A stretch of DNA of 64,000 bases, taken from a bacterium (Candidatus Blackallbacteria) CG13_big_fil_rev_8_21_14_2_50_49_14 (GTDB lineage: Bacteria > Cyanobacteriota > Sericytochromatia > UBA7694). The stretch spans positions 124,001 to 188,000 of the forward strand of contig PFGG01000041.1 in assembly GCA_002783405.1 (NCBI GenBank), given 5' to 3'. Under the pieces are notes generated by a model that saw nothing but the letters and a program-made list of their open reading frames with translations, ran no database searches and was not told where the DNA came from. The position numbers were made by a program, and so were the translations under genes. Of this stretch, positions 1 through 64,000 are shown in pieces (within the stretch, counting starts at the first letter, position 1; each line of letters opens with the position of its first letter).

Positions 1-2
1 GC

Positions 3-941
3 TTTTCCTGCGCCCAATTGCCCGTCACAACTGGAAATTCCACTGAGAACCTCACCCGCTCAAATCAGAAAACAACGGCAAGTTCAGAAATCACGAATAC
101 GGGTAGCCAAACCGCGGTTTCAGTACCCGGCCTTAAAAATATTCTGGTCTGGGAGGTGCGTCCTCCCCAGGCTGAGACCCCGGTTTCATATTTGATTGGA
201 ACCGTACATGCCCCGTTTGATGCGAGTTTTCAAGCGCCTGAGAAAGTTATTTTAGCACTCAAATCTGCTGCTCGTTTTTATATGGAAGCCGATGTCAGCA
301 ATGCTGCGGCTATCAATTCTGAAATTCAGAAATTTGCAGTGGATGTCACGCGCGATAACCAAAAATCTCTGAGTGAATCTGAGTGGGCCACGCTGAAAAC
401 ACGCTTGACAGCTCAAAACCTGCCTGACCCTGTATTGATGCGCTTGCGGCCTTGGTTTATCAATTTTATGTTGGAATCTCCCCCTTCGGATCCCGCAGTT
501 TCACCGGCTCAAATCATGGATCAGGTGCTCATGAATACGTCTAAAGCCGCTGGGGTTGAAATTGGCTATTTAGAGACCCTGACTGAACAAATTCAGGCCT
601 TGGCTGATGGGGTCAGTGATGACATTCAGTTTACCCGTTTGAAGAAGAATTTGAGCCAACCTGTGAAAGACAGCATTGCCGAACTGAAACGTGTGATTAC
701 AGCTTATAATTCTGGCGATCTTGCAAGTTTGGCCAAATTTGATCAAGAGGATCGGGCTGAAGAGCCTGAATATTATCAAGCCATTGTCACAGCGCGAAAT
801 CAAAACTGGATTAAAATCTTAGAACCCGTATTAAAAGAGCGGGCCAGCGTGGTCGCCGTGGGCATGGGACATTTAAGCGGCTCCAGCAGTCTGAGGTCCC
901 TATTAGAAACGAAAGGCTTCAAGCTTCAGCAATTGAAGTAA
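3..941 (+). CDS. TraB/GumN family lipoprotein, 5'-truncated by the window edge
   Basis: This is a TraB/GumN (Tiki-like) family protein. The family is thought to contain metal-dependent peptidases, but the substrate here is unknown. The family signatures visible are the N-terminal YLIGTVHA block (GTxH motif) and the C-terminal VVAVGMGHLSG block followed by a final beta-hairpin ending in KGFKLQQL. The reading frame stays open to the left edge of the window. A TTG at position 18 could be taken as the start, but the codons before it read F-S-C-A-Q, which looks like the end of a lipobox, so the real start and signal peptide probably lie upstream and the protein is probably a lipoprotein. It is followed by a 97-bp gap and then a subtilase on the same strand. 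Family call is firm; lipoprotein status is inferred from five codons. Confidence 0.85.
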   Translation, partial: FSCAQLPVTTGNSTENLTRSNQKTTASSEITNTGSQTAVSVPGLKNILVWEVRPPQAETPVSYLIGTVHAPFDASFQAPEKVILALKSAARFYMEADVSNAAAINSEIQKFAVDVTRDNQKSLSESEWATLKTRLTAQNLPDPVLMRLRPWFINFMLESPPSDPAVSPAQIMDQVLMNTSKAAGVEIGYLETLTEQIQALADGVSDDIQFTRLKKNLSQPVKDSIAELKRVITAYNSGDLASLAKFDQEDRAEEPEYYQAIVTARNQNWIKILEPVLKERASVVAVGMGHLSGSSSLRSLLETKGFKLQQLK

Positions 942-991
942 TAAGCATAAATTTAATAAAGATTAATTTGCTCTTAAGAAACCTTGAGGGG

Positions 992-1041
992 CATTCAGGC
1001 GATACATTTTATAGAGAAATACAGTAGAGAGCGCCTGAATG
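992..1041 (+). promoter_or_regulatory. Inverted repeat covering the subtilase start codon
   Basis: A perfect 10-bp inverted repeat, CATTCAGGCG at 992-1001 and CGCCTGAATG at 1032-1041, flanks 30 bases. The right arm contains the ATG of the next gene (1039-1041). If both arms are transcribed, the hairpin would bury the start codon. If transcription starts within the loop (a TTGA at 984 and an AT-rich TTTTATAG stretch around 1008 could form a weak promoter), the repeat could instead act as a DNA operator. No U-run follows, so it is not a terminator. Confidence 0.5.
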
Positions 1042-2439
1042 AAATCAAAATTACTGCCTTTATTACTGCTGGGATTGACCGCTTGTCAATCACAACCTTC
1101 CCTGATGCAATCTATGGCACCTGTTCAAACGAATCTAACGGTTACAGGGATTCAAGCTCAAACACCTGCTTCTACTGCGCAAACTCAGGTTTATCTGGAA
1201 ACCAGCAAGCCAATTGAAAACGAAGTGATTGTGAAATATCGCCCGGGTTTTCGCACCCAAGCGGTTCCCATGGGTGCCGAAGTGCTCGATACCTTTAATA
1301 CTTCAGATGAAACCACCCAACTGCATCGAATTTCCAAAAAAACAAATCTGCAACAGGCTTTGGCTTCTTATCAGGCTGATCCCTCAGTAGAATTCGCAAT
1401 TCCCAATCTCAATTTTAAAGTGCAGATGAGTCTTTTGGAAAAGGTCAAAAAGTACTTTGGCCGTTCAACAGAAGAAACCTCTGCCAAGGCCATGCCTGTG
1501 AATACGCGCTATACAGCAAGTTCTGAAACAGAGCCTGTACAGGTTAGAGCTGAAGACCCCCTGGCAGGGGATCAGTGGTATTTAAATGCCTTGCATATGC
1601 CTGAAGTCTGGACGCAAACAGGTCTGGGTAATGCTGCCGTTACAGTGGCAGTGCTTGATACAGGTGTTGATTATGACCACCCTGATTTGCAAGGACGGGT
1701 GATCAAAGGGGCTGATTATGTTGATAAGGATTACGAGCCCAAAGATATGCATGGCCATGGCACCCATGTTGCAGGCATTATTGCCGCTCAGATGAACAAT
1801 TCTGAAGGTGTGACAGGATTGGCTCCCCAGGTTAAAATCATGGCTGTCAGAGTGCTTGACGCGAATGGTTCAGGCAGTTTGTTTACCATTGCCAAAGGCA
1901 TTGCCTATGCAGCCAATAATGGCGCGAAAGTCATCAATCTCAGTTTGGGTTCTCCTCCAGGGGGAGGGGTGATGCGTACCCTTGCCAATTTTCTGGCGGG
2001 TTATGCCGAACGCAAAGGGGCGTTGATTGTCGCTGCTGCGGGGAATGATGGTGGAGCGATTGGCTATCCAGCCGCTGCCAGTAAATTTTTATGTGTGGGT
2101 GCCATCAATCAACAAAACCAATTGGCGAGCTTTTCAAATCGCGGTGCCGAATTGGATGTAGTTGCGCCGGGTGTTGGCATTCTTTCAACTTTTCCAACCT
2201 ATGAAGTCACCGCCAATAAAATGGGGTTGCCTCAAAAATATGCCACGCTGAATGGTACGTCTATGGCCACACCGATGGTTTCTGCTCAAGCCGCTCTGAT
2301 TTGGAGCCTGCATCCCTATCTCAGCCCTGCAGAAGTGCGTGAGAAAATTGAGTCTACAGCCATTGACTTGGGTGCAGTGGGTCGCGATGACCAATTTGGG
2401 AATGGCTTGGTGAGTTTTGACAATGCACTGCGTAATTAA
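1039..2439 (+). CDS. Subtilisin-like serine protease (S8), lipoprotein
   Basis: Secreted subtilase of 466 residues. The N-terminus is a lipoprotein signal with lipobox LTAC, placing the lipidated Cys at residue 16. Residues about 60-128 form a fervidolysin-type prodomain (NEVIVKYRPGF at the start, VEFAIPNLNFK at the end). The catalytic domain begins near residue 175 and has the full triad: D207 in AVLDTGVD, H240 in GHGTHVAG and S408 in NGTSMATP, with the oxyanion Asn N336 in AAAGNDGG. It is therefore predicted to be active, cleaving proteins at the cell surface. The ATG at 1039 is chosen because the lipoprotein signal begins there; it lies inside an inverted repeat. A second subtilase occurs at 49897-51327, but it has a different gene context. 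Confidence 0.95.
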   Translation: MKSKLLPLLLLGLTACQSQPSLMQSMAPVQTNLTVTGIQAQTPASTAQTQVYLETSKPIENEVIVKYRPGFRTQAVPMGAEVLDTFNTSDETTQLHRISKKTNLQQALASYQADPSVEFAIPNLNFKVQMSLLEKVKKYFGRSTEETSAKAMPVNTRYTASSETEPVQVRAEDPLAGDQWYLNALHMPEVWTQTGLGNAAVTVAVLDTGVDYDHPDLQGRVIKGADYVDKDYEPKDMHGHGTHVAGIIAAQMNNSEGVTGLAPQVKIMAVRVLDANGSGSLFTIAKGIAYAANNGAKVINLSLGSPPGGGVMRTLANFLAGYAERKGALIVAAAGNDGGAIGYPAAASKFLCVGAINQQNQLASFSNRGAELDVVAPGVGILSTFPTYEVTANKMGLPQKYATLNGTSMATPMVSAQAALIWSLHPYLSPAEVREKIESTAIDLGAVGRDDQFGNGLVSFDNALRN

Positions 2440-2520
2440 AGCATGGGCATTCCGCTAAGCTGTTGAATCCCTGAAAGCCCACATGCTAAGCTGACTGAAG
2501 ATAAGATCAGCTGGGTAAAC

Positions 2521-3111
2521 ATGGAAATCGAAGTAAAACTCCTCAATATTGATCCCCAAGAGATTCGAGAGAAACTCAGCGCTGCAGGTTGTACGCAGAC
2601 GGGTTATGAGTTTCAGCAAAATCGCATGTACGATTTTCATGACAGGCGTCTCTATGAACAAGAGGATGGTAGCTATATCCGTATTCGTCAGATGCGGGAT
2701 TTGGCAACAGGCAGACAGAAAAGTCTTTTGACACTCAAAAAAACGGTTTCACGCGATCAGTTTAAAATTGCCGATGAAACTGAAACCCTGGTTGATGATC
2801 CTGAAATGATGGAGTCATTTCTACTGAAATTGGGCTTTGTCCGCATCCGAATTGATGAAAAAATCAGAGAGACCTGGCAAATGCCGGGGCTTCATTTCGA
2901 GATAGATGAATGGGCCGGTATGCCCCCCTACCTGGAAGTTGAAGCTGCTGATCAAGAAACCGTTACGCAAGGCCTCGCGCTTTTGGGCTTTTCGATGCAG
3001 GATACAACGGCCATGAATTTGCGCGAAGTTCTGGCACTGTATAAAATAGAGTCTGATTCCTTACAATTTAAAGATTTTGGCCGGAAAATTCCGGGAGAAA
3101 GGCAAGCGTAA
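2521..3111 (+). CDS. CYTH-domain protein (CyaB / triphosphatase family)
   Basis: A 196-residue CYTH protein. The family forms a beta-tunnel that binds triphosphate-containing ligands and includes class IV adenylate cyclases, thiamine triphosphatases and inorganic triphosphatases. The diagnostic ExExK signature is at the very N-terminus (EIEVK, residues 2-6), followed by charged strands such as SYIRIRQM, the LTLKK strand and the FEIDEW and YLEVEA strands typical of the CyaB branch. The substrate cannot be told from the sequence. The stop overlaps the ATG of the next small gene (TAATG), so the two are probably translationally coupled. Two copies of GCTAAGCTG (2454-2462 and 2485-2493) sit in the short upstream gap; their meaning is unknown. 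Confidence 0.85.
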   Translation: MEIEVKLLNIDPQEIREKLSAAGCTQTGYEFQQNRMYDFHDRRLYEQEDGSYIRIRQMRDLATGRQKSLLTLKKTVSRDQFKIADETETLVDDPEMMESFLLKLGFVRIRIDEKIRETWQMPGLHFEIDEWAGMPPYLEVEAADQETVTQGLALLGFSMQDTTAMNLREVLALYKIESDSLQFKDFGRKIPGERQA

Positions 3112-3377
3112 TGTTGAAAGATCGAAAATTTATCATGGGCGTAGTATCTGGGCTGGTTGCCGGAGGCATGTTGGCCTTTGTTCAGCCCTTGGTGGCCGCT
3201 GATCAAGCTGGAAATTCTGCCGAACTCTTGAAAGAAGTCCAGGCGCTTCGGAAATACACTTTAGATCTTGCCAAGCAAACCCGTACCATTGCAACAGATA
3301 TTTCTGAAATGAAAGGCTATGCCAAAGCAACTTCCGAGGGTGTTAGCAAACTCAATGAACGTGGCCAGTTTAAATAA
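3111..3377 (+). CDS. Small secreted or membrane-anchored protein, unknown function
   Basis: An 88-residue protein I do not recognise. Residues about 9-29 form a hydrophobic segment (VVSGLVAGGMLAF) ending in LVAADQ, which could be a signal peptide cleaved after the AxA-like site or an uncleaved anchor. The remainder is short, polar and likely helical or coiled coil (ELLKEVQALRKYTLDLAKQ). The ATG overlaps the stop of the CYTH gene and its own 3' end overlaps the next gene by 23 bp, so it sits in the middle of a tightly coupled three-gene unit. The overlaps on both sides and the sensible secretory N-terminus support it being real. Confidence 0.65.
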   Translation: MLKDRKFIMGVVSGLVAGGMLAFVQPLVAADQAGNSAELLKEVQALRKYTLDLAKQTRTIATDISEMKGYAKATSEGVSKLNERGQFK

Positions 3378-4137
3378 ATTGAAAAACCATCAAGTTCCCG
3401 TTTTAAAATTTCTTGCAGTTTTGATCACCCTCAGCAGTTTCAGTGCCTGTGAGGCTTTGGATTTGATCAATACGGTTGGAACGGTCTTGGCTCCCTCACC
3501 CTCGGCGACGCCTGCTTCAGGGGCTGCTGGTTTGCTTCAGCAATTGGTAAGTTCGGCGAAGGCGACAGCCAGCCCAACCCCCACCCATCTTTCTCAGGCG
3601 GTTGAGTTGCCTGCACAGCCCGCGCCTGTCCTCTCAGCACCTGTCTTAACCGCTCAGAAGATCAATGTGGTGAAACCCCAGGATCCCAATCCGCTCTCAG
3701 TAGATTGGAATTTGGCCCGTCAACCCAATGTTTCGCTTTCTGTCAGCAGTGAGCTCAATCCAACCTTTGAAAAAAACCGCCTGACAGATGGAAAACTCAC
3801 CACCTCCTGGTTTTCATCTGCCAGTGATACGCCCAGTACAGGCAAGTTGCCTACCGTTGAGATCAGTTTCCCTCAGCCCGTGGGAATCTTTGGGATTAAT
3901 CTCAGGGGCAATCGCGAACGTTTAGAGGGGCTGACAATTCAAGAGGTTTCGCTTTTAATTAGCAGCCCCCAAGGGGTTTTGCTCAGTGAAACAATCACCT
4001 TGCCAACTCAGCAAACGGATTTAAATCTGGTTTTGAGCAAACCTGTAGATGGAGCCACCTCTGTTCGATTGACCTTTACCAAAGACAACAGTCAATCGCC
4101 CGGGCTTTCTGAGATTGAAGTGGTGGGAAGATCTTAA
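3355..4137 (+). CDS. Lipoprotein with F5/8 type C (discoidin-like) domain
   Basis: Predicted surface lipoprotein of 260 residues. From the ATG at 3355 there is a basic N-region, a hydrophobic stretch and the lipobox FSAC, with lipidated Cys at residue 32. A TTG further upstream at 3319 would only add residues before the signal peptide. A Pro/Ala/Ser/Thr-rich linker follows, and the C-terminal about 135 residues resemble a discoidin/F5-8 type C carbohydrate-binding fold (SSELNPTFEKNRLTDGKLTT, then TSWFSS, a VEISFPQPVGIFGINLRG strand and a closing LSEIEVVGR). That domain usually binds glycans, so attachment or substrate binding is a reasonable guess. It is the last gene before a strong terminator. 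Confidence 0.75.
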   Translation: MNVASLNKLKNHQVPVLKFLAVLITLSSFSACEALDLINTVGTVLAPSPSATPASGAAGLLQQLVSSAKATASPTPTHLSQAVELPAQPAPVLSAPVLTAQKINVVKPQDPNPLSVDWNLARQPNVSLSVSSELNPTFEKNRLTDGKLTTSWFSSASDTPSTGKLPTVEISFPQPVGIFGINLRGNRERLEGLTIQEVSLLISSPQGVLLSETITLPTQQTDLNLVLSKPVDGATSVRLTFTKDNSQSPGLSEIEVVGRS

Positions 4138-4164
4138 TTCAGTCAATACAATCATTGATTCTTG

Positions 4165-4195
4165 AAAAGCCGTTCAATCAGTTGAGCGGCTTTTT
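4165..4195 (+). terminator. Rho-independent terminator
   Basis: A 13-bp stem with one wobble pair (AAAAGCCGTTCAA pairing with TTGAGCGGCTTTT) around a four-base loop, ending in TTTTT. It closes the plus-strand operon that ends at 4137. Confidence 0.9.
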
Positions 4196-4269
4196 CTGTG
4201 CCCTTTTCAGCCTGAATTTCCCCTCTCGATTGCGAGAGGCAGTGAGACTTACGATTTTATACCGCAAAA

Positions 4270-4746
4270 TTATGGGTAGATCATGATATAAGCTGACTTC
4301 CCAGGTTTGTCCACTGAAGGAACCGTGTATGCATATTGAAAGCCCACTTTTTCATAACAGCGAATGGCTCTTTTGTTTTCTGGTTCAGGATCCACAAGAA
4401 TACTGACCGGGCCTTTTTCCTGTCTGATTCTGGTGATGAAGGCTTGAATGGTTTGGGTTCCGAGGCCTTGATTCAGGGACTCCGGAGAGCCAAGAAACTG
4501 ATCAATACCAATGCTTCCAGCTTCTGCTTGATAATATTGAAAATATCCCAAGGGCAGTTCCTTCTCCTGCTTGATTTCTATCAGGATAAAGCGTTCTACG
4601 CCTGCTTCAGGGGTTCCATAGTGCTGAGCAACCTTTTCGAGGGTATCATCGCCATCATTCCACCATTCCAGAACATGGGGAAGCTTCAACCATTTTAAGA
4701 GCAATGGAAAATCTGTGCTTGTGAGTTTTCTGAAATAATACGTCAT
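4270..4746 (-). CDS. GNAT acetyltransferase, AAC(6')-like
   Basis: A 158-residue GCN5-related N-acetyltransferase. It closely follows the layout of aminoglycoside 6'-N-acetyltransferases of the AAC(6')-Ib group: an N-terminal KWLKLPHVLEWW block, a GIDQFLG block, the acetyl-CoA loop LNQGLGT, and the late motif DPEPENKRAIRCYEKVGF. Chromosomal members of this group may acetylate aminoglycosides, but many have other or unknown substrates, so resistance cannot be claimed. The ATG overlaps the stop of the upstream DUF1295 gene (ATGA), indicating a two-gene operon with translational coupling. Confidence 0.85.
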   Translation of the reverse strand: MTYYFRKLTSTDFPLLLKWLKLPHVLEWWNDGDDTLEKVAQHYGTPEAGVERFILIEIKQEKELPLGYFQYYQAEAGSIGIDQFLGSPESLNQGLGTQTIQAFITRIRQEKGPVSILVDPEPENKRAIRCYEKVGFQYAYTVPSVDKPGKSAYIMIYP

Positions 4747-5642
4747 TCGGGATCCTTGTTGATATATTTTCTGGCTGGTGGGCGTAAAATCAGGGCTGGC
4801 GTAGTTGCTTTATAGTGCTCGTAGTCGGCTTGACCACTCCATTTTAAATCGGATTTTGCTTCCAAAAGGGGGATTCCACTGATTCGAGTTAACAAGAGTG
4901 TAATAAATAGGGGGGAGACCAGGGTCAATACTTGCCAGCCCCTGAGTTGGGGCAATGCGATCAAGGCAATACCCACCCAAAGCAGGATTTCACCAAAATA
5001 ATTGGGATGTCGTGACCAAGCCCAAAGACCCGATTGAATAAATTGAGCCGCATTTTCTGGGCTTTTTCGAAAATTACTTTTCTGTTGATCTGCAATCACC
5101 TCAATGCCAAAACCGATCAACCAAATCAATATTCCCATACCCGTCAGGAGGTTGGGAGTTGCTTTGCTTTGCGTTGTGATGGCAGCCCAAGCAGCTGCCA
5201 TTGAAAAAATAACCCACAACCCCTGAAGACTCCAGGCGACCAGAAAACGGGGAAAACTTTTCTTGATTTCACGAAATCGACTGTCTTCACCCACTGCTTG
5301 AATACGCAGAAATAAAAAGGAACCCAAGCGCACAGCCCAAAGGGTTATCAAGAGACTGAGTAAGAGTGAGGAAAAATCAAAATCTCCGCTGAGATATAAA
5401 GCAAGGCCTAAGGAAGTGAGATAGGTCAGACTTCCTGTTAAATCATAAAATTTTTCAGTTTGTTTGAAGAATGCAGGTATAAAAGCCAGCCACTGAATAC
5501 CAAAAGACACGATGGCACACCAGAAAAAGACAGGAAGGGAGGCATAGGCTTTTCCCCCGTCACTTCCTGCCCATGCCAGCAGGAAGCCGAGCAAGACAAT
5601 AAACGGCAGTGCAATCCAGGCGATAAGCTCATCTTTATTCAT
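4743..5642 (-). CDS. DUF1295 integral membrane protein (steroid 5-alpha-reductase-like)
   Basis: A 299-residue polytopic membrane protein with about seven hydrophobic segments. The C-terminal half carries the DUF1295 signature of the steroid 5-alpha-reductase / ICMT-like superfamily: GFGIEVIADQQKSNFR, then GLWAWSRHPNYFGEILLW. In characterised relatives the RHPNYFGE region binds NADPH or S-adenosylmethionine. The substrate here is unknown, probably a lipid or isoprenoid. It is the first gene of a two-gene operon with the downstream GNAT. Confidence 0.88.
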   Translation of the reverse strand: MNKDELIAWIALPFIVLLGFLLAWAGSDGGKAYASLPVFFWCAIVSFGIQWLAFIPAFFKQTEKFYDLTGSLTYLTSLGLALYLSGDFDFSSLLLSLLITLWAVRLGSFLFLRIQAVGEDSRFREIKKSFPRFLVAWSLQGLWVIFSMAAAWAAITTQSKATPNLLTGMGILIWLIGFGIEVIADQQKSNFRKSPENAAQFIQSGLWAWSRHPNYFGEILLWVGIALIALPQLRGWQVLTLVSPLFITLLLTRISGIPLLEAKSDLKWSGQADYEHYKATTPALILRPPARKYINKDPE

Positions 5643-5702
5643 GATTTTAATATTCTAGGCACTGACTAAGGCTGGTTTCAAGAGCGACGAAAGCGAAGAA
5701 AC

Positions 5703-5730
5703 GAAAAAGGCCACCCTTTACAGGTGGCCT
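5703..5730 (-). terminator. Rho-independent terminator for the ODP gene
   Basis: On the minus strand AGGCCACC (5723-5730) pairs with GGTGGCCT (5708-5715) around a 7-base loop and is followed by TTTTT. It lies 14 bases after the stop of the gene that ends at 5744. Confidence 0.9.
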
Positions 5731-5743
5731 AGAAGGGATGGAC

Positions 5744-6919
5744 CTAGCCCATCAACATGGCGTCACCATCCAAGAGGGTTTCTTCATTGTCCAGAATGCC
5801 CTGAGGAGCCCGACTGCTGTCTTCAAAAGCATCTTGGTAGAGATGATCCATGGGCAGGGGCAAACGGCGTTGCAAAGTCTCTTTAATCGCAAGTGACTTA
5901 ATTTCATTGACGACGCCGCGGTCATGGTACTGAGCGATGCGGTTCAGGAAAAGCCCCAAGGCTTGTTCCGGCTGAGCGAAAATTTTCTTCAAACCTTGAA
6001 TATCCATATCCACAAGATGCATTAAATCTTGTTTGCGATCCGCAAAGTCAAAAAGCAATTCCACTTCTTCGGGGCCAACAAAGGCCAGGAAGCGCTGATA
6101 CAGGGTGGCGATCACATCACTGTAGCCACGGATGAGTTCTTCCTCGTTTTGTTTACCGAAGAGATCCATTCCCATGTCCACATTGTAAAGTCTGTTGAGG
6201 AAGGTCTCCATGACTTCTCCCTGAAGGATTGCCCCGTGTTGGGGGATAATCATCAGGGGGGGAGGATCCAGAGCGCGAATCGCATCAATGGCATATTGGA
6301 CTGATTTTTTCGATGGCATATAAATCTGGTGGAAAGTTTTAATGCCGTCCCAATGTCCCTCTCCTGCAAAGAGATCTAAATTACCAGGCGGATTTAAGCC
6401 GCCGAGCAAATCACCTGTAAACAAAGCACGTGCCTGACGATCATAGATGGCAAAACAACCTACAAAGTGTGCATAGGGTGTTGGCACAAAATCCAGAACA
6501 TGTTGTTTACTCGTCGCCAGGGTGACTCTTCTTTGATCAAAACTGTGAATGTTTTTATAGGTTTTCGAAGGAATTTCAAAGAAACGGATCAAACGCCAGG
6601 TATCCTCAGTACACAAACAGAGAGAACGGGGATTCATTTTTGAAATAAAGGTTGAATTCATTCCCACATCAGGATCCTGATGGTTAATTGAGTACATTTG
6701 GACTTGGGTGATATCCGAAATGATGGAGCCGACCTTGCGAGAAATAGTTGGGAAAAAATCAGAAGGGCCTGGGTCGATTAAAAAATTAATGGCTCTTCCA
6801 TCCGCTCGAAAGCGTCTTAAAAAGACATTAATTTGCAGAAGGCTGTTCGGATCTCTCTGGCTAACCCAAAAAATATCAGGCGCGACTTCAACAGCCTTTT
6901 CTAAATCATGTTGTTGCAT
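5744..6919 (-). CDS. Stand-alone oxygen-binding di-iron (ODP) / flavodiiron-like metallo-beta-lactamase protein
   Basis: A 391-residue metallo-beta-lactamase-fold protein of the flavodiiron/ODP branch. The first metal motif is H80-Q-D82-P-D84, in place of H-x-E-x-D-H of flavodiiron proteins. The later ligands are also present: H151 in PTPYAHFVG, D170 in ALFTGDLLGG and H228 in IPQHGA. All six di-iron ligands are therefore accounted for, with Glu replaced by Asp as in ODP sensors. There is no flavodoxin or rubredoxin domain; instead about 150 residues follow that appear helical. This suggests an O2- or NO-binding sensor or scavenger in the cytoplasm rather than a complete flavodiiron reductase. 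AGGGG lies 8 bases before the ATG. The divergent upstream region holds FNR/DNR-like boxes, and a terminator follows. Confidence 0.8.
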   Translation of the reverse strand: MQQHDLEKAVEVAPDIFWVSQRDPNSLLQINVFLRRFRADGRAINFLIDPGPSDFFPTISRKVGSIISDITQVQMYSINHQDPDVGMNSTFISKMNPRSLCLCTEDTWRLIRFFEIPSKTYKNIHSFDQRRVTLATSKQHVLDFVPTPYAHFVGCFAIYDRQARALFTGDLLGGLNPPGNLDLFAGEGHWDGIKTFHQIYMPSKKSVQYAIDAIRALDPPPLMIIPQHGAILQGEVMETFLNRLYNVDMGMDLFGKQNEEELIRGYSDVIATLYQRFLAFVGPEEVELLFDFADRKQDLMHLVDMDIQGLKKIFAQPEQALGLFLNRIAQYHDRGVVNEIKSLAIKETLQRRLPLPMDHLYQDAFEDSSRAPQGILDNEETLLDGDAMLMG

Positions 6920-7036
6920 TTCTTTTCCCCTTATATTGTGTGCAGCAGAAGCAAAACCTACCTACTTTGTGGAGAGGCTTTTCGTCAAACTGACTCTAGG
7001 TAATAGTCACATAGCTTCATAGTTAATTTTAGCTTG

Positions 7037-7176
7037 ATATCTCAAACTATTAAATTGATACGTGTCAGTTCTAAACTTTGATTTTAATCAATTTTGTGCA
7101 TTATGAAAAGACCCTGTGACATACTACAGTTTAGTTTGAGAACAAAAAAAAAGCAATTTTATCCGTTTTGAGATAT
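7037..7176. promoter_or_regulatory. Divergent regulatory region with FNR/DNR-like boxes and inverted repeats
   Basis: The roughly 300-bp AT-rich gap between the ODP gene and the NlpC/P60 gene contains a perfect FNR-type palindrome, TTGAT-TTTA-ATCAA at 7078-7091. A second site, TTGAT-ACGT-GTCAG at 7055-7068, is one base from the DNR/NNR consensus TTGAT-N4-GTCAA. Their centres are 23 bp apart. A further element occurs as ATATCTCAAACTA at 7037-7049, TAGTTTGAG at 7132-7140 and TTTTGAGATAT at 7166-7176, the last two inverted relative to the first. Binding by a CRP/FNR-family regulator is inferred. I found no convincing sigma-70 promoter. Confidence 0.5.
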
Positions 7177-7218
7177 TGATCACAAATCTGCCTATTGAAG
7201 ATCACGCAAAATAAGATC

Positions 7219-7923
7219 ATGAGACTTCAACATTCTATTCTATTGAGTTTTGCACTGAGTTTGGTAGGCTGCAGTGCCCATTTTCAATCTGCTTCACGTG
7301 AGTGGGATCAACCCAAACCCAAATTGGTGAGCCTGCAAAAATCCAATGGCAAACCTCGTTTGGTCTTGTTTGATCCAGGAAAATACCCAGTCACAGATTT
7401 AAAGTCTGAGAAAACTCAAACGTATAAACAGACGAAAAACACCTCAAACTGGAAAGTAAAACCACCTGATTTGCAAAGCAGCTCTGGTTTAACTGAATTG
7501 CCCGTGCGCTCAAGTGACCGTTTGCCACAGGGGTTTTGGGAGTCCACCACTCAGTCTGCGCCTGTTGTGGAAATTGCCAGAAAAATGATTGGCATACCCT
7601 ACCGTTATGGGGGAGAGACACCTGAGCAGGGATTTGATTGTTCTGGTCTTGTACATTATGTTTTTGGCCTGAGAGGCATCGGTATGATGCGATTGGCCAA
7701 TGAGCAGTTTTTGGAAGGCCAGCCAGTTTCTCGTCAGGAATTGTTGCCAGGAGATTTGGTGTTTTTTAGCATCTCAGGAAAAATTGTCGATCATGTGGGC
7801 ATTTATGCTGGCGAAGCTCAGTTTATTCATGCACCTCGCACGGGGCGTGTGGTTTCCTATGATCGCCTGGATTCAGACTATTTTTCGCAGCGTTTTCAGG
7901 GGGCAAGACGTATTGCTGGTTAG
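7219..7923 (+). CDS. NlpC/P60 cell-wall endopeptidase lipoprotein
   Basis: A 234-residue predicted peptidoglycan endopeptidase. From the ATG at 7219 the lipobox LVGC places the lipidated Cys at residue 18; an in-frame TTG at 7195 would only lengthen the N-region, so the ATG is preferred. After a linker of about 90 residues, the NlpC/P60 domain occupies residues about 115-234. The triad is visible: C141 in GFDCSGL, H192 in VDHVGIY and H204 in FIHAPRTG. Such enzymes cleave D-Glu-gamma-meso-DAP or related stem-peptide bonds. It is transcribed away from the ODP gene across a shared regulatory region and ends at a hairpin facing a convergent lipoprotein gene. Confidence 0.92.
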   Translation: MRLQHSILLSFALSLVGCSAHFQSASREWDQPKPKLVSLQKSNGKPRLVLFDPGKYPVTDLKSEKTQTYKQTKNTSNWKVKPPDLQSSSGLTELPVRSSDRLPQGFWESTTQSAPVVEIARKMIGIPYRYGGETPEQGFDCSGLVHYVFGLRGIGMMRLANEQFLEGQPVSRQELLPGDLVFFSISGKIVDHVGIYAGEAQFIHAPRTGRVVSYDRLDSDYFSQRFQGARRIAG

Positions 7924-7934
7924 TGATAACAAAA

Positions 7935-7961
7935 ATAAGCGCCATATTTTATGACGCTTAT
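7935..7961. terminator. Bidirectional terminator-like hairpin between convergent genes
   Basis: ATAAGCG pairs with CGCTTAT, with an inner CATA/TATG pairing, between the convergent stops at 7923 and 7976. A T-run follows on the minus strand (complement of 7931-7935), while the plus-strand tail is weaker, so it should serve the minus-strand gene best. Confidence 0.7.
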
Positions 7962-7975
7962 CATATTTGTTGAAA

Positions 7976-8491
7976 TTAATCTAATTTGAAGTCGAAATCT
8001 TTGAAATCAGAGAGAATATCAAGTACGATATTGCCATCAGCATCTTTTGAACCGGCATAGCCGCCTACAACGGCAAAGACAACATTGGCTTCTTTGGACT
8101 TCAATTCATTTTCATCGTAGAGACTGTTTCCGTTTTCATCGTTAAAAGCGAAAATTTTAAAGTTTGCTCCCTGTGCTTTTTGGGGGGCTTTGGGCAAGGC
8201 AAAATTGTATTTTCCGTCTTTTACGGGGGCAACCGCTAAAGTGGTATCACTTTCAATGGTTTTATTCTGGGTATCAATTTTATTGCCAGAGACATTCATA
8301 AACGCGCCATAGACTGCAATTTTTGTGGAAATGCCCACTTTTGAACCTGTTACGGCACCCGAAATTCCCTTATCTCCCTGAACTTCTTGCCCTGTAGAGG
8401 TTGTGGCCAGAGGAGCAGTGGGGCCGCAGGCCACCAAAGGTGAAATCATCGCAGCCAGAGCCAGGGTTCCCAAAATGTTTTTCAGTTGCAT
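7976..8491 (-). CDS. Lipoprotein with EF-hand-like Asp/Asn loop
   Basis: A 171-residue lipoprotein of unknown function. The start is placed at the ATG at 8491, which has GAGG about 9 bases upstream and begins a signal peptide with lipobox LVAC; a longer frame upstream adds an implausible N-terminus. The mature protein is predicted mostly beta (GKYNFALPKAP). It contains an acidic loop, NDENGNSLYDENE, that resembles calcium-binding EF-hand or dockerin-type loops often seen in Ig-like surface proteins. It stands alone between two oppositely oriented genes. Confidence 0.75.
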   Translation of the reverse strand: MQLKNILGTLALAAMISPLVACGPTAPLATTSTGQEVQGDKGISGAVTGSKVGISTKIAVYGAFMNVSGNKIDTQNKTIESDTTLAVAPVKDGKYNFALPKAPQKAQGANFKIFAFNDENGNSLYDENELKSKEANVVFAVVGGYAGSKDADGNIVLDILSDFKDFDFKLD

Positions 8492-8689
8492 CGTTATACC
8501 TCGTATATTTTTAGACAAATTAAGTTGGCTGAAGACTCTTTCAGCACGTGTTGATACAGACGTTATCATTGCTTAAAAGGTTTCATTTCTGCCTGAATTC
8601 TAACATGACTCAGGGTTCGCGTTGCCTGTGAGCGTGATACAATCACTTGAGTTTCTTCAGCTGAGAAGATTTTAAACAAGGTGATTAAA

Positions 8690-9274
8690 ATGTATTGGAT
8701 CTATGTGCATGGTTTTAATTCTGCGGGGTATGGCAATAAAGTTGATGCCTTGAGAGCTTTCTATGGCGCTGAATCTGTATTAAATCCTACTTTGCCAGTA
8801 GATCCGGCCGAGGCCATGGCTTTTTTAAGGGCCTTGATCTCGCGTTTGCCCCAATCAGAAATTTTTTTACTGGGTTCCTCTTTGGGGGGCTTTTATAGCT
8901 TGAATTTGGCTTTGGAATTTCCTGTCAGGGCAGTTTTGATCAATCCGGCCTTGCAGAATGTGGCTGGGGGATTGCGTCAATATTTGGGAACGCTGAAGAA
9001 TTGTAAAACCCAGGAGAGCTATGCCTGGACGCAAGCCGAATTGAATGCCTTGCTTGAATTGGAGTTAAATGCAGAGAAGGTACGTGCCGCTTCTTCCCGT
9101 ATTTTGGCCTATCTAGACCAGGACGATGAAGTTTTGCCCACTGCAGAACATGCTGCCCTGCTCGAATCCTGGCAAATTTCCAGCCAAGTGTTTTCAGGGG
9201 GAAATCATCAGTTCCAGCATATGCAAGAAGCTTTGGGTGATTTAAATCAACGCTTGGCTGCGGGGCGCTTCTGA
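8690..9274 (+). CDS. YqiA/UPF0227 family alpha/beta-hydrolase (esterase)
   Basis: A 194-residue alpha/beta hydrolase of the YqiA family (small esterases acting on short acyl esters). The N-terminus YVHGFNS is the family opening. The nucleophile is S64 in GSSLGG, the acid is probably D146 in DQDDEVLP, and the His is H173 in GGNHQF. The ATG at 8690 is chosen over a GTG at 8681 because AAGGTG sits just upstream at a proper spacing. An extended -10-like TGATACAAT at 8635-8643 may be its promoter. Its 3' end overlaps the convergent substrate-binding protein gene by 28 bp. Confidence 0.87.
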   Translation: MYWIYVHGFNSAGYGNKVDALRAFYGAESVLNPTLPVDPAEAMAFLRALISRLPQSEIFLLGSSLGGFYSLNLALEFPVRAVLINPALQNVAGGLRQYLGTLKNCKTQESYAWTQAELNALLELELNAEKVRAASSRILAYLDQDDEVLPTAEHAALLESWQISSQVFSGGNHQFQHMQEALGDLNQRLAAGRF

Positions 9275-10413
9275 ACCCGATTTCGTCCTTTTTCTCCCAG
9301 CAGGATGCCAGATTTTTGCAATAAAGGCCTTTGTGGTGAGGGGAGTTTCTTGAATTGACCCAATGAATCGGGCTGCCAGAGTACGAGATAGTTTTCTGGT
9401 AAACGTGCCATGGGAGGATGCAAGAATGCCTGACCAGGACTGAATTTCTGAGCGCTGAGGAAGACTTCTGGTGCTTGCGGCGAGGCTTTGAGGGCAGTAA
9501 ATAACTGGTGGGCAGAGAGATAGGTTAATGTGGCCAAAGGAGAAGTCTCTCCAAAACGGCTCCGATACTTTTTGCTGAATTCTTCAGGCGTTTCCATATC
9601 CGGAAAGACGGTAAGAACATTCTGAACATTGCTTTTTCCGGCTTGCCGGATGAATTCTTTATCAAATAAGTCTTGTGGACCTGCCAATACCAAATTGAGG
9701 TTAAGATTGGAAAGATTTTGAGCCCATTGAGCGGCACCTGAATAACCTCCCGCATATAAAATAACTTCGGTTTCATTTTCAAGCAGGTTTTGAATATTTT
9801 TGAGTGAGGGTTCTGAGTTTTGGATTATTTGAGAAACAGTTTTGAGTTGAAAGAAATTTAATTGACGTTGATATGCTTTTTGCAAGGCCCGTGCAAAAAG
9901 ACTTTCGGGTTCTGTGACAATTGCGAAGCGTTTATAGCCACTTTTTACGAGATAATTGATCAGGCTTTGAGCTTCCTGATCGGGGTTGGCGAGGTTTTGC
10001 ATGATACCATGTGCCGTACCAGGATTTTCAAGCTGAATGCGCCCTGGGGCCAGAACCAAGAGCTTTTTTTCTAAGTAATGCGGTAAAATTTCCTGACTGA
10101 TTTCTGCTCCCGCTAAAAAGAAAAGGCCTTTTGAATTTAGTTTCAAGAGATCACGACTGTTTTCGCGTGCAAGGGTGGGATCGCCTCGGTGATCGCGAAT
10201 ATTTAAACTAATGGTATTGCCTGCGATGCCGCCAGATTGATTGATTTCTTCAACAGCGAGTAGCAGTGCATTGACGATACTTTGACCGCGCGGCGCTTCT
10301 GGGCCGGTCAGTGGGATGGATACACTTAAATTGATACTGTTTTGTGGAAAACAGGCATTTAAGTTGAGGATAAGCGGAAGCAGAGCGGCCCATTTGAGGC
10401 AAGACAATTTCAT
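9247..10413 (-). CDS. LivJ-like periplasmic ligand-binding lipoprotein
   Basis: A 388-residue type I periplasmic-binding-protein fold (Leu/Ile/Val-binding family, Peripla_BP_6). The start is the ATG at 10413, giving a lipobox LNAC with Cys at residue 21. The first domain begins with VSIPLTGPEAPRGQSI and the hallmark LAVEEINQSGGIAG; later strands include RFAIVTEP and VILYAGGYSGAAQWAQ. No ABC permease or ATPase genes are nearby. Instead it lies only 9 bases after the stop of a Ser/Thr kinase gene, so it may act as a sensing component rather than a transporter subunit; that is inference. No clear ribosome binding site precedes it, consistent with coupling. Confidence 0.85.
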   Translation of the reverse strand: MKLSCLKWAALLPLILNLNACFPQNSINLSVSIPLTGPEAPRGQSIVNALLLAVEEINQSGGIAGNTISLNIRDHRGDPTLARENSRDLLKLNSKGLFFLAGAEISQEILPHYLEKKLLVLAPGRIQLENPGTAHGIMQNLANPDQEAQSLINYLVKSGYKRFAIVTEPESLFARALQKAYQRQLNFFQLKTVSQIIQNSEPSLKNIQNLLENETEVILYAGGYSGAAQWAQNLSNLNLNLVLAGPQDLFDKEFIRQAGKSNVQNVLTVFPDMETPEEFSKKYRSRFGETSPLATLTYLSAHQLFTALKASPQAPEVFLSAQKFSPGQAFLHPPMARLPENYLVLWQPDSLGQFKKLPSPQRPLLQKSGILLGEKGRNRVQKRPAAKR

Positions 10414-10422
10414 CAAAAAAAA

Positions 10423-12480
10423 TTAACCAGCGCTTTGACGGTTTTTGAGAGGCTTTGAAAAGAGCAATAGGGTTTGTTGACGCGTGTTTTTCAATTCTGT
10501 TTGAAGTGCCAGATCATTCTCGGGGTTTGCAAGACTGAGTTTATGCTTTAAAAACTGAATATCCTGTTGTATTTGTTGAGCCATGGCAGTGGAGAGGGTA
10601 TGTGTACATGCCTGGCATTGTTCGAGTGCTCTCAGCGACTCTTTTTCTTTGCCTTGCTCATAATAGGCGCGGGCCAAGAGGAAATAAACACTTGCCTCAG
10701 AGGCTCCGACGGGGAGCTGTGAGACATAGACCAATGTTTTTACGGCATCTTCTAAACGCAGGCATTCACGGTAGGCAAATGCCAGGTAAAGATAGGCATC
10801 TAATTGATCGGGACGCGAAAGGATGGCGTGTTTAAATGCCTCAATCGCATTTTCATGTTGATTGAGTCGGGCGTAAATAAAGCCTTGCAGTCGGTAACTC
10901 ATTTCCCATTCTGGAAGATGAGGCCATTCCGCTTCGTTTAACAAATTCTGAATCATTTTATTGGCTTGAGCGTATTCACCCAGATGATAATAAAGATTGG
11001 CTAAATTATGGCGGATCTCATGGGATTCAGGCTGGGCTTTAAGCAACATTTGATAGAGATTGAGGGCTTCATGGTAAAAGCCCATTTCATGTGCCAATGT
11101 GGCTTGCGCGTAACGTGTGGGGGGGTGTGCAGGATCCAGTTCAGCTGCCTTGCGATAATGATCCAGGGCAGTTTCTCGGTGACCCTCTAAATAATAGATA
11201 TGTGCCACTTCAGCATAGGGAGGAGCCCAATCAGGCCAGGTTTGCATCAGTTGTTGAAAATGTGCCAACGCTTCGTAGCGACGATTCAATTTATGCAATA
11301 AGTGTGCCACTTCAAAATGATAATTTTTATTTTGGGGATCCAATTTCCAGGCCTGCTCATGTAAAACACAGGCAGATTCAATAAAGCCCTCAGCTTTTTC
11401 AATCTGACCCAAAGCAAAATAAATCGAAGGATCGTCTTTGGCGGTCTCTAAAATCCGTTCAAAACAACGACGGGCTCGGGGCCATTCTTTTCGCTCTTGG
11501 TAAATATGCCCCAACATTTTGAGTGAGGGCAAGTGGTAGCCATTTTTTTGTAGGGCCAAGAGGCAGTATTCCCGCCCGGCATCAGCTTGATGCAGTTCTT
11601 CAAGACGCATTCTGCCTTCGGCGTAGTAAATATCAGCGTCTTCCAAAAGCAGTTCAATTTCCTGCGCCATTTTACGGGCTGTGGGGATGCGATAATCTCG
11701 ATCTTTTTGCAAGCTTTTAAAAATCAGACTTTCAAGTGAAGCTGGAATCCAAGGGTTGAGTTTTTGTAAACTGGGGGGAGAACTCTTCAGAACATTCTGA
11801 GCCAAATCATTCTGATCCTCCCCTGTAAACGGGAGTTGACCCGTCAGAAGCTGATAAAAAACAATACCCGTAGAAAACAAGTCTGTACGGTAATCTAAAT
11901 CGACATCACAGTTGATTTGCTCAGGAGACATATAGGCAAGCGTACCTTGAAGCATTCTGGTTTGTGTTAATTGGGGCGCAAAAACCTGTCTTGAGCAGCC
12001 AAAGTCAGTTAAAAATAATCGATTTTCGTTATTTACTAAAATATTTGAAGGTTTAATATCGCGGTGGATGACGCCTTGTTCATGCAGGTAATGGAGCGCT
12101 TGACAGAGTTGTTGAATTAAATCAAGTGCTTCTAAGAGTGTAAAACGCTGTCCTGATTTGAGTTTTTCTTCAAGATTGGGGGCTGGAATATATTCTAAAA
12201 CCAAGCAGGGTAAGCCTTGAGCCTCGAAGACTTCAATCGCTGGAATGATACGGGGATGGTGTAAAAATTGATGAATTTCACATTCCCGTCGAAAGCGTTG
12301 GATCTGTTCTTCTTCACTGAGGTTGCTGCGTCTATCGGCTTGATACTGTTTAAGAATGACGCGTTTGCCCTGAAGATTTCGGGCGAGAAAGAGACGGCTT
12401 CCTATATGAGACGATAGTTCTTTAAGAAGGGTATAGTCTCCAACAGTCCATTCCTGGTTGCCAGTTGTATTTTCCAGCAT
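10423..12480 (-). CDS. Ser/Thr protein kinase with C-terminal TPR array
   Basis: A Hanks-type kinase fused to tetratricopeptide repeats, 685 residues. The start at 12480 is preferred because GGAG lies 5 bases upstream; longer frames are possible. Kinase domain, residues about 12-275: catalytic Lys K44 (VILK), HRDIKPSN with D141, DFG at 159-161 and an MSPEQ in place of APE. The glycine-rich loop is degenerate (LSSHIGSRLFLA), so nucleotide binding may be atypical. From about residue 310 to the end there are roughly ten TPR-like helical pairs (for example YFALGQIEKAEG and YAQATLAHEMGFYHEALNLY). No transmembrane segment is evident, so it is probably cytoplasmic. It is the first gene of a two-gene operon with a LivJ-like lipoprotein. 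Confidence 0.92.
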   Translation of the reverse strand: MLENTTGNQEWTVGDYTLLKELSSHIGSRLFLARNLQGKRVILKQYQADRRSNLSEEEQIQRFRRECEIHQFLHHPRIIPAIEVFEAQGLPCLVLEYIPAPNLEEKLKSGQRFTLLEALDLIQQLCQALHYLHEQGVIHRDIKPSNILVNNENRLFLTDFGCSRQVFAPQLTQTRMLQGTLAYMSPEQINCDVDLDYRTDLFSTGIVFYQLLTGQLPFTGEDQNDLAQNVLKSSPPSLQKLNPWIPASLESLIFKSLQKDRDYRIPTARKMAQEIELLLEDADIYYAEGRMRLEELHQADAGREYCLLALQKNGYHLPSLKMLGHIYQERKEWPRARRCFERILETAKDDPSIYFALGQIEKAEGFIESACVLHEQAWKLDPQNKNYHFEVAHLLHKLNRRYEALAHFQQLMQTWPDWAPPYAEVAHIYYLEGHRETALDHYRKAAELDPAHPPTRYAQATLAHEMGFYHEALNLYQMLLKAQPESHEIRHNLANLYYHLGEYAQANKMIQNLLNEAEWPHLPEWEMSYRLQGFIYARLNQHENAIEAFKHAILSRPDQLDAYLYLAFAYRECLRLEDAVKTLVYVSQLPVGASEASVYFLLARAYYEQGKEKESLRALEQCQACTHTLSTAMAQQIQQDIQFLKHKLSLANPENDLALQTELKNTRQQTLLLFSKPLKNRQSAG

Positions 12481-12663
12481 ATTCTCCGGGGTGTGCATTC
12501 CAAACGTGATTATTCCGGGGCAATGGAAACCTGACATGGGGTGCAATCCCAGTCAATGAGCCTGATTCCTATGATCCACTGTCAAACAAGCATAACATAA
12601 GTTTAAATCAGAGAATATAGCCTTTGACACATTTCAGAAGAAATTATTGTAATTTGTAAACAC

Positions 12664-13533
12664 TTATGATTTCAGTTGCTTAATGAGTTTATTTGCCGAC
12701 ATTTCAAGATTTTTTAAAACTTCCATACTTGGTTTGATTGCTTGAAAGCGATAGGCATCTAATGATTCTAAAAACGCTTCAATTTCATTGGGCAGCTGAG
12801 GGGGGCATTTCGGACTTTCGGCTAGAAAATTGCAAATTTCCTGGGTAGTCATGCCACTGTGCAGATTGGGGTCATAGTCAAGTAAAGTTTGTTTAAAGCT
12901 GTTTCTAATATTTTCGAGACTTAAGGGTTCATCTGTTTGGCTTATGGATGAGCGATGCGCATTCTGTGCGATTGAAATAGAGTGGGGTCTAGGCTGCTGA
13001 GACTTGGTGTGTTTTTTTTGCTTCAGAAAAATCATTCCTCCGCCCAGAATTAAGAATATGGGGAGGAGTATCCATGTCCAAGTGAATGGCTTCTCTGGGG
13101 CTTTAACAATTAAGTTGATGGCTTGGGTCTGAATCGCCTTTCCGTTTTCATCTCCCAGAGCCAGTTCAGGAATTCTGTATTCTCCTGCCTTATCTGCTAC
13201 CAGCGTAAAACCATAGGTCTGAATCATGCGCATGCTTTGATCCAGACTCGAAATATTTTGACCTGTTTGGGTAGCCAGCAGTTTTAAACCTTGAATCTCT
13301 GGCAGTTGTGGAGTGGGTGCTTGAATGAGCTGTTGATTTTGGTTGAGATCGACAATGCGTTGAATACTCAAAACAACAGGTTCTCCGGGTTTGGCAGGAT
13401 TGGGGCTGAGTTCGGTATGAACCAAGACCTTGGCCTGAAGCACTTGACTGCTTCCCAATAGGCAAATGCCTATCAGGAAGAGGGTTTTAAGCAGATTTAT
13501 GACAGACCTTTGCCTGCTACACGTCTTATCCAT
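12664..13533 (-). CDS. BatD-like (oxygen tolerance) membrane protein
   Basis: A 289-residue protein with a signal peptide (ending LQAKV), a periplasmic beta domain and one transmembrane helix near residues 151-169 (TWILLPIFLILGGGMIFL), followed by a basic stretch and a cytoplasmic helical tail. The periplasmic part resembles BatD: the start LVHTELSPNPAKPGEPVVLSI, and QTYGFTLVADKAGEYRIPEL. BatD proteins usually occur with MoxR and VWA-domain partners, which are absent here, and this one is shorter than usual. Its 5' end overlaps the PilT-like gene by 37 bp, so the two form an operon. Confidence 0.75.
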   Translation of the reverse strand: MDKTCSRQRSVINLLKTLFLIGICLLGSSQVLQAKVLVHTELSPNPAKPGEPVVLSIQRIVDLNQNQQLIQAPTPQLPEIQGLKLLATQTGQNISSLDQSMRMIQTYGFTLVADKAGEYRIPELALGDENGKAIQTQAINLIVKAPEKPFTWTWILLPIFLILGGGMIFLKQKKHTKSQQPRPHSISIAQNAHRSSISQTDEPLSLENIRNSFKQTLLDYDPNLHSGMTTQEICNFLAESPKCPPQLPNEIEAFLESLDAYRFQAIKPSMEVLKNLEMSANKLIKQLKS

Positions 13534-15224
13534 TGACTCATCTGTTCAGGGTTGTCTGAAAGGGCCAGGGCGTCTGAACCGCTGATGACACAGTTGTCAT
13601 AGAATTCGAACAGAGACATATTCCCCGATTGCATTCCGTCGTAAGGGCTGGTTTCAATGACTTTGTAGAGCTCATTGATTTCATTGCGGCGGATATAGTC
13701 GCGGGAATTGTCTCCCCGAGCGTTGGGGGTGATCAACAGAATTTCGATCGAGCATACGCGGCCTGGGCGATCCCAGCGTTTCAAGAGACGTTGAGAAATC
13801 GAAGCTCTGATGGTTTCAGATAGCTGTAAGCGAACCTGTTCTTGTTCATGCGGGGGGAAGGTATTGATAATACGGTTAATGGTTTGAACGGCGTCATTGG
13901 TGTGCAGGGTGCTCAAAACCAAGTGACCTGTTTCTGCCGCTTTCAAGCCTGCAATAATCGTATCCTGGTCACGCATTTCCCCGATCAGAATGATATCTGG
14001 TTTTTGACGTAAGCCGGCGCGCATCCCCATTGGGAAAGACAGGGAGTCAATTTCTACCGCGCGTTGGGTAAAAATTGAATTTTTGTTGGTATAAACATAT
14101 TCCACTGGGTTTTCCAGGGTGAGCACGTGGCTTTTGCGGTTTTGATTGGCAAATTCAATAATCGACGCCAGGGTGGTGGTCTTGCCTGAACCGGTTTGAC
14201 CTGTTACCAAAACCAGGCCCAAACGCTCAAATACCAGTTTTTTCAAAATCTGAGGAATAATCAAGACATGGGTGGGCAATGGGTCATTGGGGATCAGACG
14301 CATGACCAGACCTACCGTACCCTGAGACCAATACACATTACAACGGAAACGGGCAACTCCTGGAACTGAAAAAGACGTATCCATTTCACGGGTTTCTTCA
14401 AACTGAAGAATCTGCTCTTCGCTCAATTGTCGGTAGGCGTAGTGCTGGGTATCTTCGGGCTCCATGAATTTTTCAAAATCGGGGTGGGGAATAACATCCC
14501 CACGCAAAACCCCAATCGGACGGCAGCCTGCTTTGAGGTGAATATCATCTGCGCCCCATTGCACCATGGCTTTGAGAATATTAAACATCGAAGGGATATC
14601 GCGATCCCGCTCGTATTCATCCTGTTCAAAACCGCTTAAATCCAGTTCTTTGGCTTCTGAGGTCATGGAGCGGAAACGGCTGTCAACGATCTCTTCGATA
14701 TCCGGTCGAATCGCTTCCAATTCATCGCCGACCTGATCGGGCATGCCGAGGGGCTCTACCACTTTCATGAAGTTTTTTATTTCAAGGAATTGATCGGTGG
14801 TGCCCAAGGGGCTGTCGCCCAGATTGCGCATGATTTCGCGGAAACCAGGTACTTTGTGCTGGGTAATGCCATGGACAATTTCCATGGGAATCACGATATT
14901 TTTATTCGTGATCGGGTTGGCGACTTCAAGATAGACACCGTTGATAATCGATTCATCACCTGGGAAAGAGGATTTTGTTTTTTGATTGCGAAAATGGGTA
15001 ATGCAATAGGGTTTCTTTTTAGCTTTGCATTCTTCAACCACTTCTTGAACAATTTGATCATGAATCTGACGCAATTCGAGATTATCAAAGACTGAGCGAA
15101 CGGCCGGAATATAGCGCTCCATAACCATGTCGCGCAACATGTTTTCGCTCATCAGTTTCCTGAGGTAAGCCGCTGTTGCATCTAATTTCTGAGGCTGCAG
15201 CATATCAGGGAAATCTTGCGACAT
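13497..15224 (-). CDS. PilT/PilU-like secretion ATPase with N-terminal extension
   Basis: A 575-residue member of the type IV pilus retraction ATPase family. The PilT core starts near residue 211 (QWGADDIHLKAG, then GVLRGDV). It contains Walker A GQTGSGKTTT at 342-351, the Asp/Glu box region IILIGEMRD at about 411-420 and the His box STLHTND near 440. The core matches PilT closely, but PilT is normally 340-400 residues. Here about 210 extra residues precede it and look mostly helical and acidic. The extension resembles no domain I know. The ATG has GAGGG 9 bases upstream. It is followed by an overlapping BatD-like gene. No pilin or PilB/PilC gene is in view. Confidence 0.85.
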   Translation of the reverse strand: MSQDFPDMLQPQKLDATAAYLRKLMSENMLRDMVMERYIPAVRSVFDNLELRQIHDQIVQEVVEECKAKKKPYCITHFRNQKTKSSFPGDESIINGVYLEVANPITNKNIVIPMEIVHGITQHKVPGFREIMRNLGDSPLGTTDQFLEIKNFMKVVEPLGMPDQVGDELEAIRPDIEEIVDSRFRSMTSEAKELDLSGFEQDEYERDRDIPSMFNILKAMVQWGADDIHLKAGCRPIGVLRGDVIPHPDFEKFMEPEDTQHYAYRQLSEEQILQFEETREMDTSFSVPGVARFRCNVYWSQGTVGLVMRLIPNDPLPTHVLIIPQILKKLVFERLGLVLVTGQTGSGKTTTLASIIEFANQNRKSHVLTLENPVEYVYTNKNSIFTQRAVEIDSLSFPMGMRAGLRQKPDIILIGEMRDQDTIIAGLKAAETGHLVLSTLHTNDAVQTINRIINTFPPHEQEQVRLQLSETIRASISQRLLKRWDRPGRVCSIEILLITPNARGDNSRDYIRRNEINELYKVIETSPYDGMQSGNMSLFEFYDNCVISGSDALALSDNPEQMSQWIRRVAGKGLS

Positions 15225-15304
15225 TGGAGCAAACCCTCGTTTCGTGTGGTGATTGGTCGTATCCTATTGTAAACGATGAAAGGCCAAAACGTAACCAGTG
15301 GATC

Positions 15305-17224
15305 TTAGCTTTGAGGATGAAAAACTGCTCTCTCATGTGCTTTGAGCTTGTTCTCTAAAGTAAAAGGTTTGCCTTCCCAGTCTTTGAGATAGCTTGATTT
15401 TATTTGTCTTAATTCCACAGGCTCTCCCTTTAAAATGCCCTGGTAATAATCCCAAAGGTTCCAATCGAGAGTAATTTCAAAGGGGCCAGGCTTCATATCC
15501 AAATCAAAGGCCAAGCGGCTGAGGGCAATGGCTTGAGACAAGAGTTCTTCTGAAAACTCTGTATTTCGCTGTTTCAGTAATTCTTTCAACCAGGCCTCAG
15601 ATTCTGCATAGACCTGATCTACCTGCCCTGCTAAAATCCAGTTGATAAAGAGATATTCATCGGCCAACCAGAATACTGCCCATTCCCCTTCTCCCATGAC
15701 AAATTCATAGTCACCAGCCTGAATGGAACGGGCTTTTTGAATCAAAAACTGAATGCCTGCGTGCAGAAGAGGGAAGCGTTCAGGAGCTTGAATCAGCCAT
15801 TCCAGACTTTCACGGTAAGAAATACCGGCCTGATTGGCCAGGAGAATAAAGGGAAGTTGCAACCATTCCTTGCGGAAGTGAAACAGACCCGTCACCCAAG
15901 CGAAAACACGTGTGCGAACCCAGTCTTCGCGAGACATCGATTTTGAACCAATCACCAGTTCCTGGGTTTCTTCAATCCCATCGATGGCTTCTTCGGGTTT
16001 GCGGTGGGCATTGGCCAAGGGGACCTCAACAGTTTCAAGACCGTATTTGGCAATATAATCTGGGTGGCCCATTTCTGCATTGGGAAGAATGGCAAGATTG
16101 TGAAATTTAATGCAGCTGTGCTGACCTTGGCCCAAGAGGGTGTTAATACCTTCAGCAAAGGAGTCATAGCTTTCACCGGGAAGACCCACGATGATATCCG
16201 TATAGGTGATAATTCCATCACGGGTAAAACGCTGCTGTAAGACCTTAAAGGATTCAAGCGAGATATTTTCCCGGCGAATACTTTCAAGTGTATGGGGATC
16301 GATGGATTGCATTGAAAGTGTCACTTCGCTGTTGAGTTCGGCACCATAGAGCAGGGTTTGAATTTCATACACCCGTTCTGTCGCATTTTTTGCATTCTGA
16401 AACGACATCAAACGGGGATAACCCCATTCTTTTTTGGTTGCAGCCAATTGGCGAGCCAGCTCAACATCACGGGGCAAAATACCGAAATTGGCATCACAGC
16501 AAAAGACAAATTCCAGTTGGTATTTTACAAACCAGTCGATTTCCTGGTTTAAACGCTCCAAATCAAAACTGTAGATTTTGCTTTGAACGGCAGAACCCCA
16601 ATCACAAAAACTGCACGAAAATGGACAGCCACGATTGGTTTCCCACATTGCAGACCACTTTGTGGGTTTGATTTGTGAGCGGATCAGCGGTTCAAAAATG
16701 CCTTTTAAATAGGGAGACGGGATTTGATTGATGTCTTTGATTCTGGCCCCAGGTGCTTGGTAAACAAATTGGTTTTGCTTGAGATAACTGATCCCGGCTA
16801 TGGTTTGCCAATCGCGGGTTTCAAGCTGTTCTAAAATGTGTAGAAAAACCGCTTCGCCTTCGCCATGCACACAGAGGTCAATAAACGGATTTTCGCGTAG
16901 AAATTTTTCGGCCCGGTCAGGTACCTGGGGGCCGCCCAACACGATGAGTGCTTGTGGATTCGTTTCTTTGACGGCTTGTGCAATTGCCAATGTGCGTTTG
17001 ACATTCCACATATAGGTGCTGAAGCCTACCAGGTCTGCTTCTCGGAAATACCAACGGGCTTGCGCCAGGGAAACGGGTTTGTGAATGGGAATCAAAAACT
17101 CAAATATATCAGGCTGACTCGCGTGTTCCTGGGCATACGCCTGCAACAAACCCACAGAATAGGGGAGGTAATTCATGGCATTGCTGTTGATCTGAACCAG
17201 ACCAATTTTCCAGGGATGGCGCAT
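15305..17224 (-). CDS. B12-binding-domain radical SAM protein
   Basis: A 639-residue radical SAM enzyme with an N-terminal cobalamin-binding-like domain (residues 1-135, including LVGFSTYMWNV and IVLGGPQVP). It lacks the DxHxxG motif, as in many of this class. The [4Fe-4S] motif is C200-x3-C204-x2-C207 in NRGCPFSCSFCDWG. The barrel follows (FVFCCDANFG, ITYTDIIVGLPGES), then about 200 further residues of unknown role. The substrate is unknown. The ATG at 17224 (MRHPWKIG) is chosen over a GTG at 17263; a TATAAT sequence lies between them and could be a -10 box. Confidence 0.87.
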   Translation of the reverse strand: MRHPWKIGLVQINSNAMNYLPYSVGLLQAYAQEHASQPDIFEFLIPIHKPVSLAQARWYFREADLVGFSTYMWNVKRTLAIAQAVKETNPQALIVLGGPQVPDRAEKFLRENPFIDLCVHGEGEAVFLHILEQLETRDWQTIAGISYLKQNQFVYQAPGARIKDINQIPSPYLKGIFEPLIRSQIKPTKWSAMWETNRGCPFSCSFCDWGSAVQSKIYSFDLERLNQEIDWFVKYQLEFVFCCDANFGILPRDVELARQLAATKKEWGYPRLMSFQNAKNATERVYEIQTLLYGAELNSEVTLSMQSIDPHTLESIRRENISLESFKVLQQRFTRDGIITYTDIIVGLPGESYDSFAEGINTLLGQGQHSCIKFHNLAILPNAEMGHPDYIAKYGLETVEVPLANAHRKPEEAIDGIEETQELVIGSKSMSREDWVRTRVFAWVTGLFHFRKEWLQLPFILLANQAGISYRESLEWLIQAPERFPLLHAGIQFLIQKARSIQAGDYEFVMGEGEWAVFWLADEYLFINWILAGQVDQVYAESEAWLKELLKQRNTEFSEELLSQAIALSRLAFDLDMKPGPFEITLDWNLWDYYQGILKGEPVELRQIKSSYLKDWEGKPFTLENKLKAHERAVFHPQS

Positions 17225-17312
17225 ATAATATCTCTTTGTTTTTCCTGTATTATACCCTTTCACACCAGCACTGATTTTTACGCATGGCGAATTCTTTGAA
17301 AGGTCTGAACCT

Positions 17313-17702
17313 ATGTCACATCCGCTTTCACTTTCACAGCTGCCCCTCAGGGAAATGCAATCACAGCTGGGAGAAAAATACAGTTATACCGCTGATCTCA
17401 GCCAATGCTTAAACATGCAGAAACTTCAGGTCTATTTTGAGATCCTGCCCCCTGGACGCAAAGCTTCAAAATCGCATTATCATTCTCACAAAGAAGAAAT
17501 GCTTGTCATTTTGGAAGGGCAAGGCCTTTTAAACGTGGGCCAAGATTGCTATCTTCTCAATCCAGGAGATGCATTTGGGTTCCAACCCGGTAGAGAAGCC
17601 CTGCATGTGCTTGAAAATCAGGGCGAAGTTGATTTGCGTTATCTGATCATTACCCACTTCAGCCCTGAAGATACTATCGTTTGGGGCGAAACAGCTCCAT
17701 AA
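17313..17702 (+). CDS. Cupin-domain protein
   Basis: A 129-residue single-domain cupin (cupin_2 type). It has the first motif HYHSHKEEMLVILEGQG with metal-ligand His and Glu, and the second motif LNPGDAFGFQPGREALHVLEN with a late His. Such small cupins can be enzymes, sugar isomerases or ligand-binding proteins; nothing nearby tells which. AAAGG precedes the ATG. It is divergent from the radical SAM gene and ends 8 bp before a convergent gene. Confidence 0.85.
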   Translation: MSHPLSLSQLPLREMQSQLGEKYSYTADLSQCLNMQKLQVYFEILPPGRKASKSHYHSHKEEMLVILEGQGLLNVGQDCYLLNPGDAFGFQPGREALHVLENQGEVDLRYLIITHFSPEDTIVWGETAP

Positions 17703-17710
17703 ATAATTGC

Positions 17711-18244
17711 TTAGCTTTCGAGCTCAGCCAGTACTGAATTGAGTAAGTCTTCACTGGAATGGCTGGATTCAATTAAACCTTTGAGCGCAGGTAAAATAGC
17801 TGGCAAATAGGAGCCTACGACTTCCAGGGTATCGACAACCAAGTCCAGGCTAATCTTTGAGCTATCAAAGCGCAAGGCGTATTGATAGGCGACTTCGCCC
17901 TCAGGAGAAACGAAGAGGGCCCCAAAGGGCAGGATTTCATTGCATCCCATTACACATTGGAAGCTCTCCAGGTGTCGGCTGGTCTCCAATTCTGCAAAGG
18001 AAACTGGCAAAACCATCTGAAATTGCAATGTGAGGGGGCCTTGTTTGCCTTTTTCGGGAGCATCGCTGATATACAGTCGAATCACAAATTGAAAGGCTTT
18101 TGGGTCTTCTGAAGCAGGATCTTCAAGGGCCACCAGCAGAGACTCCACCTCGCAATCGGGCGAGGCAGGCATCCATTCTATGGCAGCTCCTTCCTGCTGA
18201 AGGGCTGTAAATAGGAGGTGAAGGGGAGAGTTTGTTTTTGACAT
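17711..18244 (-). CDS. YbjN / type III chaperone-fold-like protein
   Basis: A 177-residue acidic soluble protein. The middle and C-terminus resemble the YbjN or type III secretion chaperone fold: FQCVMGCNEILPFGALFVSPEGEVAYQY split across beta strands, then LDLVVDTLEVVGSYLPAILPALKGL helices. Such proteins bind partner proteins or act as chaperones. The call rests on pattern rather than a specific motif. It is the last gene of a three-gene operon with DUF1697 and AcfC-like genes, 12 bp after the latter. Confidence 0.5.
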   Translation of the reverse strand: MSKTNSPLHLLFTALQQEGAAIEWMPASPDCEVESLLVALEDPASEDPKAFQFVIRLYISDAPEKGKQGPLTLQFQMVLPVSFAELETSRHLESFQCVMGCNEILPFGALFVSPEGEVAYQYALRFDSSKISLDLVVDTLEVVGSYLPAILPALKGLIESSHSSEDLLNSVLAELES

Positions 18245-18256
18245 ATTCTTTTCTTT

Positions 18257-19042
18257 CTATTGAGCGGATTCGGCTTTGAAGTTTTTTTTCCAGCCCCAAT
18301 GGGCAAAAATCTCGGCTCCCTGTTCAGACTTTAAGAAATCACGAAAAGCTTTGAGAGCGGGTTTCGTTTCTCCGCGTGTGCTGGGGACAATGGCAGTATC
18401 CCGATACAGGGCATATTCAGGTTCAATATTGACCAGATCAGCCAAACTTGGATTGGCGATTTGCCAGATATTCCAGATAATCCAGACATCCAATTGAGGT
18501 TCTTGACCCCAGAATTGTCGTGCTTCAGCGCTGTTTTTAGCTGCCACTTTAATATTTTGACGCAAAGCCTTCACTTTTTCAATCTCACCACTGCGTCCGA
18601 TCATGTCTTCCCATGCGCCTGTCTGGCCTGCTCCATTGACGACTAAAATATTCAAGCCTGGTTTTAAAAGGTCGCGTACCCCCCGAATCTTCTTCGGGTT
18701 GCCGGGTCTTACCAAAAGTGCCAAAGGTCTTAAATATAAAGGTTCGACTTTTGGGCTCGAAATTTGTCCCTCAAGGGCCAGGATAAAGTCACTCATCATG
18801 TGTTCAGAGCCAGAATATATCATGTCAGCATTTTCTTTTGCCTGCTGAAGCCAGGCAGAGGTGGGGCCAGCCGTGATTTCAACATGAATGGAGGTTTTTT
18901 GTTCAAAAACTTGGGCCGCTTCGCGCATGGCGGGGGCGGGGCCACCGGGCCCGTAAACGTGGAGAACTTCCTGGGCAGAGACAGCCTGGGCAAATACCAG
19001 ACTGCTCAGTACGAAGGTTTTTAGCAGGAGACTCAATTTCAA
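18257..19042 (-). CDS. AcfC-like periplasmic substrate-binding protein
   Basis: A 261-residue type II periplasmic binding protein. It starts at a TTG with GAGG about 9 bases upstream and has a classical signal peptide ending AVSA. It matches the accessory colonization factor AcfC group by its opening VLHVYGPGGPAPAMREAA, the YLRPLALLVRPGNPKKIRG block, the VVNGAGQTGAWEDMIGR block and the tail AEIFAHWGWKKNF. AcfC proteins are related to molybdate/sulfate binding proteins, and their ligand is uncertain. No ABC transporter genes lie beside it. Confidence 0.83.
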   Translation of the reverse strand: MKLSLLLKTFVLSSLVFAQAVSAQEVLHVYGPGGPAPAMREAAQVFEQKTSIHVEITAGPTSAWLQQAKENADMIYSGSEHMMSDFILALEGQISSPKVEPLYLRPLALLVRPGNPKKIRGVRDLLKPGLNILVVNGAGQTGAWEDMIGRSGEIEKVKALRQNIKVAAKNSAEARQFWGQEPQLDVWIIWNIWQIANPSLADLVNIEPEYALYRDTAIVPSTRGETKPALKAFRDFLKSEQGAEIFAHWGWKKNFKAESAQ

Positions 19043-19061
19043 AATCTTATCCTCAACTTTC

Positions 19062-19595
19062 TTATGGCTTTAACCGCTTAGACAATTTGTTTAGGGTATT
19101 CAGGTTGCGAAAAGTAATTTTTTGCTTCAATCTAGACTCAATCGCTTTGATGAGCTGACTTTGATGCACGCCTTGAGCACAATAGACATAGACTGCATGT
19201 TGACCGATATGCCAGTTCTCAGTTTTTGATTCGCCATTCAAAGTTTTGAGTTGGGAGAGCTCACTTTGATTGCTGAGAATTCCGATCTGAACTTTGGCAG
19301 GATCAAAGTTTTCAGGGGGAAAGGGGTTTTCTAAGCAGATATTTTCTAATTCCTGAAGCGGAAAGACCATGACTGGATTGTTTAAATTGAAGCGCTCAGC
19401 CAGGCCTTGAATAAAAGCTTGTTTGATGGCGGATTCAGATACTTCGTTGCTTGAAAAATAGAGGTTTCCACTGTTTAAGAGCGTTCCTGGGTTTTCAAAA
19501 CCTAAGTCGCGCATCATCAGGATCAAATCGGCCATGGCAATCCGATGGTGCTTGCCGACATTGATACCCCGCAAAAGGGCAATCCAAATTTGCAT
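19062..19595 (-). CDS. DUF1697 family protein
   Basis: A 177-residue DUF1697 protein. The family opening is clear: IALLRGINVGKHHRIAMADL, then GFENPGTLLNSGNLYFSS, and the closing FRNLNTLNKLSK. The function of this widespread family is unknown. It is the first gene of an operon, 19 bp before the AcfC-like gene. Confidence 0.92.
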   Translation of the reverse strand: MQIWIALLRGINVGKHHRIAMADLILMMRDLGFENPGTLLNSGNLYFSSNEVSESAIKQAFIQGLAERFNLNNPVMVFPLQELENICLENPFPPENFDPAKVQIGILSNQSELSQLKTLNGESKTENWHIGQHAVYVYCAQGVHQSQLIKAIESRLKQKITFRNLNTLNKLSKRLKP

Positions 19596-19640
19596 GAAAA
19601 TGCCTGCTTTTTCTTTTCAGTATAGCGAATCGGCAGGCAG

Positions 19641-19668
19641 AAAACCCCCCAGAATTTCTGGAGGGTTT
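19641..19668 (-). terminator. Rho-independent terminator of the riboswitch-controlled gene
   Basis: On the minus strand AAACCCTCCAGAA pairs with TTCTGGGGGGTTT with one mismatch, followed by TTTT. It lies 15 bases after the stop at 19684. Confidence 0.85.
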
Positions 19669-19683
19669 GATAAAGGCTGAGAT

Positions 19684-21147
19684 TTATTCAGTAAAACTGG
19701 TGCTGAGAGCCTGTCTGTGAATTTCGGCGATGCCACTGAGGGTATTGAAGCGAATGCCTATTCCCAAGGGCTGACCTGCAGCAGAGGTGCTGCTGCGCAG
19801 GCCTTCAACCAAGGTGGTAAAATAGCCGTCCAACCAGACTTGGCTGACTGTGAAGTTGGTACTGAAAGCCGTATGGTAGGCATCGCCATTTTCTCCGCTC
19901 AGGTAGTTATCCAACGCTTCTCCCAGATCCGCGATCAGGGCTTGTGCATCGGCTTGGCCTTCTGTCTCTGTCTGGTTGGTGCCACAACTCTGCCCGGCAT
20001 GGGTTTCGGCCAGACAGGCAGGATGTGCTTTGCCCATACTGCCCACAATAAACAAGGATTGATCCAGTTCTGACTGGCTACTGGGATAAAATGGCGTGAT
20101 CCAGTGGTTGACATCTTGGGTAAACCAGCCCCTGGCACGTTGCTGGGGATTGGCTTGAGGGGCAGCATCGTGGTTTCTGGCTGGCGTGGCCCGATCGGCT
20201 GGAAGCCAGAGATCAGGGTAATCGCTCTGGCTTAAAGAGGCCTGGCAATCTTCAACAACGCCCCCAATGGTGTTGATGCCCGCATCAAGAGCACCTTGAA
20301 CCCATCCTCCCGCTGTGCCAGTTTCATTACAGGCCCCTGAGGCGATGTTTCCCTCTGCCCCAGCCGCGTTGAGTTCACTTACCAGCGGTGAGAGATAGGC
20401 CACGATTTCTGAATAACTTGCGTTTTCGTGCACATCGGCATGAAGGCTCACGCGGTGGCCATAGCTGTTCTGGAGCAAATTCACAAGACTGTTTAAGTTA
20501 AAATCTCCATTCAGAGGGGTGTGAACGGTGGCTTCCCCCTGGTAGGTTCTAAGAAAATCATTCCCCAAACCGATCGACAAGCTCAGCCCTGCATTGTGCG
20601 CTGTTCTTGCGATTTGAATGAGATAATCGGTTTCTTGATCATTGGGAAGCATGGCATTTTCAACATGCAATTCCATGACCAGATTCAAAGTTCCTGAAGT
20701 GGGACGGGCTGGAATTCCACTCGGGCTAGAACTGGGGCGTGGGGCGGTGTAAGGGATTGCACTCGGCGTAGGGCTGGGCAAAGGTTTTGGCGTAAATTGG
20801 GGAGTGGGGCTTTTCAGTATTTGGGGCAAAGGACTTTGCTGACTTGAACGATCCGGCAGGGGGGAAGCAAAGTTTGTTTGATAAGGGGTGGGGGTAAGTT
20901 TGTTTTCAGTTGTATTTTCTTGCATTTGCGTTATTTCAGTCTGTGGGTTTGAAGTTGCTTGTGAATTGGAACCTGTCTGATTCTGTACAGAGGAAGCAGA
21001 ACGGATGGAGGTAGATTGTGTTGTTTGTGTTTGTTGCGGAGCTTGAATACTGAGTAAGGATTGCAGGATCTCAGGATTTTGACAGCCTGTGATCGTGGCG
21101 CAAGCTAAGCTTGCGCATAAAATTTGAGTGAGTTGAAATCTTTTCAT
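19684..21147 (-). CDS. Lipoprotein with Pro/Ser/Thr-rich stalk, unknown C-terminal domain
   Basis: A 487-residue lipoprotein. The lipobox ITGC places the lipidated Cys at residue 22. Residues about 30-150 are a low-complexity Gln/Ser/Thr then Pro/Ser/Thr stalk that would hold the rest away from the membrane. The C-terminal about 335 residues form a globular domain I cannot assign. It has an alternating strand-helix look (LNLVMELHVENAML, LSLSIGLGNDFLRTY, RVSLHADVHENASY, INTIGGVVEDC) suggestive of a barrel hydrolase or deacetylase-like fold, with several conserved-looking His and Asp residues and four Cys. The 5' leader is a cyclic-di-GMP-I riboswitch, implying a role in surface attachment or matrix. 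A terminator follows. Confidence 0.75.
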   Translation of the reverse strand: MKRFQLTQILCASLACATITGCQNPEILQSLLSIQAPQQTQTTQSTSIRSASSVQNQTGSNSQATSNPQTEITQMQENTTENKLTPTPYQTNFASPLPDRSSQQSPLPQILKSPTPQFTPKPLPSPTPSAIPYTAPRPSSSPSGIPARPTSGTLNLVMELHVENAMLPNDQETDYLIQIARTAHNAGLSLSIGLGNDFLRTYQGEATVHTPLNGDFNLNSLVNLLQNSYGHRVSLHADVHENASYSEIVAYLSPLVSELNAAGAEGNIASGACNETGTAGGWVQGALDAGINTIGGVVEDCQASLSQSDYPDLWLPADRATPARNHDAAPQANPQQRARGWFTQDVNHWITPFYPSSQSELDQSLFIVGSMGKAHPACLAETHAGQSCGTNQTETEGQADAQALIADLGEALDNYLSGENGDAYHTAFSTNFTVSQVWLDGYFTTLVEGLRSSTSAAGQPLGIGIRFNTLSGIAEIHRQALSTSFTE

Positions 21148-21178
21148 AATCCATGATTCTCCCTAAGGTTTTTTTATT

Positions 21179-21246
21179 GGGCAACCCGGCTGACTGCTTG
21201 AGTCCCGTGGCTTTGCGTCCTCACCTCACGGTGAGTTTGCCTTTTT
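21179..21246 (-). ncRNA. Cyclic-di-GMP-I (GEMM) riboswitch aptamer
   Basis: Read on the minus strand, the leader has the GEMM signature in order: GGCAAAC (21235-21241), a perfect P2 helix CTCACC/GGTGAG closed by a GTGA (GNRA) tetraloop, then GACGCAAAGCC (21209-21219), a short P3, and GCCGGGTTGCC near 21180. The G immediately before GCAAAC corresponds to the G20 that favours c-di-GMP over cGAMP. The aptamer ends about 30 bases before the lipoprotein ATG, and AGGGAG lies between, so translational control is likely. Just upstream is a perfect hairpin, CCCTCC-GCAA-GGGAGG (21247-21262), whose TCCCT could alternatively pair with the AGGGA of the ribosome binding site. Confidence 0.88.
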
Positions 21247-21452
21247 CCTCCCTTGCGGAGGGATAGTTTGATTATCCTCAACTTGAGAGGGCTTTGCGAT
21301 GCGCTCCAATACAGCTTTTGTGTTAGCTTGCTGGCATGAAAAATGTGATCAGCTTGACAATTTGGCAAGTAAATTTATTAAGCATTGCTTGCTCGAAGCT
21401 TGTCTTTTCAGCTTTAGAGGGGCTTCAGAGTTTGCCACAAACAGGGGGTAAG

Positions 21453-21483
21453 AAAAAAAGAACCTCCTTTTCAGGAGATTCTT
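21453..21483 (-). terminator. Rho-independent terminator
   Basis: On the minus strand an 11-bp stem (AAGAATCTCCT with AGGAGGTTCTT, one wobble) closed by a GAAA tetraloop is followed by seven T. It ends the gene whose stop is at 21517. Confidence 0.92.
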
Positions 21484-21516
21484 TAATTTGTAAATTTAAA
21501 TTCGTTTGATTCAGGC

Positions 21517-22092
21517 TTAATCTTCAAGACCCAATTTATTCATAAAACCGGGATCCAAAGGTTCTATCGCTGGTTGGGGCGTTTTTTTGTAAATTTCAAT
21601 TGGATTGGGGAAGGGTTTAATCCGGGGGAAGGGATCTACAGAGGGTTTCCCGACATGGGGTGGAATTCTGTTTTCGGCAACGGCATCGGCGATTTGATAC
21701 ATTTTTTGGAGAATATCGCGTTCCCATTGTGAGGTCTCATTGCTGCCCATGCGTTTGACGATATTGTCTTTCAGATCATCCAATTCACCAGGGGTCATGC
21801 CCTCAATGTTTTCATGAAACGAATTCAGGGCATCGCGTTGGGCTCCGGGATATTTTGCACTGGCTTGAGCCAATGTTTTTTCAATACTTTTGTTATTGCT
21901 GTGAAAGAAAGTTTCGGGAGGAATGACACAACCTCCGGGTAAAATGGAGTTGATATGTGAGTCTTTGGCGTGAATCGCTTGGGCAAATTCATTTTCACTG
22001 TTTTTGATCTGGGCATGTGTTGCTTTTGCTTCACTTCCCCCTGAGGTTTTTGCGATTTGGGCCAGATGATTCTGATTGGGTTGAATTTGCAT
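21517..22092 (-). CDS. Hypothetical protein, 191 residues
   Basis: I do not recognise this protein. It has no signal peptide or membrane segment. The N-terminal 45 residues are polar and Gln/Asn-rich, and the middle (GMTPGELDDLKDNIVKRMG, then WERDILQKMYQIADAV) looks helical. The C-terminal 45 residues are Pro-rich (PRIKPFPNPIEIYKKTP). AGGAG lies about 10 bases before the ATG, and a strong terminator follows 34 bases after the stop, so it is a clean monocistronic gene. Confidence 0.75.
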   Translation of the reverse strand: MQIQPNQNHLAQIAKTSGGSEAKATHAQIKNSENEFAQAIHAKDSHINSILPGGCVIPPETFFHSNNKSIEKTLAQASAKYPGAQRDALNSFHENIEGMTPGELDDLKDNIVKRMGSNETSQWERDILQKMYQIADAVAENRIPPHVGKPSVDPFPRIKPFPNPIEIYKKTPQPAIEPLDPGFMNKLGLED

Positions 22093-22217
22093 TGATGAAT
22101 GACTCCTGAAGCTTGATAATTTAACTTATCCTTTCAAATAGGCGCTTCTTGTTCAAAAAAATAAATATTAATCCAAGCTTAAATTTATTAAGCTGAACTT
22201 TTTGTTGATAAACCTCA

Positions 22218-22239
22218 GAAAAGATCGTTAGATCTTTTC
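22218..22239. other. Perfect 9-bp hairpin across a stop codon
   Basis: GAAAAGATC at 22218-22226 and GATCTTTTC at 22231-22239 are perfect inverted repeats around GTTA, covering the stop codon of the small minus-strand gene. No long T-run follows, so it may be a weak terminator or a 3'-end stabilising structure for the ybeY-manC operon. Confidence 0.5.
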
Positions 22240-22455
22240 TTCAAACAGCTTTAATTTTTTGAGCAAAATAGCGTAAGTATTTTTTGAAATCTCAACATGT
22301 TCTTCTTTAAGATTTTCATAATCAAGCGTGGCGAAGGAGACTTTTTTGCTCCAGGTATTTTTGAGTTTATCCCATTCTTTTTTCTGGGCCAGATTTCGAA
22401 TAAAGCAGAGAGGTTCTTCCTCTTCACCTGAACTCGGACAGACTTGAGATTCCAA
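22228..22455 (-). CDS. Small hypothetical protein, 75 residues, TTG start
   Basis: A likely small gene just downstream of the amine oxidase. The TTG at 22455 has AAAGGG 5 bases upstream. The product is charged and helical (NLAQKKEWDKLKNTW, ENLKEEHVEISKNTYAILL) with two Cys flanking a Glu run. The same frame is open further upstream through the amine oxidase, but only in antisense-like shadow composition. It begins 10 bases after the oxidase stop. It could also be a degenerate remnant; no family recognised. Confidence 0.4.
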   Translation of the reverse strand: MESQVCPSSGEEEEPLCFIRNLAQKKEWDKLKNTWSKKVSFATLDYENLKEEHVEISKNTYAILLKKLKLFEEKI

Positions 22456-22465
22456 ATTGGCCCTT

Positions 22466-23830
22466 TCAAGGATTGGACGCGTTGCTGATTTCTTGAGCCG
22501 CGCGTAAGCCTGAAAGATAGGCGCCATGCACGGTGCTGAAGTGATAGCGTTCGGTTGCTTCGCCAGCAAAGAAGAGGATCTCTTCGATGTTTTTTGCAAG
22601 GTTTTCACGCATAGGAGGGAGGGCACCCAGCGCATTAAAAGAATAAGACCCATAAGAAAATGGATCTTCTCCCCAACGCGTAATTTGGTAATCACTGGGT
22701 TTGGGAATATTTTTGCCGAAGATGGTCTGAAGGGTTTGCATTGCGCTGGAGACGATCTCCTGATCCGACCATTTTTCCATGCTTTTGGCTTTTTCACCTG
22801 AGCTGAATCCCAAAAGAATCGGGAGCTGAAAGGTTCGCTTGAGGCTGAGCCATTCCGTCCAAGCGGCTTGACCCTGGGGAATTTTCTCGATCCAATCAGA
22901 CTGTTCAGGCCAGAAGGCACGAGGAAAACGCAAATAGAGTTTGTTGAGAATCCCCATTCCCAGTGCTTGGATCGCTTTTGTTTTTTCCTGAGGCAGGGCC
23001 GGGCTGAATTGAATTTTTCCGGCTTTCAGGACTCCCAAGGGCACGGTCACCAAGACACGATCGGCGAGATAGGTTTTGTTTTGTGTTTTAACAACAATTT
23101 CGTCTTCAGACCAGTCTATCGATTTTACCTCTTGATTGAGAGTATATTGAATGCCTTTTGCAAGCGCTTGAATCAAGATCTGATAGCCTTGGCTAAAAAG
23201 AGCATCCGGGCCATCGAATTCTGCTTCGGATTCATACCATTGGGCAGAGAGTAGCTTGCTGCTGCCAGCATATTCCTGCTCAATTCGGGCACTGATTAAA
23301 AAATCAACCCACTGCTGATCCTGTCTTGACAGAGACTGATATTTCACACCCTTGTAAACAGCTGATTGGAGGGATTGATCCTTGTTTTGCTGGTTGGCTT
23401 GCTGTATCGCGCTTTGGATTTTATGCCAGAGTGATTCGAGGTGTGCCTCCTGACTTTGATTTAACGCTTTGCCATCGCTTGTATAGATTGAATAGCGATC
23501 ATAACTGGTTTGAACTGTTTTGGCTTGAATTTGGGCGGCGAGCGCTGTTAAGGGGTTGTCTTTGACACCATGGATCCAACTGGCACCCAAATCCAGAGGT
23601 GTATCTTTCCAGTTTTGACTGGTCCAGATTCTTCCTCCCAAACGGTTGCGCCCTTCAAGCACCACTACTTCATAGCCTTTTTTGACAAGCGTTTGGGCTG
23701 CGGCCAGGCCCGACATGCCTGCCCCTATGATCAGAATACGTTCTTCTGCTGAAGCTGCCCTTGCCTTGAAGGGTATTTGAGCACCCGCAAGAATCCAGCC
23801 CATTAAGATGAGGAACTCACGTCGGTTCAA
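22466..23830 (-). CDS. Flavin monoamine oxidase family protein with Tat-type signal
   Basis: A 454-residue FAD-dependent amine oxidase. The start is placed at the TTG at 23830 (MNRREFL), which has GGAGG 7 bases upstream. Starting there puts a twin-arginine signal (NRREFLILMG, then a hydrophobic run ending KARAAS) right at the N-terminus. The FAD dinucleotide-binding motif is IIGAGMSGLAAAQTL, followed by LEGRNRLGGRI. The C-terminal FAD loop is FFAGEATERYHFSTVHGAYLSG. The substrate is unknown (amines or amino acids). It lies third in the ybeY-manC operon, 40 bp after manC. Confidence 0.88.
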   Translation of the reverse strand: MNRREFLILMGWILAGAQIPFKARAASAEERILIIGAGMSGLAAAQTLVKKGYEVVVLEGRNRLGGRIWTSQNWKDTPLDLGASWIHGVKDNPLTALAAQIQAKTVQTSYDRYSIYTSDGKALNQSQEAHLESLWHKIQSAIQQANQQNKDQSLQSAVYKGVKYQSLSRQDQQWVDFLISARIEQEYAGSSKLLSAQWYESEAEFDGPDALFSQGYQILIQALAKGIQYTLNQEVKSIDWSEDEIVVKTQNKTYLADRVLVTVPLGVLKAGKIQFSPALPQEKTKAIQALGMGILNKLYLRFPRAFWPEQSDWIEKIPQGQAAWTEWLSLKRTFQLPILLGFSSGEKAKSMEKWSDQEIVSSAMQTLQTIFGKNIPKPSDYQITRWGEDPFSYGSYSFNALGALPPMRENLAKNIEEILFFAGEATERYHFSTVHGAYLSGLRAAQEISNASNP

Positions 23831-23870
23831 AAATGCGCCTCCAGGCGTTGATTGATTCGATTTTTGAGAC

Positions 23871-24944
23871 CTAAAGCAGGCGATCTTTGCCTTGCATTTC
23901 AAGGTATTTTACTGCCGCTCTGACTTCTTGAGAATGATCGCGATTACAGATTAAAAGTGCATCTTCGGTGTCTACGACGATTAAATTTTCAACGCCAATC
24001 ACGGCGGTAAATTTATGCGGTGAATAGATATAGGAATTTCGTGTTTCTTTGACAAATACTTCGCCAGTCAAAGCATTTCCTTCTCGGTTTTTTTGACTGA
24101 GTGAGTAAACACTTTCCCAGGAGCCGATATCGCTCCAACCAAAATTCCCACGCAGGGTAAAGACCTGGTTTGATTTCTCCAATACTGCATAATCGATTGA
24201 AATGGGAGGCAAATCTGAATAGACCTCTTCAAGTTTTTGAGCAAAATCTGGAGCCAGAACTGAGTCAGGTAGGGCTTGCAGTGCCGTGTAGATTTCTGGG
24301 CTATGCCTTTCCATTTCGGCCTGAATGGTGTCTGCTCTCCAGATAAACATGCCTGAATTCCAGAGATAATCTCCTGAGGATACGTATTGGATAGCTCTTT
24401 CCAGATCTGGTTTTTCAACAAATTCCAATACCTTACAGATTGCCTCACCTTGATTGCGAATATGCAAATAACCATAGCCTGTTTCAGGCCGATCCGGCTC
24501 AACTCCCAGCGTGACCAAATAGGGGCCTGTTTGAGCGAAATCAAGCGCCAGTTGAATCTGTTGGATAAATAAGTCTGTCATTTGAATCATATGATCGGCT
24601 GGCAAAACCAACATGAGTGCATTGGGGTCTCGCGCCAAAAGCAGTTTGGCTGCCAATCCAATACATGCCGCTGTGTTGCGACCCATGGGTTCTGCGATCA
24701 GATTTTCAGGCTGCCAATCAGCAAGTTGCTCGCGAATTAAATCGGCCTGTAACTCATGGGTAATAATAATTTGATGGCTGCGGGGGATCAGGTTTTTCAG
24801 TCGGGAAAGGGTCTCTTGAATCAGGGTGTTTTCGCCAAAAATATTCAGGAGCTGTTTGGGCAAGGCCTGTCGGCTCCGTGGCCAGAAGCGTGAACCACTG
24901 CCTCCAGCCAGGACGACTGCATAAATCGACTTTTCAGCCGACAT
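23871..24944 (-). CDS. manC: Mannose-1-phosphate guanylyltransferase
   Basis: A 357-residue GDP-mannose pyrophosphorylase that makes GDP-mannose from mannose-1-phosphate and GTP for glycan synthesis. The nucleotidyltransferase signature is LAGGSGSRFWPRSRQALPKQ. The sugar-phosphate motif FVEKP and the block LWNSGMFIW are present, as is SIDYAVLE. It lacks the C-terminal phosphomannose isomerase half found in bifunctional proteins, so it is the short monofunctional type. It overlaps ybeY by 11 bp. Confidence 0.92.
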   Translation of the reverse strand: MSAEKSIYAVVLAGGSGSRFWPRSRQALPKQLLNIFGENTLIQETLSRLKNLIPRSHQIIITHELQADLIREQLADWQPENLIAEPMGRNTAACIGLAAKLLLARDPNALMLVLPADHMIQMTDLFIQQIQLALDFAQTGPYLVTLGVEPDRPETGYGYLHIRNQGEAICKVLEFVEKPDLERAIQYVSSGDYLWNSGMFIWRADTIQAEMERHSPEIYTALQALPDSVLAPDFAQKLEEVYSDLPPISIDYAVLEKSNQVFTLRGNFGWSDIGSWESVYSLSQKNREGNALTGEVFVKETRNSYIYSPHKFTAVIGVENLIVVDTEDALLICNRDHSQEVRAAVKYLEMQGKDRLL

Positions 24945-25401
24945 TGGCCTGTTTAAAACATTCAGGGAAATGGGCTTCTAATAATTCACGCTGCAATTTA
25001 AACATAATCTCTTCTTCTTCAGGTTCCTGATGGTCATAACCCATCAGATGAAGAAAACCATGGGTGACCAAAAATGCCAATTCACGATCCAGGCTGTTTC
25101 CTACTTCTTGAGCCTGTTCATTTGCTTTTTCCAGGGAGATGACAAGGTCACCCAAGAGATTGTTTTCCATGCCTTGAGGAAAGGAAAGCACATCTGTGGG
25201 CATGTCTTTTTCACGGTACTCCAGATTGAGTCTGTGTATCGTCTGGTTATCGCAGAAGGTTACGCTGACAGTTGTTTCGGGTGCACAATCCATGGCTTTG
25301 CCTAGGCTTTCCAGATAGGCAACAAAGCGGTGGTTATCCAAGTGGTAATTTAAGCGCGCAGGCAGTTCAGGATCGATGTCGAGATTAATAAAGATTTCCA
25401 T
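24934..25401 (-). CDS. ybeY: Endoribonuclease YbeY (rRNA maturation factor)
   Basis: A 155-residue YbeY, a zinc metalloendoribonuclease for 16S rRNA 3'-end maturation and ribosome quality control. The zinc motif HGFLHLMGYDH is intact, and DVLSFP and the NLEYR block are typical. GAGG precedes the ATG. It heads an operon with manC and an amine oxidase, an unusual partnership, since ybeY is more often next to era or phoH. Confidence 0.95.
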   Translation of the reverse strand: MEIFINLDIDPELPARLNYHLDNHRFVAYLESLGKAMDCAPETTVSVTFCDNQTIHRLNLEYREKDMPTDVLSFPQGMENNLLGDLVISLEKANEQAQEVGNSLDRELAFLVTHGFLHLMGYDHQEPEEEEIMFKLQRELLEAHFPECFKQANVG

Positions 25402-25539
25402 GTTTCCTCAAAAAAAATTGAATCTTGATCATTATAACCTGAGCCCTGGGTCAAAAAGAATTTAAGCCTTGAAGAGCAAACAACTGAGATATTCGGCTTT
25501 TCCGGCTCTACCACCTCCCTTACCCTCTCTGGTCTGGAG

Positions 25540-25545
25540 TATAAT
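25540..25545 (+). promoter_or_regulatory. -10 box upstream of gmk
   Basis: A perfect TATAAT lies 19 bp before the gmk ATG at 25564, implying a very short leader. No good -35 hexamer is seen 16-18 bp upstream (CCCTTA at best), so strength is uncertain. Confidence 0.45.
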
Positions 25546-25563
25546 GAATTTATAGGCAAAGCT

Positions 25564-26196
25564 ATGCAAACGAAAATGGATACGGTTATTGAGTCCCTGA
25601 AACAACGGAGAGAAGGTGTTCTTTTTGTTATTTCTGGACCTTCTGGTGCAGGTAAAGGAACCATTGTTCAATCTTTGCTTCCCCGCCATCAAGACTTGCA
25701 TCTTTCAGTTTCAATGACTACCCGTCAACCTCGGCCCGGAGAAATCGAAGGACAACATTATTTCTTCGTCAGCCAGGATGAATTTGAAACCCGTATCAGT
25801 CAGGGAGAGTTCTTGGAATATGCGCGCTATAATGGGCAATATTATGGCACTCCCCGTAGTTTTGCATTGAATAAAATTGCGCAGGGTCAAGACGTGATCC
25901 TCGAGATTGAAGTACAAGGGGCCCAGCAAGTACGAAAGAACTGGAATAAACGTTCTGTTCTGCTTTTTGTAATCCCCCCTACTTGGTCTAATCTGGAGTC
26001 ACGTTTGCGTCAGCGCAGTACCGAGTCCGAATCTGCCATTCAGGCACGCCTGAACAGGGCAAATGAAGAAATGGGCTATTTACCAGACTATGATTATTAC
26101 GTGATCAATGATCAGCTCGAAGAGGCAGTCATTGCTGTTTCGAGCATTATTGATGCGGAACGTCAGCGAATCATTACCACTTCCACGGGAGAATAG
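25564..26196 (+). CDS. gmk: Guanylate kinase
   Basis: A 210-residue guanylate kinase that phosphorylates GMP to GDP. The P-loop is SGPSGAGKGT, followed by the GMP-binding SMTTRQPRPGEIEGQHYFF and the EYARYNGQYYGTP block. AGG lies 8 bases before the ATG; a second in-frame ATG at 25576 is also possible. It is followed 6 bp later by rpoZ, a conserved pairing. Confidence 0.95.
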   Translation: MQTKMDTVIESLKQRREGVLFVISGPSGAGKGTIVQSLLPRHQDLHLSVSMTTRQPRPGEIEGQHYFFVSQDEFETRISQGEFLEYARYNGQYYGTPRSFALNKIAQGQDVILEIEVQGAQQVRKNWNKRSVLLFVIPPTWSNLESRLRQRSTESESAIQARLNRANEEMGYLPDYDYYVINDQLEEAVIAVSSIIDAERQRIITTSTGE

Positions 26197-26202
26197 GAAA
26201 GC

Positions 26203-26397
26203 ATGTCTACTCCGAATTCAGGGTCAAACGGCAGATCTGGCCAAGGTGACGAAAACCGTTATCATTTGGTCAATACAGTGGCTCAGCAGGCCAAAATAAT
26301 TATGGCGCATGACCCCAATCCAGCGTTGGCATCTAACCATGCCGCTATTCGTGAAGCTATGCGTAAAAATCGCAATCAACGCGCTCAAGAGAGCTAG
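26203..26397 (+). CDS. rpoZ: RNA polymerase omega subunit
   Basis: A 64-residue omega subunit, which assists assembly of the beta' subunit. The core ENRYHLVNTVAQQAKIIM matches the omega RYxLV...A+xA+ pattern, and the conserved helix with N and AIREAM follows. AGGA precedes the ATG. The short length and the gmk neighbour support the call. It ends 3 bp from convergent galE. Confidence 0.8.
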   Translation: MSTPNSGSNGRSGQGDENRYHLVNTVAQQAKIIMAHDPNPALASNHAAIREAMRKNRNQRAQES

Positions 26398-26400
26398 GCT

Positions 26401-27411
26401 CTAACCCTTTTCTTTTAAAGGAAGAGTTGATTGGCCATTGTTTTTTTTGTGCCACAACCAGGCTGTGGAGAGAATATCTTCCAGCCTGGAAAATTGAGGT
26501 TTCCAGCCCAAAATTTGCATGGCCTTTTCTGATGAGCCCACCAATACAGGGGGGTCTCCTTCTCGAGGGGGGCCTTCAACAAGTGGAACCTCTCGGCCAG
26601 TCACTTTTTCAATACTTGCAATCACTTCTTTCACTGAAAATCCATGACCATTTCCAAGGTTAAAGCAAGCGCTTGTCTTTTTTTCGCGTAAAAATTTTAA
26701 GGCACGAAGATGTGCTTGGGCTAAATCCCAGACATGAATATAATCGCGGATACAGGTGCCATCATGGGTATCGTAGTCTGTTCCATGAATAAAGACCTGT
26801 TCCCTTTTTCCGGAGATGGCTTCGAAAATAATCGGTATCAAATGCGTTTCAGGTTCGTGGCACTCGCCCAATTCACCCTCAGGATCTGCACCTGCGGCGT
26901 TAAAATAGCGAAGAGACACGTAGTTGAAATTTTGAAAGGCATGGGCATAATCTGCGAGCGCCATTTCAATTGCCAATTTGGTTCTGCCATAAGGGCTTAA
27001 GGGCAGAAAGGGATGGGCTTCTGTCAAAGGCAAAAATTGGGGGGTTCCATAGATGGCACAGGTCGATGAGAAAATGAAGTTCTGAATTCCCGCTGAAATG
27101 ACTGAATCTAAAAGTGAGAGGGTTTTGAGTACATTGTTTTGGTAATAGCGATCAGGTGAGCTAACCGATTCTCCCACCGCGATTAAGCCTGCAAAATTCA
27201 TGACGGCACTGATGGCATATTTTTTAAACACATAGGAAAGTTTTTCAGAATCGCCAATATCCCCTTCAATAAAAGGGCTGTTTGGATTGAGAGGGGCATG
27301 TCCTCCACTCAGATTATCGTAAATTAGGGGGGCTAAACCTTGTTTTTGCAGGTATTTAACGACATGAGAACCGATATATCCGGCCCCACCCATGACTGCG
27401 ATGCCTGTCAT
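26401..27411 (-). CDS. galE: UDP-glucose 4-epimerase
   Basis: A 336-residue short-chain dehydrogenase family epimerase that interconverts UDP-glucose and UDP-galactose. The NAD motif is GGAGYIGSH, the catalytic Ser/Thr is in FSSTCAIYG, and the YxxxK pair is in SPYGRTK. The blocks YFNAAGADPEG, RDYIHVWDLA and FNLGNGHGFSV fit GalE. It stands alone, transcribed divergently from the amidohydrolase gene. Confidence 0.93.
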   Translation of the reverse strand: MTGIAVMGGAGYIGSHVVKYLQKQGLAPLIYDNLSGGHAPLNPNSPFIEGDIGDSEKLSYVFKKYAISAVMNFAGLIAVGESVSSPDRYYQNNVLKTLSLLDSVISAGIQNFIFSSTCAIYGTPQFLPLTEAHPFLPLSPYGRTKLAIEMALADYAHAFQNFNYVSLRYFNAAGADPEGELGECHEPETHLIPIIFEAISGKREQVFIHGTDYDTHDGTCIRDYIHVWDLAQAHLRALKFLREKKTSACFNLGNGHGFSVKEVIASIEKVTGREVPLVEGPPREGDPPVLVGSSEKAMQILGWKPQFSRLEDILSTAWLWHKKNNGQSTLPLKEKG

Positions 27412-27682
27412 CTCTCCTGCATTCCTCGATGAGCTAGATTCTGTAGTAACTGTTTGGATTGGGAAAGTATAACACAGGCTCTTGTTTACAGGCAGCCTGT
27501 TCTTGCGACGGTTGCTTGCAGGTTTTCGCTGTGAGGTGATGTGTTATTCGCTTTATTTGGTTAAGCACTTGTGCTTTTGGAGAAAGGAGACGATTTGTAG
27601 CTTGTGGCGAGGATGGAAAAAAGCCATGCCCTGTGTTATTTTAAGTGAAGCAAATCAGTCTTGAACTGACAGGAGAATGTGT
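27412..27682. other. Divergent galE/hutG-like intergenic region with two palindromes
   Basis: This 271-bp gap contains two operator-like palindromes, ACAGGC-A-GCCTGT at 27488-27500 and AAGCAC-TT-GTGCTT at 27563-27576. On the minus strand a TATACT (complement of about 27475) could be a galE -10 box. No gene is evident. No known regulator is recognised. Confidence 0.35.
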
Positions 27683-28474
27683 GTGATTCAGCCCATTTAT
27701 ACTTTGCACCCCAGCAATACTCCTTTGCTGATCAGCATGCCGCACAATGGATTTGCCATTCCTGAGCCTTTACGTTCAAGGATGACGCAAGCAGCACAAA
27801 GCAGCCCAGATACAGATTGGTTTCTCGATAGACTTTATGCTTTTGCTGCAGAAATGGGAATTGGGATGCTCAATCCCCATTTTTCACGTTATGTCATCGA
27901 TCTCAACAGGCCCGCCGATAATGCCAATTTATATCCAGGACAAGATACGACTTCGCTCTGTCCTGTGGATCGCTTTGATTCTGGGCCAATCTATTTATCG
28001 GGCCAGGAACCCGACGATCAAGAAATTCAATCCCGAATTGATACCTATTGGAAACCCTACCACCAAGCGCTTCAATTGGAAGTTCGACGCTTGCACCAAG
28101 AATTTGGAAAAGTTTTGATTTTTGAGGCTCATTCGATTGCTGCTGAGGTGCCAAGATTTTTTTCTGGAAAATTGCCAGATTTGAATTTTGGAACGCAATC
28201 AGGGCAAAGCTGTAGCTCAGATCTGGAGGCGCGAATGGTCAATATTGCTGAAAACTCGGGCTATTCGTGGGTTTTAAATGGCCGGTTTAAAGGGGGCTAT
28301 ATTACCCGTGCCTACCATCAGGTGCCAGAGCAGATCTATACGCTTCAACTTGAATTATCGCAAGCGACTTATCTTGACCCCCAACGCTTAACTTGGAAAG
28401 CGGACCAAGCCGAGGAGATTATCCCCGTATTAAAAAAGGTTGTGCAGTCAGCATTGGATTGGCTGAATTCTTGA
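27683..28474 (+). CDS. N-formylglutamate amidohydrolase family protein
   Basis: A 263-residue FGase/HutG-type amidohydrolase, which in histidine catabolism cleaves N-formylglutamate to glutamate and formate. The SMPHNGFAIP opening, DWFLDRLYAFA, SRYVIDLNRP, and EAHSIAAEVPRFF are typical. An ATG at 27677 sits too close to AGGAG, while the GTG at 27683 is 7 bases from it, so the GTG is chosen. No other hut genes are near, so the true substrate may differ. The stop overlaps the next start as TTGA. Confidence 0.87.
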   Translation: MIQPIYTLHPSNTPLLISMPHNGFAIPEPLRSRMTQAAQSSPDTDWFLDRLYAFAAEMGIGMLNPHFSRYVIDLNRPADNANLYPGQDTTSLCPVDRFDSGPIYLSGQEPDDQEIQSRIDTYWKPYHQALQLEVRRLHQEFGKVLIFEAHSIAAEVPRFFSGKLPDLNFGTQSGQSCSSDLEARMVNIAENSGYSWVLNGRFKGGYITRAYHQVPEQIYTLQLELSQATYLDPQRLTWKADQAEEIIPVLKKVVQSALDWLNS

Positions 28475-29217
28475 ATTGGCAATGGTTTTGGCGTAGGATT
28501 CTGCAGAAATTCAGGTCTGTGATCCCTTTATTGGGGTTGGCTTTGGGGATCATGTTGGTTTTTTCATGGGCAGGACAATTTGTTTTGCCCATGCTACCCA
28601 AGGCTTTTCAAATCTTTTTGCAAGAATTGATTCGTGGAAATTTTCATGCCTCATTCAATACCCTGCAATCCTTTTTTCAAGGGCCCACGGGGATGGGCGC
28701 ATTTATCCTGCTACAGGCCCTGCAGGTCGTAATTGCTCCGATTCCTGGACAATTAATGGGCTTGATGGGGGGGGCTTTGTTTGGCTTTTGGAAAGGCTTG
28801 CTCTTTTCAAGTCTGGGCTTGGGCCTGGGTTCGCTCTTGACCATGTTGCTCGGACGTTTGGGGGGCAAGCTGCTGAGAAAATTTCTTCCCCAAAAACTTC
28901 TGAATAACTGGCTGCCTTTGCTTGAAAAAGGAGGGGTGATGACGTATTTCCTGATTTTTCTTTTGCCAGCCTTTCCTGATGATGCGCTTTGCTTATTGGC
29001 TGGATTAACGCGTTTGCCCCTTAAAGATTTATTTTGGGCCAGTCTTTTGGGGCGTTTGCCTGGTTTGGTATTGTTGTGCCTGGCCGGAACACAATTTGAA
29101 TCAGATCCCCTCTGGGTTTATTGGGGGGGAGGTCTATTGGGGGGGCTGAGTGTGCTGATTTGGATTTTTCAGGAAGAAATCGAAAGCCACTTAAGAAAAC
29201 ATTGGTTACGAGCTTAA
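28471..29217 (+). CDS. VTT (TVP38/TMEM64, SNARE-associated) membrane protein
   Basis: A roughly 248-residue DedA-superfamily membrane protein, with hydrophobic segments near its start and throughout. The VTT core is visible: [20 protein letters not shown], then [17 protein letters not shown], and a [20 protein letters not shown] re-entrant-loop motif. Relatives are lipid scramblases or flippases such as undecaprenyl-phosphate or phospholipid translocases. The TTG at 28471 overlaps the upstream stop (TTGA); another TTG at 28459 is possible. Its stop shares 4 bp with the convergent rlpA-like gene. Confidence 0.82.
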
Positions 29218-29615
29218 AGGACCTGGAGCCTCACCTTGATCAGTCCTTTGTGGGTTAGGGCAATTTTTTTAAATGCTGAAACTGAAAGATCAATAATTCT
29301 GCCACCGCCATAGGGCCCACGGTCATTGATGCGCACGACAACAGATTTGTGATTTCGCAGGTTGGTAACGCGTACAACCGAACCCAAGGGCAGCGTACGA
29401 TGCGCAGCTGTCATTGAATAGATGTTTACCTTTTCACCCGAAGCTGTACAACAGCGCCCATGAAAACGGGCATTGTAATAGGAGGCAAATCCTTCCATAG
29501 AAGGAGACTGTTTACGAGCTACTGAGGGAAGCGCTGAGCAAAGAAAAACGAAGCAAACCAAGGGTAAAAGCATTCTTTGACCTGAAAAATTTTTGCCGGT
29601 TTTCAGTATGTTCAT
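29214..29615 (-). CDS. RlpA-like septal ring lytic transglycosylase
   Basis: A 133-residue RlpA with a single double-psi beta-barrel. The diagnostic run is present: [21 protein letters not shown] in two pieces, then [19 protein letters not shown] and [20 protein letters not shown]. RlpA cleaves naked peptidoglycan glycan strands. There is a signal peptide (ends near PSVARK) but no lipobox and no SPOR domain, so it is a minimal form. It has a strong promoter and a long structured leader. Confidence 0.9.
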
Positions 29616-29790
29616 TTTACAAGATACCCTTTGAAGTCATTTTGAGCATCGCGTTTCCGTTAGGGAAATGGATGGTGCCCAAGGGTCGTAGAAAGTTTAA
29701 AATATGAGAAAATCAAGTTCTCCTCACCTTTTTCCCTTGGCTTTGCTGCAAAAGCGAGGTATTGTCGAACTGACAAATGGTAATTGAAAC
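29616..29790 (-). other. Long structured 5' leader of the rlpA-like gene
   Basis: About 170 bases lie between the predicted transcription start and the ATG. On the minus strand they contain a long-range helix CCAAGGG with CCCTTGG, an internal hairpin TGAG..CTCA, an upstream TTGTC-AGTTC-GACAA hairpin and a CCTC/GAGG pairing around a GCTTT/AAAGC stem. This much pairing suggests a regulatory RNA. It does not match c-di-GMP or ydaO consensus elements as I know them. Confidence 0.4.
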
Positions 29791-29793
29791 GTT

Positions 29794-29823
29794 AGTATAC
29801 AATCATACACATGAGTATGTCAA
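29794..29823 (-). promoter_or_regulatory. Sigma-70 promoter for the rlpA-like gene
   Basis: On the minus strand a perfect -35 TTGACA (29818-29823) is separated by 18 bp from -10 TATACT (29794-29799). It is the best sigma-70 promoter seen in the window. Confidence 0.75.
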
Positions 29824-29894
29824 CCCACTGATCAGCGTGATTTGAAGAATTTTCAAAACATGAACAGCAATCGACATGAAATCAAGATCGGTAT

Positions 29895-32800
29895 TCAGGC
29901 TTTTACGTATTCTGAATTTTTCAGTGTTTGGAATGCTTTTTGAGCGACCGTTAGCGCTTGACTATCAGAAGATTGCAAGAGCTCTTGAATGACCAAATCC
30001 GCTTGATTTGGATCGATCTCTATCAATGCAGCCAGTGCGAGACCGCGAAGTTCGCTGTCCCCCCAACTGGGGGAATGGGCAAGTTTGATAATGATCGGCA
30101 AGGATTTTTGAGCCCTCATTTTACCCAGTGCTGTGATAGCCAGTTGCTGTAAACGAATATCGACAAGATAATCTTCACTGCTGGCTGTCAGGATTTGCAT
30201 CAGAGGTTCAATCGCTTGGGGGTCTTTTAAGCTGCCAAGTGCTTCAGTTGCAGCCCAACGAACTTCAAGCGCAGGATCTTCAAGGGCCTGGATCAAGGCT
30301 TCACTATTTTTACCGCTGGCAAAAATTCCCAAACTGCTGGCCGCTTGGGCGCGAACTGAACTTTCAGAATCTTTCATCAGCAGCTCAAGAATTTGGGGGG
30401 AACTTTCCTGGCGTTGATACGTTCCCAAAACCTCCAATGCTGCCTGCCGCACCTCAGGATAGGGGTCTGACAAGGTTTCGTGGATAGGGTCAAATTCGTG
30501 AAATTGTGCCAAGGCTCTTAAACAGGCTTGCCGAACCCGAATATCAGGATCCTGTAACATTTCTTTGAGCTTTTCTGTATCATTTTGATCCTGAAGGTTT
30601 CCCAAAGCTTCAACAGCCGCTTCACGCACATCCCGGTGCCAGTCTTTTAAGGCTTCAAGAATCAATGCGTGGGATTGTTTTGCTTTGAGTTGTCCAAGTG
30701 AAAGGATAGCCTGTTTACGCACTTGTTTACTTTCATCTGAAATTGCACGGAGTAAGGCCGAGACAGATTCTGGCAGGAGGAATTCCTGTAAAGAGAGCGA
30801 TGAGCGAACCCTTTGTTCCTGAGACTGGCTGTTCATGCCCACTAAATAGAGCCAGATCGGGTTTTCTGGTTCCAGTTTTAAGAGCGATCGAGCTGCCATT
30901 TGGCGAATACTTCTTTCGGGATGATCAAGGGCCTCACGCAGGATGGGAACTGCGGATTCTCCGTGAGAAAAAAGCGCTTGAACCGTTGCCTGTAACAATC
31001 CCAAATGGGGTAAATAAAGAGATTTATGTAAAAGTGCTAAAATGCGCGGATCAAGGATTTCGGCTGAAATTTGCAAGATTAACAAACGCAAGGATTCATC
31101 ACTGCTGTCAAAGGCTTTAAGTAAACTGAGCAGTCCTTTTTCACCCATATGGGCCAAGCTTTTAACGGTCAGACTGCGAATATCCTGATCCCAATTTTGA
31201 AGCAGATCTTCTAGTTCTGAATAGGAATGCAAATGTTTTAAGACCTCAAAAATCATGCTGCGAAAATCAAAGTTCTCGCTGCGATGTAATTGAGAAATCA
31301 AGGGGGGAATCAAGCGATTGTCCTGCCAGACAACCAGCTTTTTAAGCGCTTTGATTTGAATCTCAAGTGGAAGCGTCTGCCATTTCTCCATTACAGGCAA
31401 AGGATCAAAGCTACCGATATAGGGTTCTAAGCATGCAATCAATTGAGGAATCACTTCTGGCGTCAGCGTATTTACTTGCTCCAATAGGTGTTGAATCGCC
31501 TCTGAACCGAGGTTTATGAGCGCTTGAACCGTGACTTCGGCCAGTTGAGGATCTGAAATATTCAGATTGTTCAAGAGCGGCTCGAGGGCTGACAGGTCGC
31601 GAATTTGTCCCAATGCCGCTGCTGCAGATAAGCGCACGGCCTGTGCTTCATCGTTTAAGGCCTCTGCCAGTGCAGGGATGGCTTCTGACAATCCAAGACA
31701 GCCCAGTGCTTCTGCTGTTGCTGCACGTAAATCGCGCGTACCAAATTCAAGTGTTTCCAGCAAGGGAGTCAAAGAATCCGGGTGTGCCAGTAAACCCAAA
31801 GCTTTGATTGCGGCCAGACCGACTTCCAGAGATTCATCCTCAAGTGCCCGACACAGGCCTTTGAGTGCTCTTGAATCTGAAAGGATTCCCAAGGCAGTGG
31901 CAACTGATGCGCGAACATGCTCGTCATCGTCGTCTTTCAGGGCTTCGAGAAGATCCTCTAAATTTCCGGTATCTCCCAAGTGGGCAAGGGACAGAGCCGC
32001 TGCTGCCCTGACTTCTTGAGCTTCGTCTTCTACCAATGCAATCTGCAAACCTTCAGTGGCATAGAGATCTCCCAATTCCCCTAAAGCCTGTGCTGCTGCG
32101 GCGCGCACATCGCGAAAGCCGTTTTCAAGTGCAAAGACCAAGGGCTCAACAGCTTGCATATCCCCGATTTTGCCCAAAGCCAGAACGGCCTCTTTTCGTA
32201 CATCCCGGTCACGGTCTTCAAGTGCCGTTAATAAGGGTTTAAGGGCTTCGATGTCTCCAATTTTACCCAATGTTTGTATTGCTGAAGTTCTTACAAACCA
32301 GATCTCATGTGCCATTTTTTCGAGCAAGGGTTCAACCGCAAGTGTTCCAAAACGTGGAATGATCTCACATGCTGCTTGACGAATCGATTCTTCTCGATCC
32401 TCGATTAAGCCCAATAAAACCTTTAAACAGGGCTCGGGTTCAGGATCTGGATAGAGATTGATAATTTTTAAATAGGCCTGTCTCATCTCTAAATTTTCGC
32501 AGGCCACCAAATCCGCTAGCCAATCGTGAAGCGCTAACCATTCTGGGTGTTTTTGAAAGAGTTGCAAAAGATATTTTTTTACTTCGAAATGATCTTCCTG
32601 GTGTAAACGATTGATTAAAAAGAGTTTCAAGCGTTCATCTAAAGTTTCAGGGAGGCTTTGAAGTGCCTCCAGACGCTCTTCAAAGTCAGGGGAGAGGGCA
32701 CTGAGTAAGAGAACCCAGATTTCTTGAGCTGGTTCAAGTCTTTGCAAGGAATCCAATACCTGTAAAAGAACCTGAGCATCGCTATCGCCCAGACAAATTT

Positions 32801-33974
32801 GGAGATAGTCCAGAGCCAATAAATGCCCAATTCTGCCCAAGGCTTGAGCGGCTGCTGTTCTGATTTCTGGCTCTTCTGCTCGCAAATAAGCAGCCAAAGG
32901 CAGAATGGTTTCCATGTCTCCCAATTCACCCAGTGCGATTATAATTCTGTCTTGCCAAGTACTGGCTGGAACCCGAACGATTTCATCCAATAAATAGGGA
33001 ATAGCTCTGCGATCTTCCCTTTGACCCAACTCAATCACAGCTTCAGGACTGATTTCTGGCTCATGTAAAAAGACATGGTAGAGCAGTACCCAAAGCGCTT
33101 CTTCAGGTTGAATTTGGCTTAAGGCAAGAGCTGCCGCCAGTCGCACAGCCTTATCTTCGTCATGAAGCAATTCCATCAGGGGGGCAAGCGCTGATTCAGC
33201 GCGCACATGGCCGAGAATTTGTGCGCCTAACGCTCTTACTTTGGGCCGATGATCTTGAAGCGACTGTCTGATCAATGCTGAAGACACCATTCCTCCCAAG
33301 AGAGCCAGTCCCTCTGCTGCAGCCATTTGAAGAATTTCGTCTTCAGATTGACGTAGCATGAGCAAAAGTGGCTCTACAGCATGCATGTCACCGGAATTTC
33401 CCAGACCTTTGCAGGCTGCCATTTTTACTTCTCGATCAGGATCCTTCAGCATGAGATTGAGCAGGGCTGCGTTTGCGCGATTGTCGCGTTCCCCGCCGAT
33501 AGTGGAGTAATCATCTCTTAAGCCCCCGAGATAACGTGCTGCAGACTCTCGAATTTCCCATTCCGGGGCATTAAGTTGCTCGAGGATCTCTTCAAGGGGA
33601 CAATATTTTTTGAGTGATTGAAGGACTTCAAGGGCAGAGCGGCGAACCAACCAATCGCTGTTTTTCAATTGTTCCAAGAGAAAGGGGACAGCACTTTGCC
33701 CATACTTTACGATTGCGTCATAGGCAGCTTGAACGACTTGGGGGTCTGAATCTTGCAAGAGTGCAAAAATCCCAACCATGGCTTCAGGGGTTTGTATGCC
33801 TGCCAAGGCCTGTATCACTGTTCGGCGAACATCCGGATCTCTGTCGTTGAGGGCATCAAGCAGAGGGGTTAATGCCCGAGCATCTCCCATCAGGGCCAGT
33901 TCAAGCGCAGCACTCTCGCGCATATTTGCACCAGGATGCCTTAATTGCAGTAAAAGTCTGTCTAGGTCTTCCAA
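29895..33974 (-). CDS. Giant HEAT-repeat protein (1359 residues)
   Basis: A protein made almost entirely of about 40 HEAT-like (PBS-lyase-type) repeats of roughly 31 residues, such as DRDVRKEAVLALGKIGD and DEHVRASVATALGIL. No signal peptide, membrane segment or catalytic domain is visible, so it should be a cytoplasmic superhelical scaffold. Repeats are cleanest in the first 320 and the middle, and more divergent around residues 400-520 and 830-1000. It starts at a TTG with AGGGTG about 7 bases upstream. In cyanobacteria short relatives act on phycobilins, but this length and repetition point to protein-protein interaction. It is monocistronic. Confidence 0.9.
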   Translation of the reverse strand: MEDLDRLLLQLRHPGANMRESAALELALMGDARALTPLLDALNDRDPDVRRTVIQALAGIQTPEAMVGIFALLQDSDPQVVQAAYDAIVKYGQSAVPFLLEQLKNSDWLVRRSALEVLQSLKKYCPLEEILEQLNAPEWEIRESAARYLGGLRDDYSTIGGERDNRANAALLNLMLKDPDREVKMAACKGLGNSGDMHAVEPLLLMLRQSEDEILQMAAAEGLALLGGMVSSALIRQSLQDHRPKVRALGAQILGHVRAESALAPLMELLHDEDKAVRLAAALALSQIQPEEALWVLLYHVFLHEPEISPEAVIELGQREDRRAIPYLLDEIVRVPASTWQDRIIIALGELGDMETILPLAAYLRAEEPEIRTAAAQALGRIGHLLALDYLQICLGDSDAQVLLQVLDSLQRLEPAQEIWVLLLSALSPDFEERLEALQSLPETLDERLKLFLINRLHQEDHFEVKKYLLQLFQKHPEWLALHDWLADLVACENLEMRQAYLKIINLYPDPEPEPCLKVLLGLIEDREESIRQAACEIIPRFGTLAVEPLLEKMAHEIWFVRTSAIQTLGKIGDIEALKPLLTALEDRDRDVRKEAVLALGKIGDMQAVEPLVFALENGFRDVRAAAAQALGELGDLYATEGLQIALVEDEAQEVRAAAALSLAHLGDTGNLEDLLEALKDDDDEHVRASVATALGILSDSRALKGLCRALEDESLEVGLAAIKALGLLAHPDSLTPLLETLEFGTRDLRAATAEALGCLGLSEAIPALAEALNDEAQAVRLSAAAALGQIRDLSALEPLLNNLNISDPQLAEVTVQALINLGSEAIQHLLEQVNTLTPEVIPQLIACLEPYIGSFDPLPVMEKWQTLPLEIQIKALKKLVVWQDNRLIPPLISQLHRSENFDFRSMIFEVLKHLHSYSELEDLLQNWDQDIRSLTVKSLAHMGEKGLLSLLKAFDSSDESLRLLILQISAEILDPRILALLHKSLYLPHLGLLQATVQALFSHGESAVPILREALDHPERSIRQMAARSLLKLEPENPIWLYLVGMNSQSQEQRVRSSLSLQEFLLPESVSALLRAISDESKQVRKQAILSLGQLKAKQSHALILEALKDWHRDVREAAVEALGNLQDQNDTEKLKEMLQDPDIRVRQACLRALAQFHEFDPIHETLSDPYPEVRQAALEVLGTYQRQESSPQILELLMKDSESSVRAQAASSLGIFASGKNSEALIQALEDPALEVRWAATEALGSLKDPQAIEPLMQILTASSEDYLVDIRLQQLAITALGKMRAQKSLPIIIKLAHSPSWGDSELRGLALAALIEIDPNQADLVIQELLQSSDSQALTVAQKAFQTLKNSEYVKA

Positions 33975-34152
33975 ATCAAAACACCCTACCCCTCATCAAT
34001 AGTACACACCTATTTAATTTATTTAATTATTACGTATTCTTGAGTTAACTGCTATGGCTCCCCAGACAAAGGCCCTTACACTTCTGATTATATTCCCACA
34101 TACAGGTATACTGAATCTCAGTGGTATCAAGTTCTTTTGAGGTCTAATCAAT

Positions 34153-35433
34153 TTGGGCGAAATTTTTCCAACTGAAATGGTGCCTGTGACCGAGCCCTAT
34201 TTTTTATTTTTTCAGAATTTCATTGAAGCTTGGCCAGACAATGCAAGTGTTGTGCTCAGGTCGGGAGATATCGACCGCTTTACGTGCTCTCAATGTGGGG
34301 TTTGCTGTACTCTGCCCTGGCGAATTCTGATTGACCGCGACTATTACGAGCGTTGGTATCAGCATTTTGACGAGCATCCATCGGGAAAGTTTAAACGTCC
34401 CTTTGTGAAGCTTCATTTAGACAGTGATGTGCAGTATGCAGATATCCGTCGCCAAGCACAGAGCAACCGCTGTATTTTTCTGCAGGAAAATAACCAGTGT
34501 TTTATTCACAGTGAATACGGGCCGAGTGCCTTGTCGAATGTCTGCAGAACCTATCCGAGAACCAGCCTTCGTGTGGCTCAGAAATATGGTGCAGATTATT
34601 TATTGGCCTCTTGCCAGACTTCACCGGCATTGATCTCTCAAAACCATGATTTCTTTGCCTATTTTGAAACCAAAGAAACCCAGCGAGAAAGAGCAGACTC
34701 TCAAGCCTCTCCCCTTGAGGGGGCTGGTTTCTCAAAAAAAGTCAATCTGCTCTGGCTGGGATTGTGTCTGGATGTCCTGAACCTGCCTCAAAATACGCCT
34801 TTGCAAAATTTACGCAGTTTAAATTTCAGTTTGAGCTATTTTTCCGAGCGAAACTTAGCAGAGATTCAAGAAACTGAGCTGATACGGCTTTACCGAGAAC
34901 AAAGGCGAATCAGCGAAATCCCCTTGATGGTAGGGCCCTCTCAATCAGATCAAAAAACTGCTCTTGCCTGGTTTTTTAAATTGATTGAGCCCAGTTTTAC
35001 CCCTATTCTCAATTATGCTCAAGCGCTTTATCATGCGCATTTGCCCTGGCCTGAGCTCGGCGACCCAGAGTTGCTACTTTTCAATGATTTTATCAAGAAC
35101 TATTTGCTTCGAAAAATGATTACTTTGCCCTATGGGGATTTGTTTCAACAAAAACTGAGCTTTTTTCAAGCTTTTTTTCAACTCAGTCTGCACCTTGTGA
35201 TGATTCAGGTCTTGGCAAGCTATTATGCCTATCGCAAAGGAAAACCCATCGAACTGAAAGATTTGACCCAGGCCGTGAATCTGGTAGAAGGACGTTACGG
35301 TCAACGAAGAGATTGGCCAGAAAAGCATAAAATCAATAGAATTTCAGATCTTGATGCGATTGAGTTTATGCAAATAGCCCTTTCGCTTGATTTTGGGCAT
35401 CATTTGCTCCCTGTTTTGGAAGCGCAGACTTGA
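34153..35433 (+). CDS. FliB-like / YkgJ-type Cys-cluster protein
   Basis: A 426-residue protein with the Cys-cluster (CxxCxxCC) family core and the larger layout of FliB-like flagellin lysine N-methylases. The Cys positions are CSQCGVCC (residues about 46-53), the C of NRCIFLQ, the C of NQCFIHSEYG, NVCRTYPR and ASCQTSP, likely binding an Fe-S cluster or zinc. The C-terminal half is helical and unassigned. No flagellar genes are nearby, so methylation of flagellin is unproven. The TTG at 34153 is chosen because GAGG lies 9 bases upstream. Its stop overlaps the next start as TTGA. Confidence 0.75.
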   Translation: MGEIFPTEMVPVTEPYFLFFQNFIEAWPDNASVVLRSGDIDRFTCSQCGVCCTLPWRILIDRDYYERWYQHFDEHPSGKFKRPFVKLHLDSDVQYADIRRQAQSNRCIFLQENNQCFIHSEYGPSALSNVCRTYPRTSLRVAQKYGADYLLASCQTSPALISQNHDFFAYFETKETQRERADSQASPLEGAGFSKKVNLLWLGLCLDVLNLPQNTPLQNLRSLNFSLSYFSERNLAEIQETELIRLYREQRRISEIPLMVGPSQSDQKTALAWFFKLIEPSFTPILNYAQALYHAHLPWPELGDPELLLFNDFIKNYLLRKMITLPYGDLFQQKLSFFQAFFQLSLHLVMIQVLASYYAYRKGKPIELKDLTQAVNLVEGRYGQRRDWPEKHKINRISDLDAIEFMQIALSLDFGHHLLPVLEAQT

Positions 35434-36239
35434 AAGTTCTGAATTGCTTTCTGTTAGGTTTGCTGTGTCTTTGCCTTCAGGCAGGAAAACTTCCAGCTGG
35501 AAGGCACCAGCAGGGCGTAGTTCGCCTGAATCATCAACTTAAAAAGCAGAAGCAACCTGGATCTTCATACCGTTTTGTAGTGGCGGGTGATAACCGGGAC
35601 GGCAATCGAATTTTGGCTCAAATTCTCCAACAGGCAGCCAAAGAACACCCTGACTTTATGTTGCATTCTGGAGATTTTGTGGCCTTGGGGCAGAAGCAGG
35701 AATATTTGAACCTGCTCAAGCTTTTAGACCGCGCGCCTTTCCCGATCTTTGCGGCGATGGGGAATCATGAAATTTACCAGGGGGGAGAAAAATGGTATCG
35801 CAGCTATTTTGGCAACCCAGATTTTTATTTTGATGTTGGCCCGGATCGCTTTGTAATCTTAAATAATGCAAATGCTGCTCTCAAACCCGAGCAAATTCAA
35901 TGGCTAGATCAGGTATTACAACGTCCCCGGCGCTATAAGTTTTTACTGATGCATTATCCACCGCAGAATTTGATTTGGTTTTATGCCTTTTCCGAAGGTG
36001 CCAATCGCTTGCGTGAGGTCGTTACCCGTCACCACGTGAATTATGTGTTTATGGGGCATATCCATATTTACGATCAGTTGATTCAGGATGGGGTGCATTG
36101 GCTGATCTCAGGGGGGGCTGGTGCGCCGCTTTACCGCATGCCCTTGTATTATTCCCCCCAAGGAGGGGCCTATTCGCATTATGTGGTCATGGATATCAGC
36201 CCTGAGGGGATACGGGAGACGCTTCGTCCTCTGAATTGA
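35430..36239 (+). CDS. Calcineurin-like metallophosphoesterase, secreted
   Basis: A 269-residue metallophosphoesterase with an N-terminal signal sequence (CFLLGLLCLCLQAG). The metal motifs are VVAGDNRDGN, LHSGDFVALG, AMGNHE, LLMHYPP and GHIHIYD, the normal set for a di-metal site (D, D, N, H, H). It is probably periplasmic and hydrolyses phosphomonoesters or diesters. It starts at a TTG overlapping the upstream stop, so it is coupled to the Cys-cluster gene. The 3' end overlaps the convergent carboxylase gene by 44 bp. Confidence 0.9.
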   Translation: MKVLNCFLLGLLCLCLQAGKLPAGRHQQGVVRLNHQLKKQKQPGSSYRFVVAGDNRDGNRILAQILQQAAKEHPDFMLHSGDFVALGQKQEYLNLLKLLDRAPFPIFAAMGNHEIYQGGEKWYRSYFGNPDFYFDVGPDRFVILNNANAALKPEQIQWLDQVLQRPRRYKFLLMHYPPQNLIWFYAFSEGANRLREVVTRHHVNYVFMGHIHIYDQLIQDGVHWLISGGAGAPLYRMPLYYSPQGGAYSHYVVMDISPEGIRETLRPLN

Positions 36240-38190
36240 GTTGAAAGAGCAAGAGCTTTTGACCGCGTGTGACAGGTGAATCTGCGTCTACAAAACATTG
36301 AATTATTTTTCCTGAGCCGGGTGCCAGGAGGGCGGTTTCCATTTTCATGGACTCAAGGATCAAGAGTGTCTCGCCTTCATTCACCACTTTGCCAATTTCA
36401 GCCACGATTTTCAAAACCCGTCCCGGCATTTGGGCGTGAAAATCTTGGGTATCTTTCGTCTGCGGGGGCTGGACGCGCAGGCGTGCCAGAGGTTCGAGGC
36501 TTAAATTGCCCCAACTGGGGTGGTAGAGCCACAGTCTCTGATCCTGAAAACAATAGCGGACATGAAACCTCTCATTCTGATATTCGAAAGTGAGCGTTTC
36601 TGAGTCAAAACCTAAAATTTCGAAGATTTCAGTGCTTTGATCTTTCAAATATTCCATGCGCTGGTTGCCCAGATCGCGGTAAGTAAGTGCAATTTCTTTT
36701 TCATGGTAGCGAAAAAATTCGTGTTGAGCCGCTCCTTTCAAATTGCGCCAGCCTTTGGGCAGACCCAGGAGGTGCAGGGGGGAGAGCAGGCGTGAATTCA
36801 ATCGCCAGATCAAGGCTGCCATCCAAAGGGCTTCGGGTAAGCGGGAGGGGAAGGTCTTGCTTTCCAGCCAGCGTGTATGCAGGTTCCCGCTCTGAAACTC
36901 AGGATCAGAGCAGACTGCCTCCAAAAATTGAAGATTGGTTGAAACACCCAAAGCCCTTGTTTTGCGCAGGGCTGCTTTCATTTGAGCAAGGGCTTGCTCT
37001 CGATTGTCTGCGTGGCTGATCATTTTTGCCAGCAAAGAATCATACCAAGAACTGATGACTTGTCCGGCTTGAATGCCATTTTCAATCCGAAGCTGACCAG
37101 GCAATTCCCAAACTTTCATCTGGCCCGTTGCGGGGCAGAAATCTGCTTGTGCATCTTCTGCACAAATTCTGACCTCCAGGGCATGGCCCTTCAGTTGAAC
37201 TTCAGCCTGGCTCAAAGGCAGAGGCTCACCTTGGGCCAGACGGATTTGCCATTGCACCAGATCCAAGCCTGTGATGGCCTCCGTGACCGGGTGTTCAACC
37301 TGAATACGCGGATTGACCTCTAAAAAATAATAGTGATCTTCAGAATCGAGGATAAACTCGATCGTGCCAGCCCCCACATAGTGTAGTAAACGGGCGAGTT
37401 TCAGTGCGGATTCACCCATGGCTTCTCTTAATTTGGGATGAAAATGAGGGGCAGGGGCTTCTTCGATGATTTTCTGGTATCGTCTCTGAATCGAACATTC
37501 TCTTTCCCCCAAATGAATGACCTGACCGCTTTGATCCCCAAGAATTTGAAATTCAATATGGCGAACGGGGTGAAGGTATTTTTCGAGATAAATTCTGGCA
37601 TCTGAAAAAGATTTTTGGGCTTCCTGGGCAGCAGACTGTAAAGCGTTTTCAAGCTGTTCAGGGCCTTTCACCAGGCGCATGCCCCTGCCCCCTCCTCCGC
37701 CGACGGCCTTGACCAGCAGGGGATACCCCAAGGCCTCTGCCTGAGTTGATATCGCCTCAGGAGAAAGCCCCGTCAATGCAAAACCAGGTACCACAGGCAA
37801 GCCTGCTTCGAGGGCTTTTTCCCGCGCTGCTGTCTTTGCGCCCATGCTTTCAAGTACTGCCACAGAAGGGCCAATAAAGACCAGCCCCGCTTGCGCACAG
37901 GCGTTTGCGAAATGGGGGTTCTCGGCGAGAAAACCATAGCCTGGATGCAGGGCCTCTGCTCCCGCCTGCTTTGCGATTTCAAGCAGTCGGGGAATGTTCA
38001 AATAGGATGCGGATGCTGGAGCGGGCCCGATACAAAAGGCCCGATCTGCCTGGCTTACGTGGGGAGCTTCGCGATCGGCTTCTGAGTAAACCGCAAGGGT
38101 TTCAAGCCCCAGGCTCTGACAGGCCCGAATAATGCGACAGGCAATTTCCCCCCGGTTGGCGATCAGCACGCGTTGAAAGGCTTTGCTCAC
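36196..38190 (-). CDS. Biotin carboxylase/BCCP subunit of an acyl-CoA carboxylase
   Basis: A 664-residue alpha subunit: biotin carboxylase (residues 1-445) plus C-terminal biotin carrier domain. ANRGEIACRIIRA opens the protein, the ATP-grasp loop VGGGGGRGMRLV and EECSIQRR-type block GERECSIQRRYQKIIEEAP are present, and the biotinylated Lys is K616 in ESMKME. The spacing between domains fits the MCC/PCC/acyl-CoA carboxylase alpha type. Its start (GTG) overlaps the stop of the carboxyltransferase gene, so the two form one complex. Its substrate (methylcrotonyl-, geranyl- or propionyl-CoA) is unresolved. Confidence 0.93.
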   Translation of the reverse strand: MSKAFQRVLIANRGEIACRIIRACQSLGLETLAVYSEADREAPHVSQADRAFCIGPAPASASYLNIPRLLEIAKQAGAEALHPGYGFLAENPHFANACAQAGLVFIGPSVAVLESMGAKTAAREKALEAGLPVVPGFALTGLSPEAISTQAEALGYPLLVKAVGGGGGRGMRLVKGPEQLENALQSAAQEAQKSFSDARIYLEKYLHPVRHIEFQILGDQSGQVIHLGERECSIQRRYQKIIEEAPAPHFHPKLREAMGESALKLARLLHYVGAGTIEFILDSEDHYYFLEVNPRIQVEHPVTEAITGLDLVQWQIRLAQGEPLPLSQAEVQLKGHALEVRICAEDAQADFCPATGQMKVWELPGQLRIENGIQAGQVISSWYDSLLAKMISHADNREQALAQMKAALRKTRALGVSTNLQFLEAVCSDPEFQSGNLHTRWLESKTFPSRLPEALWMAALIWRLNSRLLSPLHLLGLPKGWRNLKGAAQHEFFRYHEKEIALTYRDLGNQRMEYLKDQSTEIFEILGFDSETLTFEYQNERFHVRYCFQDQRLWLYHPSWGNLSLEPLARLRVQPPQTKDTQDFHAQMPGRVLKIVAEIGKVVNEGETLLILESMKMETALLAPGSGKIIQCFVDADSPVTRGQKLLLFQLNSEDEASPVSPQG

Positions 38191-39785
38191 ATTCTGAATA
38201 CCCCATAGGCTTCGCTGCCTTCAATGCCTGCCTGATAAACGGTTGAAAGCGTAATTCCCAGCACATGCCGGGTATCACAGGGATGCACCACCCCATCATC
38301 CCAAATCCGGGAAGTAGCGTACCAGATACTGGATTCTTCAAGCACCTGTTGATGAAGGCGTTCTCCCATCTGGGCCAGTTTCTTTTCATCCAGGTTTTTT
38401 CCGGCCTTGAGCGCAGCTTCTCTTTGCACTGAAGTCATGACTCCTGCCAGTTGTTCGGGGCCCATGACAGCGATACGGGCATGGGGCCAGGCAAATAAGA
38501 AGCGGGGTTGATAGGAGCGGCCGCACATGCCATAGTTGCCAGCCCCATAGGAAGCCCCTACCAAAAATGTAATTGCGGGTACCTGGCTGTTTGAGATGGC
38601 ATTGATCAGCTTAGCGCCATTTTTAATAATGCCCCCGGCTTCATATTCACGGCCCACCATGAAACCTGTGATGTTTTGAAAAAAGAGCAACGGAATTTTT
38701 CGTTGGTTGCAGAGCTGAATAAAGTGAACGCCTTTTTCCGCAGATTGTGAAAACAAAACCCCATTATTGGCTAGAATGCCGACCGGATAGCCATAGATTG
38801 TGCCAAAGCCTGTCACCAGGGTTTCGCCGTACTCGGGCTTAAATTCTGCGAATGCCGATCCGTCAAGGATACGTGCCAAGAGTTCGCGAATATCATAGGG
38901 CTTTCGAGGGTCGGGTGGGATCAAGCCGAGCAGTTCTTCTATCGGAAATAGAGGGGGGGCAGCAGGCTGGGGAGGAGAGAACGCTGTATTTTGAAAAAAC
39001 AGGGTTTCGACCGCTTCGCGTGCCAAAAGCAAAGCTTCCTGCTCTGAGTTGGCAATCGCATCAGCAAGGCCCGATTGTCGGGCATGCATTTCGGCTCCCC
39101 CCAGGCTTTCTTCATCTACCTTTTCGCCTGTGGCCATGCGCACCAGGGGCGGCCCTGCCAAAAAGGCCTTGGCCTGATTGCGCACCATAATGACCAAATC
39201 TGACATGCCCGGAATATAGGCACCCCCCGCTGTGCAGGAGCCAAAAACGATAGAAATACTGGGAATGCCCTGGCGGGAGCGTCTGGCAATATTGCGAAAC
39301 GCAGCACCGCCCGCATTGAATATTTCAGCCTGGTGGGTCAAATCTGCACCTGCAGATTCAATCAGATAGAGCAGAGGCAATTTGTTTTCTTCTGCAATTT
39401 GATCCAGTCTCAACCCTTTTTGAACCGTGACGGCGTTCATGGCTCCGCCTCGGATGGTGGGGACACTGGCGTTGATCGCGCAGTCGCGGCCAGAAACCCG
39501 CCCTATTCCTGCAACCATGGAGGCCCCCACCGTGCTTTGGGCCTGATTGAGGCCAGCAAGGGGCATGAGTTCAAGGAAATAGCTGTCTGGATCGAGAAGC
39601 CCTTCTACCCGTTCACGTGCTGTGAGTTTGCCCTGTTGGCGGTGGCGATTCAAATATTTTTCATCACCCTGCCAAAGCGCTTGGTTTTGATAGTCTTGAA
39701 AGGTGAAGAGAATTTCCTGCCAGGCTTCTTGATTGTTTTGGTAGGCTTCACTGTTTTTTCGGGGGTGACTGCTGAGTGTTCGCAT
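38187..39785 (-). CDS. Acyl-CoA carboxylase carboxyltransferase (beta) subunit
   Basis: A 532-residue carboxyltransferase that transfers CO2 from biotin to an acyl-CoA. It has the crotonase-like oxyanion motifs, FGSCTAGGAYIPGMSD and later TFLVGASYGAGNYGMCGR, and GGAEMHARQSGLAD. The sequence resembles MccB (methylcrotonyl-CoA) and close relatives more than propionyl-CoA PccB, but this cannot be decided by eye. It is translated first and overlaps the biotin carboxylase gene by 4 bp (GTGA). No leucine or branched-chain catabolism genes are adjacent. Confidence 0.9.
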   Translation of the reverse strand: MRTLSSHPRKNSEAYQNNQEAWQEILFTFQDYQNQALWQGDEKYLNRHRQQGKLTARERVEGLLDPDSYFLELMPLAGLNQAQSTVGASMVAGIGRVSGRDCAINASVPTIRGGAMNAVTVQKGLRLDQIAEENKLPLLYLIESAGADLTHQAEIFNAGGAAFRNIARRSRQGIPSISIVFGSCTAGGAYIPGMSDLVIMVRNQAKAFLAGPPLVRMATGEKVDEESLGGAEMHARQSGLADAIANSEQEALLLAREAVETLFFQNTAFSPPQPAAPPLFPIEELLGLIPPDPRKPYDIRELLARILDGSAFAEFKPEYGETLVTGFGTIYGYPVGILANNGVLFSQSAEKGVHFIQLCNQRKIPLLFFQNITGFMVGREYEAGGIIKNGAKLINAISNSQVPAITFLVGASYGAGNYGMCGRSYQPRFLFAWPHARIAVMGPEQLAGVMTSVQREAALKAGKNLDEKKLAQMGERLHQQVLEESSIWYATSRIWDDGVVHPCDTRHVLGITLSTVYQAGIEGSEAYGVFRM

Positions 39786-39900
39786 GGTTTATGTATCTTC
39801 CCCGGAAAATCGTTTTCTCAGGGGGACATGTGAAAATGCTTGAGCTTGAACGTGCATGCCTCTGATTTTAACAGAAAAAGGTTCGAAATCCCAGAGGGGG

Positions 39901-40344
39901 TCAGGCCCCCATCAGCGCCGATAATTTCTCAACGGCCCAGGCCTGGTAAGGATGTTTGAGCTTTGCAATCGCATCGGGAAGCGAGAGCCAATGCAATTCA
40001 TGTTGATCTTCGCCCGCTGCTTGCTTTTCTGTATTAAATTCAGCCAGAAAAAAATGTCCCAATTTAAACAGTACCCGATCCCGTCCCACCAGATATTGGC
40101 CCGCTTGTCCGAGGTACCAAAGCATTTCAATGCCATAGCCTGTTTCTTCTTGAACTTCACGTTCAAGACAAGATTCGAGCCCTTCTTTGCCCTCCTGCCC
40201 CCCGCCTGGAAGATACCAGCCTTCGGGAAGTTTCAAAACGGCAAGACAACCCACTGAGTTGAGAATCAGCGCATAGGCCCCTGGACGTTTGACCAGCGGC
40301 AGATGGGGCAAGTTTTCGCCAAAACATGGAATTTTTTCGTTCAT
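39901..40344 (-). CDS. NUDIX hydrolase
   Basis: A 147-residue NUDIX protein with an intact box (Gx5Ex7REVQEETGY, residues about 47-70), which binds Mg2+ and hydrolyses nucleoside diphosphate-linked substrates. The specific substrate is unknown. Its ATG overlaps the stop of the upstream methyltransferase (ATGA). Confidence 0.92.
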   Translation of the reverse strand: MNEKIPCFGENLPHLPLVKRPGAYALILNSVGCLAVLKLPEGWYLPGGGQEGKEGLESCLEREVQEETGYGIEMLWYLGQAGQYLVGRDRVLFKLGHFFLAEFNTEKQAAGEDQHELHWLSLPDAIAKLKHPYQAWAVEKLSALMGA

Positions 40345-41111
40345 ATGCTCTCCTTACGGTGATAATACACCGTATCGAGCCCCCATGAAAAGAATTGTTT
40401 TTGGGTAAAGAGCAGTTTTAACTCTGGGCTGGGGATCGGGCGCGCAGTCGAAATCACACGGGCCTCTGCGGGCAGTTCTCTCAATTTGAGAATCAGACGC
40501 TCCAGCCATTCCTGATCCAAACAGTTGGCCGTTACATAAACAATACTGGCCTCGTGCAAATCTGTATCAAAAATATTCTGGTGTCTAAATTCAATATTTT
40601 TTAAGCCGAGTTTTTGCACGACACTTTGCGCATTGCTGATAAAGGGGGCGATCAGGTCGACCCCTACTGCTTTCATGCCATATTCGGCCTGGGCAAAGAA
40701 GACATTCCGACCCGTGCCGCAGCCCAAATCATAAAAGATATCATCCGGTCTGGCTTCAATATTTTTGAGTGAAGCACCAATCCCAAACCATGAGGTCTCT
40801 CCATAGGTCAGGCGGTAGAGGGTTTCTGGCCCGGTAATTTTGACTCCTTCGGTAAGGGCGATCCAGAATTGACTGGGATACAGATAAATTCGCGCCAAGA
40901 GCTTTTCACTGGCCAGCAGCGCAGGGTGACCCAAATGCATAAGTAATTCTGAGCTGTTGAGAAAGAGAAAATAGCACCAATTGCTGAAATATATCAACAT
41001 GCGGCTGAAAAAACTCCAGGGGGTTGCCAGATTCCAACGGTAGCCCGGCCTGAAATAGGCCTTCAGGCAATTGAAATAAAAACCCGCCAGGGAAAGCAGT
41101 TTAATCGGCAC
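40341..41111 (-). CDS. Class I SAM-dependent methyltransferase-like protein
   Basis: A 256-residue protein with motif I IFYDLGCGTGRNVFFAQ, then AVGVDLIAPFI and the later ASIVYVTANCLD strand, a standard class I SAM methyltransferase fold. The N-terminal 100 residues are hydrophobic and aromatic (YFSNWCYFLFLN), possibly membrane-associating. The substrate is unknown; the GCGTGRNVFF region resembles DOT1-like and small lipid methyltransferases. A GTG start overlaps the DUF512 gene by 11 bp, so this is an operon of DUF512, methyltransferase and NUDIX. Confidence 0.8.
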   Translation of the reverse strand: MPIKLLSLAGFYFNCLKAYFRPGYRWNLATPWSFFSRMLIYFSNWCYFLFLNSSELLMHLGHPALLASEKLLARIYLYPSQFWIALTEGVKITGPETLYRLTYGETSWFGIGASLKNIEARPDDIFYDLGCGTGRNVFFAQAEYGMKAVGVDLIAPFISNAQSVVQKLGLKNIEFRHQNIFDTDLHEASIVYVTANCLDQEWLERLILKLRELPAEARVISTARPIPSPELKLLFTQKQFFSWGLDTVYYHRKESI

Positions 41112-42483
41112 GGGTGACGATCAGCTCCGGTTTGACAGGGGCACGACGGTTCAGTAAACGAATTGCCCGAATCAATTCTTCTGCCCGCTCAGGGATAGCG
41201 TGTACAGGCTTTCTGATTAAGGCTTGAAACTCGGTCAGGGTCATATCATCTAAGAAGCGCTTTTCTTCATTTCTGACCATCACTTCTGGAATCCAGATTT
41301 CATCTCCCAACTCAGCACCTGCTGCTTCGGCGAGTAAATCTTGCGCCATTAGGAGACCTGAAACCGTGATTCCGGCTCCCCAAAAGCGACTGCGACAGCG
41401 CAAGAGTTGAAAGCTCAGATTTTTAACCTGTTGCTCAGCTTCTTTGAGCAGGGGCGCGATAATATCTGCACCAATTTGGCCTGTCATGATCGTAATGCGA
41501 TGTTTTTTCTTTAAACTTTTGGGCAGTTGATGTTGGTTGAGATGAAATTGATCGATAAAACGGCGGGCCCCCCCGACTCCATCTTCCATCTGTTCAAAAC
41601 TGCCGTAATGTTCAAAGGGCGGATAGGGTTGGTTCGTCATCCAATAGAATTCATCGCCCAGACGAATCAAAGGATCCCCGTGCAATTTTTTCGCTTTTTC
41701 TTGCCAGGGTTTGACCTGGGCCATGATCTCTAAGGCCATTTGGGGAGAAACCGGGGGCAGTTGCGGCAAATGTGTACGGTAATCGGTCATGCCCAAGGGC
41801 ACGACCGAAACGCTTAAAACGTGTGGATAATAGGCAATCAGTTTTTCCAGGGTATGATCCAGGTCTTTGCCGTCGTTATAACCTGGACAGAGCACGATTT
41901 GAGTATGCACTTCAATCCCATGTTCAAACAGGCTTTCCAATTGTTGTCGAATGCGCCCGGCCCGAGAATTGACAATTATTTTACGCCGCACGCTGGGGCT
42001 CATCGAATGTACAGATACATTGAGGGGACTGAGTTGTTCTGCATAAATTCTGTGCCAATCAGAAGGCGATAAATTGGTGAGGGTAATGAAGTTTCCCTGA
42101 ATAAAGGAATAACGGAAATCATCATCCCGAATAAACAGCGTTCGGCGTAAGCCTTTGGGCTGTTGGTGGATAAAACAAAAAACACAACGGTTTTCGCATT
42201 CAACGATATCTTCTAGCGGTTCTGGACTGGGAATCATGCCCAGAGGCTCGCCATATTCCCGTAGAATCTGAGTTTGGTATACCAAACCATCCGTTGCTCT
42301 GCGCAGCTCAAGTACCAGTTCTTCGTCAGAAGTCTGGTCAAAAAATGAGAGGAAATCACCCACTTCTTCATCATTGATGCGTAGGAGAATATCGCCTGTG
42401 GCAATACCTGCCTGGTCTGCAAGGGTATTTGGGGTTATACGAACGGGAAAGGGTTTGGGAGTATATCGGTGGCGTCTGGGCAT
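41101..42483 (-). CDS. DUF512 radical SAM protein with PDZ-like N-terminus
   Basis: A 460-residue protein of the DUF512 family, a PDZ-like domain (VRITPNTLADQAGIATGDILLRIND) followed by a radical SAM-like region with C-rich signature CENRCVFCFIHQQPKGLR and the C-terminal DUF512. This family is known from Cyanobacteria and Firmicutes, and its function is not established. It heads the NUDIX/methyltransferase operon. Its presence agrees with, but does not prove, a cyanobacterial affiliation. Confidence 0.88.
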   Translation of the reverse strand: MPRRHRYTPKPFPVRITPNTLADQAGIATGDILLRINDEEVGDFLSFFDQTSDEELVLELRRATDGLVYQTQILREYGEPLGMIPSPEPLEDIVECENRCVFCFIHQQPKGLRRTLFIRDDDFRYSFIQGNFITLTNLSPSDWHRIYAEQLSPLNVSVHSMSPSVRRKIIVNSRAGRIRQQLESLFEHGIEVHTQIVLCPGYNDGKDLDHTLEKLIAYYPHVLSVSVVPLGMTDYRTHLPQLPPVSPQMALEIMAQVKPWQEKAKKLHGDPLIRLGDEFYWMTNQPYPPFEHYGSFEQMEDGVGGARRFIDQFHLNQHQLPKSLKKKHRITIMTGQIGADIIAPLLKEAEQQVKNLSFQLLRCRSRFWGAGITVSGLLMAQDLLAEAAGAELGDEIWIPEVMVRNEEKRFLDDMTLTEFQALIRKPVHAIPERAEELIRAIRLLNRRAPVKPELIVTRAD

Positions 42484-42600
42484 CTGGGTTGCTCGGTATC
42501 AGTCAGGATTAATTCTCAGTTTACACTGCTTTGAGGCGTTTGGGGGAGCGGGATGGGATGTCGGAAAAGCCTTTCAGCCAGATGCGAATCTCTGAGTCTG

Positions 42601-42648
42601 TTGAGCCTCCGTTGGGTTTGAAGTAAGGACTGACCCGGTGAGGCTCAA
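42601..42648. repeat. Strong stem-loop in a 272-bp divergent gap
   Basis: TTGAGCCTC (42601-42609) pairs perfectly with GAGGCTCAA (42640-42648), with an inner GGGT/ACCC helix. No T-run flanks it. It lies between the DUF512 and E1-alpha-like genes, which point away from each other. It may be an RNA element in either leader, or a DNA-level palindrome. No protein-coding gene is seen in the gap. Confidence 0.5.
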
Positions 42649-42755
42649 AATCAGTTTGTGCCTGAAGCATTTGAATTCCGGCTGTCAAAAAAATCAGGTA
42701 GACTGGAAGGGTCTTTCACCAGCGATCGCAAGTCTGAAGTACCCGGAGGAATGCC

Positions 42756-43835
42756 ATGAGTGCCGATGCCCCTACCCTTTTGAATATTTACGAAAAAATG
42801 GTTCTGTGCCGCAGTTTGGACGATATTTTGGCTCAGACCCGTCATTTGGGCAATCCCTTTTATATCGGTTCTACTTTTGAAGAACCTTTGGTGACGGTGG
42901 GACTTCAAATGCGCTCTGGCTCGGGAATTGATTATGATATTCTCTCAGCCTATTACCGCTCACTTCCGCTGGTTTTGGGCATGGGTGTTCCCCCCCGTTC
43001 GATCATGCAACAGGCTGCAATGACTGAAACTGACCCTTTTTCAAAGGGGCGGCAGATGGTGAATCATTTTTCTGAACCCGATTTCAATATCATGCCAGTC
43101 TCTTCCTGCGTAACGGTTGAGGCTGGAAAAGGCTTCGCCTCTGCATTGATTCAAAAAATGCACAGCCAGGCCCCCGTTTTAACGGTGGTTCATCTGGGAG
43201 ACGCCATGTGCGCTGAAGCAGATTTTTGGGTCATGATGCAGGAAATTTCACTGCGTGAGCTTCCCGTTTTGATATTGGTCAGTAACAATGGGGCAGGCAT
43301 TCATACGCCCTATCAGCAAGGGTCGGCTGCTCCCTGTCAAAGTGCTTGGGGGCTGGCCTGCAAAGTTGCAACTTCTTCCCGCCCAGAAGATCCTGATTTG
43401 CTGAAATATGTTGAAAGCTTCAGCCCTGCAATGCCGACTGAAGTGCAGTTTCTCGACAGTCCCAAACCCGGTTGGAAATTGGTGGATGGTACCGATCTTC
43501 TGTCTGTATATGCTGCGTCTAAAACGGCCATTGACTATATTCGCAGAGAACGAAAACCCTTTTTGCTTGAGTTGCGCAGTGAACGCGGTCGCCACCACTC
43601 CTCTTCGAGCAATCCTTCGGGCCAGATCCTGGAACAGGTCAAAGATTGGGATCCGCTACAAAAATTTGAAACCCGCTTAATTCAGGACGGGCTGCTCACG
43701 CCAGATCAGGCAGATGCTATCCGCGCTAAAATCAAAGCCGATTTGATGCAAGAGGTAGAATCTGTCAAATCTGAAGCGCTTTCAGAGGATGCTTTTTCTG
43801 ATATGTATTACAGTGGCCCTTTGAGCACCGTCTAA
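42756..43835 (+). CDS. E1-alpha-like thiamine-diphosphate-dependent dehydrogenase subunit
   Basis: A 359-residue protein of the 2-oxoacid dehydrogenase E1 alpha family. The TPP-binding region is GDAMCAEADFWVMMQEIS...LVSNNGAG, where the canonical GDG reads GDA. The opening CRSLDDILAQTRH, the YRSLPLVLGMG block and the SSCVTVEAGKGFASAL block also match. A GGAGGA sits 5 bases before the ATG. No E1-beta, E2 or lipoamide dehydrogenase gene is near, so this is an orphan subunit. Its stop overlaps the convergent clostripain-like gene by 4 bp. Confidence 0.82.
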   Translation: MSADAPTLLNIYEKMVLCRSLDDILAQTRHLGNPFYIGSTFEEPLVTVGLQMRSGSGIDYDILSAYYRSLPLVLGMGVPPRSIMQQAAMTETDPFSKGRQMVNHFSEPDFNIMPVSSCVTVEAGKGFASALIQKMHSQAPVLTVVHLGDAMCAEADFWVMMQEISLRELPVLILVSNNGAGIHTPYQQGSAAPCQSAWGLACKVATSSRPEDPDLLKYVESFSPAMPTEVQFLDSPKPGWKLVDGTDLLSVYAASKTAIDYIRRERKPFLLELRSERGRHHSSSSNPSGQILEQVKDWDPLQKFETRLIQDGLLTPDQADAIRAKIKADLMQEVESVKSEALSEDAFSDMYYSGPLSTV

Positions 43836-45217
43836 TCTTGATCGAATTGTGGCATGGGGGTGGCGCGCATGAAATCTGAAAGTGACATTAAAAATTCATC
43901 CCAAGCACTTTCTCTGCCAAAGCGCAGCCCTTGGTAGTTTTTACCCAAATAGCTGCGATACTTTTCATCCGTCAGGGTTTGACCGGGTGGCATCAGAATC
44001 GAGAGGCCATTGGCTTTCGCACCAAAACTGTCGCGGGCGTGCAGGGTGACTTTTTCTTGGGCGCGGCGGGCATTGAGCACGGCAGCCTCAATTTGGGCAT
44101 CATTGACCTGTTCCAGCAGCGCTGAGCCAAAGGCATAAAAATCCCGTAAATAATAGCCTTCATTGTTTTCTTTGAATCCCGGAACGGACAGGTAGGCTGC
44201 CCGGATTTGGCTGCCCAAAGCAGGCATTTTGGCGATTAAGGTCAAAGCCAATTGGTTGACCGCCGTTTTTAATTCCCGCATCTGATTGAGATCAAAGGCT
44301 GCCAAAGTGGTATAACCCATGGCTTTGCCCCCATTCTTAGCGAGGGCTTGAATCGACAGTTGACGGGCAATTTCACGTGGGGCGATTCCCTGACCCGCCA
44401 TTTCGTCAAAACTGCGGGTCATGGTGAGATTGGAGTTTTCAACCGAATAGGAAACATCCTCTGAAGCCAGAGCGTAATTCACCGTTCCCTCCAATTCATA
44501 GAGGGCTTCCAAATTGCCCATTAAACAAGCTCTGAAATAGACTAGATCCAATTTTCGACCCCGTAAGGCCTGGCGCATGGCTTGGTTAAGCTGAGGGGGG
44601 GAAAGGGTTTTCTGTTGTTGCGAAGCGGGCAAGAGTTGCCCTTGGGGAGTGGTTTGTACCTTATCTGTGCCGATCCCCATCAGACCTGCGCCATGGGTAT
44701 AAATCTGAAGATATTTGTATTGGGCAGGATAATGATCCAGGCTCCATTTGAGTACTTCTGAGAAAACCGCAGGGTTATTCGACTGTACTTCGCCGACACC
44801 CGGAGCGAGTACGCTTTGAGGAGCTCTGACCGTTTTGGGAGCATTGTCTGCGGCCTGAAGATAATAGAGACGGCTGTCTCCCATTTGATTGCCATCCCGA
44901 AAAACGAGATTGTAGACCTGGTTTTGCGGAAGATCGTCCATCATTTCAAGCATTTGCTGCGACCAAGGGCTTTGATGGCCTTCATCGTCAGCCATCATAT
45001 AGGTCAATTTGACGGCACGGCGGGGTTCTTTGCCTACAGGCAAGAGCGGTTGAAGTTTAAAATTTTGATAGGCTCCTGCTTGGCTGATGCTCTGGCTCTG
45101 TGCCTGAAAAACAGCAGGCAGCGGTTTGAGGTTTGTGGCAGACAAGGGTGAATTGGCACAACCCGTGATCAAAAGGGTTGAAATCAGAGAACAGGAGATG
45201 GTTTGAATCAGGTTCAT
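43832..45217 (-). CDS. Clostripain-like (C11) cysteine peptidase, lipoprotein
   Basis: A 461-residue surface peptidase. The ATG at 45217 has GAGG 5 bases upstream and begins a signal with lipobox ITGC (Cys at residue 20). The C11 dyad is H175 in THGAGLMG and C231 in YFRACLMG, and the flanking beta-strand YKYLQIYTHG and DLVYFRACLM blocks fit. C11 enzymes cleave after Arg or Lys, usually after autocatalytic maturation. It is a monocistronic gene. Confidence 0.88.
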   Translation of the reverse strand: MNLIQTISCSLISTLLITGCANSPLSATNLKPLPAVFQAQSQSISQAGAYQNFKLQPLLPVGKEPRRAVKLTYMMADDEGHQSPWSQQMLEMMDDLPQNQVYNLVFRDGNQMGDSRLYYLQAADNAPKTVRAPQSVLAPGVGEVQSNNPAVFSEVLKWSLDHYPAQYKYLQIYTHGAGLMGIGTDKVQTTPQGQLLPASQQQKTLSPPQLNQAMRQALRGRKLDLVYFRACLMGNLEALYELEGTVNYALASEDVSYSVENSNLTMTRSFDEMAGQGIAPREIARQLSIQALAKNGGKAMGYTTLAAFDLNQMRELKTAVNQLALTLIAKMPALGSQIRAAYLSVPGFKENNEGYYLRDFYAFGSALLEQVNDAQIEAAVLNARRAQEKVTLHARDSFGAKANGLSILMPPGQTLTDEKYRSYLGKNYQGLRFGRESAWDEFLMSLSDFMRATPMPQFDQD

Positions 45218-45257
45218 AATTCCTCTACGCTTGGGTTTCAATATACCCTATATCTTA

Positions 45258-45284
45258 GAAAAACAGAGTGTTCTGAAGCACTCA
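45258..45284 (-). terminator. Probable terminator after the papain-fold gene
   Basis: On the minus strand GAGTG (45279-45283 complement) pairs with CACTC (45266-45270 complement) around an 8-base loop, followed by TGTTTTTC. The 5-bp stem is short, so the call is tentative. Confidence 0.4.
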
Positions 45285-45336
45285 GATTTAAGCTTTGTTT
45301 ATTATTTTGCTAATTTTTAAATTGAGTTCTGTCAAC

Positions 45337-47109
45337 TTAGCTTCCCAAGGCTGATTCAAGCACTTCACGTTCAACCTCGCTGTTTTCACCCGCATTTTGA
45401 ACCATGACATAATCGATCAAGGTGGGCGCGAATTCCATGAATTCTTCTTGGGTGGATAACTTGGCTAAATAGGCTTTTACTTCAGCTTTGAGTTGCGGGT
45501 CCTGGATCGACTCTGCACGTTGCCCAAGCTCAGATTGAAAGGCCCGCAGATCTTGCTGATCCTTTCTCAGATAGCGTTCGGGAGCCAATTCTGAATAACT
45601 GCTTGTGGATTGCGCTCTGGGAGGCAAAGTGGGCGGTTTTTTTAAGGCAATTCCAGCCCGTAAACGCGCATCGAATTCTGCTCTGGGCATCGAATCGAGT
45701 TCTCCCCAGGGGTTCATAAAATAGGCCTGTTTTGAATCCAATTTGCTCAAAAGCAGGGCATGTCCGCCATCCCCCCCTGTGGCACTGTCTCCCCAATCGA
45801 GGTCTACCAGCAAGGGGGTTTTGCCTTCTGAGACCATCCGTTCAGTGGCTTTCAGGACCTGTTCACGCGTTTCTGGGGGATCCGTGTAAATGGAATGGAC
45901 ACTGTCAATTCGCTCTTTGCCAAAAACACCTTCAATTAAATGCAGGGTTTCAGGAACGGTCAAGCCACCCGCTCCATTTCTTGGGGAGGGCAAAAAACTG
46001 CTTTTGGCTTGGTGTGCATCGGCCTGGTTATCGTAGTCGAGCTGGCTGCCATTGGCATACTCCATCAGAGCGGGCTGAATCAGACGGCTGGCAACAGAAC
46101 GACCACTTTGATCACCTGTTTCAGTGCCGGAGACCCTCTGCAGAAAGGCTGAATCGATACGAGCACGTGCAGAGGGGCTTGCCAATTTTCTGACAGTGTC
46201 CAGGTAGGCCGCAGGATTGTCCATTGCCAGGAGGGCCTCAACCCGTGTGGCAGCACAGGTTCCTTTGCTGTGCTGGCTGATCTTTTCAGGGAAAGCAATA
46301 TTTTGCAGGGCGCTGTTAAACAATTCCTCGGATTGGCTTTTCAGGGCAGGATCCAGGTTCTCTCCCGTGTTCAGTTTCTCGAGTGCCTCTAAAAGCCTGT
46401 CGTCGAGTTTGCCCTCGCGAATCAATTGGCTGAAGGAGCTGATGGGACTGTTAACATAATGCCCTTTTTCTCCTGCTGCAGTGCCTGATTGAGCGGTTCC
46501 CCCGCCTGCCCCTTGGATTTCGGGGCTGAGCGCATCAAGTGCACCTTTTGATGCCAGTATCTCAAGGGCGCGGTGTTGTTGTTCTGAACTGAGTTCAGAG
46601 AATTTTCCGCCTGAATTCTGATCCAAGACATAGCTCAGATCATTTTCGACAGCTTGATGGTAGGTGCTTTCCAGTTCCTGTGCCAAGGGTTTCTGGAGAC
46701 TCACAGGCAGATAATCGGCATATCCAGCTGCGGTTTCCAATAAAAAGGCTTTGGGATCCGTGGTATCCAATTGGTTTTGGCTTTCAAAATAGCGTGAAAT
46801 TGAGCTTAGATCTTCTGTTGCGCTGGGTTGTTCAAGCCTTTGAACCCGTTGAACAATCTCCACGACACCGGGCTCCTGACGTTTGGGCATTTGAAAGCTG
46901 CCCGGTTCAAAATCGGCTGTTTGTTGCAGATTGGGTTTGAGATCTACTTCTGTTGTGGGGGGGGGCGGATTTTCTGCGGGTGGGGCTTCGGCTTGGGGTG
47001 TTTCCCCGCTTACGTAGGATTGCGCATTTTCAAGCAATCCTGCTGCTTGGGCCTTGATTTCAGTCAGACTGGGAAGTTTGGGCAAGGACGGAAAAGACGG
47101 GAATTCCAT
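45337..47109 (-). CDS. Large protein with papain/calpain-like cysteine peptidase domain
   Basis: A 590-residue protein. The ATG at 47109 has GGAG 6 bases upstream and is preferred over earlier ATG/TTG codons. The N-terminal 250 residues contain an amphipathic helix, a Pro-rich stretch (PPAENPPPPTT) and a helical region, and they match no family I know. The C-terminal half has what looks like a complete papain-like triad: C285 in SKGTCAATRVEALL, H450 in GDGGHALLL and N466 in AYFMNPWGELDS. The His-Asn spacing of 16 is that of papain. The NPWG motif is also calpain-like. There is no signal peptide, so if secreted it must use another route. Function is unknown. Confidence 0.7.
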   Translation of the reverse strand: MEFPSFPSLPKLPSLTEIKAQAAGLLENAQSYVSGETPQAEAPPAENPPPPTTEVDLKPNLQQTADFEPGSFQMPKRQEPGVVEIVQRVQRLEQPSATEDLSSISRYFESQNQLDTTDPKAFLLETAAGYADYLPVSLQKPLAQELESTYHQAVENDLSYVLDQNSGGKFSELSSEQQHRALEILASKGALDALSPEIQGAGGGTAQSGTAAGEKGHYVNSPISSFSQLIREGKLDDRLLEALEKLNTGENLDPALKSQSEELFNSALQNIAFPEKISQHSKGTCAATRVEALLAMDNPAAYLDTVRKLASPSARARIDSAFLQRVSGTETGDQSGRSVASRLIQPALMEYANGSQLDYDNQADAHQAKSSFLPSPRNGAGGLTVPETLHLIEGVFGKERIDSVHSIYTDPPETREQVLKATERMVSEGKTPLLVDLDWGDSATGGDGGHALLLSKLDSKQAYFMNPWGELDSMPRAEFDARLRAGIALKKPPTLPPRAQSTSSYSELAPERYLRKDQQDLRAFQSELGQRAESIQDPQLKAEVKAYLAKLSTQEEFMEFAPTLIDYVMVQNAGENSEVEREVLESALGS

Positions 47110-47407
47110 ACAAAACTCCATAAAATACAAGCTTATCTGCGTTTAGTATAGCTTTATTTTTCGCTTTTGGTTCGCTTCTTTCAAAGTCTCGCCCCTAAAA
47201 TACAGGTAAAAAACTAAATTGAAGGAAGAAAAATCCTTTGCTTTTGTGCCATGAAGCGAAAGAACTATCTCATTTTTTCTGTTTCGGACTGGAAAGAAAT
47301 CACATTTCAATAAAAGTCGGGGTAAAATGTGTAAGTGATACAATTGACTCTTCTCAAAGATCTTTGAGCCTGTATCAACAAATGACTGACGAGAGTAAAC
47401 CCTTCTC

Positions 47408-48439
47408 ATGATGACCAAAGAATTGAATGCACTGGCCCTATGCAATGTTTTGAAAGATATCGTGATCAAAGTCAATGACCATGAACTCGATGAATTGGGT
47501 TTGGCCAAAGGCATGATGCACTTGATGGATGAAGAAGCACAGCAGAAAATCCTGAATAAATTTCAAAACCGTGAAAAGACCTATGAAATGGGTGGTTCAG
47601 GAGCCAATATGATGCGTACTTTGGCTGTCTTGGGTCAAAAAGTCAGTCAGGCCGGTATGGTCGGCAATGATCAAAATGGCGAACTCTACCTCGAACGGAT
47701 GCAGGAATTGGGCATTGTCAACAATATCCGTAAAGCCTCGATGGGAAGCACAGGAACCTCCATCGTTTTGATTTCACCTGATGGGGAACGCACCATGAAT
47801 ACCTGTTTGGGCATGAGCCGTTGTTATACCACCCAGGACATTCCGGAAGCAGATATTGCAAACTCAGAAATATTGGTGGTAACAGGCTATCAATGGGACA
47901 CGAACAATCAAATTGAAGCCGTCAACCATGCTTTGCGAATCGCAAAACAAAACCATACCAAAATCGCTTTTGATCTTTCTGACCCTTTTTGTGTAGAACG
48001 CCACCGTGAAACCTTTCTGAATATTTTAGATGAATATGTAGATATCGTTTTTTCAAATTTAAAAGAAGCCAGCATGCTGACAGGCAAAGACCTTGAAGGC
48101 AGTCTTGAAACCTTGGGCGAACTCTGTGAAATTGTGGTTTTAAAATGTGGTTCAAAAGGTTCTTGGCTGAAAAACCGCGAAGAAAAGGTTTTCATCCCCT
48201 CGAATAAGGTCGCGGTTGTTGATACCACTGCTGCAGGTGATATGTATGCCGGTGGGTTTCTCTGTGGCTATCTGAACCAGCTAACTTTGCAGGAATGTGG
48301 ACAGTTGGCTACATTTTGTGCTGAAACGGTAATTCAAAATGTAGGTGCCAAAATTCCTGAAAACCTGCTGGATTTAGCCCAGGCCCATTTGGCGGAACTG
48401 AAAACTTCAGCACATGTTTTGGCTCATAGTCAGGCTTAA
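47408..48439 (+). CDS. PfkB-family sugar/nucleoside kinase (adenosine-kinase-like)
   Basis: A 343-residue PfkB (ribokinase superfamily) kinase that phosphorylates a sugar or nucleoside with ATP. The first motif is GGSGANMMRTLAVLGQKVSQAG. The C-terminal active-site motif is VVDTTAAGDMYAGGFL, where TAAGD replaces the common GAGD. The NLKEASMLTG block is typical. Close similarity to adenosine kinases is likely but not certain. A strong terminator follows. Confidence 0.88.
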   Translation: MMTKELNALALCNVLKDIVIKVNDHELDELGLAKGMMHLMDEEAQQKILNKFQNREKTYEMGGSGANMMRTLAVLGQKVSQAGMVGNDQNGELYLERMQELGIVNNIRKASMGSTGTSIVLISPDGERTMNTCLGMSRCYTTQDIPEADIANSEILVVTGYQWDTNNQIEAVNHALRIAKQNHTKIAFDLSDPFCVERHRETFLNILDEYVDIVFSNLKEASMLTGKDLEGSLETLGELCEIVVLKCGSKGSWLKNREEKVFIPSNKVAVVDTTAAGDMYAGGFLCGYLNQLTLQECGQLATFCAETVIQNVGAKIPENLLDLAQAHLAELKTSAHVLAHSQA

Positions 48440-48468
48440 TTCTTCGTTTTAATCAGTTAATATTGCAG

Positions 48469-48495
48469 AAAAGCCCTGAACTTCAGGGCTTTTTT
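48469..48495 (+). terminator. Rho-independent terminator after the PfkB kinase
   Basis: AAAAGCCCTGAA pairs with TTCAGGGCTTTT almost completely, and a run of T follows. It lies 29 bases after the stop at 48439. Confidence 0.92.
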
Positions 48496-48542
48496 ATCGG
48501 TAAAATTTAAGTTGAAACGGGTTTCTGCCTGAACAAAAGCGT

Positions 48543-49910
48543 TTACCAGGCCAGAATTTGTTTGGCCAGGCGTAAATTATCAGCTTCTTTTAAATTCGGA
48601 ATGCCATTGCCATCTGAATCTTCACTGCTGAAGATTGAGCTATCCCCTACCAGGACGACCTTGCCTGCACCATAGAGTGCGCTTAGCACCACCCCAAATG
48701 AACCCGTATTGTCGAGAATACGAAAACTGTTTTTGCTTGAACGGGCCAGAATTTCAGCTGAGGGAGAGGTCGTGGTCTGGACACTCCCTGATTGATAGAA
48801 TTTGAGCTGCGCGATGGATTGGGTAATGGCATGGGGCGTGAATTGATCCACCGTTAAATAACCTGAACCAGAATCTCGCAAGCTATCCGCACCCATGCTC
48901 AGGCCATAAGGGGCCAAAAGCAAATTGACAGCTTGAGCATCAAAACCACCAAATCCGGCCCATTCGCCCAAAACCACCAGTTTGCCCCCATTTAAAACAA
49001 ACGCTTGAATGGCCCCTATTTCTTCTGCTGAAAAACTTTTCGAGGGGCTGATAAAAACCAGGATATCTGTATCAGAGAGATTTTCCAAGGAGTTCATTTT
49101 TTTGAGCGAGTAACCGGCCTGGATCCATTCATTTTGCAGTGTTTCAAAATTCTTTAAGCCAGCTTCTGCACTTTGACCCATAGGATTTTTACTGGTGTCG
49201 AGGCTGACTTTGATTTGACCGGTCTTGGTGGGCAGGGTCAGCGTACCGAGATCCAGATTTTGATTGATTTGAGCGGCTGTGATCTTAATCTGGCTTTGAT
49301 AGCCTTGTTTTGCGGCCACCATTCTCAATTGCTGTGCTTCTGAATAGCCAAATTGAAACTCACCGTTGGCATTGGTGATGATACTCTGCTTGCTGTCAAA
49401 AACGACGGCATTTGCGAGCGGCTGCCCCTGTGAATCTGTGACCCGCCCTTTGAGAGTGGATTGATTCCGTTCCATTTTAATCGCCAAAAGCAGGGTATCT
49501 GTGTTTTGAACTGAGGGCACACCCAGTAGGTTGACTGTGCGCGAGGATGAAAGAAATCCGCTGGCATTGACCCGGATGGAATATTCTGTGTCAGTGCGTA
49601 AACCAGGGAAATTTGCCAAGCCATTGCTGTCCGTGGTGGCTTTAATCGCAGGCACCGCTGCCGCACTGATCTCCACTTCTGCCCCGCTAATGCCTTTGAC
49701 ATCGGCATCTGAAATCAACAATTGAACATCTTTGCGCGGAATCGGTAGGGGAGTGCCAGTGACGGCTCCCGTGGGAGCAGGGGTTGGGGTCTGAACAGGC
49801 GGATCAATCACGCCATCTGAGACGCAGGCCGTAAGCAGCATACCGCTCAGCAACGCAGCCAGGGTTTGGTATTTTAATGTTTTCGATTTTTGAGTCTTAA
49901 TCACGGGCAT
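48543..49910 (-). CDS. Lipoprotein with carboxypeptidase-regulatory-like domains and a GATase-like C-terminus
   Basis: A 455-residue lipoprotein with lipobox LTAC at the end of a signal peptide. Two beta-sandwich domains of the carboxypeptidase-regulatory type follow: VQLLISDADVKGISGAEVEI then STLKGRVTDSQGQPLANAVV. The C-terminal about 200 residues have a Rossmann-like, GATase/DUF4350-like layout (DTDILVFISPSKSFS, NGGKLVVLGEWAGFGG, GKVVLVGDSSIFSSEDSDGNG). Such combinations occur in surface proteins of unknown role. It is the last gene of the subtilase operon; its ATG overlaps the protease gene by 14 bp. Confidence 0.75.
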   Translation of the reverse strand: MPVIKTQKSKTLKYQTLAALLSGMLLTACVSDGVIDPPVQTPTPAPTGAVTGTPLPIPRKDVQLLISDADVKGISGAEVEISAAAVPAIKATTDSNGLANFPGLRTDTEYSIRVNASGFLSSSRTVNLLGVPSVQNTDTLLLAIKMERNQSTLKGRVTDSQGQPLANAVVFDSKQSIITNANGEFQFGYSEAQQLRMVAAKQGYQSQIKITAAQINQNLDLGTLTLPTKTGQIKVSLDTSKNPMGQSAEAGLKNFETLQNEWIQAGYSLKKMNSLENLSDTDILVFISPSKSFSAEEIGAIQAFVLNGGKLVVLGEWAGFGGFDAQAVNLLLAPYGLSMGADSLRDSGSGYLTVDQFTPHAITQSIAQLKFYQSGSVQTTTSPSAEILARSSKNSFRILDNTGSFGVVLSALYGAGKVVLVGDSSIFSSEDSDGNGIPNLKEADNLRLAKQILAW

Positions 49911-51327
49911 CGTTGCGGGTCCACCTTAGGGCACGTAAAGCATTCATTTTTCCATAACCACTGGCCTCATCAAAACCAGGGGCATCCAGATCATCCGCTG
50001 TGGCAATCAGGCGGCTGCGGATCTGGGCCGGTGTTAAATTGGGTTCGCGACTGAGCATCAGGGCAACGACTCCGGTGACATGGGGGCAAGCCATCGAAGT
50101 GCCAGAGGTTGCTGCGTAGTAAGTGCTGGTGACCCGCTTCATAAAATATTCATAGGTCTGATAGGAGGGCCAGGTCGACCAGATTTGTTGCCCTTCTGCG
50201 GCATTGGTGCTTCTGCCTCCCCCTCCGGGGGCCAGAATATCTATCTCAGGGCCGCCATTGGAATAGGATGCGACCTTGTCATATTGGGTATGTGCACCCA
50301 CTGCAATTACGCCTGGATAGGCTGCTGGCACGGTAATCGGATTGATACTGCCTTGAAAGCGACTGCTTTCGTTTCCTGTGGCAGAGACAATCGAGATGTT
50401 TTTCTGAAGGGCCAATTGAATGACATCGACCAAGGCTTGGGTTGATTTTGCTGCGGGGCCGCCAATACTGATATTGATAACGCGTACATTGCGGTCAATG
50501 GCGCGTTGAAAGGCTGCCGTGAGAACTGCTGCATCTGTATTGCCGGCATAGTCTGTAGATTTGATTGGAATAATTCGCACCCCTGAACCGGCTACGCCAG
50601 CAACCCCAATTTGGTTGTTCAGGGTAGCAGCAATGATACCGGTGACATGGGTGCCATGCCCGTTTCCATCCTTGCCCCCAAAATTGGTGCTTTGGCCTGT
50701 AAAGGGATTGCGATAAATATCAGGGCCCCGTTCTTCATTCCAGATGTCTTCAAGTTTTTCGAGATGATCAATTAAATCAGGGTGATTGGGATCGACCCCC
50801 GAATCAATCACTGCCACCCGCAGCGTGGGATTTCCTGTGGTCAGCGTCCAGGCTTTGTCAATGCCTGCACTTTTCATATTCCATTGCAAACCGTAATTGG
50901 GATCGTTGGGGCGAATCACGTCGCTTGTTAAGGCCTGGGTTTGAAAATTGGGAAGATGAAAACTGGGGTTGGGTTCAGCATAGGCCAGCGCACTCGAATG
51001 ATTCAATTGCTCGAGGGTTTTCATCAAGGAGGTCTGGGTAGGAATTTTTAAAAGATAGATGCCCTGCTCCTTCGAGATCAGGCGGCTGTCTTCGATTTTG
51101 ACCTGCTCAGGCAGCACATGATTCAAATTGGCTGCGACATCACGTAAACGCACCAGCACATCTCGGCTGTGGGCCAGATCTACTGAGTCCAGCAGGTGAG
51201 CTGGACTGGCTACAGGGGCTTGTGCGGTTGTCGGGGCCAAAACCGTATTCAGGCCTTGCGTCGAACAGGCCGTCAGAAAAGCCAGGCTGATCAGCCCGAT
51301 AAGTTTAGGAGTAAAGCCGTTGAACAT
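49897..51327 (-). CDS. Subtilisin-like serine protease (S8), lipoprotein
   Basis: A 476-residue subtilase. The lipobox LTAC gives Cys at residue 21. A prodomain-like region follows (residues about 55-125, ending SALAYAEPNPSF), then the catalytic domain with the full triad: D175 in AVIDSGVD, H224 in GNGHGTHVTG and S411 in SGTSMACPH, with oxyanion N319 in SATGNESS. It is predicted active at the cell surface. It overlaps the upstream prodomain-only gene by 23 bp and the downstream lipoprotein gene by 14 bp, so the three are one operon. Confidence 0.94.
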   Translation of the reverse strand: MFNGFTPKLIGLISLAFLTACSTQGLNTVLAPTTAQAPVASPAHLLDSVDLAHSRDVLVRLRDVAANLNHVLPEQVKIEDSRLISKEQGIYLLKIPTQTSLMKTLEQLNHSSALAYAEPNPSFHLPNFQTQALTSDVIRPNDPNYGLQWNMKSAGIDKAWTLTTGNPTLRVAVIDSGVDPNHPDLIDHLEKLEDIWNEERGPDIYRNPFTGQSTNFGGKDGNGHGTHVTGIIAATLNNQIGVAGVAGSGVRIIPIKSTDYAGNTDAAVLTAAFQRAIDRNVRVINISIGGPAAKSTQALVDVIQLALQKNISIVSATGNESSRFQGSINPITVPAAYPGVIAVGAHTQYDKVASYSNGGPEIDILAPGGGGRSTNAAEGQQIWSTWPSYQTYEYFMKRVTSTYYAATSGTSMACPHVTGVVALMLSREPNLTPAQIRSRLIATADDLDAPGFDEASGYGKMNALRALRWTRNDARD

Positions 51328-52222
51328 TGATCACTGCCGGGTGGAGCATGAGAACCCTGACTGCCAAGCCAGGATTCAGATGGAGGGGCAATTGCAGCCG
51401 ATAGGAGTAAAAAGACCGTTTTTCAACCTCACGCGTGCCATAAATTTTGTGAAATTTGGCGATCGTTTCGGCTGTGGTGCCGGGTTTAAAGTCAATGATC
51501 ATCTGGTTGCCACCATCCAGCGGGATTTGGGTGACAATCGCTGTACCATTGGGGATTTGGGTTTGGTTGCCCACTGTGGCTGGTGTATTAGACGCAGTAG
51601 GCGCAGGGGAAGCGCCAGCTTGGGGGGATGAAACCGGATCGGGGAGCTTCATTTTGAAATTGGGTTCAGCATATTCCACCAAGGGGCTTTTTGAAAATAA
51701 AGCCTTGGCTTCTTCTACGCTCATGCCCTGTGGCAAACGCAAACGGTGCACATGAATACCCGAAATAACGCTTAAAGTACTGGCATTGTAATGCGTGGTC
51801 AAAAATTTGATATCCGAGGCACTGGCTTCGGGTTTAAACTTTACCAGCAACTCTCCGGGCATATAATCAGAGGTTTTAACGGGTTGGCCAGGGTTGACGG
51901 GCTGAATATTCACGGCTGTGGGGTTGATATGATCGGCTACTTGGTAAATCGGAGCGGGATCGGTGCTGGCGACACTGCCCAAACTGGCAAAAAGTTCAGC
52001 GTATTGATTGCGGGTTCTCAAACTGGGAATTTTAAAGACCCAGGTATGGTTGCCCTTGTTTTGGGGGTGGGGCGCTTTGAAAGTTTCCCCTAACATTTCA
52101 ACAAAGGAGGTCTGAACCTCTGGACGAAACGTTACCGTGACAAACTGGTCTGCGGCCAGAACTGACTGACTGAGTGTCAGACTGAATATGCAGGATGTGA
52201 GAAAAAGTTTGATGCTTTTCAT
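51305..52222 (-). CDS. Free-standing subtilase-prodomain protein, secreted
   Basis: A 305-residue secreted protein (signal peptide ends SVLAADQ) with no protease domain. It appears to contain three prodomain-like modules: residues about 22-95, about 122-195 (GELLVKFKPEASASDIKFL then LVEYAEPNFKM, the clearest), and about 235-305 (MIIDFKPGTTAETIAKF then INVQRLYS). A Pro/Ser/Thr linker separates the last two. Subtilase prodomains act as intramolecular chaperones and inhibitors. A separate protein that overlaps the subtilase gene by 23 bp could chaperone or inhibit that protease. This is inference from layout. Confidence 0.7.
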   Translation of the reverse strand: MKSIKLFLTSCIFSLTLSQSVLAADQFVTVTFRPEVQTSFVEMLGETFKAPHPQNKGNHTWVFKIPSLRTRNQYAELFASLGSVASTDPAPIYQVADHINPTAVNIQPVNPGQPVKTSDYMPGELLVKFKPEASASDIKFLTTHYNASTLSVISGIHVHRLRLPQGMSVEEAKALFSKSPLVEYAEPNFKMKLPDPVSSPQAGASPAPTASNTPATVGNQTQIPNGTAIVTQIPLDGGNQMIIDFKPGTTAETIAKFHKIYGTREVEKRSFYSYRLQLPLHLNPGLAVRVLMLHPAVINVQRLYS

Positions 52223-52299
52223 TTGAGCAAATTATAGCATGCGGGTTAGGGTGAAATGGAAGCTTATTCTGAACTGGAACGAAAAATCCATGCTGAAAG

Positions 52300-53217
52300 C
52301 TATCCTTTTTCAGCGTTGCGTTCCACTTCATAGCCCAATTCCATGAGCTTTTTACGCTCATTGCGCCAATGGGGCATAACTTTCACGAAAAGTTCGAGAT
52401 AAATTTGGGTGCCCAAAAAACTGGAAATGGTCAATCGGGCGGCTTCCCCAATTTCCTTGAGTTTCTGCCCTTGTTTGCCAATCACGATTCTTTTCTGAGT
52501 ATCGCGCTCAACCACGATTACTGCAGAAATATAGGTAAGATCAGCTGTCCGCTGCTTATACTGTTCAATATACACAGAGGTGGCATGTGGAATTTCATTG
52601 CCTGTGCGGCGAAAAACCTGTTCGCGAATCAGTTCTGCCACCATCACGCGTTCGGTCTGGTCGGTATATTCATCTTCAGGATAAAGTGCAGGGCCAACGG
52701 GCAATTCCTTAAATAAAGCGGTCATGACTTCGTCCAGGCCTTCGGAGTGTTTTGCGGAAATTTGAAACACTTTGCGAAAATGCCCCAAATCTGTATAGGC
52801 TTTGAGGAACTGTTCTTTCTGGCCTTTGGGCAGTTTATCGACCTTGTTGACCAATAAAAAGGTCTGGGGGGCTTTGTTGGCAAGTACGTCGGCAATAAAG
52901 CGATCCCCTGGGCCTGGCGCTTCGGTCGCATCGACCACAAAAAGATGCCAGTCCACTTCCTGTAAAACATGCATGGCCTGTTCAATGATGCTTTTGGCCA
53001 TCAGGTGCTTGGGTTTGTGAATCCCTGGGGTATCAACAAAGATAACCTGCCCCCGATCAGGATCACTTAAGATTCCGCGCAGACAGGATCGGGTGGTTTG
53101 GGGCCGTTTCGAAACAATCGCGACCTTTTCTCCAATTAAATGATTCAGCAGGGTCGATTTCCCTACATTGGGGCGGCCTACCAGGCTGACAAAGCCACTT
53201 TTTAAGGATTCAGGCAC
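52300..53217 (-). CDS. era: GTPase Era
   Basis: A 305-residue Era, a GTPase that binds 16S rRNA and helps 30S assembly. G1 GRPNVGKST, G3 DTPGIHKP, G4 NKVDKLPKG and the C-terminal KH domain (IVIGKQGQKLKEIG) are clear. The GTG at 53217 is chosen because it lies one base after the upstream stop with AGAAG nearby; an earlier start would overlap that gene. Confidence 0.95.
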   Translation of the reverse strand: MPESLKSGFVSLVGRPNVGKSTLLNHLIGEKVAIVSKRPQTTRSCLRGILSDPDRGQVIFVDTPGIHKPKHLMAKSIIEQAMHVLQEVDWHLFVVDATEAPGPGDRFIADVLANKAPQTFLLVNKVDKLPKGQKEQFLKAYTDLGHFRKVFQISAKHSEGLDEVMTALFKELPVGPALYPEDEYTDQTERVMVAELIREQVFRRTGNEIPHATSVYIEQYKQRTADLTYISAVIVVERDTQKRIVIGKQGQKLKEIGEAARLTISSFLGTQIYLELFVKVMPHWRNERKKLMELGYEVERNAEKG

Positions 53218-53218
53218 G

Positions 53219-54973
53219 TTATTCTTCTTTCTGCATATCAAAATCATGCTTCAGGGATTCTGTCCGGGTAATCGTGATTTGAAAGACCCGTGTTTTGAAG
53301 CCCTGTTTATTCAAGGAAAGGCGAAAGACGCCTGCCGGAATTTCGCGAAAGGTGTATTTGCCTTCCGGCGAACTGAGCGTAATCACCATCAGATCGTCAT
53401 TTTCGAGTTTGAGTCGAACGCCGCTGAGGGCGGCACCTGAGGCGTCTTTGACCTGACCTTCAATCACCGCTGAAACCACCTGTTTGGCAGGGGGCGGTGC
53501 GCTGTTGGCAGGAACAGGTGTGGGCAAGGGGCTGGGGGGAACTGCACTGGGTTCAGGTGGGCTGGGTGTAGGGGCTGGGCCTTCGACGATAAATTCATGA
53601 ACATTGACTGTTCCTGGCGAAATTTCAAGCTCTTTGCGCGAGGAGATACGTCCCTGATAAAACAGGGTCAAGGTGTATTTGCCTGGCAGAATATCGGCAA
53701 GTAAATAAGAACCATTGGCTTCGGGCTTGTTTTCTTTGATCAGGGTTCCCCTGCTGTCTGTCAGTTCCAATTTACTGGATTGATCGCTGACCGGGTTGCC
53801 ATCGGGCATAATCACCCGTCCTGATACACGCCCTGTACGCTGTGTAAGCGTTATTTCCATAAAGGTTTCACGGTTATCCTGAACCGAGATAAAGCGGGAT
53901 TCAGAATACCAACCCTCTTTCATGATCTCCACCTCATAGGCTCCGCTGGGCACGTGTAAATAGCGAGCCTCGCCGACGGGATCCGTATGGGCATTTAAGC
54001 GCAGCACCAAATCAGGGCTTGAAAGGCGTATATTTGCTCCTGACAGGGATTTTTGATCGACTTTGTCGATCACGCGAATTCTGAAGCTGCCTTTTTTCAG
54101 AGCCTGGGGCTGCACTTCAACCTGAGAGGGTGGGGTCGCAGAGGATTGTGGCGTGGGCGTTGAAGAAACCTGGGGGCTTGGGCTGGGGCTCGAAACGGGA
54201 GAGGGGGCAGTATGGGGAGTCAAGCCAAAATTGCCGCTGTAACCGATGCCGATCACAAAATCCCGATCCCAAAAGGTACGCCCTGGCATTTGCATCAGAC
54301 CAATATCCAGATTGAGGAAAGGCCAAGGGGTGAAACTCAGGCCAAAATTAAAGGCCTGGGAACTGAGATCATTCAAGGAACCCATGTATTCAAGCTTGAA
54401 ACGTCCATAATCCATAACGGGGACTTCAAGCCCACCGACCAGACGCGCGCCTTTTAAATCTCCCATAAAGCCACCGTGCAGATTGGCAATATGCAAGCTG
54501 CCTTTTTCAAGCGGAAGATAAAAAGAACGGCTCAGGGTCAGAAAGAGACTGTTACCGGGCACATAACTGTTGCCGCTGTCGAGCCCCAAAAGACTGGCTC
54601 CCAAGGCCAAAGAAACGGGGGCTCCCTGATCTTGAGAGATCAAGCGGTATTTCAGGCTGCCGGCCATGGAGGCAAACCCACTGGCGGGGGGGGCACCAAA
54701 GACCAAGCCAAGTTCCAGGTTGTCAAAAAGACTGATCATGGCGGAACCAGAGAGGCCTGAGTTTAAGGGGAAATAACGTAAGTTTCCTGAATAACTTCCA
54801 TTCGGCATAACTTCTGCCGTAGGTACATTTAAGAGGCCAGAATAGCCCCACAGGGCTGGATTCACAGCCTTGTGGGGGGCCTTCCCGTTGGGGGCTTCCG
54901 CCGCTCCAACGGGAAGGTTGACCGTAAGCGTCAAGGCTGTTGCAAGCAACAACCCTGACGTCTTGTTCAGCAT
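53219..54973 (-). CDS. YjbH-like outer-membrane barrel protein with carboxypeptidase-regulatory-like domains
   Basis: A 584-residue protein. From the ATG at 54973 it begins with a signal peptide ending PVGAAEAP. The N-terminal half (residues about 37-265) looks like a YjbH-type beta-barrel (GYSGLLNVPTAEVMPNGSY). A Pro/Ser/Thr linker then leads to three beta-sandwich domains of carboxypeptidase-regulatory type (SFRIRVIDKVDQKSLSGANI, GRVSGRVIMPDGNPV, IEGQVKDASGAALSGV) separated by another Pro-rich linker. It starts one base after the rpoC stop and ends just before era, placing an envelope protein within a housekeeping operon. Confidence 0.75.
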   Translation of the reverse strand: MLNKTSGLLLATALTLTVNLPVGAAEAPNGKAPHKAVNPALWGYSGLLNVPTAEVMPNGSYSGNLRYFPLNSGLSGSAMISLFDNLELGLVFGAPPASGFASMAGSLKYRLISQDQGAPVSLALGASLLGLDSGNSYVPGNSLFLTLSRSFYLPLEKGSLHIANLHGGFMGDLKGARLVGGLEVPVMDYGRFKLEYMGSLNDLSSQAFNFGLSFTPWPFLNLDIGLMQMPGRTFWDRDFVIGIGYSGNFGLTPHTAPSPVSSPSPSPQVSSTPTPQSSATPPSQVEVQPQALKKGSFRIRVIDKVDQKSLSGANIRLSSPDLVLRLNAHTDPVGEARYLHVPSGAYEVEIMKEGWYSESRFISVQDNRETFMEITLTQRTGRVSGRVIMPDGNPVSDQSSKLELTDSRGTLIKENKPEANGSYLLADILPGKYTLTLFYQGRISSRKELEISPGTVNVHEFIVEGPAPTPSPPEPSAVPPSPLPTPVPANSAPPPAKQVVSAVIEGQVKDASGAALSGVRLKLENDDLMVITLSSPEGKYTFREIPAGVFRLSLNKQGFKTRVFQITITRTESLKHDFDMQKEE

Positions 54974-54974
54974 C

Positions 54975-57900
54975 CTAAGCCTGAACTTCTGCAACAGATT
55001 CCTGACTGTTGGCAGAAGCTGCATCGGCACGGGCATCGGCGACAGATTTCTGCTTACGCAGCAATTCATCGCGCATGGCTTTGGTGCGCATGCCGGTTCC
55101 GGCAGGAATCAAACGTCCGATAATGACGTTTTCTTTCAAACCACGGAGCCAATCGCGCTTGCCTTCGACCGCGGCTTCGGTCAGAACGCGGGTGGTCTCT
55201 TGGAAAGAGGCCGCTGAGATAAAGCTTTCGGTATTCAGTGAAGCTTTGGTAATCCCCAGGAGAATCGGCGTATATTCGAAGGATTCGGTCACCAGACCCA
55301 ATTCTGAAATACGTTTCTTTTCTTGAGCAATACGGGTTTCACTGACGATTTCACCCGGCAGGAAGGTGGTTTCACCTGGATTCTCAATCCGGCACTTGCG
55401 TGTCATCTGGCGCACAATGACTTCGATGTGACGGTCATTGATTTTAACGCCCTGTGAACGGTAAACCATTTGAACGCCATCGACGAGGTAGCGCTGTGCA
55501 GCCGCCACGTCTTTGATTTTCAAAAGTTCATGTGGATTGACAGAACCTGTGGTGAGACGATCGCCGCGATGAACTTTCTGGCCCACAGAAACCGTGGCTG
55601 AGGCGGTATAAGGAATTTCAAGCGAATGCTCGGCTTCCACTTCTGCGCCCATTTTGACGCCCCGAATTTTGAGGGTGGTCTTGTCGTCATCACGAATCAG
55701 ATCGAAGACTTCACCTTCATACTCGGAGAGTACGGCGGTTTCTTTGGGTTTGCGTGTTTCAAGCAGTTCTTCAACACGTGGCAGACCCTGGATAATATCC
55801 CCGGTTTTCATCTGCTCGTAAGCCAGAACGGCAACGACTTCGCCTTGACGCACCATGCTCTTGTCGGTGAGTACCAGGTGAGAACCTGGGCTGACCAGAT
55901 TGGGACGCGCCTTGCGGATCGTGACCAGATTTTTACTGACTGCAGTGACGATACCTGTTTCCTGAGCCGTGATGCCTTCAGCAATTAAATCGCCGTCGAA
56001 GAGTTTATCGCCTACAACAACAGCAGCTTTGCCACTGATATCGTAGTGACGCTCATGTTCACTGGTCAGCAGCATCATGCGGAAGACGCCGGAATTTTCG
56101 TCTTCATAGACGTGAATCGTACCGTCAGCACGCACTTTGTACTTGGTAGAAGCCACTTTGGTACGGGGGGTGACCATTTCGCCGTCTTTGACCAGGGGCT
56201 CGATATAGATTTCGATTTCCTGATAATCGGGCAGGAAGGTGCCTCTCATGCTGCCTTTCTGGCCTGAAAGTGCTTCTGTAGAAGACAGATTCAGGAAGAA
56301 AGTGCCTTCTTCTTCGGGATTGGGAATCAGATTGACACGGCCACCGAGGGTCACCAATGAACCGAGCAGTTTGAACTGCAGTTCAATCCGGCTCAGCGCA
56401 GAACCTGCTTTGATCCGGTCGCCCTGACGGTGCAGCAGGCGGGTGACGGTTTCGAGACCGATATTATCGGATTCGCGTTTGACGTTGAAGAAGTTTTCGC
56501 CCGGTTTGATTTTGAATTTCTCAAAGGGACGAATCACCACGAGGGTTTCGGCCTCATCCACGGGAATCATTTGAATGAAACCTTTGATTTCAGAGGTCAC
56601 GACTTCCATTTCACCAGTTTCAGGATCAACACGTTTACCGACGGTTTTACCCGCTTGAATTACGTGGTTTTCTTCAACCGAAATTTCTGAACCATCGGGG
56701 AAACGATAGGCTACAGCGCCAGGATAGAAGAGCAATTCCTGAGAGGTATCGGGGTCAAAGTTAACAAAGCCGGCTTCTTCGACGAATTCACCTTCCATCA
56801 GTTCGGTTCCAGCAGCTACGGTAGCGCTTTCTTCCAGATAGAGGGTTTTGTCCTTGAGGGGATAGAATTCTTCAAAGAGCAGCAGTACTTCGACTTCTTT
56901 GGTGATCGGTTCTTTTTCATTGATGTCATGAACATAATGAATCACACCATTGCGTTCAACCTTGTAGCGGCTTTCAAAGGCTTTGGCCAGAACCTGGTTG
57001 TTTTCAAGGCGGGTGCCGTCATCCACAAAGAGTTCAAAGTTTTTAACGGGCAGTTCCTCGTCAAGGAAGCGCAGAACGGTTTCAGGGCGGGTCTTATCGA
57101 CCAACGCGCCTTCCAACTGCAGTTCAGCCGTAATAATCGACAGGTTTTTGGTGCCATCTTCATTTTCTACCAATGACACGCGACCGCCATATTCAGTGGA
57201 AGTGCCGATACTGGCGATCGTGGCCCCAGATTTGAGGGTGTCGCCATCTTTGACATGCACTTCGCATTTGGGCGGCATGGAATAGACATCGCCGCTGTAA
57301 ATCCAGATCAGGCCTTCTTTGCCGGTAACGACATTTTCGTCCTGCTGTTTATTGCGGTTTTTACGTTTTTCCCATTGCACGCCATCGTAGACGATTTGAC
57401 CACTGATGGTGGCAGGAACATCTTTGGTTTTGCGTTCCATTGAGCCCCGGCCAAACTTACCGGATTCACGAACGGCAACCGCCAGGAATTCACCCTTGTC
57501 GACTTCCTGTCCATCTTCGACTTTCAGTGCGAAACCAGGCAAGATGGTGATCTCTTTGGCTTTTTTACGGCCTGAGGGCTGCAGGGTCAGCACCATTTCT
57601 TTATCCAGTACCTTGAAGTTTTCACCTGCTTGGGTACGGATATCCACAGTGACCAGATCTTTGGCATTGAATGAAACTTTGCCTTTGTCTGTGGCATAGA
57701 CCTTTTCAGCGGCCCCACCTTCAGCAACCCCCCCTGTGTGGAAGGTACGCATGGTCAGCTGGGTACCGGGCTCCCCGATGGACTGAGCGGCGATAATACC
57801 AATCGGTTCACCACGATCCACGACCCGCTGATTGGTCAAGGACCAACCATAGCAGAGGCGGCAGACACCGAAATGGCTTTCACACCCCATGGGAGAGCGC

Positions 57901-60782
57901 ACATCGATATAGGCGTTCTCTTCGGATTTGCCCTTCAGATAGATTTCAATATCATCGAGCTTATCGGGAGAGATGACTTCATTGCGATGAACAATGACTT
58001 TGCCTGAATCGCTGATGATATCATATCCAGAGGTGCGGCCCACGAGACGGTCAATCAGTTTCAGGTGGGTATTTTCACCTTCTTTGATATCGCGCAGGCG
58101 GAAGAAGTTCTGGGTTTCACAGTCTTCATCCAGAATAATCACGTCTTGCGCCACGTCGGCCAGACGGCGGGTCAGATAGCCGGAGTCAGCGGTACGCAGG
58201 GCGGTATCAACAATCCCCTTACGGGCGCCGTAGGAAGAAAGTACATACTCGGTTACGTTCAAGCCCTCTTTAAAGTTGGACTTGATCGCCATATCGATAA
58301 TGTTCCCGGAAGGATCTGCCATCAGACCGCGCATCCCAATCAGCTGACGGACCTGGGAGATATTCCCACGTGCGCCGGAGAAGGCCATCATATAGACGGA
58401 GTTCAGTTTATTGTCAGGATCGTTTTTATCAATCAACTTGGTCAGTTCTTCAGATGCTTCATGCCAGGTGTTGATAACACGGGTATAGCGTTCAGCTTCA
58501 GTGATATGACCACGTTGGTAGAGGGTTTCTGCCTCGTTGATAATATTTTCAGCACGGCTCAGAATTTCAGGTTTCTTCTTGTTGATCACCAAATCGGAAA
58601 TCGTAATCGATACACCGGCTTTGGTGGCGAAGTGGAAACCTTTGTCTTTGAGGTTATTGGCCAACTCAGCACTCTTCTCGTTGCCATAGATTTTATAGCA
58701 GTCTTCGATCAGATTGGAAAGCTGTTCTTTGCCGAAAGCATAGTTCTGATAGGGCATTTCCCGGGGGAAAAGCTGATTCAGCATCACGCGGCCAGGAGTG
58801 GTACGGATATAGACCAGATCACTCATCTTGACTTCACCGGCTTCTTCAAGGTCTCCCAAGGGGGTGCCATTGAAGCGAACGGTAATGCGGCCATGGCTAT
58901 CAAGGGCTGGCTGGTTGTTTGCATCCAGAACGGCTGCGCCATTCAGATGCACCATCACGGGCTCATCCAAATCAACGCGGGGAACGGGGAAACGCACCAA
59001 TACTTTGGCGTGAATATCCAATTGTCCGCCTTCGTAGGCAGCCAGCAGTTCGTCTGAGGAGCTGAAGACCTTGCCATTGCCGAGCAGATTGGAATCTTCC
59101 TTGTCTGCTTCGGGATTGTCGATGGTGACATAATAGCAACCAATAACCATATCCTGAGAAGGGCTGACCACCGGTTTGCCGGTCGCAGGCAGCAAGATAT
59201 TGTTGGTAGCCATCATCAGCAGACGGGCTTCGGTCTGGGCTTCAATCGAAAGAGGAACGTGTACGGCCATCTGGTCACCGTCAAAGTCAGCGTTGAAGGC
59301 TGTACAAACCAGAGGATGCAATTGAATCGCACGGCCTTCGACCAGAATCGGTTCAAAGGCTTGAATGCCCAAACGGTGAAGGGTTGGGGCGCGGTTCAGC
59401 AGAACTGGGTGACCTTTGATGACTTCTTCAAGAATGTCCCAGACATAGGTGTCTTGGCGTTCAATCAGCTTTTTGGCTGATTTAATATTCTGAACCACGC
59501 CACGTTCGACCAATTTGTTCATGACGAAGGGCTTGAAAAGCTCAAGCGCCATTTCTTTGGGCAAACCGCATTGGTTCAGCTTGAGAGAGGGGCCTACCAC
59601 AATAACGGAACGGCCTGAATAATCCACACGTTTACCGAGCAGGTTCTGACGGAAACGGCCTTGCTTGCCCTCCACGATATCGCTCAGGGATTTCAGGGCG
59701 CGGTTATTGGGGCCCACCACGGTACGGCCCCGGCGGCCATTGTCAAACAAGGCATCCACAGCTTCCTGAAGCATACGCTTTTCGTTGCGGATGATGATAT
59801 CAGGGGCTTCCATTTCAAGCAGACGGTTGAGACGGTTGTTGCGGTTGATCACACGGCGGTAGAGGTCATTCAAATCGGAGGTCGCGAAACGACCGCCGTC
59901 CAACTGCACCATGGGGCGCAGGTCGGGGGGAATGACGGGAATGGCGTCGAGCACCATCCAGGTGGGGTGTGAGCCTGAATTGAGGAAATTCTCAATTACG
60001 CGCAGGCGCTTGATCAATTTGATCTTCTTTTGGCCGGTGGGTTTGTTCTCTTTCAGCTCATGCCAGATTTCTTCTGACAGGGTTTTCAGATCGAGTTCAC
60101 CAAGCAGATGCTTGATCGCAGGGGCACCCATTTCAGCTACGAAGCTGTCTTCGCCATAAATCCGGCAAAGCTGTTCGTATTTGTCTTCTGAAAGCAATTG
60201 TCCGCGTTTGAGCAGCAAACTGGCGGGTTCGGGGGCGTCTTCTTTGGGAGCCGCCGCTTCTTCGCCTTCTTCGTCAGAAACGGCAACAGCCACTTCAGCG
60301 CTTTCACGGATCAGATTGGTTTCTTCCAATACGATATAGGCGTTGTAGTAGGTGACGTCTTCTAGACTGCGCAGGGGGATATCCAGCAAGAGACTGAGGT
60401 AACTGGGGATGCCCTTGAGGTACCAGATATGGACCACAGGAGCCGCCAGTTTGATATGGCCCATGCGGTGACGACGCACCTTGGACTCAGTCACTTCAAC
60501 GCCGCAGCGTTCGCAGATAATGCCCCGGTGACGGACACGTTTATACTTTTGGCAATAGCACTCCCAATCGCGGGAGGGCCCAAAAATCCGTTCGCAGAAC
60601 AGACCGCCCATTTCAGGTTTCAGGGTCCGGTAATTGATGGTCTCGGGTTTGGTAACCTCACCGCGTGACCAGCTCAAAATACGCTGGGGAGAAGCAATGC
60701 CAATTTTGATACAATCGAACGCATCACCCTCATCGCTGGGCTGCTGTCCTTGAGAATAAATCAGAGGTTCGCTCTTTATCAC
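54975..60782 (-). CDS. rpoC: RNA polymerase beta' subunit, unsplit, with large SI3-like insertion
   Basis: A 1935-residue beta' subunit. The N-terminal zinc site is C75/C77/C90/C93, the catalytic NADFDGDQM begins at residue 497, the second zinc site is [11 protein letters not shown], and the trigger-loop start [16 protein letters not shown] is near residue 1010. The trigger loop resumes near residue 1660 ([16 protein letters not shown]), leaving about 640 inserted residues. This insertion contains [22 protein letters not shown] (about 1157-1171) and EYGGRV, which resemble cyanobacterial SI3. E. coli beta' is 1407 residues and cyanobacteria split the gene in two. GTG start, with a weak ribosome binding site. 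Confidence 0.97.
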
Positions 60783-60837
60783 TGTCTTTATACCTTTAGT
60801 CTCTCAAATTTTTTCAAACCATGCCAAACGGCATTGC

Positions 60838-63800
60838 TTAACTGCTGATTTCTGTTTCCAGCAGTGAGGTCTTGGCGAACTGTTCTTTCAGTCGCTCTTT
60901 ATACTGGGTCAAGCTGTCTTCAAACAGTTCAACCTCTGTTTCAGAGCCGTCATCGCCAACATGGAGAATCTGGATATCCAAGCCCAGACTCTGGAGCTCC
61001 CGGATCAGTACCTTGAAGGACTCAGGGATTCCGGGTTTCTGAATATTCTTGCCCTTGACAATCGATTCATAAGCCGCGGCACGGCCCATGACATCGTCTG
61101 ACTTGATCGTGAGCATTTCCTGCAGGGTATAAGCGGCCCCATAGGCTTCCAAGCCCCAAACTTCCATTTCCCCAAAACGCTGGCCGCCGAATTGGGCTTT
61201 ACCCCCCAGAGGCTGTTGGGTAACCAAAGAGTAGGGGCCAGTAGAACGGGCATGGATTTTATCGTCTACAAGGTGAACCAGTTTCATCATGTAGATATTG
61301 CCCACGCCGACCTTCTGCATGAAGGCTTCACCCGTACGACCATCATAGAGGGTGATTTTGCCGGATTCCTGTAACCAGTTCCACTCGCTGCGGGCTTGAG
61401 CCTCTGCTTCACGGCGGAAATCTGCTTCAGTTTCCAATTCCCCTTCAGTCATTTGAATGAATTGAAGATGCTCGGGTTTCATGGCCTGCAAGCGGGAGAC
61501 AAACTCTTCAGTCGACTGGGCGATTTTGCGTTCGCGGGCGGCAATCAGCTCATTTTCAACCAACTGCTGTGAAGCCATGGCGCCAAACATTTCGTCGAAG
61601 GGGGTGATTTCCACCATTTCTTCGTTCAGGTCGGCAGCCAGACCCATCAGATATTCATAAATCTGACCCACGTTCATACGGCCCGGAACCCCCAGGGGAT
61701 TCAGAACAATATCAACGGGTTTGCCATTGGGCAGATAGGGCATATCTTCGATCGGCAATACGCGGGAGATAATCCCCTTGTTGCCGTGACGGCCAGCCAT
61801 TTTATCCCCGACAGAAATCTTACGTTTCTGAGCGATATAGACACGCACTACTTTGTTGACGCCAGGGGGCAGCTCATCGCCATTTTCACGGCTGAAGACT
61901 TTGACATCTACCACACGGCCTTTTTCACCGTGGGGAACACGCAGTGAGGTATCGCGAACATCGCGGGCCTTTTCACCGAAAATGGCGCGCAGAAGTTTTT
62001 CTTCGGGTGGGTGTTCAGACTCCCCTTTGGGGGTGACTTTCCCGACCAGAATATCGCCGGGCTCAATTTCTGCACCGACACGGATAATGCCGTCTTCGTC
62101 GAGATCGCGCAGGGCGTCTTCGCCGACATTGGGAATATCGCGGGTAATTTCTTCAGCACCCAGTTTGGTGGTGCGGGCTTCGGTTTCATATTTTTCAATA
62201 TGGATCGAGGTAAAGACATCATCTTTGACGAGGCGACGTGAAATCAAAATCGCGTCTTCAAAGTTATAGCCTTCCCAGGGCATAAAGGCCACGATGATAT
62301 TGCGGCCCAAAGCCAGCTCGCCTTCTTGGGTTGAAGCGCCATCAGCAATTAAATCGCCGACTTTAACTTTCTGGCCCAAAACAACACCGGGTTTCTGGTT
62401 GATACAGGTGTCCTGATTCGAACGGTAGTATTTGAGCAAGTCGTATTGCTTAATATCACCTTTGGTACTTTTTACCCGTACCTTATCAGCGGAGACATAG
62501 ATTACTTCACCTTCCTCTTCGGCCAGTACCAGACTGCCAGAGTCATAGGCTACGCGTTTTTCCAGACCTGTTCCTACCAAGGGGCGATCGGGCAGAACCA
62601 AGGGCACTGACTGACGTTGCATGTTGGAACCCATCAAAGCGCGGTTCGCGTCATCGTGTTCCAGGAACGGAATGATGGAGGTTGCGACGGATACGATTTG
62701 TACCGGTGAAACGCCAACGAACTCTACTTCATGGGGATCGACTTCAAAGAACTCACCGCGGAAACGCACGGGAATCTTTTTAAGCTGGAAGCGGCGTTCA
62801 ACCACTTTTTCGCCTTCAATCTCAACTTCCACATCTTCAAAGCCCAAGTCACCTGGTGCAATATAGTGGTTGTCTTCTTTGTCGGCGGTCATGAAAATCA
62901 GCTCTTTGGTCAAGAGGCCATTGCGTACACGCCAGTAGGGGGTTTCAAGGAAACCATACTCATTGACCTGAGAGAAGGTCGACATGGAATTGATCAAACC
63001 GGCATTGGGACCTTCAGGGGTCTCAATCGGGCAGATACGGCCATAGTGAGAAGTGTGGATATCGCGGACGGCGAAACCTGCGCGCTCACGGTTCAAACCG
63101 CCAGGCCCAAGGGCGCTGAGACGGCGTTTGTGGGTTAACTCAGCCAGGGGATTGGTTTGGTCCATGAACTGAGAGAGCTGCGAAGAACCGAAGAATTCTT
63201 TGATCGAGGCCACCAAAGGTTTGGCATTGATCAGGTTCTGGGGGGTCAGGCTGTCGATATCCTGAATGGTCATGCGCTCACGCACAATTCGTTCGATACG
63301 GGTCAAACCCACGCGGAACTGGTTCTGCAGCAATTCGCCCACTGAGCGGATACGGCGGTTGCCCAAATGGTCGATATCGTCGAGATCGCCCATGTCGAAA
63401 TTGAAGCCCACGAGATAATCGATAATCGCAACAATGTCTTTGTTGTCGAGGGTGCGAACATCTTCAGGGACGTCGAGTTTCAGTTTCTGGTTGATCTTGT
63501 AACGGCCAACACGACCCAAATCGTAGCGTTTGGGATCAAAGAAGCGGCTCTTGATCATCTGTTGTCCACCTTCAGCAGAAGGGGGGTCGCCAGGACGCAG
63601 TTTTTTATAAACTTCAATCAGGGCCTGATCGGTGGTTTCAATTCCGGCTGCCTTTTCTTTTTCAAGCGTGCGCTCGAGGAAATCACGGTGACGGAAAAGT
63701 TCTTTCATTTCCTGGGTTTGATAACCCAAGGCACGTAAAAAGGTGGTAGCGAGAATTTTACGGGTTTTGTCGACACGGATATGAATCAGACCATGGTTGT

Positions 63801-64000
63801 CTGTTTCAAATTTCAGCCAAGCACCCCGATTGGGAATGACGGTGGCGGAGTAAAGTGTTTTACCGCCCGTTTCTGTATCTTCGCGTTTAAAATAAACCCC
63901 AGGTGAACGTACAATCTGGCTGACCACGACGCGCTCTGCGCCATTGATCACGAAAGTTCCACGTTCGGTCATCAGTGGCAATTCACCGATGAAAATTTTC
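60838..64000 (-). CDS. rpoB: RNA polymerase beta subunit, 5' end beyond the window
   Basis: The C-terminal about 1053 residues of beta. The reading frame runs off the right edge; the codons before the first visible TTG read [10 protein letters not shown], matching the conserved region before PLMTERGTF, so about 100 N-terminal residues are missing. The rifampicin-region sequence [19 protein letters not shown] then [14 protein letters not shown] is intact and of wild-type form. The catalytic-region motifs [19 protein letters not shown] and [10 protein letters not shown] are present. It is followed 55 bp later by rpoC. Confidence 0.97.

Follow-up and report, generated by a model that had tools for sequence, protein, structure and literature searches.

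The aptamer and the gene behind it

In the window (the whole 64 kb stretch of DNA analysed here), the sole Rfam cmscan hit at the gathering threshold was a full-length match to RF03167, c-di-GMP-I-GGC (minus strand, 21250..21176), which scored 73.3 bits against a cut-off of 59 bits (E 1.8e-15). The GEMM-I covariance model RF01051 (c-di-GMP-I), whose use had been proposed as a check in a preliminary description of this DNA, likewise matched above its cut-off (70.3 vs 35 bits). These scores lie far above the Rfam thresholds and agree with the class I c-di-GMP aptamer claimed in that description. Judged from its sequence, minus-strand 21250-21176 is a class I c-di-GMP (GEMM-I) aptamer. The locus reads as follows:

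21457..21484, minus: intrinsic terminator of the preceding gene (terminator scan)
21176..21250, minus: c-di-GMP-I (GEMM-I) aptamer (cmscan, both models)
21247..21248, minus: P1 5' strand GG, pairing with CC 21180-21179 (covariance-model alignment); an upstream CC competes for it in the free fold
21241-21235, minus: motif GGCAAAC (read in the sequence)
21220..21235, minus: P2 helix with a GUGA (GNRA) tetraloop (alignment fold, compensatory changes in P2)
21219-21209, minus: motif GACGCAAAGCC (read in the sequence)
21187-21179, minus: motif GGGTTGCCC (read in the sequence)
21179..21180, minus: P1 3' strand CC (covariance-model alignment)
19684..21147, minus: gene of a 487-aa lipoprotein behind the switch (ORF; lipobox ITGC; orthologue behind the same switch in the same-genus genome G001)

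All the elements named earlier, i.e. GGCAAAC, the GNRA-capped P2, GACGCAAAGCC and GGGTTGCCC, were thus located on the minus strand. Across 10 aptamers, six pairs had changed on both sides with pairing kept, mostly in P2. The switch RNA begins downstream of the preceding gene's terminator (21484-21457), and the aptamer ends 28 bases ahead of the lipoprotein ATG. The span originally given, 21179-21262, was roughly right; with the upstream platform and the Shine-Dalgarno sequence, the element covers about 21261-21159 and reaches slightly beyond it. A scan of the locus found no strict sigma-70 promoter. We also considered whether a degenerate second aptamer lies further upstream (GGCAAAC at ~21434, CGCAAAGCC at ~21300), and rejected this after a permissive cmscan of 21100-21560 gave nothing there.

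Ligand pocket and sister aptamers

The ligand contacts in Vc2 are G20, A47 and C92 (PMC4744006). Their equivalents in the window aptamer are:

21241, minus: G, equivalent to Vc2 G20, which discriminates c-di-GMP from cGAMP (aptamer comparison; role from PMC4744006)
21214, minus: A, equivalent to Vc2 A47, the ligand-stacking position (G in the GGC variant; aptamer comparison, model alignment)
21181, minus: C, equivalent to Vc2 C92 (aptamer comparison)

The G at 21241 is the base that had been reported for the ligand-discriminating position, and the mark of the cGAMP variant, an A at position 20, is absent from the window aptamer. At position 47, the RF03167 consensus has G (GACGCGAAGCC) and the window RNA has A (GACGCAAAGCC). 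We take the "GGC" in the name of RF03167 to be the bases at positions 20, 47 and 92. If the best-scoring family were followed, the window aptamer would be a c-di-GMP-I-GGC variant with an altered ligand. This reading has the 3 bits by which RF03167 beats RF01051 in its favour, but its consensus G is replaced by A in the window RNA and in all 13 relatives that we found (14 of 14 aptamers), and we consider it highly improbable. Because position 47 is A and not G, the pocket would be canonical and the higher RF03167 score would reflect similarity elsewhere. The set G20/A47/C92 is thus, as read from the bases, that of c-di-GMP and neither that of cGAMP nor GGC, and Rfam's top label appears misleading for this aptamer. 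C92 is invariant across the 14 aptamers and G20 is present in 13.

These 14 aptamers came from 6 of the 18 Sericytochromatia genomes in our class survey. A riboswitch pattern scan matched records of Candidatus Sericytochromatia (including the same-genus G001, MAG_89), a few of Bacillota and a single proteobacterial one. The window's genome has two aptamers. The second (L024:9945-10019, minus) precedes the gene of a Peptidase_S8 (subtilase) lipoprotein (L024:8552-9922, minus), and upstream of it lies ACTCCTT, complementary to the Shine-Dalgarno sequence AAGGAGT. G001 has four aptamers, one of them ahead of an orthologue of the window lipoprotein with 52% identity. Two aptamers of genome G004 (L030 and L031) carry about 60 additional bases, with long added stems inside P3, and are 138 bases in total. 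In the more distant genome G007 the P1 sequence differs: two near-identical aptamers on separate contigs (L033 and L034), with similar upstream flanks, have the P1 5' strand UCUCC and appear to be a duplicated switch with a platform unlike the others. An aptamer-like sequence of the same genome (L036, G007:C493:4660-4778) falls under the family cut-off, has C at the ligand-discriminating position 20, and is possibly degenerate or changed in its ligand.

Folding of the leader and proposed control of translation

Three elements around the aptamer enter the folding analysis:

21247..21261, minus: free-state hairpin CCUCC-GCAAG-GGAGG, occupying the P1 5' strand (minimum-energy fold, partition function)
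21251..21260, minus: upstream anti-Shine-Dalgarno arm CUCC GC AAGG, the 5' arm of P0 (pairing with CCUU AG GGAG in the bound-state model)
21159..21168, minus: CCUU and the Shine-Dalgarno sequence AGGGAG, the 3' arm of P0 (bound-state model; sequence)

A plain duplex test showed no clear excess of pairing between the Shine-Dalgarno sequence and the 60 upstream bases, and we therefore adopted a two-state model in which the bound state was represented by constrained folding with P1, P2 and P3 enforced. Eight loci were testable. In the modelled free RNA of most loci, C-rich or U-rich upstream bases paired with the P1 5' strand. When P1 was enforced, pairing of the Shine-Dalgarno sequence with the upstream flank rose from 0.08 to 0.68 in the window locus, from 0.05 to 0.96 in the second locus of the same genome, from 0.02 to 0.59 and from 0.06 to 0.76 in two G001 loci, and from 0.01 to 0.98 in G005. 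A clear modelled switch was thus obtained in five of the eight loci; in the other three (G001a, G001c and G002) it was absent or weak. The combined p was 1.6e-4 versus dinucleotide shuffles of the 30-base upstream flank and 1e-4 versus real 30-base flanks of other genes, both values being optimistic given the relatedness of the eight loci. Taken by itself, the window locus gave a p of 0.11 versus shuffles (not significant) and 0.037 versus genomic flanks (borderline). The cost of passing from the free to the P1 state was 2.6-5.5 kcal/mol, which a tightly bound ligand could pay.

These results suggest the following model. In the free RNA, the CC just upstream of the aptamer would pair with the P1 5' strand (CCUCC/GGAGG), so that P1 would be open and the upstream arm would not hold the Shine-Dalgarno sequence. 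Binding of c-di-GMP would close P1 (GG/CC) and release the upstream arm CUCC-GC-AAGG, which would zip onto CCUU-AG-GGAG and hide the Shine-Dalgarno sequence, so that translation would be off at high c-di-GMP. The model presupposes a transcription start 5' of the upstream arm. An upstream hairpin with TCCCT able to pair with the AGGGA of the ribosome binding site had been proposed from the start; the hairpin is present and the anti-Shine-Dalgarno function is supported by the modelling, but the TCCCT reading was slightly off. The hairpin is best described as CCUCC/GGAGG (21261-21247), and the modelled contact with the Shine-Dalgarno region as CUCC/GGAG plus AAGG/CCUU.

The total accessibility of the window's Shine-Dalgarno sequence drops by just 0.14 when P1 is enforced, since in the free fold the CCC of the P1 3' strand weakly pairs with its GGG. 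That pairing would be the basis of the opposite logic, an ON switch, in which CCC (21181-21179) covers the Shine-Dalgarno GGG in the free RNA and the ligand draws CC into P1 and frees it. The minimum-energy fold of the free window leader does contain this pairing. It consists, however, of only three pairs over a 15-base loop and leaves the Shine-Dalgarno sequence still ~46% unpaired; it is not common to the other loci, and enforcing P1 leaves the Shine-Dalgarno sequence covered from upstream instead. We therefore regard an ON switch as unlikely. The aptamer could also bind c-di-GMP and act on transcription elongation, Rho access or mRNA stability, with the upstream pairing incidental. The three loci without a clear modelled switch would fit this, as would the long G004 leaders, whose two aptamers gave no modelled switching between the Shine-Dalgarno sequence and the upstream flank. 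However, the terminator scan found no intrinsic terminator between the aptamer and the start codon of the lipoprotein gene, the spacing in the eight modelled loci is 22-45 bases, and the modelled switching is enriched versus both shuffles and genomic flanks; such a mode seems quite unlikely to us. We favour, and hold to be reasonably probable on this modelling, a reading in which a canonical class I c-di-GMP riboswitch acts on the translation of a surface-anchored lipoprotein and turns it off at high c-di-GMP.

An out-of-frame ATG (21150-21152, minus) lies a few bases past the Shine-Dalgarno sequence and ahead of the lipoprotein ATG (21147). It could lower initiation at the lipoprotein gene or couple it.

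The probable lipoprotein regulon and known systems

The protein encoded behind the switch has two parts after its signal peptide:

20698..21081, minus: linker rich in Pro/Ser/Thr/Gln/Asn, residues 23-150 (67% S/T/P/Q/N, 17% P)
19687..20697, minus: orphan globular domain, residues 151-487 (without database matches; N-terminal part predicted beta/alpha)

By pattern, the ORF starts with a type II signal peptide, MKRFQLTQILCASLACATITGC, with the lipobox ITGC at residues 19-22 and Cys22, in keeping with the 487-residue lipoprotein of the preliminary description. The long Pro/Ser/Thr stalk described there is recognizable by composition, but its length is not conserved, since the linker of the 52%-identical orthologue is much shorter. 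The domain had been called unassigned, and it indeed gave no match in Pfam, nor in NCBIfam, PDB sequences, plasmids or viral contigs. A profile search of 386 genomes of the phylum found no relatives outside the genus and lent no support to two weak, partial hits that a single-sequence search had given beyond the class. An AlphaFold2 model from two sequences was poor (mean pLDDT 48.5); within the domain, pLDDT was ~54-83 over roughly residues 11-110, where strands alternate with helices. No PDB fold match to this model was significant (best E 0.08), and many of the weak, non-significant ones were beta/alpha barrels. A beta/alpha-type enzyme for residues 151-487 is our guess from the model; the window protein would probably be a further enzyme or binding protein of the cell surface and have such a fold, the fold being the weak step. 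A NodB-type polysaccharide deacetylase fold had been guessed and found no support, and profile comparison gave nothing for kinship to the GH114 and GH18 sister targets.

All ten switch targets of the two nearest families begin with a lipoprotein signal, compared with 8 of 118 other ORFs from the same stretches when the same rough rule is applied. Pfam assigned three of the ten to Peptidase_S8 and one each to DJ-1/PfpI, GH18 and GH114; three had no assignment, and one was cut by a contig end. Of the three targets resolved in G007, one is a lipoprotein. The common theme of the targets, as predicted from their sequences, would be surface-anchored, mostly hydrolytic proteins. The DJ-1/PfpI target (L025:1317-3077, plus) carries a tandem pair of these domains with a long Pro/Thr linker between them. 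Elsewhere in the window, two adjoining predicted lipoprotein genes (48543-51327, minus; ~455 and 476 aa) have no riboswitch hit.

The genome (Candidatus Sericytochromatia bacterium, Cyanobacteriota) encodes ~16 GGDEF domains, so that c-di-GMP production is expected in the host. If the same logic holds at the sister switches ahead of lipoprotein subtilases and a glycosidase, the regulon would probably consist of cell-surface hydrolases made at low c-di-GMP, i.e. in a motile or dispersing state. More tentatively, and as a possibility that we would not yet rely on, these may form a riboswitch family of class I specific to Sericytochromatia, with the anti-Shine-Dalgarno arm upstream, that shuts off surface-anchored proteases and glycosidases (including the genus-restricted family of the window) at high c-di-GMP as part of a biofilm-matrix dispersal programme.

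Among titles and abstracts, we found no literature relevantly joining Sericytochromatia with c-di-GMP riboswitches. The window switch itself is not categorically new; the analysis adds a corrected ligand pocket, a lipoprotein regulon and a platform model with statistical support. These findings extend the reach of c-di-GMP riboswitches to a class of Cyanobacteriota that is deep-branching and non-photosynthetic and is known here from metagenome assemblies only, and they give the switch a defined output in surface lipoproteins, many of which are predicted hydrolases. The translational-switch model is compact, comprising 20-40 bases upstream of the aptamer, and can be tested; an orphan lipoprotein gains a physiological context, and the pocket illustrates that the best-scoring Rfam label can mislead.

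With RF01051, the window RNA shares the order of P1, P2 and P3, the GNRA loop and G20/A47/C92; it differs in its Sericytochromatia host and in P1, which is very short and has a 5' strand (AAGGA-type) that itself looks like a Shine-Dalgarno sequence. RF03167 is the best-scoring model, yet it has G at position 47 where the window RNA has A. Vc2 from the tfoY leader of Vibrio cholerae is described as switching translation OFF, with P1 as the deciding helix (PMC9262584, PMC7371385). The proposed masking of the ribosome binding site under the control of P1 resembles it in outline, and the target here is a surface lipoprotein instead of tfoY. The class I c-di-GMP riboswitches of C. difficile are uniformly OFF switches (PMC6366702); they use transcription termination, whereas the window switch is predicted to act on translation.

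Follow-up and report, generated by a model that had tools for sequence, protein, structure and literature searches.

A single-chain RNA polymerase β' subunit with a cyanobacterial-type SI3 insertion in Sericytochromatia

Overall Structure of the rpoC Locus

The window analyzed in this study is a 64,000-nucleotide stretch (positions 124,001 to 188,000) of contig PFGG01000041.1, which belongs to a Candidatus Blackallbacteria genome of the class Sericytochromatia. The rpoC gene, which encodes the RNA polymerase β' subunit as one chain, is located on the minus strand at positions 54975 to 60782; it starts with GTG and encodes 1935 amino acids in a reading frame of 1935 codons that is uninterrupted and contains no internal stop. 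The first-pass annotation of this DNA had likewise described an unsplit chain of 1935 residues. The rpoB gene (60838 to 64000) lies directly upstream on the same strand; its 5' end is beyond the window, and the whole open reading frame comprises approximately 1164 codons in the source contig (G000:C41). Rpb1 domains 1 to 5 of β' are recognized by Pfam in order, and domain 5 is stretched across residues 840 to 1850.

All of the following features are on the minus strand. The 16-residue catalytic motif (residues 497 to 512) is encoded at positions 59247 to 59294. A 28-residue linker (residues 661 to 688; positions 58719 to 58802) corresponds to the site at which rpoC1 and rpoC2 are split in Vampirovibrionia and Cyanobacteriia, and it has the ancestral unsplit form. 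The bridge helix starts with 13 residues (844 to 856; positions 58215 to 58253) that include valine at the position of Escherichia coli Phe773. The N-terminal half of the trigger loop (17 residues, 1004 to 1020; positions 57723 to 57773) has valine at the position of E. coli Ala940, and the C-terminal half (18 residues, 1658 to 1675; positions 55758 to 55811) has glutamine at the position of Gly1136. The first half ends at residue 1020 and the second resumes at residue 1658, so that 637 residues lie between them, in agreement with the earlier estimate of about 640; this insert (residues 1021 to 1657) occupies positions 55812 to 57722.

Identity of the Insert

The insert is a cyanobacterial SI3, and not an SI3 of the short E. 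coli type, by sequence and predicted fold, as had been proposed from the letters of the DNA. The NCBIfam model rpoC2_cyan covers residues 678 to 1900 of RpoC, the insert included, over profile positions 2 to 1227 of 1230 with 1046 bits, the cut-off being 467, which indicates that the resemblance of the insert did not arise by chance. The RpoC2-like blocks quoted in the first-pass annotation are located at residues 1116 to 1122, 1157 to 1171, and 1197 to 1202. The accompanying claim that the N-terminus reads like RpoC1 holds as a statement of homology (946 bits with the NCBIfam model rpoC1_cyan), but the score of this half is slightly under the model cut-off of 975.9, and the generic rpoC model reaches 1644 bits. 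In a search of PDB sequences with the insert alone (a 614-residue query), four distinct matches were obtained, spanning query residues 5 to 613 with E values of 1e-49 to 4e-40; all are cyanobacterial RpoC2 (8EMB, 8SYI, 8GZG, and 8H3V), and no E. coli chain matched the insert at E ≤ 1.

The AlphaFold2 model, which covers the insert alone, has a mean pLDDT of 86, and its predicted fold is the tail/fin/body/head type of cyanobacterial SI3. The best solved matches of this model in Foldseek are 9DVS_F, 8EMB, 8GZH, and 8SYI, all of which are cyanobacterial SI3, followed by plastid polymerases. The match to 8EMB has an E value of 3e-35 and a TM-score of 0.68 (target), whereas E. coli chains give E values of approximately 3e-5 with TM-scores of approximately 0.1; Thermus chains are likewise weak. 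The E. coli-type SI3 shares the insertion point and the hybrid-motif fold class with the insert, but in the outgroups measured that type has approximately 170 to 193 residues and lacks body and head domains. Because both inserts consist of sandwich-barrel hybrid motifs at an identical trigger-loop site (PMC10802570, PMC11515920), an E. coli-type SI3 that had been enlarged independently could be considered; however, the full-length match to cyanobacterial SI3 and the Foldseek values given above already refute such convergent growth, the probability of which we regard as negligible.

Compared with the SI3 of cyanobacterial RpoC2 (8SYI, 8GZG, 8EMB, 9DVS, and 8H3V), the insert is alike in its length of approximately 640 residues, trigger-loop position, homology over the whole length, and predicted fold, whereas identity in structural alignments is only about 25 to 27% and the sigma contacts are kept only in part. 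The subunit as a whole differs from cyanobacterial β'2 in being one chain with the ancestral linker. It is also similar to the Type 3 RNAP-β' of Alvarez-Carreno et al. 2024 (PMC11515920) in the recursive insertion of hybrid motifs into the same domain, although that SI3-bearing class was described with two polypeptide chains.

Distribution of Split and Unsplit rpoC

The nearest genome is that of 'Candidatus Sericytochromatia bacterium MAG_89' (contig JADMKE010000024.1), which belongs to the same genus and has an RpoC that is 84% identical. The class was sampled with 18 genomes from seven families, which are drafts and apparently all metagenome assemblies. Split and unsplit states were not called from the lengths of open frames, which read through in-frame stops; for example, the single open frame listed as 1872 in genome G193 is in fact split (573 + 1294). 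The rpoC gene is unsplit in all 12 Sericytochromatia genomes with a readable junction, which are independent metagenome-assembled genomes of six of the seven families from several projects, and SI3 in these genomes has a length of 640 to 675 residues. In four genomes (G018, G038, G041, and G044), rpoC was not found even with PF04998, which we treated as assembly gaps and not as absence of the gene. These missing genes and the metagenomic origin of the class genomes might raise the suspicion that the unsplit gene is an artefact of assembly or binning. However, the same architecture is found on a 228-kb contig, on a 455-kb contig of a sister genome, and in independent assemblies of several projects, and rpoB adjoins rpoC in the window; an artefact is almost certainly not the explanation.

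Outside Sericytochromatia, the labels of loci without a named record were assigned from tree position and named relatives, and on this basis rpoC is split in 37 of 40 readable Vampirovibrionia loci (five further loci were unreadable) and in all 21 Cyanobacteriia loci that were read. The split locus L153, for instance, has open reading frames of 616 and 1233. The scan of named genomes gave at least 47 loci, all of which are from Cyanobacteriota among the matches listed. The β' of Vampirovibrionia (Melainabacteria) resembles that of the window in its type of SI3 and differs from it in the prevailing split into RpoC1 and RpoC2. The three unsplit Vampirovibrionia loci are L075, L155, and L156; an apparent giant rpoB at L156 was rejected, being a run of masked N.

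Linker at the Split Site

The linker of Sericytochromatia has the motif N-x-x-x-P-x-x-x-[PKA]-[FY]-x-N, as in ordinary unsplit β'. All 11 Sericytochromatia rows of the alignment are free of gaps against the unsplit proteins of Nonomuraea, Fusobacterium, and Bacteroides, as exemplified by the 28 residues of the window and the 28 residues of Nonomuraea, and the proline that is found in every outgroup is kept in all 11 rows. In split genes, the linker is replaced by a common RpoC1 tail, FN[EK]T[VI][RQ]EA[LI]-stop (FNETVREA in Vampirovibrionia and YNKTIQEA in Cyanobacteriia), and RpoC2 starts afresh. The three unsplit Vampirovibrionia loci lack the linker proline and have an RpoC1-like tail with extra linker residues, so that from their sequences they look like re-fusions.

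The existence of such genes, unsplit among split relatives, together with the usual adjacency of rpoC1 and rpoC2 in split genomes, where they are sometimes in frame, lends some plausibility to the idea that the split dates back to the ancestor of the entire phylum and that Sericytochromatia rejoined the two genes. The real cases are scarred, however, by the RpoC1-type tail, the additional residues, and the loss of proline, whereas Sericytochromatia have no such scar: their linker matches that of unsplit outgroups without gaps, is conserved in all families examined, and belongs to a gene that is uniformly unsplit in the 12 genomes of six families. We thus consider re-fusion in this class to be very unlikely, and a gene that was never split is the preferred reading.

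Phylogeny of the Core Enzyme and of SI3

The first-pass annotation placed the organism in a side lineage of cyanobacteria, and both the identity of its sister genome and the RpoB+RpoC tree agree with it. In this quick tree, which leaves SI3 out and has nine outgroups, all of them more distant than the nearest sister phylum, Margulisbacteria, the topology is (outgroups,(Sericytochromatia 92,(Vampirovibrionia 100,Cyanobacteriia 100) 99)) in SH-aLRT values. The three classes join, and the sequence does not fall outside the cyanobacterial clade; Vampirovibrionia and Cyanobacteriia exclude Sericytochromatia with an SH-aLRT of 99, and a clade of Sericytochromatia with Vampirovibrionia is rejected by the AU test (p 0.02). 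The monophyly of Sericytochromatia, on the other hand, reaches an SH-aLRT of only 92, which counts against the preferred reading, as does the distance of the outgroups.

The tree of SI3 alone contains the same three groups, with 99 for Vampirovibrionia and 100 for Cyanobacteriia, and its subgroups agree with those of the core tree; it gives no sign of transfer and fits vertical descent. Since the insert is the only part that is specific to cyanobacteria, and replacement of a gene segment is conceivable in principle, SI3 might have entered an unsplit rpoC of Sericytochromatia from Cyanobacteriia or Vampirovibrionia by horizontal transfer or recombination. The Sericytochromatia SI3 nevertheless stands apart from both groups and is nested in neither, and the three classes are also united in the core RpoB+RpoC tree; these results make such a transfer highly improbable and favor inheritance of SI3 by descent.

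Gre Factors, Active Site, and Secondary Channel

GreA was not detected in any of the 18 Sericytochromatia genomes by model searches with PF03449 and TIGR01462, both of which gave hits in 9 of 14 control genomes. Across the phylum sample of 292 genomes, the hits of PF03449 were all weak and partial and were confined to a single family. No GreA was found in the phylum sample, Vampirovibrionia included. The active site of Sericytochromatia has valine or isoleucine at position 773, valine at 940, and glutamine at 1136 (E. coli numbering). The changes F773V/I and G1136Q are present in all Sericytochromatia and in no outgroup where these positions are readable (Phe773 and Gly1136 are unchanged there), whereas Val940 is also present in Gram-positive outgroups. 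The substitutions F773V, A940V, and G1136Q in E. coli RNA polymerase have been reported to speed RNA cleavage (PMC7026648). The absence of GreA and the hydrolysis-linked residues of the active site are shared with the enzyme that contains cyanobacterial β'2; with respect to the classical six-subunit cyanobacterial RNA polymerase, the window's genome agrees in lacking detectable Gre and departs in its unsplit rpoC.

In the published structures of cyanobacterial SI3, the tail and fin rest against the rim helices of the secondary channel, the body and head extend upward along the cleft, and the head makes contact with sigma (PMC10120043, PMC10802570). By analogy, the Sericytochromatia enzyme most likely works like the cyanobacterial SI3-containing RNA polymerase. 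As judged from fold and homology, the tail and fin would cover the rim helices next to the secondary channel, the place at which factors of the Gre type would bind, and would thereby occlude the channel, and the body and head would reach up the main cleft toward sigma. The enzyme would run without GreA, relying on its cleavage-prone active site for intrinsic proofreading. A DksA/YteA-like protein is encoded in 8 of the 18 Sericytochromatia genomes, which belong to families f3, f5, f6, and f7 and not to the family of the window; given these proteins, the exclusion of secondary-channel factors by SI3 may not be strict.

Putative Contact with Sigma

The part of the SI3 head that aligns to the sigma-contact motifs of Synechocystis is encoded at positions 56739 to 56855 on the minus strand, where KD corresponds to Lys627 and Asp628 and PDTSQ to the region of Asp665 to Arg668. 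The window's genome retains the charges of the pair formed by Asp628 and Arg96 of sigma in Synechocystis (KD in SI3, and lysine in place of Arg96), while both sides of the Arg668-Glu89 pair are changed in the window's family (Arg668 to glutamine, and its partner Glu89 to alanine). Asp628 is lost in two other families of Sericytochromatia (f2 and f7). The cyanobacterial SI3-sigma arch involves region 1.2 of sigma and the specificity loop. From the residues above, an arch of this kind is possible in the window's family, and it may be weak, or missing altogether, in some of the Sericytochromatia.

Order of Events and Implications

Taken jointly, the results make it very probable that the β' of Sericytochromatia received its complete cyanobacterial SI3 by vertical descent from the ancestor of the phylum, that its gene was never split, and that SI3 preceded the split. 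SI3 would have been inserted into the trigger loop first, early enough for the common ancestor of the phylum to carry it; division of the gene into rpoC1 and rpoC2 would have occurred once, later, on the stem of Vampirovibrionia and Cyanobacteriia, where it was occasionally reversed by re-fusion. This order is drawn from the junction, because Sericytochromatia keep the ancestral linker, the split lineages have a derived tail in common, and the unsplit Vampirovibrionia show re-fusion scars. The first-pass annotation had proposed that a side lineage gained SI3 before the split; the order stands, whereas the gain would not belong to the side lineage, as SI3 was already in the phylum ancestor. Because SI3, undetected GreA, and the altered active site occur together in the unsplit Sericytochromatia, they precede the split, which was needed for neither the absence of Gre nor the active-site changes.

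Structural work has suggested a possible link of the split and of Gre loss to the acquisition of SI3, and also that splitting may have eased the expression of an oversized protein (Qayyum et al.; PMC10802570), and a 2026 paper reports that the rpoC split correlates with the elaboration of SI3 (PMC13114784). The open-access papers on the subject, to which the literature search was confined, make no mention of Sericytochromatia with SI3 or of an unsplit SI3-bearing rpoC. A giant insert otherwise known from cyanobacteria and chloroplasts is found here in a non-photosynthetic cousin with its β' in one piece. Sericytochromatia have SI3 and lack detectable Gre without the split, which breaks the proposed links and corrects published accounts in which SI3 goes together with a two-chain β'; their enzymes fix the order of events, and the split together with the linker provides a molecular marker for grouping Vampirovibrionia with Cyanobacteriia. 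We lean slightly toward the broader view that the package of giant SI3, Gre loss, cleavage-prone active site, and partial sigma contact was complete, before the split, in the common ancestor of this phylum, the basal classes of which do not photosynthesize. If so, accounts that attribute SI3 or the loss of Gre to oxygenic photosynthesis, high manganese, light damage, circadian rhythm, or a need to divide an oversized gene would be wrong or incomplete. The β'1 and β'2 subunits of Synechocystis had to be joined artificially before recombinant RNA polymerase could be obtained (PMC10120043); the Sericytochromatia enzymes offer naturally unsplit SI3-containing forms for expression.

Co-occurrence of SI3 and DksA/TraR proteins

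A DksA/TraR zinc-finger protein is present in 8 of the 18 Sericytochromatia genomes (G038, G013, G018, G004, G026, G041, G023, and G050; loci L165 to L172), and the three such proteins that were sampled matched YteA- and DksA-family models with scores below the cut-off. Searches of 41 genomes from other classes found no protein of this type, and the window's family also has none. SI3 and a DksA/TraR zinc-finger protein are found together in several Sericytochromatia families, which counts against a strict trade-off between SI3 and DksA.

Features of RpoC in the window's family

In the SI3 tree, the window's family (loci L060, L118, and L120) has a very long stem (1.45 changes per column), which indicates that SI3 evolved much faster there than in other families. 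Within the N-terminal region of the window's RpoC, an acidic/alanine-rich low-complexity stretch (residues 157 to 191; window positions 60210 to 60314) is placed between two blocks that are aligned in other RpoC proteins.

Organization of rpoB and rpoC

The rpoB gene lies ahead of rpoC in the window and in the remaining families with a readable upstream region, whereas family f3 (Tanganyikabacteria; L063, L064, and L163) has no rpoB at this position; i.e., the rpoB-rpoC pair is separated in this family. Unsplit rpoC also occurs sporadically in Vampirovibrionia, in three hosts: a Caenarcanales-like genome (L075), Obscuribacter MP5IB2 (L155), and Caenarcanales MO_192.B15 (L156). The linkers of all three suggest that rpoC1 and rpoC2 were joined again in these genes.

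In one complete cyanobacterial genome (G065), rpoC2 is interrupted within the SI3 tail (L098, positions 7200 to 7700), where short stretches are repeated locally and the frame changes. This break is probably an assembly error; otherwise, beta' in this genome would be in three pieces. In the Sericytochromatia genome G050 (L121), rpoB reads as a 466-codon ORF and a 654-codon ORF that share one frame and lie approximately 1 codon apart; the interruption is either a sequencing-error stop or a split in rpoB.
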